A stretch of DNA of 27,629 bases from a virus. Within the stretch, counting starts at the first letter, position 1, and every line of letters starts with the position of its first letter. The translations under genes were made by a program, and so were the position numbers. Shown piece after piece: positions 1 to 27,629 of this stretch. The notes beneath the pieces were generated by a model. It made no database searches. It had not been told where the DNA came from and worked only from the letters and a program-made list of their open reading frames with translations. The stretch lies in IMG/VR virus record IMGVR_UViG_3300017767_000096, positions 1 through 27,629 of that record. The stretch is one strand, 5' to 3'.

Positions 1-1
1 A

Positions 2-385
2 AATGTTAGACTTGAAAATCCTGGAACTTCTATCCAAGTTCTTCTAGACGCTTATCTGACAGAAAATTCTGACATCAGAGCCTTCTACGCTCTCGATCAA
101 GAAAAGTTGGAAGATGCTATTTTCATACCATTCCCAGGAACTAATAATTTCCTACCAAATGGTTCTACAACCAATCCTGCCAAGAGTAATGGTAGCACTG
201 ATGTCAGAACACCTAAGACTAATGATCACAATCCAAATGCTCCATTGAGTCTGTATAGGGAACTCAAGTTCTCGATTGACAATCTCCCATTATTCTCATC
301 CTTTAGAATCAAATTGATTGGTACATCAACTAATCAAGCACAACCACCTTTCATCAAAAACTTTAGAGCATTAGGTTTAGCATGA
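2..385 (+). CDS. C-terminal end of a large virion structural protein (5' end outside window)
   Basis: An open frame runs from the first bases of the window with no start codon at its true beginning, so this is the last 127 codons of a longer gene. The visible part has alternating polar and hydrophobic stretches (for example SIDNLPLFSSFRIKLIG) and ends FIKNFRALGLA. The 'IRAFYAL ... FRALGLA' type of C-terminus is, from memory, common in large tail or baseplate-associated structural proteins of marine T4-like phages. It lies directly upstream of the neck genes, where these phages keep baseplate and tail structural genes. Its stop overlaps the next start (ATGA), so translation is probably coupled. 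The virion role is inferred; the exact protein cannot be named from this fragment. Confidence 0.7.
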   Translation, partial: NVRLENPGTSIQVLLDAYLTENSDIRAFYALDQEKLEDAIFIPFPGTNNFLPNGSTTNPAKSNGSTDVRTPKTNDHNPNAPLSLYRELKFSIDNLPLFSSFRIKLIGTSTNQAQPPFIKNFRALGLA

Positions 386-585
386 CACTCATTCCAGTAA
401 AGGGTCAATCGGGTCTATTCCGTGACAGTGAAACAGGGTCTATTATCAACAATAGATCCAATGATTATGAATCATATGTATCCAACAGAGATAAACTCCT
501 CTCCGAAAAGGAGAGGATTGATAAACTTGAATCTGACATTGGTGATATTAAACGTATGTTACAACAACTAACAAATGGCCAATAA
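382..585 (+). CDS. Small conserved-type phage protein with C-terminal coiled coil
   Basis: A 67-residue ORF overlapping the upstream stop codon by the ATGA arrangement. Residues about 33-64 are charged with regularly spaced hydrophobics (RDKLLSEKERIDKLESDIGDI) and look like a short two- or three-heptad coiled coil, suggesting an oligomeric accessory protein. The N-terminal half is polar and rich in Gly, Ser and Asn. Its position between two structural genes suggests a role in tail or neck assembly, but I recognise no family. The tight overlaps on both sides (4 bases upstream, 11 downstream) and the coding direction support a real gene. Confidence 0.7.
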   Translation: MTLIPVKGQSGLFRDSETGSIINNRSNDYESYVSNRDKLLSEKERIDKLESDIGDIKRMLQQLTNGQ

Positions 586-964
586 TACAATCACTTTCAA
601 CCCTGATTCCAATGCATCTGCGTATGGAGTTAATTTGGTTATCAATGCTGGTTCTGATTTTACTTCCACCTTTAGGGTAATCAGACCAAGTAAGACAAAC
701 TTTAACTTTGAGGGGTGGACTGGTTCTTCACAGATGACAAAGTCTGTGTCAATTGGTTCTAGTATGTCAGCCACTTCCACATTCAGTGTAGGATTTACAA
801 GTGCTTTTGATGGTGAGTTTAAGATTACTCTAGGGAAGTCAGAGACGAGAGTTTTGAGAAATGGTAGATATGTATGGGATGTGTTGGTAAGCTCTGGTAC
901 AACCGTTTATAGACTAGCTGAGGGTAATGTTACGGTCATATCTGGTATCTCCGCCGCTCCCTAA
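575..964 (+). CDS. Beta-rich virion structural protein, unassigned
   Basis: A 129-residue protein rich in Ser, Thr, Val and Gly with alternating beta-strand-like segments (AYGVNLVINAGSDFTSTFRVI, FDGEFKITLG, RYVWDVLVSS, RLAEGNVTVI). It reads as a single compact beta-sandwich domain with no signal peptide, membrane segment or obvious catalytic motif. The pattern 'xINAGSDFxxTFxxxxxxxxxxFxxxG' followed by a mid-chain RYVWDVLV strand recalls the N-terminal domain of phage baseplate proteins of the BppU type, but that is only a resemblance by eye. It overlaps the upstream ORF by 11 bases and precedes neck gene 13. A structural role is likely; the exact one is unknown. Confidence 0.7.
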   Translation: MANNTITFNPDSNASAYGVNLVINAGSDFTSTFRVIRPSKTNFNFEGWTGSSQMTKSVSIGSSMSATSTFSVGFTSAFDGEFKITLGKSETRVLRNGRYVWDVLVSSGTTVYRLAEGNVTVISGISAAP

Positions 965-967
965 ATA
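960..967 (+). promoter_or_regulatory. Late promoter element upstream of gene 13
   Basis: CCTAAATA matches the T4 late promoter core (TATAAATA) from position 3 onward. It overlaps the stop of the upstream ORF and lies 21 bases before the gene 13 start. By T4 spacing transcription would begin near 973. The same TAAATA core recurs before ten other genes here, which supports function. A second TATAAAT at 984-990 overlaps the start codon and is unlikely to be a promoter for this gene. Confidence 0.6.
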
Positions 968-988
968 ATAAAAAGTTATAGTATATAA

Positions 989-1852
989 ATGGCGCAGCCC
1001 TCTTCTAGACAAGAACTAATTGATTACTGCCTGAGGCAGTTGGGTGCCCCTGTAGTTGAAATTAATGTTGCCGATGAGCAGGTCCAAGATTTACTTGATG
1101 ACGCTATTCAAATGTTTCAACAAAGACATTTTGATGGAGTAATTCAGACATTTTTAAAATATGAAATAACTCAGGCAGATAAAGATAGAGCACAAGCTGT
1201 TCCACCTGGAGCCCCAAGTGGTAGGGGATCAGTTGGAATGGCATCAACATCAGTAACAAGTGATATTGTAGGAACTACAACAACATTTACATATTATGAA
1301 AATAGTAATTATCTTGAGATTCCTAAGGATGTAATTGGAATCAATAAGGTATATCAGTGGGATGCATTAATGGGTGTTAGTACCAGAAACATGTTCAGTT
1401 TAAAGTATCAGATGTTTCTGAATGATGTTCACTACTGGGGAACACAGGACATTCTGTCATATTCAATGTCAATGTCTTATCTTGAGACATTAAATTTCCT
1501 ATTAAACACACATAAGGCAATCAGATTTAACCAAAGACAAGATAGGATGTATCTTGATGTATCATATGATGATTTAATTGTTGGTGATTATCTTGTTATC
1601 GATTGTTGGAAGGTTCTCAATCCTAATGAAGCTACTGGTGTATTTAATGATCCATTCTTGAAGAAGTATCTAACATCTCTAATTAAAAAACAATGGGGTC
1701 AAAACTTGATCAAATTCCAGGGTGTAAAACTACCTGGTGGTATTGAGTTTAACGGAAGACAAATCTATGACGATGCACAAGCTGAACTTGATAAGATTGA
1801 GGAGAAGATGATGTCCACATATGAGATTCCACCTCTTGATCTTATCGGGTAA
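989..1852 (+). CDS. 13: Neck protein gp13 (head completion)
   Basis: Homologue of T4 gp13, which together with gp14 forms the neck that closes the filled head below the portal and joins it to the tail. The 287-residue length is close to T4 gp13 (about 309). The N-terminus (SSRQELIDYCLRQLGAP, then VADEQVQDLLDDAIQMFQQRHFDG) is the typical opening of the family, and the C-terminal half (LIVGDYLVIDCWKVLNP, KKYLTSLIKKQWGQNL, LPGGIEFNG) is also characteristic. The internal Gly/Ser/Thr-rich stretch at about residues 70-95 looks like a flexible loop. It is followed directly by gp14, the T4 order. There is no clear Shine-Dalgarno sequence; a late promoter element lies just upstream. Confidence 0.92.
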   Translation: MAQPSSRQELIDYCLRQLGAPVVEINVADEQVQDLLDDAIQMFQQRHFDGVIQTFLKYEITQADKDRAQAVPPGAPSGRGSVGMASTSVTSDIVGTTTTFTYYENSNYLEIPKDVIGINKVYQWDALMGVSTRNMFSLKYQMFLNDVHYWGTQDILSYSMSMSYLETLNFLLNTHKAIRFNQRQDRMYLDVSYDDLIVGDYLVIDCWKVLNPNEATGVFNDPFLKKYLTSLIKKQWGQNLIKFQGVKLPGGIEFNGRQIYDDAQAELDKIEEKMMSTYEIPPLDLIG

Positions 1853-1858
1853 AATGTT

Positions 1859-4414
1859 ATGCTTAATCCATATTTCCTAAATGGTTCCAAGAACGAGCAG
1901 AATTTAGTTCAGGACCTAGTAAACGAACAACTTAAAATGTATGGGGTAGAAGTGTACTACCTCCCAAGACAGTATGCGACTGAGAAAAAGATAATCAAGG
2001 AGGTTATCGAATCGAAGTTTGAACATGCCTATCCACTTGAAGCATATGTGGATAGTTATGAAGGATTTGGTGGACAGGGAACAATTCTTTCTAAGTTTGG
2101 TATTCAAGAGAAAGATGACCTGACATTAGTTATCTCTAGAGAAAGATTCTCAGATTACATCTCACCCTTTATGAAGGACATTCCCAATGTAAAGGGTGCC
2201 ACTCATAGACCAAGAGAGGGTGACCTTATTTGGTTCCCACTTGGTGATAAACTTTTTGAGATTAAGTATGTCGAACACGAACAACCCTTCTATCAATTAG
2301 AGAAGAACTATGTTTATCAACTGAGATGTGAACTCTTCAGATATGAGGATGAGGTCATAGACACTGGTATTGAAGATGTTGATGATGAAGTCATAGAAAT
2401 TAGTACTGGTTTCACTAAGACTTTAGTTCTTGTTGGTGTTGCGGATACTGCTTTAGCTACAGCTACCCTTTGTTCTGGTGGGTCGGTAAATCAAATATCC
2501 ATCACCAATATGGGTAATAACTACAATATTGCACCTATTGTAGCTTTCAGTTCAGCTCCATCTGGAGGTGAGACTGTCACTGGTATTGCGACAATTACTA
2601 CTGAATATGTTGGTTGTGATGGTGATAAAGTTGGTAAGGTTATGGATATCTTGATAACCAATAGTGGTTGTGGATATACTGTAGCACCTAAGATTACATT
2701 TGAAACTCCAAAAGGATATACTGGATCTGGGGCTATTGCCACAGCAGGTATCAGTACAACTGGTTCCGTTAAACTTGTCACTATCACTAATGGTGGTAGT
2801 GGATATATCAGTAGTCCATCTGTTGGTATCTCTACACCAAAACATGTCGGAGCAGCTGCGACATCTATTCTGGCGGTTCCATCAGGAGTTGGAGCTGGTG
2901 TGAGTATTATCTCTGCACCAATCAGTATTGGGTCTTCGGCTTATCTATTCCCACATGGAACAACTGGTGGTGTCTTCTATAAGACATCTCCAACTGTCAC
3001 ATTCTCTGCTCCAACTGGAACTGGAAATGGAGCTCTTGGTGCAGCTACTATTGACGACTTCAGTTTGTATGGAGGAACGGTAAAAAGTCTTGCAATCACT
3101 ACAGAGGGTAAGTTCTATACCTCAACTCCAACGGTAACAATATCACACCCTGGAACATCAATAGCTTCAGCTACAATAGGTATCGCTGGTTCTTCGATTA
3201 ATTCGAGTTCAGTTGCCTTCACAACAACAGGTAGAGCATACACAACAGCACCAACAGTGGCAATCACCACTTCTGGTTCGATGGTTCCACCAACAGTACA
3301 GGCTGTTGGTATCGTTACGATTCACCCAATCACAGGTGTTGTCACTGCAATCTCATTCAACCCATCAGATCCTTGGGCTGTCGGAACTTCAGCTACCATT
3401 GGTGCTGGTTATACTGTTGCACCTACTATCAGTTTCTCTGGAAACCCCTCACCAGTTCAATCCACAGCAACGGCTACAGTATCTGTTGCTGGTACAGTAA
3501 CAACACTCTCTATTGGTAATAGTGGATTTGGTTATCAATCTACTCCTACTGTTACTATTGAGGCCCCAACTGGTGTTACTACACAGTTCACAGCAACTGG
3601 TATCGCAACGATAAGATTTAACTCAATCAATACAACGGGATCGATTGGTATTGGATCAACAGTCATCACTGGAATCAATACTACCAACATGATTGTAGGT
3701 GACAGAGTCAGACTTGGAACTGGATATAGTTCTCACCTTCCAGAGGTTCAAATCTTCCCAGATCCTACTCATATAATTGGTATTGGTGCTTCTACTCTGT
3801 TTATCAGTGAAACCACAACCAACACCGGAATTGCAACGACGACAATTGAGGTTGGTATTCAGAACTGTGGTATTGTCACTGGTATCTCTATCACTTATGG
3901 TGGTGGTGGATATTTGAGCCCGCCAACAGTGACGATCAGTAATGATACTAGTGAGAAGAATTATAATCAAGAAATTGTTGGTGTCCATACAGCAACTGCA
4001 ACTACTATAGTATCGATGGCAGGAACAGTCTCTAGTGCAACACTGTCAGGTAATCAAAGAGGTGGTGGTTCTGGATATGTTCTGACACCAGAAGTAACAA
4101 TTGGTGGTGGTGATAATTCAAATAGTGGTTCTGGAACATTCATCTTCAATGAAACAATAACAGGTTCTACATCTGGTGTTACGGGTAGAGTCAAGATTTG
4201 GAATTCAGAAACAAATACTCTAGAGCTTTCCAATATCACAGGTGACTTCACACTCGGTGAAAGAATTGTTGGTGATGAATCTGGAGCCTCATATGTTGTA
4301 AGAGTTGTCAATGAAGATGATATAGTTGATACTTTTGCTGATAACGATAACATTGAATTTGAGGCAGATAAGATTGTTGATTTTAGTTCCACCAATCCAT
4401 TCGGGATGCCTTAA
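1859..4414 (+). CDS. 14: Neck protein gp14 enlarged by glycine-rich repeats
   Basis: The N-terminal ~180 residues (start MLNPYFLNGSKNEQNLVQDLVNEQ, later RPREGDLIWFPLGDKLFEIKYVEHEQPFYQL) are a T4 gp14-type neck protein, the partner of gp13 in head completion. T4 gp14 is about 256 residues; this one is 851. The extra ~540 residues (about 210-750) contain some nine degenerate units centred on the pattern N-x-G-x-G-Y-x-x-x-P-x-(V/I)-x-(I/F), such as NSGCGYTVAPKITF, NGGSGYISSPSV and YGGGGYLSPPTVTI. Between them, at about 590-660, is a different segment with GSTVITGIN and VGDRVRLGTG. The C-terminus (about 755-851; TSGVTGRVKIWN to FSSTNPFGMP) is unique sequence again. The repeats probably form a surface-exposed beta-rich appendage at the neck. 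Start 1859 is 6 bases after the gp13 stop. Confidence 0.9.
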   Translation: MLNPYFLNGSKNEQNLVQDLVNEQLKMYGVEVYYLPRQYATEKKIIKEVIESKFEHAYPLEAYVDSYEGFGGQGTILSKFGIQEKDDLTLVISRERFSDYISPFMKDIPNVKGATHRPREGDLIWFPLGDKLFEIKYVEHEQPFYQLEKNYVYQLRCELFRYEDEVIDTGIEDVDDEVIEISTGFTKTLVLVGVADTALATATLCSGGSVNQISITNMGNNYNIAPIVAFSSAPSGGETVTGIATITTEYVGCDGDKVGKVMDILITNSGCGYTVAPKITFETPKGYTGSGAIATAGISTTGSVKLVTITNGGSGYISSPSVGISTPKHVGAAATSILAVPSGVGAGVSIISAPISIGSSAYLFPHGTTGGVFYKTSPTVTFSAPTGTGNGALGAATIDDFSLYGGTVKSLAITTEGKFYTSTPTVTISHPGTSIASATIGIAGSSINSSSVAFTTTGRAYTTAPTVAITTSGSMVPPTVQAVGIVTIHPITGVVTAISFNPSDPWAVGTSATIGAGYTVAPTISFSGNPSPVQSTATATVSVAGTVTTLSIGNSGFGYQSTPTVTIEAPTGVTTQFTATGIATIRFNSINTTGSIGIGSTVITGINTTNMIVGDRVRLGTGYSSHLPEVQIFPDPTHIIGIGASTLFISETTTNTGIATTTIEVGIQNCGIVTGISITYGGGGYLSPPTVTISNDTSEKNYNQEIVGVHTATATTIVSMAGTVSSATLSGNQRGGGSGYVLTPEVTIGGGDNSNSGSGTFIFNETITGSTSGVTGRVKIWNSETNTLELSNITGDFTLGERIVGDESGASYVVRVVNEDDIVDTFADNDNIEFEADKIVDFSSTNPFGMP
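2490..4110 (+). repeat. Degenerate protein-level repeat array in gp14 (GGSGY units)
   Basis: About nine units of a Gly/Asn-Gly-x-Gly-Tyr ... Pro-Thr-Val-x-Ile motif, 25-90 residues apart, seen in translation. Examples are NMGNNYNIAP, NSGCGYTVAP, NGGSGYISSP, TEGKFYTSTP, TTGRAYTTAP, GAGYTVAP, NSGFGYQSTP, YGGGGYLSPP and GGGSGYVLTP. Unit spacing is irregular and the DNA has diverged, so the array is old or under protein-level selection. Two further units of the same motif occur in the fibre-like protein near 8545-8740. Confidence 0.85.
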
Positions 4415-4422
4415 TCTAAATA
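4415..4422 (+). promoter_or_regulatory. Late promoter element upstream of gene 15
   Basis: TCTAAATA immediately follows the gp14 stop and lies 22 bases before the gene 15 start. It shares the TAAATA core of T4 late promoters; the predicted start of transcription is near 4428. Confidence 0.6.
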
Positions 4423-4444
4423 GTAACAAATAAAGACTAGACTG

Positions 4445-5452
4445 ATGTTTGAGTATTTCTATAATGAAATCTTCAGATCCGTAATCATCGGATTTGGATC
4501 CATGTTTAATGGAATTGAAATTCAACATAAAAATGAGTCTGATAATCAAATCAGCACTCTCAAGGTTCCATTGGCATATGGTCCTACTCAGAAGTTTCTT
4601 GCAAGGATTGAACAGCAAGCAAACTTAAATAAATCAACTCAGATGTCTCTTCCGAGAATGTCATTTGAGTTCACTGACCTCCAGTATGACCCCACAAGAA
4701 AGTCAACTCAGACACAACAGTTTGTAGTCAAGAATTCCACTGGAAGTGAGATTAAAAAAGGATATGTTCCTGTCCCATACAACATGACTATTCAGTTGTC
4801 AGTTATGACAAAACTGAATGATGACATGTTACAGATTGTAGAACAAATATTACCCTACTTCCAACCATCTTATAATTTACCAATAAATTTCCTTGGTGAC
4901 TTCAAGGAAAAAAGAGATATCCCTATTCAACTTGAGGGAATCTCTATGGAAGATGATTATGAGGGTAACTTTGAGACAAGAAGGGCTCTCGTATATACTT
5001 TGACATTTACAGCTAAGACATTCCTCTTTGGTCCTCTGTCCGATGTCTCAGGCGATATTATCAGAAAGGTTACTGTTGGTTATGTTGCTGGTTCCTCTGG
5101 TCCAGGTCTCAGAAATCCAGAAAGAGATCTCACATACAGAGTTGTACCAAGAGCTGTCCAGGATTATGATGACAGTTATGTTACCACCATTGCCGAGGAT
5201 GTTGACGAGACAGAAAAAATTATCAGTGTAACAGATGCATCTCAACTTTCAGCAGCAACATATATTCAAATCGGAAAAGAGGAAATGTATATTGAAAAAG
5301 TTTCTGGTAATAATTTGACAGTCAAGAGAGGTCAAGATACCTCGACAGCTGTAGAACATGTTCTTGGTTCTGGAGTCGCTACAATCACAGCCAATGATGC
5401 TAATCTTATTGAGATTGGTGATGACTTTGGTTTTGACGGTAATGTTTTCTGA
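4445..5452 (+). CDS. 15: Tail terminator / sheath stabiliser gp15
   Basis: Homologue of T4 gp15, the hexameric protein that caps the finished tail and connects it to the neck. The first ~230 residues carry the family's hallmark stretches: FNGIEI near the start, LPRMSFEFTDLQYDPTRK, YVPVPYNMTIQLSVMTK, ILPYFQPSYNLPIN and RALVYTLTFTAKTFLFGP. At 335 residues it is longer than T4 gp15 (about 272). The extra length is a C-terminal module at about 255-315 (EKIISVTDASQLSAATYIQI, then GNNLTVKRGQDT and TAVEH), which resembles a small beta domain seen appended to various phage virion proteins. Gene order 14-15-16 matches T4. Translation starts 22 bases after the late promoter element. Confidence 0.92.
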   Translation: MFEYFYNEIFRSVIIGFGSMFNGIEIQHKNESDNQISTLKVPLAYGPTQKFLARIEQQANLNKSTQMSLPRMSFEFTDLQYDPTRKSTQTQQFVVKNSTGSEIKKGYVPVPYNMTIQLSVMTKLNDDMLQIVEQILPYFQPSYNLPINFLGDFKEKRDIPIQLEGISMEDDYEGNFETRRALVYTLTFTAKTFLFGPLSDVSGDIIRKVTVGYVAGSSGPGLRNPERDLTYRVVPRAVQDYDDSYVTTIAEDVDETEKIISVTDASQLSAATYIQIGKEEMYIEKVSGNNLTVKRGQDTSTAVEHVLGSGVATITANDANLIEIGDDFGFDGNVF

Positions 5453-5461
5453 GGTTAATTT

Positions 5462-5884
5462 ATGTCTGATAAGTATGAAAATCTCGACGAAACATTTAAC
5501 GTCGAATCGGTTGAGGTAGAGGTACAAAAGGTTGATACAAACACTAAGATTAATAAGATAAAGTCGGGTCAAGAGGACATCAGAAGAGATTATGAATATA
5601 CCAGGGGTAATCTCTATTCAATCATTGAGAAAGGACAGGAAGCCATCGATGGTATCCTTGAACTAGCTCAAGAAAGTGAGATGCCAAGAGCTTACGAAGT
5701 CGCTGGTCAGTTAATCAAAAATGTTGCTGATGCGACTGATAAACTTCTAACATTGCAACAGAAACTCAAGGATGTAGAAGAAGAGAAAGATACCAAAGGT
5801 CCAACCACTGTCAACAATGCACTTTTTGTTGGTTCAACAGCTGAGCTTCAGAAATTATTAAAGAAAGGCAATAATGATAAATAG
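5462..5884 (+). CDS. 16: Terminase small subunit gp16
   Basis: T4 gp16-type small terminase, which recognises phage DNA and stimulates the ATPase of gp17 during headful packaging. It has 140 residues against 164 in T4. The body is a helical, heptad-patterned oligomerisation region (RRDYEYTRGNLYSIIEKGQEAIDGILELAQESEMPRAYEV, then VADATDKLLTLQQKLKDVEEE), and the C-terminus contains NNALFVGSTAELQKLLK, a segment typical of T4-like small terminases. The N-terminal DNA-binding part is short. A GAGG that overlaps the gp15 stop (TGAGGTTAATTTATG) serves as the ribosome binding site; almost the same junction precedes gene 17. Confidence 0.88.
   Translation: MSDKYENLDETFNVESVEVEVQKVDTNTKINKIKSGQEDIRRDYEYTRGNLYSIIEKGQEAIDGILELAQESEMPRAYEVAGQLIKNVADATDKLLTLQQKLKDVEEEKDTKGPTTVNNALFVGSTAELQKLLKKGNNDK
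5876..5883 (+). promoter_or_regulatory. Late promoter element overlapping the gp16 stop
   Basis: GATAAATA, one mismatch from T4 TATAAATA, overlaps the last codons of gene 16. Its last two bases are the first two of a perfect 10-bp inverted repeat (5882-5920). By T4 spacing transcription would start near 5889, inside the left arm. Confidence 0.65.
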
Positions 5885-5920
5885 TAAGAATGGGAGAGAA
5901 ATCCCAAAGTATTCTTACTA
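5882..5920 (+). promoter_or_regulatory. Hairpin at the 5' end of the fibre-like gene
   Basis: TAGTAAGAAT (5882-5891) is perfectly complementary to ATTCTTACTA (5911-5920). Inside it, GGGA (5892-5895) pairs with TCCC (5902-5905), leaving loop GAGAAA and a 5-base bulge. No T-run follows, so it is not a standard intrinsic terminator. The first ATG of the downstream frame (5890) is buried in the stem. Confidence 0.75.
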
Positions 5921-8900
5921 ATACAACTGACATGTCGAGAGATAATAATAATTTACCCTCATATAAGGATTTCATCGGAAATTCTGATGATTTGCCGTCA
6001 TTGGGGGATTTTAAAGAAGAAAATCTACCTTCAGTTGAAGATTTTCTTGGAGAAAATGTAGAAGAAGAGACCCAGACCATCGAAAATTCTGATGGAGAGT
6101 CATTTTTAGAAGTAACTGACGTTGTTCAGGTTCCAGAATGGTCGGAATTGGTCCGTTTGGTCAATGATGTAAGAAAAGATATTCCAAAAATACCAGAAAT
6201 TAAGTATTATGATGAGCAATTAGAGGATATTTGTGCTCAAATTGAACAAATTCAAGGAAATTACGCAAAGACAGACAAAATTGATGTCTTGAGTGTTCAA
6301 AATGAAGAATTTGAAGGTAAATTATCTGAAATTGAGTCCAAAATTCCTACGGTCAAGTACTATGACCATGATATTAATTTAATTTATGACAAAATTACCG
6401 ATATTAAGGAAGAACTCAAGTCTCTTCCAGAGATAAAATACTATGAAGAGGATCTTGAGTCACTCAAATCAAGAATTGAACAGGTAAGTGAATCAATTCC
6501 TACCTTCCCCGATTGGATTCAGGAGGTCCAGGAGGTTCCAGATTTCTCTTGGATTGGTAAAACCTTTAGTCTTATTGATGATGACTTCAATAAGGTTCAA
6601 GGGCATCTCGATGTTATCAGAGAGAAGATTGATTATCAGGTCAATGAACTCAATGACAATTTTGAGAAGAAAGAATTTGAACTTAGGGTAGATGTAAAGA
6701 ATCTTACTGAGAATTTTGAACAGACTGTCACAAGTCTTGGAGAGACGAGAGATAAACTAATAAAAGAAGTTAAGGATGTTTCTCGTAGAATTTGGGAACA
6801 ACACCATATATCCAAGGATGACGATAAAAAGTTAAAGAAGTCCATTCTTAGTGAACAGAATAAACTCAAGCAGTCTCTTCAGGAAGAGATCAAAAGTATT
6901 AATGAACAGAGTGTTAAGGCAGATGAGTCTATTCTTAAGTTCTTTACTGAATTAAAGGAGACTGTCGATACTCTACCTGAGATAAAATATTACGATGAAG
7001 ATGTTTCAAGGATTGATAGTGACATCTTATCTCTCAGAAAAGAACTGAAAGAGTTAACTGAACTCGCTTCCTTAATCAAGACTGAACAGACTGAACTGAA
7101 GGAGAACTATCTCCTCAATGAACCACCAGAAGAAAAGGAAAGAGCTGGTGGTCAGATAGACCCGTTGACACCTATTAATCAAAATTTTGCAACACTAGAA
7201 GATCTGTCTAGTCATTACAGATTATTCCTATCCAGAATAACCACTCAACTCTCTACTATGGGTGGTGGTGGAGCGGGATTTATTAAGGATCTTGATGATG
7301 TTTCTTTTGACCAGACTGAAGGAAATAACAAATTACTGATTTACGACCAGGCTAACTCCAAATGGGTTGGTATTGCTAGTACTGCATTAAGTGGTGGTGC
7401 AGGAATAGCACAAACTAGTTTCATCAGTGGTATCGCCATAACGATGACAACTGGTAACTTCACAAATGTGAATGTTGCTGGAACAATTACATATAATGAT
7501 GTAAAACATGTAGATTCTCTCGGTATTTCAACATTCAGAAGTGGTCTCGAAGTTAATACAGGAACAGCGACAACTGCCCTTTTGGTGAGAGGTGATGCGA
7601 GAATTACTGGAATCCTTACCATTGGTACTGCATCTGTTACCATAGATGGTGATAATAATACCATAACATCAGGTATTGTTACTATTACAAATTCTGATAT
7701 TTTTATTGGTGACAATGTAACCATCAATGCTGGTGCTACTGGAATTAACTCAGCACCAAATGTCTTTTATGTCGCTAAAGATGGTAATGATACTAATAAT
7801 GGAACATCGATTGATAATGCTAAACTAACCATCGCAAGTGCTGTTGGTATTGCTCAATCTGGATCTGTTATTAAAGTACTTTCGGGTAACTATGTTGAGA
7901 GTAATCCAATCGTTGTTCCTGCATTTGTAGCGGTTGTTGGTGATGATCTGAGAAGTTGTAAGGTATTGCCAAGTAACGCCACACAAGATTTGTTCCATGT
8001 TAATAAAGGATGTAAACTGGCAAACATGACTTTCTCTGGTCATACTGCTCCTGCAGCTGCGGTCGCGTTTCCAACATCTGGTGCTACCAATGTTGGTGGT
8101 GGTAAATGGAAAGGTCCGTATATTCAGAACTGTACTAGTGATACCACTACTGGAACTGGTATTAGAGTTGATGGAGATAAAGCAGTCAAGACTAAGTCAA
8201 TGAATGTTGACGCCTTCACTCAATACAATCAAGGTGGTGTCGGTGTTGCTGTAACAAATGAAGGATATGCTCAGTTAGTGTCAGTATTTACTATTTGTTG
8301 TGATAAAGCAATAACTGTCCACAAAGGTGGTCAAGCTGATGTTGCTAATAGTAATTGTAGTTTTGGAACCTTCGGTTTAGTTGCTAATGGTAAAGGTTCT
8401 GAACAATTTATTGGCACTGTCACAACTTCTGCGGCCGCGTCACAAGATAATGTAACTATCAATGTTGGAACTGGACAGACACGTCCCTATGATGGACAGA
8501 TTGTTTATTTTGATCAACTCTATAAGTCTGTAGAAACAATCACAGTCACTAATGGTGGAAGTGGTTATACTTCTACTCCAACTATAACTATCGCAGCTCC
8601 TACTGGTCCGAGTGGTGAAACATCAACTGCATTCGCTACTCTTGAAGGTGGTGCTGTCGTTTCAATTTCAATCATCAGTAGTGGAAGTCAATATGAATCA
8701 ACACCTTCAGTTACTATTTCTGGTGGTGGTGGAAGTAATGCTGCAGCAACTGCCAATATGACGGATACTTACTATACAATAAATAGTGCCACACCTATCG
8801 TATCTGGAATTACTACATTAACACTTGATGAAAACCTAATCAATACAGTGGGTGTTGGATCTACAGTATTTTTCTTTCAACAAAGTAAGATTATTGCAAG

Positions 8901-9159
8901 TTCCCACACTTTTGAATATATTGGATCTGGAAATGATATCACTACAGCTACTCCAAAAAGAGGCGGTGTTACAATTCAAGCAAATGAAGTTTTGACTGAG
9001 AATGGTGGTAGAGTAATCTACACCAGCACTGATCAAGCAGGAAACTTCAGGATTGGTGATGACTTACAAATTAATCAAAACACTGGTACAATTAGTGGTA
9101 GAGCATTCTCAAAGAGTCTGTTCTCTGAGGTAACACCTTTCATCCTAGCACTTAGTTAA
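5890..9159 (+). CDS. Large fibre-like virion protein: coiled coil, beta-helix and GGSGY repeats
   Basis: A 1089-residue protein with no T4 equivalent at this place. Residues 22-52 hold three copies of LPSxxDF (LPSYKDF, LPSLGDF, LPSVEDF). About 95-420 is long, charged coiled coil interrupted by four hinge-like copies of (I/L)PxxKYY(D/E) near residues 103, 154, 181 and 365. About 475-500 has FIKDLDDVSFD ... NKLLIYDQANSKWVG, a linker typical of cyanophage fibres. About 510-625 is repetitive beta sequence. About 627-860 opens with FYVAKDGNDTNNGTS and VIKVLSGNYVE, the signature of DUF1565/pectate-lyase-like right-handed beta-helices. About 885-950 has two GGSGY units like those of gp14. The end is ILALS. 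It is probably a trimeric appendage. ATG 5932 (Met15) is an alternative start, because ATG 5890 lies inside a hairpin and only about one base after the predicted late transcription start. Confidence 0.85.
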   Translation: MGEKSQSILTNTTDMSRDNNNLPSYKDFIGNSDDLPSLGDFKEENLPSVEDFLGENVEEETQTIENSDGESFLEVTDVVQVPEWSELVRLVNDVRKDIPKIPEIKYYDEQLEDICAQIEQIQGNYAKTDKIDVLSVQNEEFEGKLSEIESKIPTVKYYDHDINLIYDKITDIKEELKSLPEIKYYEEDLESLKSRIEQVSESIPTFPDWIQEVQEVPDFSWIGKTFSLIDDDFNKVQGHLDVIREKIDYQVNELNDNFEKKEFELRVDVKNLTENFEQTVTSLGETRDKLIKEVKDVSRRIWEQHHISKDDDKKLKKSILSEQNKLKQSLQEEIKSINEQSVKADESILKFFTELKETVDTLPEIKYYDEDVSRIDSDILSLRKELKELTELASLIKTEQTELKENYLLNEPPEEKERAGGQIDPLTPINQNFATLEDLSSHYRLFLSRITTQLSTMGGGGAGFIKDLDDVSFDQTEGNNKLLIYDQANSKWVGIASTALSGGAGIAQTSFISGIAITMTTGNFTNVNVAGTITYNDVKHVDSLGISTFRSGLEVNTGTATTALLVRGDARITGILTIGTASVTIDGDNNTITSGIVTITNSDIFIGDNVTINAGATGINSAPNVFYVAKDGNDTNNGTSIDNAKLTIASAVGIAQSGSVIKVLSGNYVESNPIVVPAFVAVVGDDLRSCKVLPSNATQDLFHVNKGCKLANMTFSGHTAPAAAVAFPTSGATNVGGGKWKGPYIQNCTSDTTTGTGIRVDGDKAVKTKSMNVDAFTQYNQGGVGVAVTNEGYAQLVSVFTICCDKAITVHKGGQADVANSNCSFGTFGLVANGKGSEQFIGTVTTSAAASQDNVTINVGTGQTRPYDGQIVYFDQLYKSVETITVTNGGSGYTSTPTITIAAPTGPSGETSTAFATLEGGAVVSISIISSGSQYESTPSVTISGGGGSNAAATANMTDTYYTINSATPIVSGITTLTLDENLINTVGVGSTVFFFQQSKIIASSHTFEYIGSGNDITTATPKRGGVTIQANEVLTENGGRVIYTSTDQAGNFRIGDDLQINQNTGTISGRAFSKSLFSEVTPFILALS

Positions 9160-9492
9160 ATGGCACAATTAGCACTTAATAGATTTCAAACAGTTACTCT
9201 AGATATCACTGATAGTGATTCTACACCATACACTGCACCAACAGGTTATACTGCAATCGTGTTGTATGCTCACATTACAAATGTGACGACTAGTGCTGCT
9301 ACTTTTACAATGTCTCACGTTAGAAGTTCTACCACAACTGAGATTGTAAAAGACGTAACAGTTCCCCCAAATGATGCATATATTCCCCTAGACGGAAAGT
9401 TAGTTCTTGAGACTAGTGATTCGATAAAAATTGTAGCGAGTGCCAATAGCAGTTTAAAACTAATTCTTAGTGTTTTGGAGACTGCATCCTAA
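9160..9492 (+). CDS. Small beta-rich virion protein A
   Basis: A 110-residue protein starting directly after the upstream stop (TAAATG). It is built of short beta-like strands (ALNRFQTVTLDIT, YTAIVLYAHITNVT, AATFTMSHV, IVKDVTVPPNDAYIPLDGKLVLETSDSIKIVASANSSLKLILSVLE). The pattern 'xVPPNDAxxPLxGKLVLExxDSIxxxASANSSLxLxLSxLE' is, from memory, common in small structural proteins of marine phages encoded beside fibre genes. A single jelly-roll or Ig-like domain that decorates or joins the fibre is a reasonable guess. No catalytic or metal-binding pattern is visible. Confidence 0.75.
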   Translation: MAQLALNRFQTVTLDITDSDSTPYTAPTGYTAIVLYAHITNVTTSAATFTMSHVRSSTTTEIVKDVTVPPNDAYIPLDGKLVLETSDSIKIVASANSSLKLILSVLETAS

Positions 9493-9836
9493 TGCCACAT
9501 TTAATTAGTCAAAAGAATTTTCAAAACATTACCGTATCGAGTCTAACTACAACTTCATCTTCTCAAGTTGTCATGGATGTATTTGATATACATCAATTCC
9601 GTTCAGTAAAATATCAACTTCAAGTGACCAGTGGGAGTAGTTACCATACTGTAGAGTTTATTATTGTACACAATGGATCCTCAACTTTCAATACTGAATA
9701 TGCAATTATAAAGAGTGGAGATTCTCTGGCATCTTTTGATAGTGACATCTCTAGTGGAAATGTGAGACTCTTAGTTACACCGTCATCAACCAACTCCACA
9801 ACATTTAAGTCGATCAGAACATCCATCAACACTTGA
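9492..9836 (+). CDS. Small beta-rich virion protein B
   Basis: A 114-residue protein whose ATG overlaps the upstream TAA (TAATG), so the two small genes are translationally coupled. It alternates strand-like segments and Ser/Thr-rich turns (FQNITVSSLTTTSSSQVVMDVFD, FRSVKYQLQVTSGSSYHTVEFIIVHNG, STFNTEYAIIKSG, SGNVRLLVTPSS). The overall plan resembles the preceding gene, though identity by eye is low. It may be a diverged duplicate or a second member of a beta-sandwich family. Its place next to the fibre-like gene suggests a tip, adaptor or decoration protein. The function is not recognised. Confidence 0.72.
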   Translation: MPHLISQKNFQNITVSSLTTTSSSQVVMDVFDIHQFRSVKYQLQVTSGSSYHTVEFIIVHNGSSTFNTEYAIIKSGDSLASFDSDISSGNVRLLVTPSSTNSTTFKSIRTSINT

Positions 9837-9840
9837 TGTG

Positions 9841-9848
9841 AATAAATA
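9841..9848 (+). promoter_or_regulatory. Late promoter element with overlapping hairpin (9844-9865)
   Basis: AATAAATA sits five bases after the upstream stop. It overlaps the left arm of an AT-rich hairpin: AAATAAA (9844-9850), bulged A9851 and GA pair with TC and TTTATTT (9857-9865), with loop AAC (9854-9856). The ATG at 9869 follows three bases later. Predicted transcription start is near 9854, exactly the loop. The stem is weak because it is mostly A-T. Confidence 0.55.
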
Positions 9849-9868
9849 AAAGAAACTCTTTATTTGCG

Positions 9869-11251
9869 ATGATTAACGAAGAGGGACTTAGGGATTGGTT
9901 TGGTAAATCTAAATCAAAAGATGGTAAACCAGGTTGGGTCCAATCTGATGGTTCCCCTTGTGCTAATGAACCCGGTGAAAAGGGAACACCTAAGTGTTAC
10001 TCCTCGGCCAAGAAAGCCAGTATGTCGAAGAAAGAACTTCGTTCTGCTGACACAAGAAAATCAAGACAAGATCCCGGACAACAACAAAAGTCTGGAGCAG
10101 CCAAACCAACCTATGTTTCTACTGATAAACCTAAGAAGAAAATGAAAGAAGAAACCTTTAACGAAGCTTCAGATAAAAAAGGTAAAGGTAGTGGGTCTAA
10201 AGATGCCTGTTACCATAAGGTAAAGTCTCGTTATTCTGTATGGCCTTCAGCTTATGCCTCCGGTGCATTGGTGAAGTGTCGTAAGAAGGGTGCAGCCAAC
10301 TGGGGTAACTCAACCAAGAAAGAGGAAATGGAAGGTTTCTATGACCTCCCAGAACTGACAGAAACTCAAATTGCAGCTCTGAAATACGCCGGATATGAGG
10401 TTGAGATTATTGACGAGGCATGTTGGAAGGGATATGAGAAGAAAGGTATGAAGACTATGTTTGGTAAAAGATATCCAAACTGTGTCAAGAAAGAAGAAGT
10501 TGAAGTAGTTGATGAGAAAACTAGAGTCCTTGAGAGATTGACCAACTCATCTTCGGTCGAAGAGGAGTCCATTGATGAGGCAGTAAGAGTTAATGAGAAC
10601 GGTAACGTTTATCTCGTTAGTTTTACTTGGAGAGCCAAGTTTATGATGATGAAGATGTTTTTCCCAGAGGTTAGAAAACCAACGAGACAGGAAGTTTCTG
10701 CGGCTCTAGAAAAAGTCTATCCTGGATGTATGGTTCAAAGATTTGACCTGGCTCCAAGACAACCTGGCGAATCGTTAATAATGATTGGACGACAGGGTGG
10801 TGATACAGCCAAACCTGGTCCTGATAAGAACTATGTCAAACCAATGGGTGAAGGTTATGCCCCTGGTGATGTAGATCAGAAGGTTGATGCTCTGACAAAT
10901 ATTGACATCCCTAAGAAAGAAAGAGATTCAGCTAGAGATAGACTTCTTGCTAAGGCTAAGGCAAAACGTGAAAAGATGAAGAAAGAAGGATTTGAAATTG
11001 GGGAGGGTGCAGCCTGGACAAAAAAGTCTGGTAAGAACTCTTCAGGTGGTTTGAATGAGAAGGGTCGTAAGTCTTATGAAAGAGATAATCCAGGTTCTGA
11101 CCTGAAAGCTCCTTCCAAGAAACCTGGAAATAAGAGAAGAGCTTCATTCTGTGCAAGGATGAAAGGTATGAAAAAGAAACTGACTTCTGCTAAGACAGCA
11201 AACGATCCAGATTCAAGAATCAATAAATCACTGAGAGCTTGGAATTGTTGA
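9869..11251 (+). CDS. Modular Cys/Lys-rich basic protein (DUF5872/DUF6321-type modules)
   Basis: A 460-residue, very basic protein made of separate cysteine-containing modules. Residues 5-52 (GLRDWFGKSKSKDGKPGW, then SPCANEPGEKGTPKCYSSAKKA) match the DUF5872 pattern. About 112-148 is a second unit (DACYHKVKSRYSVWPSAYAS ... VKCRKKGAANWG). About 182-206 is a third (DEACWKGYEKKGMK ... GKRYPNCV), widespread in marine T4-like phages. About 245-305 is a different fold (SFTWRAKFMMMKMFFPEVRKP ... YPGCMVQRFDLAPR). 381-460 (AAWTKKSGKNSSGGLNEKG ... SFCARMKGMKKKLTSAKTA ... INKSLRAWNC) resembles DUF6321. Lysine-rich linkers join them. Such modules are known from cyanophages and, as I recall, large eukaryotic viruses; the function is unknown. 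The charge and location between the terminase genes suggest DNA binding or packaging in the capsid. The DUF names are by memory of motifs. Confidence 0.85.
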   Translation: MINEEGLRDWFGKSKSKDGKPGWVQSDGSPCANEPGEKGTPKCYSSAKKASMSKKELRSADTRKSRQDPGQQQKSGAAKPTYVSTDKPKKKMKEETFNEASDKKGKGSGSKDACYHKVKSRYSVWPSAYASGALVKCRKKGAANWGNSTKKEEMEGFYDLPELTETQIAALKYAGYEVEIIDEACWKGYEKKGMKTMFGKRYPNCVKKEEVEVVDEKTRVLERLTNSSSVEEESIDEAVRVNENGNVYLVSFTWRAKFMMMKMFFPEVRKPTRQEVSAALEKVYPGCMVQRFDLAPRQPGESLIMIGRQGGDTAKPGPDKNYVKPMGEGYAPGDVDQKVDALTNIDIPKKERDSARDRLLAKAKAKREKMKKEGFEIGEGAAWTKKSGKNSSGGLNEKGRKSYERDNPGSDLKAPSKKPGNKRRASFCARMKGMKKKLTSAKTANDPDSRINKSLRAWNC

Positions 11252-11259
11252 GGTAATTT

Positions 11260-12915
11260 ATGAGTAATGATGTTTATTTGGGTAATCCCCTTCTAAAGAA
11301 GGCTAATACCCCTATTGAGTTCACACAAGAACAGATTGAGGAGTATATCAAATGTAAGGATGACCCTGTGTATTTTGCACAGAACTATGTCCAGATTGTG
11401 ACCCTGGACCATGGTCTTCAACCATTCAAGACTTATGATTTTCAAGAGAAGTTAATCAACAATTTCCACAACCACAGATTTAATATCTGTAAAATGCCAC
11501 GACAGACAGGTAAGTCCACGACATGTGTGTCTTACCTTCTTCACTATGCCATCTTCAACGATAGTGTAAACATCGGTATTTTGGCCAACAAAGCTACAAC
11601 TGCAAGAGAACTCTTAGCAAGGTTAGCAACTGCATACGAGAACTTACCTAAATGGATGCAACAGGGTATCCTGGTATGGAACAAAGGAAACATAGAGTTA
11701 GAAAATGGCAGTAAGATATTGGCAGCTTCTACATCTGCGAGTGCTGTCCGAGGTATGTCGTTTAACATCCTATTCCTTGACGAATTCGCTTTCGTTCCAA
11801 ACCATATTGCAGACGCGTTCTTTGCATCTGTTTATCCTACTATTACTTCTGGTAAAAGCACAAAAGTCATCATAGTCTCTACCCCACATGGTATGAATCA
11901 TTTCTACCGTATGTGGACAGATGCGGAAAAAAAGAGAAATGAATATGTACCAACTGATGTTCACTGGTCAGAAGTCCCTGGTAGAGATGCTGTTTGGAAA
12001 GAACAGACTATTGCCAACACATCAGAACAACAATTTAAGATTGAGTTTGAGTGTGAATTCCTTGGTTCTGTTGATACACTAGTTGCACCTAGTAAGTTGA
12101 AATCTTTAGTATTTGACAAACCAATCAAATCAAATGCAGGATTAGATATTCATGAAGTACCACAAAAAGAACACGATTACGCCATGTCTGTTGACGTTGC
12201 ACGGGGTGTTGGTAACGATTACTCTGCTTTTGTTGTTGTTGACATAACAACTTTCCCCCATAAGGTTGTAGCGAAGTATAGGGACAATACTATAAAACCG
12301 ATGTTGTTCCCAAGTGTGATCTATGATATAGCTAAAAGTTATAATGAAGCTTTCATTCTATGCGAAGTAAATGATGTTGGTGATCAGGTAGCAAGTATCC
12401 TACAATATGACCTTGAATATCAGAACCTGTTAATGTGTTCTATGAGAGGTCGTGCTGGTCAGATTGTAGGACAAGGTTTCTCTGGTCAGAAGACACAATT
12501 GGGTGTTAAGATGTCTAAGACTGTCAAAAAGATTGGGTCACTCAATCTCAAGACAATGATTGAAGAGGACAAACTCATCTTCAATGACTATGAGATTATT
12601 TCAGAACTCACTACCTTCATTTCAAAACACAATTCATTTGAGGCAGAAGAAGGATGTAATGATGACCTGGCCATGTGTCTTGTCATTTATGCCTGGTTGG
12701 TAGCTCAAGATTACTTCAAAGAACTTACAGATCAAGATGTTAGAAAACGATTATACGAGGAACAAAAGAATCAAATCGAGCAGGATATGGCACCCTTCGG
12801 TTTCATTAATGATGGACTTGATGATACTAGTTTTGTGGATGCAGACGGAGACAGGTGGTTTACCGATGAATACGGAGACCAGGGGGGAGGAATGGAATAC
12901 ATGTGGAAATACTAA
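11260..12915 (+). CDS. 17: Terminase large subunit gp17
   Basis: Packaging motor ATPase and headful nuclease of the T4 gp17 family, 551 residues (T4: 610). The N-terminal ATPase domain has Walker A at about 79-87 (MPRQTGKST) and Walker B at about 170-175 (ILFLDE), followed by the FAFVPNHIADAFFASVYPT stretch and coupling motif VSTPHGMNHFY. The C-terminal RNase H-like nuclease has acidic residues in AMSVDVARGVGNDYSAF (Asp312), ILCEVNDVGDQ and CNDDLAMCL. Start 11260 follows a GAGG overlapping the upstream stop (TGAGGTAATTTATG), as for gene 16. The C-terminus is encoded by a purine run with six Gs (12882-12887). It works with gp16 and docks on portal gp20. Confidence 0.97.
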   Translation: MSNDVYLGNPLLKKANTPIEFTQEQIEEYIKCKDDPVYFAQNYVQIVTLDHGLQPFKTYDFQEKLINNFHNHRFNICKMPRQTGKSTTCVSYLLHYAIFNDSVNIGILANKATTARELLARLATAYENLPKWMQQGILVWNKGNIELENGSKILAASTSASAVRGMSFNILFLDEFAFVPNHIADAFFASVYPTITSGKSTKVIIVSTPHGMNHFYRMWTDAEKKRNEYVPTDVHWSEVPGRDAVWKEQTIANTSEQQFKIEFECEFLGSVDTLVAPSKLKSLVFDKPIKSNAGLDIHEVPQKEHDYAMSVDVARGVGNDYSAFVVVDITTFPHKVVAKYRDNTIKPMLFPSVIYDIAKSYNEAFILCEVNDVGDQVASILQYDLEYQNLLMCSMRGRAGQIVGQGFSGQKTQLGVKMSKTVKKIGSLNLKTMIEEDKLIFNDYEIISELTTFISKHNSFEAEEGCNDDLAMCLVIYAWLVAQDYFKELTDQDVRKRLYEEQKNQIEQDMAPFGFINDGLDDTSFVDADGDRWFTDEYGDQGGGMEYMWKY

Positions 12916-12918
12916 ACC

Positions 12919-13149
12919 ATGGATTTAGATGGACAATTCAAACTAGGTCATTTACTCCTCTCCGATAGAAGGTGTAGATTCTGTGGCGAAGTAAAAAATT
13001 TAGTTGATGATTTTTATAGAACAAGGAAAGATAAAGGAGCTGTAGCTTCATCTTACTCATATATCTGTAAAAACTGTACAGTGAAAAAAGTTATAGAAGA
13101 TCGAAAGAAGAAGAATCCCATGAGTGATTGGAAATACCCAGATTGGTAG
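12919..13149 (+). CDS. Small zinc-finger (C2C2) protein
   Basis: A 76-residue ORF starting three bases after the gp17 stop. It contains C19-x2-C22-G ... C50-x2-C53, flanked by basic residues (RRCRFCGEVKNLVDDFYRTR, YICKNCTVKKVIEDRKKKN). This is a four-cysteine zinc-ribbon-like site of the kind found at the N-terminus of phage HNH and endonuclease VII-type proteins (CxxCGxxK...F...CxxC). No His-Asn-His catalytic part follows, so this is either a stand-alone DNA/RNA-binding zinc protein or the remnant of a truncated endonuclease. There is no Shine-Dalgarno sequence; re-initiation after gp17 is likely. The zinc site is seen; the role is unknown. Confidence 0.7.
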   Translation: MDLDGQFKLGHLLLSDRRCRFCGEVKNLVDDFYRTRKDKGAVASSYSYICKNCTVKKVIEDRKKKNPMSDWKYPDW

Positions 13150-13186
13150 TTTTCGTCCTGTTTTACCCTCTGAAAATACTCATAAA

Positions 13187-13194
13187 CCTAAATA
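13187..13194 (+). promoter_or_regulatory. Late promoter element upstream of gene 18
   Basis: CCTAAATA with a T-rich tract just downstream (CTAAATATTTTTTAG, which could form a weak 5-bp stem). The predicted transcription start is near 13200, giving a leader of about 32 bases that contains a strong AAGGAG (13221-13226), five bases before the gene 18 ATG. The 82-base gap 13150-13231 holds this promoter and no gene. Confidence 0.6.
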
Positions 13195-13231
13195 TTTTTT
13201 AGTTAAACATGAGTAATTCAAAGGAGAAAAA

Positions 13232-15418
13232 ATGGCTACTCCTCAATTATCTCCAGGCATTCTTGTCAGAGAGATTGACTTAACAGTGGGAAGAGTTGAC
13301 AATGTTGTAAACAATATTGGTGCTATCGCTGGTCCCTTCCAACTCGGTCCTGTAGACGAACCAATTGAGGTTGTTAATCAGGCCCAACTTCTAGAATCAT
13401 TCGGATCACCACTGTCAACTGATAGACAGTATGAGTATTGGATGACAGCTTCTTCATATCTTTCATATGGTGGAGTCCTGAAAGTAATAAGAACAGATGG
13501 AACTACGTTAGTCAATGCCAATGCTGGTGTTGGACTGGGAACAGACTCTGATCTTAAGATCAAAAATACGGATGACTACGAAGAGAATTTCAGTACCTCA
13601 TCTGATTTTACCTGGGCGGCTAAGAACCCTGGTCAATGGGGTAATGGACTAAAAGTCTGTTTCATTGACAATCAAGCTGATCAGACACTGGGTCTTACCA
13701 CAACAGGAGTCGGTCCTACAGACAATCTCAAAGTTATTGTTGGTACAGCTGTCACAGCTGCGGTTACTGGAACTATTGCTGGAGCTGGCACAACTAGTGA
13801 TTTTACTGGATATGTTGAAGGTATTGTTACAGGTATTACTACCGCTGTTGGAACCTCACAATCTATTGATGTTAAAATTCTCAAGAGAGTTTCTTCAACT
13901 GGAACAGTAACTAATATTGATTATAGTAAGGGTAATACACTCTCATCATTTGCCGCTAGTGGCACATTGAATTTCAAGAATTCAGCTGGTGTATCAACTG
14001 GATACTCTATTTCACCATCGACCGCGGTTGATTGGTATGATCAACAAACCCTTGGACTAAACACTCCAATTTTTTGGAATACAATTGCTGGCAAACCAGT
14101 TGATTCTAATTTCTCAGATTCAAGAAGTGGTGGAAATGACTCACTTCACATTGTAGTTGTTGATGATAGCGGTTCCGTAACTGGTATTCAAGGTAATATC
14201 CTTGAGAAACATACCTTCCTTTCTAAGGCTAAGGATGCCACCGCTGATGGTGAAGCACCCACTAAGACATATTATAAGGACTATCTCACCAATGGTTCTA
14301 ATTATATCTTTGCTGGATATAGTCCATCAAATGCAGCTGACGCATTCTGGGGAACATCACCAGCTCCAGGTGGATTTAGTTCCAATACCGTACCTAATAC
14401 CGTTGGTGCAGGTCAATGGGGTCAAGACGCACAAGGTGTTGTCTTCTCAGCCATTGGTAATAAGTCCTATGCACTTTCTGGTGGTGTTGACTATTCAACA
14501 TCTGGTGGACATGCAGCTACTTTGGGAGGTCTTCAAACTTCATATCAAATCTTTGCTAATGACGCAGATGTTGAGGTTAACTTCCTTCTGATGGGTCCTG
14601 GTTTAGGTGACAAACTCCTCTCACAAGCTAAGGCTAATCAATTGATTGCAATAGCTGAAGCTAGAAAGGATTGTATGGCTGTTATCTCTCCACATAGAAG
14701 TGATGTTATTAATAGTTCAACTGATGAAGTTAAACTCAGTAATATCTTGAATTATTATTCTCCTCTGAGTTCTTCTTCTTACGCAGTATTTGATACTGGT
14801 TGGAAGTATGTTTATGATCGTTTCAATAACTCTTTTGTTTATGTTCCTTGTAATGGAGACATTGCTGGAACAATGGTCAGAACTGAAATTGAATCTTTCC
14901 CTTGGTTCTCTCCAGCTGGAGCTCAAAGAGGTACAATCAACGACGCTATCAAACTGGCTTACAACCCAAGCAAATCACATAGAGATCAACTCTATGGATC
15001 AAGAATCAATCCTATCATCAACAAGAAAGGATTGGGTATCATTCTATTTGGTGACAAAACGGCTCTTGGATACTCTTCCGCGTTTGATAGAATCAACGTA
15101 AGAAGACTATTTCTTACAGTTGAACAAGCTATTGAATCAGCCGCTGACGCTCAACTGTTTGAGCTTAACGACTCAACAACAAGAGCCAACTTCGTTAACG
15201 CTATTGAACCTTTTCTCCGTGATGTTCAGGCTAAGAGAGGAATTTTTGACTTCGTTGTGAAGTGTGATGACACAAATAACACTCCCGATATTATTGATAA
15301 CAATGAATTTAGAGCAGACATTTTCCTGAAACCTACAAAATCAATTAACTATGTCACACTCACTTTTGTTGCCACCAGATCTGGTGTTGACTTCAGTGAA
15401 GTTGTTGGTACTGTTTGA
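13232..15418 (+). CDS. 18: Tail sheath protein gp18
   Basis: Contractile tail sheath subunit of the T4 gp18 family, 728 residues (T4: 659). The N-terminus (LSPGILVREIDLTVGRVDNVVNNIGAIAGPFQLGPVDEP, then LLESFGSP) is the conserved sheath opening. The C-terminal third (FPWFSPAGAQRGTINDAIKLAYNPSKSHRDQLYGSRINPI, GDKTALGYSSAFDRINVRRL, VEQAIESAADAQLFELND) is the conserved domain that forms the inner sheath wall. The middle (about 110-380) is Gly/Thr-rich, variable and expected to face outward. A strong AAGGAG lies five bases before the start, fitting the high copy number of sheath (about 138 per T4 tail). It is followed directly by the tube gene, as in T4. Confidence 0.97.
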   Translation: MATPQLSPGILVREIDLTVGRVDNVVNNIGAIAGPFQLGPVDEPIEVVNQAQLLESFGSPLSTDRQYEYWMTASSYLSYGGVLKVIRTDGTTLVNANAGVGLGTDSDLKIKNTDDYEENFSTSSDFTWAAKNPGQWGNGLKVCFIDNQADQTLGLTTTGVGPTDNLKVIVGTAVTAAVTGTIAGAGTTSDFTGYVEGIVTGITTAVGTSQSIDVKILKRVSSTGTVTNIDYSKGNTLSSFAASGTLNFKNSAGVSTGYSISPSTAVDWYDQQTLGLNTPIFWNTIAGKPVDSNFSDSRSGGNDSLHIVVVDDSGSVTGIQGNILEKHTFLSKAKDATADGEAPTKTYYKDYLTNGSNYIFAGYSPSNAADAFWGTSPAPGGFSSNTVPNTVGAGQWGQDAQGVVFSAIGNKSYALSGGVDYSTSGGHAATLGGLQTSYQIFANDADVEVNFLLMGPGLGDKLLSQAKANQLIAIAEARKDCMAVISPHRSDVINSSTDEVKLSNILNYYSPLSSSSYAVFDTGWKYVYDRFNNSFVYVPCNGDIAGTMVRTEIESFPWFSPAGAQRGTINDAIKLAYNPSKSHRDQLYGSRINPIINKKGLGIILFGDKTALGYSSAFDRINVRRLFLTVEQAIESAADAQLFELNDSTTRANFVNAIEPFLRDVQAKRGIFDFVVKCDDTNNTPDIIDNNEFRADIFLKPTKSINYVTLTFVATRSGVDFSEVVGTV

Positions 15419-15455
15419 TCTATTAATTTCAAAATAAAAAAGGAGAAAACAAAAA

Positions 15456-16103
15456 ATGGCTACTAAGACATTATCTCAATTCAAATCAACCCTGGCGGGC
15501 GGGGGTGCCCGCCCCAATCTGTTTGAGGTATCTATTCCCTCATTCCCAGGTGCTGTTGACAGTAAAACTTGGGTAGCAGATTATCAGAACACTTTCAAGT
15601 TTCTGTGTAAAGCAGCTCAACTACCTGCTTCATCTGTGTCTCCTGTTAGTGTTCCTTTTAGAGGTAGAACTCTGAAAGTCGCTGGTGACAGAACATTCGC
15701 TGAATGGACAATCACTGTCATCAACGATGAGGATTTCACTATCAGAACAGCTTTCGAGAAATGGGCTGATAAGTTGTCCAACTTGCATGATGCAACTGGC
15801 GTTACTAACCCAACTTCGTACATGACCAATGCTTTCGTTAAGCAACTTGGTCGTGGTAAGAAAGCTTTCTCAGAAAAGAATGCTGGCAATGTAACTTCAG
15901 TTCTGAGAACCTATAAGTTCTATGACATTTGGCCTTCTGAGATCTCAGCTATCGAACTTAGTTATGATAACGCTGATACTGTTGAAGAATTCTCTGTAAC
16001 TTTCCAAGTTCAGTACTTCACTGTTGGTGAGACGGATGACTCAGCTGATGGTCAATATGATGAGACAGTTGATACAGAGACCGCAGCTACTCTTGAAGAC
16101 TGA
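15456..16103 (+). CDS. 19: Tail tube protein gp19
   Basis: Tail tube subunit of the T4 gp19 family, 215 residues (T4: 163). Recognisable stretches are GGGARPNLFEVSIPSFPG near the N-terminus, FLCKAAQLPASSVSPVSVPFRGR, TFAEWTITVINDEDFTIR, YKFYDIWPSEISAIELSYD and EEFSVTFQVQYF. The C-terminal ~20 residues are acidic and probably a flexible tail. Shine-Dalgarno AAGGAG (15440-15445) precedes the start by ten bases. I see no TAAATA element before it, so it is probably transcribed together with gene 18. Codons 13-20 (LAGGGARP) are written almost wholly in G and C, quite unlike the rest of the gene, and form a strong hairpin. Confidence 0.96.
   Translation: MATKTLSQFKSTLAGGGARPNLFEVSIPSFPGAVDSKTWVADYQNTFKFLCKAAQLPASSVSPVSVPFRGRTLKVAGDRTFAEWTITVINDEDFTIRTAFEKWADKLSNLHDATGVTNPTSYMTNAFVKQLGRGKKAFSEKNAGNVTSVLRTYKFYDIWPSEISAIELSYDNADTVEEFSVTFQVQYFTVGETDDSADGQYDETVDTETAATLED
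15494..15513 (+). other. GC-only hairpin in the first codons of gene 19
   Basis: GGCGGGC (15494-15500) pairs with GCCCGCC (15507-15513) around loop GGGGGT. From 15494 to 15515, 21 of 22 bases are G or C, while the surrounding DNA is AT-rich. The codons gcg-ggc-ggg-ggt-gcc-cgc-ccc contrast with the GGT, GGA, GCT, AGA and CCA used elsewhere in the window. Confidence 0.85.
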
Positions 16104-16114
16104 TATAATCAAGA

Positions 16115-16122
16115 TATAAATA
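16115..16122 (+). promoter_or_regulatory. Late promoter (exact TATAAATA) before gene 20
   Basis: A perfect match to the T4 late promoter core, 31 bases before the gene 20 start. Its last six bases form the start of a 14-bp inverted repeat. By T4 spacing transcription starts near 16128, close to the tip of the hairpin. Confidence 0.8.
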
Positions 16123-16146
16123 CTAGGAGTCCACTCCTAGTATTTA
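16117..16146 (+). promoter_or_regulatory. Perfect 14-bp hairpin between genes 19 and 20
   Basis: TAAATACTAGGAGT (16117-16130) and ACTCCTAGTATTTA (16133-16146) are perfectly complementary; sterically the loop would be TCCA with 13 pairs. The right arm ends six bases before the gene 20 ATG and no T-run follows. The left arm contains AGGAG (16125-16129), which would be paired in RNA coming from gene 19. Confidence 0.85.
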
Positions 16147-16152
16147 CTTGAA

Positions 16153-17811
16153 ATGGCGAGATTATTTGGTTTCTCAATTGAAAATGGCGAAAAGACCCCA
16201 GCTGGATTGGTGTCTCCAGTACCACCGTCTAACAACGATGGTTCGGAACACTATGTCTCGTCGGGGTTTTATGGTTCGTATGTAGATATTGAAGGAGTAT
16301 ATAAAAACGAGAACGACCTCATTCGTAGATATCGTTCAATGGCACTCTACCCTGAGTGTGACGGTGCGATCGAAGATATTGTAAACGAAGCTATTGTTTC
16401 TGATACTAATGATAGCCCCATATCTATTGATCTTCAAAATCTCAATGCCAGTGATGGTATTAAAAAAATTGTAAGAGAAGAGTTTAAATATATTCTTGAA
16501 CTTCTTGATTTTGACAAGAAGGCTCATGAAATTTTCCGAAATTGGTATATTGATGGGAGACTTTATTATAATAAAGTTATTGATCAAAAGAAACCAGAAA
16601 ATGGTATTCAAGAACTAAGATATATCGATTCGTCTAAGATGCGATATGTTCGTCAAATAAAGAAATCCCCAAAGGATGCACTCAGTAATCTTGAAAGAGT
16701 CGCTGGCGGAGGTAGAGATAATCCACAAAATTATAATTTTCCAGAGTTAGAAGAGTATTTTATCTATACTCCTGGTAATTCACAATCGGGTGCTATTGCA
16801 AATTCCTTTACTGGTGGTAGTAGTAAAGGAATCAAAATGACTCGCGATTCTGTCACCTATTGTACTTCTGGTCTAGTAGATAGAAATAAGGGAACAACAC
16901 TTTCTTGGTTACACAAATCAATTAAACCTCTCAATCAATTGATGATGATTGAGGATGCTTTAGTCATCTATAGACTTTCAAGAGCACCAGAACGTAGAAT
17001 CTTTTACATTGACGTTGGTAATCTTCCTAAAGTTAAGGCAGAACAATATCTTCGTGATGTTATGATGCGTTACAGAAATAAATTAGTCTATGATGCAAAT
17101 ACAGGTGAGATTCGTGATGATAAAAAACACATGTCCATGATGGAAGACTTCTGGCTTCCTAGACGTGAAGGTGGTAGAGGAACTGAAATTTCTACACTTC
17201 CTGGTGGTCAGAACCTTGGTGAAATTACTGATATTAACTACTTTCAGAAAAAACTTTATCGTGCATTGAATGTTCCTGAAACTAGACTTCAAGGAGACAG
17301 TGGTTTTTCGTTAGGTCGTTCTTCTGAAATCTTAAGAGATGAAATCAAGTTTTCCAAGTTTGTTGGAAGAATGAGAAAAAGATTCTCTTCTATGTTTAAT
17401 GATATGTTGAAGACTCAACTTCTTCTTAAAAACGTAGTCACTCCTCAAGATTGGGAGTACATGTCTGACCACATTCAGTATGACTTCCTATATGATAATC
17501 ACTTCGCTGAACTGAAAGACTCTGAACTTCTTGAGAGTAGAATTAACCAAGCAACTCTGGTTGAACCATTCATTGGTAAGTATTATTCACAAGATTATGT
17601 CAGAAGAAATGTTCTCAGACAGACTGATGCTGAAATCAAGGAACAGGATCAACTGATTAAAGAGGAAATCAAGGATGGTAAGATTCCTGATCCTGCCGAA
17701 GTTCAGGATATGGAGATGGGTCAAATGGGTGGAGCTCCAAATGCAATTCAATCTCCCCCAGTTCCTGCAGAACCAGAACCTGACGAAACTCCCAAGGGTG
17801 GTGATATCTAA
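16153..17811 (+). CDS. 20: Portal vertex protein gp20
   Basis: Dodecameric portal of the T4 gp20 family, 552 residues (T4: 524). It forms the DNA channel at the unique vertex, initiates prohead assembly and docks the terminase. Conserved stretches include YRSMALYPECDGAIEDIVNEAIV, RNWYIDGRLYYNKVID, LRYIDSSKMRYVRQI, LNQLMMIEDALVIYRLSRAPERRIFYIDVGNLPK, FWLPRREGGRGTEISTLPGG and FSKFVGRMRKRFSSMF. The C-terminal ~35 residues are acidic and proline-rich. The start lies six bases after a 14-bp hairpin that overlaps an exact late promoter; no Shine-Dalgarno sequence is visible. It begins the prohead block 20-67-21-22-23. Confidence 0.97.
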   Translation: MARLFGFSIENGEKTPAGLVSPVPPSNNDGSEHYVSSGFYGSYVDIEGVYKNENDLIRRYRSMALYPECDGAIEDIVNEAIVSDTNDSPISIDLQNLNASDGIKKIVREEFKYILELLDFDKKAHEIFRNWYIDGRLYYNKVIDQKKPENGIQELRYIDSSKMRYVRQIKKSPKDALSNLERVAGGGRDNPQNYNFPELEEYFIYTPGNSQSGAIANSFTGGSSKGIKMTRDSVTYCTSGLVDRNKGTTLSWLHKSIKPLNQLMMIEDALVIYRLSRAPERRIFYIDVGNLPKVKAEQYLRDVMMRYRNKLVYDANTGEIRDDKKHMSMMEDFWLPRREGGRGTEISTLPGGQNLGEITDINYFQKKLYRALNVPETRLQGDSGFSLGRSSEILRDEIKFSKFVGRMRKRFSSMFNDMLKTQLLLKNVVTPQDWEYMSDHIQYDFLYDNHFAELKDSELLESRINQATLVEPFIGKYYSQDYVRRNVLRQTDAEIKEQDQLIKEEIKDGKIPDPAEVQDMEMGQMGGAPNAIQSPPVPAEPEPDETPKGGDI

Positions 17812-17814
17812 ATA
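17807..17814 (+). promoter_or_regulatory. Late promoter element with overlapping hairpin (17811-17834)
   Basis: TCTAAATA overlaps the gp20 stop. Its last four bases begin a hairpin: AATA, bulged A17815 and CTAA (17816-17819) pair with TTAG and TATT (17827-17834), with loop AACATTA. The right arm ends exactly where the next ATG (17835) begins. Predicted transcription start is near 17820, the loop. Confidence 0.55.
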
Positions 17815-17834
17815 ACTAAAACATTATTAGTATT

Positions 17835-18044
17835 ATGGAAGAATTAATGGATCTGTTAGTGAAGGACGAGTCTCCTTCTCAGGTCAGTGACGCTATCAAA
17901 GATATGTTGTTTGCAAAAACAGCATCGAAGATTGAAGATATCAGACCACAAGTAGCAACATCTATTTTTGATAACGATGTTGATCTCGACGAACCACAAG
18001 GTGAGGCAGAGTTTGACACCAGTGTCGATCTCGATGTTGAGTAA
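17835..18044 (+). CDS. 67: Prohead core protein, gp67-like
   Basis: A 69-residue acidic protein between the portal and protease genes, the position of T4 gene 67 (80 residues). The N-terminal half is helical, with the pattern AIKDMLFAKTASKIEDIRPQVATSIF, which aligns by eye with the T4 gp67 segment around LFAEAMAARTIDLIKEEKIAIARNF. The C-terminal half is rich in Asp and Glu (DNDVDLDEPQGEAEFD), as in T4, where the acidic tail is part of the internal prohead core and is cut by gp21. The assignment rests on position, size, charge and this weak helical match. A hairpin abuts the start codon directly and no Shine-Dalgarno sequence is present. Confidence 0.7.
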   Translation: MEELMDLLVKDESPSQVSDAIKDMLFAKTASKIEDIRPQVATSIFDNDVDLDEPQGEAEFDTSVDLDVE

Positions 18045-18045
18045 A

Positions 18046-18053
18046 TATAAATA
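18046..18053 (+). promoter_or_regulatory. Late promoter (exact TATAAATA) before the small ORF and gene 21
   Basis: An exact T4 late core two bases after the gp67-like stop. Predicted transcription start is near 18059. The leader has TAGGGA (18065-18070) as ribosome binding site, six bases before the ATG at 18077. No convincing overlapping hairpin, unlike the promoters before genes 20 and 67. Confidence 0.8.
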
Positions 18054-18076
18054 AAATCATACACTAGGGATTAACA

Positions 18077-18343
18077 ATGGCTAGGACATTAATTATTGGT
18101 AATGAGATTGTGGTCCCCACTACGTTTGGGGCTGCTAGTTCATTAGCACAAGCTACAGTATTGAGAGTAGTTAATGTTTCTGGTTCCTCAGCTACTATTG
18201 GAGTCTCAACAATGGTAGGTGCAGCTACAACAAGTTTTATCACCATTCCCTCAGGAACAGTTGAATATATTGAGAAAAAACCAAATGATGTTGTATATGG
18301 AACTGGCACATCCAGAGCCGCTAAAGTAGGTTACACAGGTTAA
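18077..18343 (+). CDS. Small beta-rich protein in the position of gene 68
   Basis: An 88-residue protein between the gp67-like gene and protease gene 21, where T4 has gene 68 (an acidic prohead core protein). It does not look like gp68. It is rich in Val, Thr, Ser, Ala and Gly with strand-like segments (RTLIIGNEIVVPTTF, ATVLRVVNVSGSSATIGVSTM, TSFITIPSGTVEYIEKKPNDVVYG). The plan of a short strand, a substituted V-N-V/T turn, then 'IPxxxxxYIxKxP' resembles the small beta-rich protein at 9160-9492. It is more likely a surface or decoration protein than a core protein. A good ribosome binding site and its own late promoter support expression. Confidence 0.75.
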   Translation: MARTLIIGNEIVVPTTFGAASSLAQATVLRVVNVSGSSATIGVSTMVGAATTSFITIPSGTVEYIEKKPNDVVYGTGTSRAAKVGYTG

Positions 18344-18347
18344 ATCA

Positions 18348-18998
18348 ATGAAACTCATCAGAGAAGAAATCGAAACAGTTGATTTTATCGTTGAAGAACG
18401 CAACGGTAAGAAGAATATGTTCATTGAGGGTATTTTCCTCCAAGGAAACCTTAAGAACAGAAATGGTCGTATGTACCCAATGGAAACTCTGAGAAGAGAA
18501 GTCCAGAGATACACAGAAAACCACGTAAATTCTGGGAGGGCTCTTGGAGAACTCGGACATCCAGATGGCCCGACTGTCAATTTGGACCGCGTCAGTCACA
18601 AAATTGTTTCACTCAAAGAGAATGGAACAAACTTCATCGGTAAGGCTAAGATCCTTTCTACTCCAATGGGTAAGATTGCGGAGTCCCTCATTAGTGAAGG
18701 CGTTAAGTTGGGTGTTTCTAGTAGAGGAATTGGTTCACTCAAACAGACGAGAGAAGGCGTAAATGTTGTTGGTGATGACTTTATGTTGTCAACTGCAGCT
18801 GACATCGTAGCTGATCCTTCAGCACCAGATGCTTTTGTTGAAGGCATCATGGAAGGTAAAGATTGGATTTGGGAAGGTGGTATCCTTCGTGAATCATTAG
18901 CTAAAAAAACCTACAAACAAATCAACACTCTGGTAACTCAGGGTGAACTTGATGAGAAAAAACTCGATGTATTCAATAATTTCTTGAATAACCTGTGA
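18348..18998 (+). CDS. 21: Prohead core protease gp21
   Basis: Serine protease of the T4 gp21 family (herpesvirus-assemblin-like fold), 216 residues (T4: 212). After prohead assembly it cuts scaffold, core and capsid proteins after (L/I)-x-E. Family motifs are IFLQGNLKNRNGRMYP, the histidine in LGELGHPDGP (His71), VSHKI, and the nucleophile region LGVSSRGIGSL (Ser124/Ser125), followed by DFMLSTAADIVADPSAPDAFVEGI. The gap to the upstream ORF is only four bases, suggesting coupled expression. Substrates are nearby: gp22, the gp67-like protein and gp23. Confidence 0.95.
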   Translation: MKLIREEIETVDFIVEERNGKKNMFIEGIFLQGNLKNRNGRMYPMETLRREVQRYTENHVNSGRALGELGHPDGPTVNLDRVSHKIVSLKENGTNFIGKAKILSTPMGKIAESLISEGVKLGVSSRGIGSLKQTREGVNVVGDDFMLSTAADIVADPSAPDAFVEGIMEGKDWIWEGGILRESLAKKTYKQINTLVTQGELDEKKLDVFNNFLNNL

Positions 18999-19017
18999 GT
19001 GCTTAAAAATACTAATT

Positions 19018-19025
19018 TATAAATA
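19018..19025 (+). promoter_or_regulatory. Late promoter (exact TATAAATA) before gene 22
   Basis: An exact T4 late core 38 bases before the gene 22 ATG. Predicted transcription start is near 19031, so the RNA would begin with a small hairpin (19032-19049) followed at once by a Shine-Dalgarno GGAG (19050-19053). It is the nearest recognisable late promoter upstream of gene 23. Confidence 0.8.
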
Positions 19026-19031
19026 AATATA

Positions 19032-19049
19032 GATTAAAATAGGTTAATC
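19032..19049 (+). promoter_or_regulatory. 5'-terminal leader hairpin of the gene 22 late transcript
   Basis: GATTAA (19032-19037) and TTAATC (19044-19049) flank loop AATAGG. The stem would sit at the extreme 5' end of RNA from the 19018 promoter and leave the ribosome binding site free. Such a 5' stem can protect mRNA from decay; this role is inferred. Confidence 0.5.
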
Positions 19050-19063
19050 GGAGTAGTTCAACA

Positions 19064-20140
19064 ATGTCTCGTGGAGATTTACAAGAAATGGAGCAATCTA
19101 AAACTGCTGTGAACGCGAACGCTAAGCCTGCTGAGTCAATGCCTAAATTGACTGATCCAGGCACACAGCTCGGTAGTGTAGAAGATCTCGGTGGTCCAAC
19201 CCCCGAAAACTACAAACCTGATGATGATTCGGCAAAGCTCAGAGAGCCCAAGATCGCAACCGTCAAGGATGTAGTTAACAGAGGTGCTAAAGCCGCAGAT
19301 TCAATGAAGAAAATGGCTAAAGAAGAAGCTGAAACCACTGAAGAAGAGGTTGTAGCTGAATCTGAGACTACCGAAGAGGAAGTCGTTTCTGAAGAAGAAA
19401 CCACTCAAGAAGAGTATAACGTCGAAGAAGACGTTAACGCTCTCCTCGGTGGTGAAGAACTCTCCGAAGAATTTAGAGAAAAGGCTAAGGTCATCTTTGA
19501 AGCCGCCCTTAACTCTAAAGCAAAAGAAATTCAGGAAGCTCTTGAAGTACAATACTCTGAGAGACTTGCTGAAGAAAAAGAAGGTCTGAAAGACGTTCTT
19601 ACTGAAAGAGTCGATGCCTATCTTGAGTATGTCTGCGAAGAGTGGATGACCGAGAATGAATTGGCTGTCGATCACGGTCTGAAGACCGAAATGACTGAAT
19701 CATTCCTTTCTGGAATGAAGGGTCTTTTTGAAGAACATTATGTAACAATCCCTGAAGAAAAATATGATGTGCTAGAAAGCATGGTAGAAAAACTTGATGA
19801 AATGGAGACCAAGCTCAATGAGCAAATTGACAAGAACATCGATTTAAACAAGCGTTTGGCTGAGTCCACCGCTGATTCGATTCTTGATCAAATTTCTGAA
19901 GGCTTAGCGGCCACTCAGAAAGAGAAGCTCGCCTCACTTGCCGAAAGTGTTGAGTTTGAAAGTGAAACCGAATATCGTGAAAAGTTGGAAACCTTGAGGG
20001 AGTCATATTTCTCCACTAAGGGACCATCTCCAAAAGTAGCCCAACAACAGACATTGTCTGAGGGTGTAGATACAACAGAAGCTCCTGTTACAGGAACTAT
20101 GGACGCATATCTGCGTTCCCTGGGCGCTTTTAAAAAGTGA
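19064..20140 (+). CDS. 22: Prohead scaffold protein gp22
   Basis: Major internal scaffold, 358 residues (T4 gp22: 269). It is very acidic, with Glu-rich repeats at about 85-130 (EEAETTEEEVVAESETTEEEV) and long helical coiled-coil-like stretches thereafter (KVIFEAALNSKAKEIQEALEVQYSERLAEEKEGLKDVL, LVEKLDEMETKLNEQIDKNIDLNKRLAEST). The C-terminus (MDAYLRSLGAFKK) is typical of T4-like scaffolds and precedes gene 23 directly. Several (L/I)-x-E sites for gp21 are present, as expected for a protein that is degraded after assembly. The low-complexity acidic region explains the extra length over T4. A late promoter and GGAG lie upstream. Confidence 0.93.
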   Translation: MSRGDLQEMEQSKTAVNANAKPAESMPKLTDPGTQLGSVEDLGGPTPENYKPDDDSAKLREPKIATVKDVVNRGAKAADSMKKMAKEEAETTEEEVVAESETTEEEVVSEEETTQEEYNVEEDVNALLGGEELSEEFREKAKVIFEAALNSKAKEIQEALEVQYSERLAEEKEGLKDVLTERVDAYLEYVCEEWMTENELAVDHGLKTEMTESFLSGMKGLFEEHYVTIPEEKYDVLESMVEKLDEMETKLNEQIDKNIDLNKRLAESTADSILDQISEGLAATQKEKLASLAESVEFESETEYREKLETLRESYFSTKGPSPKVAQQQTLSEGVDTTEAPVTGTMDAYLRSLGAFKK

Positions 20141-20183
20141 ATTTAACATTAATTCAAACAATTAACTTATAGGTAAAAAAGCA

Positions 20184-21608
20184 ATGTTTCAATCCGAAAG
20201 ATTGCAGGAAAAGTGGGCACCACTTCTCGACTATGATGGTCTTGATTCAATCAAAGATTCTCACCGTCGTGCTGTAACCGCAGTCCTGTTAGAAAACCAA
20301 GAAAAATTCCTCAAAGAGGAAGCAGCATTCTCATCAGGTATCAACCTGATGGAAACCCCCACCATGAACACCAACAGTGGTGCTTCTTCAGCTGGTTTCT
20401 CAGCTGATGCAACCGCCGCTGGTCCTGTTGCTGGTTTCGACCCCGTTCTGATCTCCCTGATCAGACGTGCAATGCCTAACCTGGTCGCTTATGACTTGGC
20501 TGGTGTTCAACCAATGAACGGTCCTACTGGACTCATCTTCGCAATGAGATCCCGTCTACAAGATCAGAATGGTGCTGAGACCTTCTTCGACGAAGTCGAT
20601 ACAGCATTCTCTGGTCAGGATAAGAACCGTGACGTAACTTCTGGATTCGCAGACGCAGCCGCTGGTATTGGTACTACTGCACAAAATGGACCAAACCCAG
20701 CTGTACTAAACCCTGTTGGAACAGCTACCTCTACCGCATATAATGTCGGTGGTGGTATGAGAACCGACGACGCTGAGAATCTTGATGGCACTGGTAACAA
20801 TGCCTTCAACCAGATGGCTTTCTCTATCGAGAAAGTTACTGTAACGGCTAAGTCTAGAGCACTGAAGGCTGAGTACAGTTTAGAACTGGCTCAAGACCTT
20901 AAGGCTATCCACGGTCTGAACGCTGAAGCCGAATTGGCTAACATCCTCTCAACAGAAATTCTGGCTGAGATCAACCGTGAAGTCATCAGAACAATCTACA
21001 AGGTTGCTGAACAAGGCGCTGTTTCTAACACCGCTACTGCTGGTGTCTTCGACCTGGACGTTGATTCCAATGGTCGTTGGTCCGTTGAGAAGTTCAAGGG
21101 TCTTCTGTTCCAAATCGAAAGAGACGCTAACGCGATCGCCCAAAGAACTCGTAGAGGGAAGGGCAACATGGTTCTGTGTTCCGCAGACGTTGCTTCCGCA
21201 CTTACGATGGCTGGTATCCTGGATTACACTCCAGCACTGAACTCCAACCTGAACGTAGATGACACCGGTAACACCTTTGCTGGTACGATTAACGGTAAGT
21301 TTAAGGTCTACATTGACCCATACGCCGCTAACCTCACTTCAGGTAACTCAGCTGGTGGTAACCAGTACTATGTTGTTGGTTATAAGGGTTCTTCCCCTTA
21401 TGACGCTGGACTGTTCTATTGTCCTTATGTTCCTCTCCAGATGGTTCGTGCCGTCGGTGAGAACTCCTTCCAGCCAAAAATTGGCTTCAAAACCCGTTAC
21501 GGGATTGTCGCTAACCCATTCGCTGAAGGTGTTACTCAAGGCCTCGGAAGACTCCGTGTTAACTCCAACCGTTACTACAGAAGAGTTGCTGTTAAGAACC
21601 TCATGTGA
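20184..21608 (+). CDS. 23: Major capsid protein gp23
   Basis: HK97-fold major capsid protein of the T4 gp23 family, 474 residues (T4: 521). The N-terminal delta region (SERLQEKWAPLLD ... AVLLENQEKFLKEE) is removed by gp21; the likely cut is after Glu57 in LME/T, which fits the (L/I)-x-E rule. Conserved parts are DPVLISLIRRAMPNLVAYDLAGVQPMNGPTGLIFAMRSR, KSRALKAEYSLELAQDLKAIHGLNAEAELANILSTEI and FKVYIDPYAA through YKGSSPYDAGLFYCPYVPLQM to FKTRYGIVANPF. Codons are more C- and G-rich than in neighbouring genes, as expected for high expression. There is no late core in the 43-base gap upstream, so it probably depends on the gene 22 promoter. A strong terminator follows. Confidence 0.98.
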   Translation: MFQSERLQEKWAPLLDYDGLDSIKDSHRRAVTAVLLENQEKFLKEEAAFSSGINLMETPTMNTNSGASSAGFSADATAAGPVAGFDPVLISLIRRAMPNLVAYDLAGVQPMNGPTGLIFAMRSRLQDQNGAETFFDEVDTAFSGQDKNRDVTSGFADAAAGIGTTAQNGPNPAVLNPVGTATSTAYNVGGGMRTDDAENLDGTGNNAFNQMAFSIEKVTVTAKSRALKAEYSLELAQDLKAIHGLNAEAELANILSTEILAEINREVIRTIYKVAEQGAVSNTATAGVFDLDVDSNGRWSVEKFKGLLFQIERDANAIAQRTRRGKGNMVLCSADVASALTMAGILDYTPALNSNLNVDDTGNTFAGTINGKFKVYIDPYAANLTSGNSAGGNQYYVVGYKGSSPYDAGLFYCPYVPLQMVRAVGENSFQPKIGFKTRYGIVANPFAEGVTQGLGRLRVNSNRYYRRVAVKNLM

Positions 21609-21609
21609 T

Positions 21610-21714
21610 ATGAGTGGATGTTGTGGGGCTGGATGTCCCACTTGTCCTTTCAGACCCCCATCTCGGGGGTCTTTTTTATGCTTACTGATAAATACTAAAA
21701 AAGAGTGCCGATAG
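21610..21714 (+). CDS. 34-residue CCGxGCxxCP micro-protein after gp23
   Basis: A short ORF whose ATG starts one base after the gp23 stop (TGATATG) and whose TAG ends immediately before the gp3 ATG. It begins MSGCCGAGCPTCPFRPP. The cysteine cluster C4-C5-G-A-G-C9-P-T-C12-P matches the CCGxGCxxCP pattern of DUF5522 and of 'oxidoreductase-like' N-terminal motifs, where the cysteines are presumed to bind metal. The exact fit between gp23 and gp3 and this non-random motif argue for a real gene. Against it, an intrinsic terminator (21652-21677) lies inside, so terminated transcripts lack its stop codon. It could be a true micro-protein, a leader peptide controlling read-through, or chance. Confidence 0.55.
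   Translation: MSGCCGAGCPTCPFRPPSRGSFLCLLINTKKECR
21652..21677 (+). terminator. Intrinsic terminator after gene 23
   Basis: AGACCCCC (21652-21659) pairs with GGGGGTCT (21665-21672) around loop ATCTC, followed by five more Ts (21673-21677). This is the only textbook rho-independent terminator in the window. It separates the very highly expressed capsid gene from gp3 and the recombination genes. Confidence 0.92.
21687..21694 (+). promoter_or_regulatory. Late promoter element before gene 3
   Basis: GATAAATA ten bases after the terminator and 20 bases before the gene 3 ATG. Predicted transcription start is near 21700. It would restart transcription of gp3-uvsY after termination behind gene 23. 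Confidence 0.7.
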
Positions 21715-22296
21715 ATGGCGACAAGAAAAAGACAGGATAGAGATCCAACAAAAAAAGCTATTCCTACTTCACAACCAGAAAATAGAAGTTTCCTAATTCC
21801 AAATAGTTTTGGGTTTACTGTTGAAAGATCTCCTACAGTAGGTTTCTTTGGTAGTGTCATTAATGTACCAGGATTTACCCTGGGTGTTGTCGCTCAATCT
21901 ACCTTCCTAAAGGACATTCCAAGACCTGGTGAGATTCTATCATTTGAAGATCTTACTTTGACATTCATGGTTGATGAGGGACTTCAAAATTACTTAGAAA
22001 TTGATAAGTGGATGAGAGGACTTGGTTTCCCTGAGGATATTCAACAGATTTATGACTTGCAGGATCAATCTGACATTGATCGTATTGGTTTAAATATCTA
22101 TTCCGATGCTACTCTGACAATTTATAACAATCAGATAAAACCAGCATTTAGAGTTATATTCAAAGATCTGTTTCCCTACTACTTAAGTCCTCTTGAGTTT
22201 AATGCACAGACATCTGAAGCTGAAGCCTTGACATGTCAGGTATCATTTAAGTATTCTATCTACACTATTGAGCCAGGTGCTGGCGATTGTTGCTAA
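21715..22296 (+). CDS. 3: Tail completion and sheath stabiliser protein gp3
   Basis: A 193-residue protein that I assign to the T4 gp3 family (176 residues in T4), which finishes the tail tube tip. Supporting stretches are FTVERSPTVGFFGSVINVPGFTLGV, DIPRPGEILSFEDLTLTFMVDEGLQNYLEIDKWMRGLGFP and LEFNAQTSEAEALTCQVSFKYSIYTIEP, which look like a tail-tube-related fold. As I recall, marine T4-like phages place gene 3 between 23 and uvsY, unlike T4, and this layout fits. The C-terminus ends GDCC with two cysteines. The stop overlaps the uvsY start. Since gp3, gp15 and gp19 share folds, the assignment is by position and memory of the family. Confidence 0.78.
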   Translation: MATRKRQDRDPTKKAIPTSQPENRSFLIPNSFGFTVERSPTVGFFGSVINVPGFTLGVVAQSTFLKDIPRPGEILSFEDLTLTFMVDEGLQNYLEIDKWMRGLGFPEDIQQIYDLQDQSDIDRIGLNIYSDATLTIYNNQIKPAFRVIFKDLFPYYLSPLEFNAQTSEAEALTCQVSFKYSIYTIEPGAGDCC

Positions 22297-22730
22297 TGAT
22301 TGACTTACCTCAGATTCAGAAAATGTGGGAACAGGATTCCAAAATTGATCCTGATAATTTACATACTGAATCATTGAACATACCCGTGCTTCATGCAAAA
22401 TATCATGATCTATACAATAATCTGATTCTTCTAAGAAAGAAATCAGAACAACAAAGAAAGAATATCAGGCACGAAAGGTATGAATACTTTTCTGGTAAAT
22501 CTGACCCTGAGGTTTATGTGAAGAGTCCTTTTCCTAAGAAGATTCGCGACAAAGATACGATGCAAAAGTATCTTGATGCTGATGAAAAACTTTCTAATTC
22601 ATCATTGAAGATTGATTACTATGATACGATGTTGAAATATATTGAAGAGATACTCAAACAAATTTCTAATAGGACATATCAAATCAAGAACGCGATCGAA
22701 TTCATGAGGTTTAGTTCAGGAATGGGGTAA
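22296..22730 (+). CDS. uvsY: UvsY recombination mediator
   Basis: Recombination mediator that loads UvsX recombinase on ssDNA coated with gp32. It has 144 residues against 137 in T4. It is helical and basic, with the UvsY pattern ALxRKxSEQQRKNIRHERYEYFSGKSDPEVY (T4: ...ARLDYYSGRGD...), DKDTMQKYLDADEKLSNSSLKIDYYDTMLKYIEEIL, and a C-terminal ...SNRTYQIKNAIEFMRFSSG matching T4 ...SRGFAIKHIQDMRAFEAGK. The frame is open upstream to a TTG at 22287, but the ATG at 22296 overlapping the gp3 stop (TAATG) is the natural start. It is followed by another TAATG overlap. Confidence 0.93.
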   Translation: MIDLPQIQKMWEQDSKIDPDNLHTESLNIPVLHAKYHDLYNNLILLRKKSEQQRKNIRHERYEYFSGKSDPEVYVKSPFPKKIRDKDTMQKYLDADEKLSNSSLKIDYYDTMLKYIEEILKQISNRTYQIKNAIEFMRFSSGMG

Positions 22731-22936
22731 TGGACGAAGAACAAAACTACGAAGAATACGATTACACATTGTATTTGAAAATCGAAGATATTCGATTGAT
22801 GTATCATTGTGTACAACAAACTATTAAATATTGGCCAGGTGCTCCAGCAAGACCACATGAAGAACAAGAACATATGTGGCACATGAGAGACCAGTTTCAG
22901 AGAATGATTTTGGATCATTCTTTCAATAACCTCTAA
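22730..22936 (+). CDS. Small acidic/aromatic phage protein between uvsY and uvsW
   Basis: A 68-residue ORF overlapping the uvsY stop by one base (TAATG). It starts with an acidic, tyrosine-rich segment (MDEEQNYEEYDYTLYLK) and continues as a probable helix pair containing His and Trp (YHCVQQTIKYWPGAPARPHEEQEHMWHMRDQFQRMI). T4 also has small ORFs (uvsY.-1, uvsY.-2) here, but I see no clear similarity to them. Coupling with uvsY suggests coordinated late expression, perhaps as a recombination accessory factor; function unknown. Confidence 0.75.
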   Translation: MDEEQNYEEYDYTLYLKIEDIRLMYHCVQQTIKYWPGAPARPHEEQEHMWHMRDQFQRMILDHSFNNL

Positions 22937-22942
22937 TAAATA
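22935..22942 (+). promoter_or_regulatory. Late promoter element before uvsW
   Basis: AATAAATA overlaps the upstream stop codon; its final A is the first base of a perfect 10-bp hairpin that ends one base before the uvsW ATG. Predicted transcription start is near 22948, so late RNA would begin at about AGGTGAA, which is also the best ribosome binding site. In T4 uvsW is a late gene, which fits. Confidence 0.7.
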
Positions 22943-22964
22943 CCTATAGGTGAAACCTATAGGT
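22942..22964 (+). promoter_or_regulatory. Perfect hairpin abutting the uvsW start codon
   Basis: ACCTATAGGT (22942-22951), GAA, ACCTATAGGT (22955-22964). Each decamer is itself a palindrome, so the two copies are both direct and inverted repeats. In read-through RNA they can form a 10-bp stem with loop GAA (8-9 pairs if sterically relaxed), hiding the AGGT of the left copy. Confidence 0.8.
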
Positions 22965-22965
22965 T

Positions 22966-24429
22966 ATGGCTGATTTGACCATAGAGAAGGTGAACGAAGT
23001 TTACCTTAAGGTCTCTACGGAACCACATATTGAATACGAACTAAGAGATAAATTTACTTTTGAAGTTCCAAATATGAAGTTTATGCCTCAGTATCGGAGG
23101 AGGCATTGGAACGGAGAAATTCATTTGTTCGATATGAGAACAAAGAGAATATATGTTGGTCTACTTGATAAAGTTATAGCATTCTGCGAAAACTCAGGAT
23201 ATAGTTTTGAATTTGTAGATAACAAGTTTTATGGACTTCCATTTGAGGTTAATGAATTTGTTTGCAAAGAAGGTGTGAAGGATTATATAAAATCTATTAC
23301 ACCAATCAAACCAAGAGATTATCAGATTGATGCAATCCATGATGCTCTCAAATATAATCGTAAGTTACTAATCAGTCCAACTGCATCAGGTAAGTCGTTC
23401 ATGATTTACTCTGTTGTAAGATTTCATGTTGGACTAAAAAGAAAAGTTCTACTTGTGGTTCCCACCACATCACTTGTGGAACAGATGTTTAAAGATTTCC
23501 AGGACTATGGATGGGATGCTGAAAATCACTGTCACAGGATCTATGCAGGTCGTGAGAGAGTCAATACTAACGAAGTGACCATTACCACCTGGCAGTCGGT
23601 TTATCAACTGGATAGATCTTTCTTTGAAGAGTATGATGTTATTATTGGTGATGAAGCTCATTTGTTCAAAAGTAAGTCTCTAGTAGGGATTATGGACAAG
23701 TGCCATCACGCTAAGTATAGATATGGGTTCACAGGTACTTTAGACGGCACACAGACCCATAAGTGGGTCTTAGAGGGACTGTTTGGTCCTTCATATAAGG
23801 TGACAAAGACTAAAAAACTAATTGATGAAGGATACCTAGCCAAACTTGATATTCAGTGTCTGGTCTTAAAACATCGTCCTCAAAAGTTTGATACATATGA
23901 AGATGAGATTAAGTATCTGATATCTCATGAGAATCGAAATAAGTTCATATCCAATTTGTCAGTTGATATAAAAGGTAACACTCTAGTTCTCTATACCAGA
24001 GTAGAGACTCATGGAGCGATACTTTATGATCTAATAAATAAAAAAGTATCAAGTGATAGAAAGGTTTTCTTCATTCATGGTGGTGTGGATGCAGAAGATC
24101 GTGAGCAAGTCAGAAAAATTACAGAGGAAGAGAAAGACGCTATCATTGTTGCATCCTTTGGAACTTTTAGCACAGGTATCAACATTAAGAACCTTCACAA
24201 TGTAATATTTGCCTCTCCATCAAAGTCTAGAATTCGTAATCTACAGTCTATTGGTAGAGTCCTTCGTAAAGGCAAAGATAAAGTAAAAGCTAAACTTTAT
24301 GATATTGCAGATGATGCAACTATGGGGTCAAGAAAAAATTACACTCTGAATCATTTTATTGAAAGAGTGAAAATATATGTTCAAGAACAATTCAATTATG
24401 AAATTATATCAATTAATTTAAAAGACTAG
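22966..24429 (+). CDS. uvsW: UvsW RNA-DNA/branched-DNA helicase
   Basis: Superfamily 2 helicase, 487 residues (T4 UvsW about 503). It unwinds R-loops and branched DNA, shutting off origin-dependent replication late in infection and promoting recombination-dependent replication. The N-terminal substrate-binding domain has FMPQYRRRHWNGEIHLFD. Helicase motifs: Q-like PRDYQIDAIHDAL, Walker A SPTASGKS (about 137-144), DEAH at 229-232 in IIGDEAHLF, motif III FTGTLDGT, and C-terminal motifs VASFGTFSTGINIKNLHNVIFASPSKS and QSIGRVLRKG. It starts one base after a hairpin that overlaps a late promoter, consistent with strictly late expression. Confidence 0.96.
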   Translation: MADLTIEKVNEVYLKVSTEPHIEYELRDKFTFEVPNMKFMPQYRRRHWNGEIHLFDMRTKRIYVGLLDKVIAFCENSGYSFEFVDNKFYGLPFEVNEFVCKEGVKDYIKSITPIKPRDYQIDAIHDALKYNRKLLISPTASGKSFMIYSVVRFHVGLKRKVLLVVPTTSLVEQMFKDFQDYGWDAENHCHRIYAGRERVNTNEVTITTWQSVYQLDRSFFEEYDVIIGDEAHLFKSKSLVGIMDKCHHAKYRYGFTGTLDGTQTHKWVLEGLFGPSYKVTKTKKLIDEGYLAKLDIQCLVLKHRPQKFDTYEDEIKYLISHENRNKFISNLSVDIKGNTLVLYTRVETHGAILYDLINKKVSSDRKVFFIHGGVDAEDREQVRKITEEEKDAIIVASFGTFSTGINIKNLHNVIFASPSKSRIRNLQSIGRVLRKGKDKVKAKLYDIADDATMGSRKNYTLNHFIERVKIYVQEQFNYEIISINLKD

Positions 24430-24444
24430 AAAGGGAGTTAGTGT

Positions 24445-24834
24445 ATGGGAATAGAAGACGATTTCTATGCTACAATAAAACTAAGATCAGGAGAAGAAAT
24501 ATTCTCTAAAGTAGCAGCTTCTGAAGAAGATGATAGAACACTGTTGATTTTGTCCAACCCAATTATTGTAGAGGAACTAAAAGTAAGAGGTAAATTGAGG
24601 GGATATGCAATGGAACCCTGGTTGAAGACAACTGATGATGATATGTTTATTTTAAATATGGATGAGGTCATGACAATGTCTGAATCAAATAGTATTGAAA
24701 TGATTATATACTATCAAGATTATGTTCGTAAATTAAATAAAAATAATTATTCTAAGCTAGATAGAAAGATGGGTTACTTATCTTCTGTCCATGAAGCTAA
24801 AGAGGTTTTAGAAAAACTCTTTAATAACAGCTAA
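24445..24834 (+). CDS. Small protein with LSm/Hfq-like N-terminal fold
   Basis: A 129-residue protein with a strong ribosome binding site (AAGGGAG, 24431-24437, seven bases before ATG). The first ~45 residues (FYATIKLRSGEEIFSKVAASEEDDRTLLILSNPIIVEEL) follow the strand-turn-strand pattern of Sm/LSm domains: a first strand, an R/S-G-E-E-I turn like Sm1, then a hydrophobic strand ending in L-x-N-P. The middle has MEPWLKTTDDDMFILNMDEVMTM. The C-terminal third is basic and helical (YVRKLNKNNYSKLDRKMGYLSSVHEAKEVLEKLF). It lies between UvsW and the gp55 promoter. An RNA-binding or translation-modulating role is possible but inferred from the fold pattern only. Confidence 0.75.
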   Translation: MGIEDDFYATIKLRSGEEIFSKVAASEEDDRTLLILSNPIIVEELKVRGKLRGYAMEPWLKTTDDDMFILNMDEVMTMSESNSIEMIIYYQDYVRKLNKNNYSKLDRKMGYLSSVHEAKEVLEKLFNNS

Positions 24835-24934
24835 GGTTCCCTTTCATCCTGGACAAACCTAGTCTATCAAGATTTCAAGGTATTGTCAACTCCTTATGAA
24901 TCTGATATAATATTATCAGTAAAAACTATGTTAT
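24835..24934 (+). other. 100-base intergenic region separating late and early/middle clusters
   Basis: It contains no gene. A weak imperfect stem at 24831-24862 (CTA-A-GGTT with AACCTAG) overlaps the upstream stop but has no following T-run. The right half carries a consensus sigma-70 promoter. It is the longest gap in the window. Confidence 0.7.
24883..24911 (+). promoter_or_regulatory. Host sigma-70-type early promoter driving gp55-47-46
   Basis: -35 TTGTCA (24883-24888), a 17-base spacer, and -10 TATAAT (24906-24911) preceded by TG at 24903-24904 (extended -10, TGATATAAT). Predicted transcription start is near 24918. The leader is only about 17 or 44 bases depending on the start codon of gene 55. 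It contrasts with the TAAATA late elements used elsewhere. Confidence 0.88.
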
Positions 24935-25441
24935 ATGGCTGTCAATCACAATTATGGAACTATGGCAAGACCTAAGAAATCTGAACATTATGTTAATAAC
25001 AAAGAGTTCTTAAACGCACTTGAGAACTACTTTGCAGAAGTAGAACGAGCAAAACTCAACGATCAACCAAAACCACAAATCCCAAGATATATTGGTGAGT
25101 GTTTTTTGAAGATTGCAAATCATTTATCATATAAACCCAATTTTGTGAACTATATGTTCAAAGATGATATGATTTGTGATGGCATTGAGAACTGTGTAAG
25201 ATATGTTCATAATTTCAATCCTGAGAAATCTAAGAACCCATTTGCTTACTTTACTCAAATCATCTATTATGCTTTCCTGAGACGCATCCAACAGGAAAAG
25301 AAACAACTGGAGATTAAGAACAAGATTCTAGAGAAGACCAACTTTGATGAGGTCTTTGATGCGAACGAGCTTGACAGTGGGAACTACTCCGAGTACAATT
25401 CTATCAAAGATGCTGTTCACACCAAACTTCGTTATCAATGA
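24935..25441 (+). CDS. 55: Late-transcription sigma factor gp55
   Basis: Highly reduced sigma-70-family factor that directs host RNA polymerase to late promoters, normally with sliding clamp gp45 and co-activator gp33. It has 168 residues (T4: 185). Family features are HYVNNKEFLNALENYF near the N-terminus (T4: YNYVNNKELLQAI), then MICDGIENCVRYVHNFNPEKSKNPFAYFTQIIYYAFLRRIQQEKKQ, the sigma region 2-like core (T4: [45 protein letters not shown]). Met10 (ATG 24962, MARPKKSEHYV) is an equally good start; neither has a strong Shine-Dalgarno sequence. Its stop overlaps the gp47 start (ATGA). It is expected to read the eleven late elements upstream. Confidence 0.93.
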   Translation: MAVNHNYGTMARPKKSEHYVNNKEFLNALENYFAEVERAKLNDQPKPQIPRYIGECFLKIANHLSYKPNFVNYMFKDDMICDGIENCVRYVHNFNPEKSKNPFAYFTQIIYYAFLRRIQQEKKQLEIKNKILEKTNFDEVFDANELDSGNYSEYNSIKDAVHTKLRYQ

Positions 25442-26490
25442 CAAAGGTAGCCGTCATTACTGACACCCATTACGGTGCTAGAAAAGGTTCCAAACTTTTC
25501 CACGATTATTTTGAAAAATTCTATCGTGATATCTTTTTCCCCACACTGAAGAAAGAGGGAATCGATACTGTAATCCACTTGGGAGATGCGTTTGACAGCC
25601 GTAGAGGTATTGAATTCAAATCACTCCAGTGGGCAAAGAGAGTGGTATTTGACCCTCTCAAAGAAGCAGGGATTAAGATGCACTTGATTGTTGGTAATCA
25701 TGACGCATACTACAAGAATAGTAATGAAATCAACTCTGTGGAACTTTTACTTACAGAGTATGATAATGTCATTCCCTATTCAAAAGCTACCGAAGTAAAC
25801 ATCGGTGGTCTTGGTGTCTTGTTTATTCCATGGATATGTGAAGATAATGAGAAAGAAACTATCAAACTTATTAAAAAGACAACTTGCCCATTCGCGATGG
25901 GGCACCTTGAGCTCAACGGATTTAGAGTTAATCGACAGATCGTCATGGATCATGGTCATGAGAGCGAACTATATTCAAAGTTCACCAAGGTCTTTAGCGG
26001 TCACTATCACACTAGATCGGATGATGGACGGGTCTTCTACCTGGGAAATCCATACGAGATGTTCTGGACAGATGTCGGTGATCGGAGAGGATTCACCATC
26101 CTTGATACAGAAACTCATGAACATTTTCCAGTAAACAATCCTTATCAACTGTTCCACAACATTTACTATGAGGACAGTGATTATCAGATGTTTGATGCTA
26201 CTCCGTATAAGGATATGATTGTCAAGGTCATTGTCAAACAAAAGAGTGATGTCAAACAGTTTGAAAAATTTATTGATAAACTCTACAGTGTCGGTGTTGC
26301 TGATCTGAAGATTGTTGAGAACTTTGAGTTTAGTGGTTGGTATGACAAAGATAATATTATCGATGTTGAAACTGAAGATACTCTTTCCATCTTGAATAGA
26401 TATATTGAAGAATCTGAAGTCAGTCTAGATAAATCTAAAATCCAGAGAGTAATCAGAGATGTATATCAGGAAGCATGTGAAGTGATCTAA
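25438..26490 (+). CDS. 47: Recombination nuclease subunit gp47 (Mre11/SbcD family)
   Basis: Metallophosphoesterase subunit of the gp46-gp47 complex, which resects DNA ends for recombination-dependent replication and helps degrade host DNA. It has 350 residues (T4: 339). Metal-binding motifs of the Mre11 family appear in order: ITDTHYGAR (Asp9, His11), VIHLGDAFDSR, LIVGNHDAYY, FAMGHLELNG and VFSGHYHTR. The C-terminal part (about 230-350) is the capping and gp46-binding region. It overlaps gp55 by four bases and the next gene by one (TAATG), so the cluster is read as one translationally coupled operon. Confidence 0.96.
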   Translation: MTKVAVITDTHYGARKGSKLFHDYFEKFYRDIFFPTLKKEGIDTVIHLGDAFDSRRGIEFKSLQWAKRVVFDPLKEAGIKMHLIVGNHDAYYKNSNEINSVELLLTEYDNVIPYSKATEVNIGGLGVLFIPWICEDNEKETIKLIKKTTCPFAMGHLELNGFRVNRQIVMDHGHESELYSKFTKVFSGHYHTRSDDGRVFYLGNPYEMFWTDVGDRRGFTILDTETHEHFPVNNPYQLFHNIYYEDSDYQMFDATPYKDMIVKVIVKQKSDVKQFEKFIDKLYSVGVADLKIVENFEFSGWYDKDNIIDVETEDTLSILNRYIEESEVSLDKSKIQRVIRDVYQEACEVI

Positions 26491-26762
26491 TGTTTATAAT
26501 TACAGTTGCAGGCCACGAAAAAGATGGTGCATATTCAGTAATAGATGAGGACGGAGAACAGGTTCTTTATATTTTCCAAGAAGAAGATGATGCTACTAGA
26601 TATTCCCTGCAACTGGAAGAGCTTGACTATCCTCATATGAATGTGTTAGAAATAGAAGATGATATAATGATCAAGACCTGTGAGATGCATGATCACAGGT
26701 ATACGATTATTACCCCTAATGATATTGTAATTCCTCCCGACGACGCTAGTGATTATCTTTGA
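26490..26762 (+). CDS. DUF3110-like small protein between gp47 and gp46
   Basis: A 90-residue acidic protein overlapping gp47 (TAATG) and gp46 (14 bases). The central segment VLYIFQEEDDATRYSLQLEELDYPHMNVLEIED resembles the DUF3110 pattern known from cyanobacteria and plastids (VVLxFEDEDDATRYALxLEAQDFPxPxVExID). The C-terminal part (IKTCEMHDHRYTIITPNDIVIPPDD) is, from memory, typical of cyanophage versions. The family's biochemical role is unknown. Its fixed position inside the 47-46 nuclease operon suggests a link with that complex or simply stable inheritance. It supports a cyanobacterial host. Confidence 0.8.
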   Translation: MFIITVAGHEKDGAYSVIDEDGEQVLYIFQEEDDATRYSLQLEELDYPHMNVLEIEDDIMIKTCEMHDHRYTIITPNDIVIPPDDASDYL

Positions 26763-27629
26763 GAATATTTCCTGGAAAAACTTTCTGTCTACGGGGAATC
26801 AACCTACACAATTAAACCTTAATGACCACAACACCACCCTTATCATTGGGTCAAATGGTGCTGGTAAATCTACTGTTCTTGATGCATTGACCTTTGTTCT
26901 GTACGGTAAAGCATTCCGTAAAATCAACAAAGCTCAGCTCATCAATACCACCAATGAAAAGAACTGTTTTGTTGATATTGAATTCAATGTAAATGGGACT
27001 CAGTGGAAAGTTGAGAGAGGAATCAAACCAAATATTTTTAAGATCTATAGAGATGGAGAACTCTTAGATCAACAACATTCTGCAATCGACCAACAAAAGT
27101 GGTTGGAACAGAATGTTCTAAAGATGAATTATAAGTCATTTACTCAGATTGTCATCTTGGGTAGTAGTTCCTTCGTGCCCTTCATGCAACTCCCTCAGGC
27201 ATCCCGTAGAGAGGTCGTAGAAGAACTTTTAGACATCAAGATCTTCTCCTCTATGAGTGTTCTTCTCAAGGAGAAGATCCGTAGTCTGAAAGATGAATCA
27301 AGAACTTTTGAGTTAAAGAGACAATCGCTCAAGGATAAGGTTGAGATGCAAAAAGATTTTATCCAACAATTGGAGTCAAAAAGTCAAGAAGATATTAATC
27401 AAAAGGAACAAAAGATTTCATTTCTGCTTACTGAAGAGAACTCCTATATGAATAGGAATGGTGGTCTTAACTCAGAAATTGAAACACTCAAAGGTAATCT
27501 TTTGAAGTTTGATGGATATAAGGATAAACTTAAGGAATATGGAAATATTAAAGGTAAGATTTCTCAAAAAATCTCAACATTAGTTAAGGATCATAAGTTT
27601 TTTAACGATAATACGGTATGCCCTACATG
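26749..27629 (+). CDS. 46: Recombination nuclease ATPase gp46 (Rad50/SbcC family), 3' end outside window
   Basis: The first 293 codons of the SMC-like ATPase partner of gp47. There is no ATG near the N-terminus; the frame opens after a TAA at 26728, and GTG 26749 gives VIIFENISWKNFLSTGNQ, which aligns with the T4 gp46 N-terminus. Walker A is GSNGAGKST (residues 34-42), followed by LDALTFVLYGKAFRKINKAQLINTTN (T4: LEAITFGLFGKPFRDVKKGQLINSTN). The Q-loop region FTQIVILGSSSFVPFMQLPQASRREVVEELLDI is also close to T4. From about 175 the first long coiled-coil arm begins. The window ends at VCPT plus 'tg', inside the CPxC zinc hook, so the second arm, Signature, Walker B and the stop lie outside. 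GTG start plus overlap implies coupling to the small upstream gene. Confidence 0.95.
   Translation, partial: MIIFENISWKNFLSTGNQPTQLNLNDHNTTLIIGSNGAGKSTVLDALTFVLYGKAFRKINKAQLINTTNEKNCFVDIEFNVNGTQWKVERGIKPNIFKIYRDGELLDQQHSAIDQQKWLEQNVLKMNYKSFTQIVILGSSSFVPFMQLPQASRREVVEELLDIKIFSSMSVLLKEKIRSLKDESRTFELKRQSLKDKVEMQKDFIQQLESKSQEDINQKEQKISFLLTEENSYMNRNGGLNSEIETLKGNLLKFDGYKDKLKEYGNIKGKISQKISTLVKDHKFFNDNTVCPT

Follow-up and report, generated by a model that had tools for sequence, protein, structure and literature searches.

The late promoter of the portal gene (gene 20) in a T4-like cyanophage shares six bases with a perfect 14-bp inverted repeat, and we hold with moderate confidence that the hairpin, which straddles the predicted start of late transcription, makes translation of the gene depend on initiation at its own promoter, as a cyanophage variant of the device described for T4 e, soc and I-TevI. 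The sequence analysed, hereafter the window, is the whole 27.6-kb virus record (27,629 nucleotides), which carries the virion gene block of such a phage. Sheath, tube, portal, uvsW and gp55 genes were identified through Pfam and PHROGs, and phages of Synechococcus and Prochlorococcus are the nearest annotated relatives.

The relevant genes are all on the + strand: gene 18 (tail sheath, 13232..15418), with the promoter heptamer CTAAATA upstream at 13188; gene 19 (tail tube, 15456..16103; phrog_45, E 3e-60), whose stop codon is at 16101-16103; gene 20 (portal protein, 16153..17811; PF07230, E 3e-190; phrog_213); and the gene for the late sigma factor gp55 (24935..25441; phrog_234, E 2e-65). On reading the sequence, gene 19 was seen to have its own AAGGAG near its ATG, and no evident Shine-Dalgarno (SD) sequence was seen at gene 20.

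The sequence TATAAATA (16115..16122, + strand) was taken as the late promoter of gene 20 because its heptamer, [AC]TAAATA, is conserved across portal leaders, and not because of motif counts in the window: TATAAATA was found 3 times versus 1.4 expected, which is weak evidence alone, and ATAAATA 10 times versus 6.8 expected, all 10 on the coding strand. Within the 90 nt that precede the portal ATG, an [AC]TAAATA heptamer occurred in 81/81 leaders examined (the window, locus L004 and 79 of the best 80 loci, the remaining one, L042, having been left out with 14 nt of upstream sequence only). In relatives, the promoter mostly adjoins the gene 19 stop codon, which often lies inside TGATAAATA or TAATAAATA. 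A T4-type late promoter is therefore found directly upstream of gene 20, and the gp55 gene is present in the same window. T4 itself has TATAAATA at gene 20, yet no start-straddling hairpin was found there. The T4 promoter-to-start spacing, which we presume to apply here, would place the late start of gene 20 near 16128 (about +/-2, + strand). A published study gives NATAAATA as the late motif of cyanomyoviruses (PMC2984593).

The inverted repeat is located between genes 19 and 20, and its hairpin starts 13 nt past the gene 19 stop codon. Direct reading and independent repeat finding both showed the left arm TAAATACTAGGAGT (16117..16130) and the right arm ACTCCTAGTATTTA (16133..16146) to be 100% complementary, and confirmed the overlap with the promoter (16117-16122) claimed in the initial annotation. 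Most of the left arm precedes the predicted late start; the right arm would be retained in the predicted late RNA. The two bases between the arms, CC (16131..16132), cannot close in RNA, so the RNA stem is 13 bp with the loop UCCA (16130-16133) and a predicted stability of about -14 kcal/mol. Perfect arms of at least 14 bp with a gap of 2-10 occurred once in the window; 200 dinucleotide shuffles gave 0.005 on average. RNA folding predicted that TCAAG (16109..16113) pairs with CTTGA (16147..16151), lengthening the stem to 18 bp in read-through RNA of the window. This 5-bp extension, which ends one base before the ATG, is also visible in two relatives (L007 and L008) and is absent in two others (L004 and L009). 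The ATG is outside the 14-bp stem, and no SD sequence lies within it. The window gave no Rfam match at gathering score.

Folding of the RNA reading through from gene 19 gave a z score of -3.55 and contained the hairpin, and RNA starting at 16128 showed no stable or unusual structure (z +1.07). The expectation that the hairpin forms only in RNA from gene 19 was thus borne out by prediction: with the start placed by T4 spacing, the 5' arm is upstream of the late start, so that late RNA cannot form the fold. Opening of the region from -18 to +6 at gene 20 was predicted to cost 4.4 kcal/mol in late RNA versus 18.8-19.9 kcal/mol in read-through RNA, and the late value barely shifted when the start was set anywhere from 5 to 8 nt past the heptamer.

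These predictions are consistent with a mechanism in which RNA reading in from genes 18-19 would hold both arms and form the 13-bp stem, closing the leader up to the ATG, and gene 20 would be poorly translated from this abundant RNA. Polymerase programmed by gp55 would start at about 16128; its RNA would be missing the left arm and would not fold, and gene 20 would be translated. The phage requires very unequal quantities of tube and portal, the portal in 12 copies. Insulation of gene 20 from gene 18-19 read-through had been suggested beforehand, and shielding the low-copy portal from abundant tube and sheath RNA remains the most sensible reading of the purpose at gp20, one partly supported by the gene-specific enrichment (see below) and the opening costs, with which it fits.

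The initial annotation had also pointed to AGGAG (16125-16129) in the left arm. Folding agreed that it is paired in read-through RNA; it is unlikely to be the relevant ribosome-binding site, because 23 nt separate it from the ATG, its place coincides with or precedes the predicted 5' end of late RNA, and it is not conserved, being missing from relatives whose arms are CTAGAAC or CTAGAC. In T4 genes 25 and 38 a hairpin between the SD and the AUG is described as activating translation through a split ribosome-binding site (PMC3014915). Gene 20 is similar in having the SD-like AGGAG 23 nt upstream of the ATG and a hairpin in the region, and differs in that AGGAG is inside the stem and would lie no further downstream than the 5' end of late RNA. 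A split-SD model was rejected for this AGGAG, which is paired in the left arm, with no unpaired SD upstream of the hairpin.

The closer parallel is with the T4 genes e, soc, 49 and I-TevI, and with Aeh1 mobE, in which, according to two reports, early or middle read-through RNA hides the translation start and late RNA does not (PMC3014915, PMC2988022). As described there, these genes and segB resemble gp20 in having a late promoter immediately upstream and a 5' arm that lies in or near the promoter and is missing from late RNA. In the e/soc/I-TevI group the hairpin likewise covers the translation start region of the longer RNA (same sources); in that group, in contrast to gp20, the helix takes up the SD and/or the AUG, and the RNA arriving from upstream is of the early or middle class. 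Gene 20 is a portal gene with late genes upstream, no evident SD and an ATG that abuts the stem, so the analogy appears partial. Since genes 18 and 19 are also late, the T4 early-versus-late logic would not be carried over unchanged. The psbA leader of S-PM2d contains a 36-bp inverted repeat for which the authors suggest light-related regulation and mRNA stability (PMC5931967); it is also a cyanophage 5' leader hairpin in a region with a gp55 site, and differs in belonging to a photosynthesis gene and in that no start-straddling layout is described in the available portion of that paper. In searches of an open-licence library we noticed no account of this arrangement for gp20 or uvsW of cyanophages, which is not to claim its absence from print.

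The hairpin could in principle act on transcription, attenuating it or weakly terminating it in the gene 19-20 gap. Its stability and the very different amounts of tube and portal would suit this role, as would the boundary between gene 23 and gene 3, where hairpins upstream of the promoter were found in 31/41 leaders versus 8.5 expected. Like an intrinsic terminator it is a stable intergenic hairpin; unlike one it has no T-run on the coding strand, where the sequence continues CTTGAA. The terminator scan of the + strand listed sites inside genes 18 and 19, none in the gene 18-19 or 19-20 gaps, and it omitted the gene 20 hairpin yet listed a site after gene 23. With no G+C-rich hairpin plus T-run listed there on the + strand, identity with an intrinsic terminator was rejected, in agreement with the initial annotation, and attenuation is very unlikely. 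In the window, the gene 23 site is a terminator-like hairpin with a T-run (21652-21672, TTTTTA tail), followed by the gene 3 late promoter (whole region 21652-21694).

The layout was then surveyed in 252 stretches (1.67 Mb), which yielded 803 junctions with a heptamer and 536 after dereplication at 80% identity. Most loci were the best 80 per search; taking best-scoring loci makes the sample lean towards relatives of the window. A hairpin was called start-straddling when centred 6-15 nt after the heptamer, around the start expected from T4 spacing, and expected counts were obtained from shuffles with the promoter held fixed, related leaders being treated as independent. Start-straddling hairpins were found in 23/73 dereplicated gp20 leaders versus 3.2 expected, in 27/47 uvsW leaders versus 1.5 expected, and in 18/416 of the remaining junctions versus 11.4 expected. 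Clear enrichment was thus seen only at gp20 and uvsW among the junctions surveyed. The idea that late promoters generally carry hairpins was rejected, as gp18, gp19, gp22, gp3 and o17835 were at or near chance in this register. A smaller set, of annotated phages and the window, had 12/127 positive sites, centred at +9 to +15, versus 1.8 expected. Anchoring on the ATG singled out the same two genes (gp20, 23/70 versus 5.8; uvsW, 25/40 versus 2.4), with a milder excess at junctions without a heptamer (29/238 versus 17.2) and 10/118 versus 4.4 at unassigned promoter junctions.

Hairpins wholly inside the late RNA, downstream of the start, were at or below chance. Hairpins upstream of the heptamer were common, many of them terminator-like, such as those after gene 23. 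At gp22, hairpins were centred on the promoter in 11/56 dereplicated leaders versus 1.9 expected; in the window (19016-19033) and in gp22 leaders of relatives the promoter heptamers are within an A+T palindrome (TTTATAAATAAATATAG-like).

Several single cases were also recorded. In the window (5877-5919), ATAAATA is followed by a AGTAAGAAT/ATTCTTACT stem whose left arm takes in the beginning of the ATG (5890) that opens a tail-fibre ORF of 1089 aa; a late transcript begun near 5889 would have almost no leader, and the fold had a z score of -3.0 (the RNA used for opening cost ended 20 nt after the ATG start, before the right arm). S-SRM01 (L097, 8600-8645) has a very long inverted repeat (fold z -8.4), its loop holding the late promoter and its right arm the ATG; it precedes a gene annotated as recombination endonuclease VII and resembles the leaders of T4 homing endonucleases. 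Strong start-straddling hairpins also precede small ORFs in L208 (4770) and L229 (2342), which look HNH-type by eye.

Opening costs were compared across leaders in sets filtered from 47 uvsW, 73 gp20, 72 o17835, 56 gp22, 41 gp3, 22 gp19 and 23 gp18 junctions, with controls limited to 40. Read-through RNA was predicted to cost over 5 kcal/mol more to open than late RNA in 25/40 uvsW leaders (6.2 once the sequence upstream was shuffled) and in 17/70 gp20 leaders (7.7 shuffled). The same held for 1/40 leaders of o17835, 0/40 of gp22, 1/17 of gp3 and 2/21 of gp19; gp18 reached 8/23 (3.8 shuffled) without an excess of start-straddling hairpins.

At uvsW in the window, a motif scan placed the late promoter heptamer at 22936..22942 (+ strand). 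The hairpin (22942..22964, + strand; arms 22942-22951 and 22955-22964) stands directly before the ATG at 22966, and an SD-like AGGTGA lies within its left arm and loop. Predicted opening of -18 to +6 costs 7.9 kcal/mol in late RNA and 17.9-18.0 in read-through RNA, the late value going from 8.8 to 7.2 when the start is varied from 5 to 8 nt past the heptamer. This element is closer to the T4 e/soc/I-TevI type than that of gp20 and, by analogy, appears to fit well the T4 layout in which read-through is silenced. In these cyanophages uvsW follows uvsY on the same strand, and the same layout would hold uvsY read-through silent until late transcription. T4 uvsW sits in a different context, behind segE. 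It is described as made from a late promoter, its helicase unwinding R-loops at origins (PMC3016281).

The same 30 bases of the hairpin were found in five IMG/VR contigs; four of these hardly differ from the window, and the fifth, L004, is clearly distinct in gene 19. The isolate Synechococcus phage RB11-B (host strain MW02) also carries the hairpin. Measured against the window, identity in L004 and L009 is about 73-75% in gene 19, 92.5-95% across the 40-nt leader and 88-89% over the opening 300 nt of gene 20. The divergence of gene 19, set against the conserved leader and gene 20 start, suggests that recombination may have occurred near this boundary; since the leader is conserved although gene 19 has diverged, the element belongs with gene 20. 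In four relatives (L004, L007, L008 and L009) the leader has diverged less than the coding DNA on its flanks.

This bears on whether the hairpin is instead a 3'-end element of the gene 18-19 mRNA, an exonuclease trimming stop or processing site that would stabilise the abundant sheath and tube message. Its position so close behind the gene 19 stop codon and its restriction to RNA from gene 19 agree with such a role. In L047 (1467; 14 pairs), L048 (1468), L071 (1468) and L078 (1145) the portal late promoter is in or next to the hairpin loop, an arrangement that a 3' function could share; with the promoter lying against the gene 19 stop codon in the majority of relatives, there is scarcely another place for the hairpin, which makes the register compatible with such a function. 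Conservation with gene 20 and not gene 19 in L004 and L009 speaks against it, as does the similar device at uvsW, whose upstream gene, uvsY, we take not to be a highly expressed structural gene. It would also leave the window's pairing up to the ATG unexplained, and we regard it as unlikely.

On a quick portal tree, the window belongs to a 22-row clade with 17 start-straddling hairpins, and 3 of the 5 rows scored as having none (L016, L022 and L029) keep mismatched or bulged versions. Elsewhere the arms are unrelated: CTGGG/CCCAG in S-SSM7 and L246, TCTAAG/CTTAGA in L069 and L072, and AAATAGAA/TTCTATTT in L198 and L199. At least 7 changes of hairpin label are forced by well-supported branches of this tree. 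Different arms in separate portal clades imply that the structure is kept or regained while the sequence is not.

A palindrome that is inherited in one clade without function, having arisen by chance or mutation, would account for the 46/73 portal leaders with no hairpin above threshold. It is the least probable explanation, given the rarity of such a perfect repeat in shuffled windows, its recurrence in several clades and at uvsW, and a leader that outconserves its coding flanks. The unrelated arms also make a fixed protein site unlikely, and most late promoters have no palindrome. A DNA-level element, binding a repressor, gp55 or a portal autoregulator or aiding promoter opening, is hence improbable, even though the arms are symmetric in DNA and the outer CTAG/CTAG is invariant in 15 distinct anchored arm pairs (the anchoring itself required CTAG).

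For covariation, MAFFT misaligned the arms, which were therefore anchored by a script that required CTAG at gp20; 31/115 gp20 and 38/120 uvsW junctions were anchored and the others left out. Pairing in the gp20 CTAG family was 0.800 versus 0.745 permuted (11/2000 as high), and double-change positions were no more frequent than under permutation (2 versus 2.1). At uvsW, pairing was 0.911 versus 0.853 (2/2000 as high) and double-change positions were 3 versus 1.32 (39/2000 as high). Formal covariation within the CTAG family thus appears weak, and with this modest gain in pairing it was set aside as decisive proof. The check proposed by the initial annotation thus came out mixed: from one lineage to another the two arms vary together, without a double-change excess within the CTAG family.

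T4-like phages, which are abundant in the sea, keep a 12-copy portal balanced against tube and sheath made from adjacent genes, and a hairpin that forms only in read-through RNA would be a simple way to achieve this balance. We tentatively propose that cyanophages may have repeatedly evolved start-straddling hairpins as translation insulators, for stoichiometry where the portal follows the tube and for timing where uvsW follows uvsY. If so, the T4 early/late switch would be extended to balancing structural proteins within late transcription, and a device of T4 lysozyme and homing-endonuclease genes would also guard core virion and recombination genes in cyanophages.

Follow-up and report, generated by a model that had tools for sequence, protein, structure and literature searches.

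A probable portable microprotein gene with four putatively metal-binding cysteines overlapping the 3' ends of cyanophage genes

Does a reading frame of only 34 codons, lodged between the major capsid gene gp23 and the following gp3-like gene of a virus, represent a gene in its own right and, if it does, which part of it is the gene and how would ribosomes reach it? The locus lies in a 27,629-nucleotide stretch of viral DNA that was analysed as a whole (the window; IMG/VR record IMGVR_UViG_3300017767_000096), the relevant features of which are collected in Table 1. The last codon of gp23 is ATG and its TGA stop codon (21606-21608) is followed by a single base (21609), after which the micro-ORF encodes MSGCCGAGCPTCPFRPPSRGSFLCLLINTKKECR and is itself abutted, with no gap, by the ATG of gp3 at 21715. 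On reading the DNA, the ORF coordinates and the gp23/gp3 spacing given in the first-pass annotation proved to be exact. None of the PHROG profiles matches the micro-ORF. The downstream gene matches a PHROG described as 'tail tube', and the homologous stretch of DSL-LC02 is annotated as encoding a tail completion protein.

Table 1. Features at and around the micro-ORF (positions are those of the window).
Feature	Coordinates	Strand	Basis or remark
gp23 major capsid protein, 474 aa, upstream gene	20184..21608	+	PHROG 138 major head protein, E=1e-171
Frame +1 relative to gp23, 151 open codons across the gp23 3' end into the micro-ORF	21259..21714	+	
Micro-ORF, 34 codons, ATG 21610 to TAG 21712-21714	21610..21714	+	
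Conserved core GCCGAGCPTCPFRPP, codons 3-17, C-C-x3-C-x2-C	21616..21660	+	Protein-level selection across relatives
Small hairpin inside the core, GTGGGG-CTGGATG-TCCCAC	21623..21641	+	No covariation support among carriers
Intrinsic terminator of the gp23 transcript	21652..21677	+	AGACCCCC-ATCTC-GGGGGTCT, then T run
Putative late promoter for gp3, GATAAATA	21687..21694	+	Match to NATAAATA
gp3-like tail completion protein, 193 aa, downstream gene	21715..22296	+	PHROG 45 'tail tube', E=1e-32

The micro-ORF falls into two dissimilar halves. Only codons 3-17 are conserved, with the consensus GCCG[A/S]GCP[T/D]CP[F/Y]RP across copies, and this core and its relatives are referred to here as the module. 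The second half consists of a terminator and a late promoter and is without conservation. The stem-loop of the terminator, which is the top-scoring one of the region, spans codons 15-23, its 5' arm encoding the R-P-P of the core, and terminators are found 3' of gp23 in nearly all relatives, whether the module is present or absent. The published cyanophage late promoter consensus, NATAAATA (PMC2984593), is matched across codons 26-29. Beyond the terminator, the sequence is variable among relatives, save in the near-identical L099. The 34-residue ORF, proposed at first as the unit, therefore has to give way to its core.

The core was found to be widespread among phages. With the 34-residue product as a tblastn query, 109 phage records were matched, 105 of them from cyanophages (S-RIM12, ACG-2014a, d and g, and others), with E values down to 5e-10. 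The features listed under these matches were either none or a neighbouring gene, and in none of the nine annotated phage regions examined is the core marked as a separate CDS, which bears out the suggestion that annotation has overlooked it. A degenerate DNA pattern search of IMG/VR, the contigs of which may contain errors, returned at least 120 matches and placed the core on more than 100 contigs. When 96 unique cores are compared, differences occur at rates of 0.094, 0.084 and 0.495 at the first, second and third codon positions, respectively. Pattern searches bias which copies appear, and the codon statistics lean on the pattern-free sites and on the gp23-linked subset. For the codons that the first search pattern did not cover, namely those of F, R and P and of the Gly that precedes CC, the rates are 0.063, 0.083 and 0.373, the F, R and P codons being partly conditioned by one later scan that did require F/Y-R-P. 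The Gly preceding CC and the FRP following the motif are both retained, although the first pattern left them free. Among 14 gp23-linked representatives, Gly0, Pro13 and Pro14 display third-position variation only and site 4 is encoded by GCN, AGY and TCN codons, while among the unique cores Ser occurs as both AGY and TCN at one site and Arg as both AGR and CGN at another. Because the R and P codons also form the terminator arm, selection is seen more cleanly at Gly0 and site 4. The core is under protein-level selection.

Outside phages the module is nearly absent: a stricter pattern gave a single match among 84,980 bacterial and archaeal species, and plasmids gave none. The single match (L398; NZVE01000039.1) is filed as a Rhodobacteraceae metagenome-assembled genome; the other genes on the contig are phage-like, and it is probably a cyanophage contig binned into that genome. 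A chance ORF, to which the shortness of the frame and the terminator and promoter sequence in its second half would lend themselves, has a negligible probability and was rejected, given the protein-level conservation across phages and contexts, the codon-position pattern of the cyanophage homologues and the near-absence from cellular genomes. The initial judgement that such a four-cysteine ORF is not fortuitous is thereby upheld, and among carriers neither the cysteines nor the frame were seen to be lost. An element that acts as structured RNA or DNA without being translated, such as part of a 3' UTR or the target of an endonuclease, would fit the fixed place before terminators, the two hairpins in the window and the homing endonucleases that adjoin some copies (L067, L337 and L352). 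Such an element is nevertheless highly improbable, as variation is concentrated at third codon positions, no Rfam match was found up to E=1 and two-sided change is seen in only one of 13 consensus pairs; an RNA element was rejected on the lack of both an Rfam match and covariation.

The distribution of the module does not follow that of the capsid locus. In two scans of gp23 loci that were selected without requiring the motif, it was present at none of 117 loci in one and at three of 80 close relatives in the other, and it was found within 1.3 kb of three of 110 phage psbD loci. One group of copies lies 3' of gp23. Other copies lie at the 3' end of the psbA/psbD operon (S-CAM4, ACG-2014d, e, g, h and i, and S-MbCM6), directly 3' of psbD (L039), 3' of purM (AIRS_C; L052) and 3' of HNH or GIY-YIG endonuclease genes (L337, L352 and L067). 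In L067 gp23 and its module are followed by a GIY-YIG endonuclease gene, behind which lies another module copy that has diverged and begins with GTG, and in L508 a variant with GCYDCP replacing GCPDCP is located 429 nt 3' of psbD and has its own ATGs. The copy number in nine complete phages is one each, with two in ACG-2014g. The copy of ACG-2014a/S-MbCM100 is linked to gp23 and has no start close by, that of S-CAM4 is linked to psbD and has an ATG, and ACG-2014g has a copy in each of the two settings. The gp23 tree implies 24 changes between presence and absence of the module, 11 of them on well supported branches, and no decayed copies adjoining gp23 were seen, presence being all or none. 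The module is sporadic, and has been gained and lost independently of the gene that it follows. The proposal that it is conserved with gp23-gp3 cannot be sustained, given its rarity at gp23 loci and its presence 3' of many unrelated genes; as for relatives with a conserved gp23, the expectation that cysteines and frame are kept is borne out by the carriers, but the whole module is commonly absent.

What is constant is the setting. The module occupies the extreme 3' end of a transcription unit, where it either lies between the stop codon of the upstream gene and the terminator or overlaps them; it is usually in frame +1 relative to that gene, and most carrier genomes hold a single copy. The reading considered probable is that of a portable and probably metal-binding Cys4 microprotein gene of about 20-40 residues that overlaps the end of the upstream gene, with 21616-21660 as its gp23-linked copy in the window. 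Ribosomes that have just read the upstream gene would translate the module, entering through internal, non-AUG start codons inside the 3' end of that gene, of which the TTG at 21586-21588 in frame +1 of gp23 is a candidate, or by reinitiation where an ATG follows the upstream stop, as in the window. The DUF5522-like C-C-x3-C-x2-C spacing suggests that the four cysteines may bind one metal ion or iron-sulphur cluster (Zn or Fe-S), and the product would then be a small metal or redox factor made with the capsid and photosynthesis mRNAs.

Of 69 distinct gp23-linked copies, 67 are in frame +1 relative to gp23, and the spacer after the gp23 stop codon measures 1, 4, 7 or 13 nt, each of these lengths being 1 mod 3. 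Copies of the L026 type, which are the exceptions, begin with a GTG that overlaps the stop codon of gp23 (GTGA), and other-phase copies elsewhere likewise have their own start, with an ATGA overlap in L001 and L052. The ATG of the window, taken at first as the start, is found in a small part of the gp23-linked copies, the rest of which keep the core in frame without it; it changes twice on the gp23 tree, is confined to one or two clades and was rejected as a conserved start. No ATG, GTG or TTG occurs within 12 codons upstream in 21 of the 69 copies. Counting against the microprotein-gene reading, no start codon is conserved in the gp23-linked copies, and on the tree the occurrence of a start codon does not go with that of the module.

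The coding sequence of gp23 was compared between carriers and non-carriers of the module, with counts that partly use short ORFs at contig ends, where single loci may be misassigned. At matched GC3, frame +1 is closed within the last 12 gp23 codons in one of 68 carriers versus 27 of 103 non-carriers (p=4e-6), and frame +2 openness displays no such difference; with relatedness controlled, the frame +1 effect keeps the same sign but is not significant (3.5 pairs to 0, median p 0.25). Start codons in frame +1 are likewise commoner in carriers (48 of 67 versus 49 of 99 open frames, p=0.006), but no link between start codons and the module was found in independent pairs on the tree, and their role as a conserved entry was rejected once relatedness was controlled. 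Taken as sequence evidence, these comparisons say that the reading would enter the core from within the upstream gene.

The main rival of the microprotein gene is +1 frameshifting, in which a fraction of ribosomes would shift +1 at or near the upstream stop, so that gp23, PsbD and other proteins gain a Cys4 C-terminal tail. Frameshift extension of capsid and tail proteins has a precedent in the Listeria phage PSA (PMC5009743), and the constant +1 phase despite a variable spacer, the open upstream frame in 67 of 68 carriers and the many copies without a usable start are all in its favour, as are L310 and L067, in which an in-frame stop shortly upstream is followed by no ATG, GTG or TTG. However, the copies share no shift site: the codons before the stop include ATG, TTC, GAA, CTC and GCA, among others, all three stop codons are used, and neither a common stimulator nor a covarying structure was found. 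The tree-controlled test, moreover, is directional only, and the copies in other frames with their own ATG or GTG indicate that the module is able to serve as a gene in its own right. In the psbD operon the phase has another source, as it follows from 'nnT AGA GGA', the Arg/Lys codon of the module after T (T AGA, T AAG) supplying the upstream stop; this cause is unavailable for gp23. The psbD-operon copies concerned (L120-type, L123, L002, L009 and relatives) have the upstream TAG or TAA embedded in the conserved Arg/Lys codon, and the stop is thus shared by two genes in different frames. A literature search found no cyanophage paper on 'programmed frameshift'. Frameshifting is regarded as unlikely, and the microprotein gene as the better account.

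The other end of the frame raises a separate difficulty. Every one of the 68 gp23-linked copies that were scored stays open through the U-run of the terminator and meets an in-frame stop only after it, and a terminated mRNA would therefore be non-stop; the earlier idea that the product is one of the most translated microproteins of the infection is left unsupported, as terminator-ended transcripts lack a stop in frame. This missing stop is accounted for by none of the readings. In the other group, which is not gp23-linked, 58 of 85 copies stop before the U-run. An attenuator-like leader peptide, in which translation of the Cys codons over the terminator decides read-through to the next gene, is suggested by the presence of four Cys codons in nine that overlap an intrinsic terminator. 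It is considered very unlikely: G, P, F and R are as conserved as Cys although codon sensing would not need them, no conserved alternative (antiterminator) pairing was found (one of 13 pairs with a two-sided change), gp3 has its own late promoter and psbD-operon copies often end before the terminator, 58 of them before the U-run. Rather unlikely, too, is a start-less cassette that is also stop-less on the terminated transcript. Cyanophages would append such a Cys4 module to genes unrelated to one another (those for the capsid protein, photosystem II D2, purM and endonucleases), at their 3' ends, and express it by entering frame +1 at the gene end, giving a minority of proteins a metal-binding tail or releasing a free peptide by an undescribed route, and in one lineage a secreted phage protein appears to have its signal peptide encoded by the same DNA in a different frame.

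The last point concerns a set of loci that the first search pattern also collected, out of frame with a signal-peptide gene. At L037, L005, L612, L666, L675, L689 and about 20 further loci there is a gene for a secreted phage protein that contains an HEGWH motif, and the stretch encoding the signal peptide (LVAAAAVALPALSDP) gives a related reading, GCCGSGCPTCPFRP..KR*, when translated in a different frame. The GCCGSGCPTCPFRP-type reading is present in nine of 63 members of this secreted-protein family. Random synonymous coding produced the pattern in seven of 2.4 million draws; these agreed with known copies at 16-18 of 25 free sites, and the observed readings at up to 22. The reading may be a true overlapping copy (overprinting); these copies are set aside and have no bearing on the main microprotein claim.

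A phage-restricted microprotein family would thus have been missed by annotation in well studied cyanophages, beside their capsid and photosynthesis genes. Its out-of-frame position over a stop codon and a terminator makes it a natural test case for ribosome entry into an overlapping frame and, if the cysteines bind metal, the module would provide a lead on the handling of iron or zinc by cyanophages during infection.

Among known systems, the frameshift-extended capsid gene is similar in that it, too, ends in out-of-frame sequence by which the major capsid protein could be lengthened. The module copies differ in having no shared shift-prone codon or stimulator, in following unrelated genes as well and in that they can have their own start. 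A microprotein of L587, MKTKCCQFGCPNCPWGF, resembles the module in being 34 residues long with CC-x2-GC-P-x-CP, but has its own ATG, displays CCQF and CPWGF where the module has CCGx and CPFRP, and was found once; this distinct microprotein (MKTKCCQFGCPNCPWGFKLPKQKEKQNDKFGNTR) is coupled to psbD by a TAATG overlap and matches DUF5522 with E=7e-4. No solved relative was matched in the PDB. The Oxidored-like family (PF09791) carries a CCGxGCxxC-type motif, which the phage module shares. Its profile gave weak matches to the clear DUF5522 proteins L247 and L305 only, and none to the phage microproteins even at E<=10.

The closest family is DUF5522 (PF17653), on which no paper was found in the literature. 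Every carrier peptide that was tested has it as the top Pfam hit (E 6e-4 to 0.17), and the CCGxGCxxCP[F/Y] signature is present in all carrier cores except for rare variants such as GCITCP and GCYDCP. The scores of the window ORF and its relatives, however, are 12.4-20.2 bits versus a gathering cut-off of 25, and coverage falls short of the full domain, being mostly of model positions 30-47 of 48 and of 18-45 at best. The likeness to DUF5522 pointed out in the first-pass annotation thus holds for the motif but stays below the cut-off for membership, and the module is best described, from sequence comparison, as DUF5522-like rather than as a member. While the CCGxGCxxCP[F/Y] core is shared, the N-terminal part of the domain is absent or unrecognisable in the phage module. 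The clear DUF5522 proteins L247 and L305 (49 and 52 bits) contain CCGSGCRHCP[F/Y], with R-H where the phage module has P-T/D or P-N, and the FRP that follows the motif is a feature of the module unlike these proteins. The DUF5522-like core of the phage module may, in turn, help to assign a function to DUF5522.
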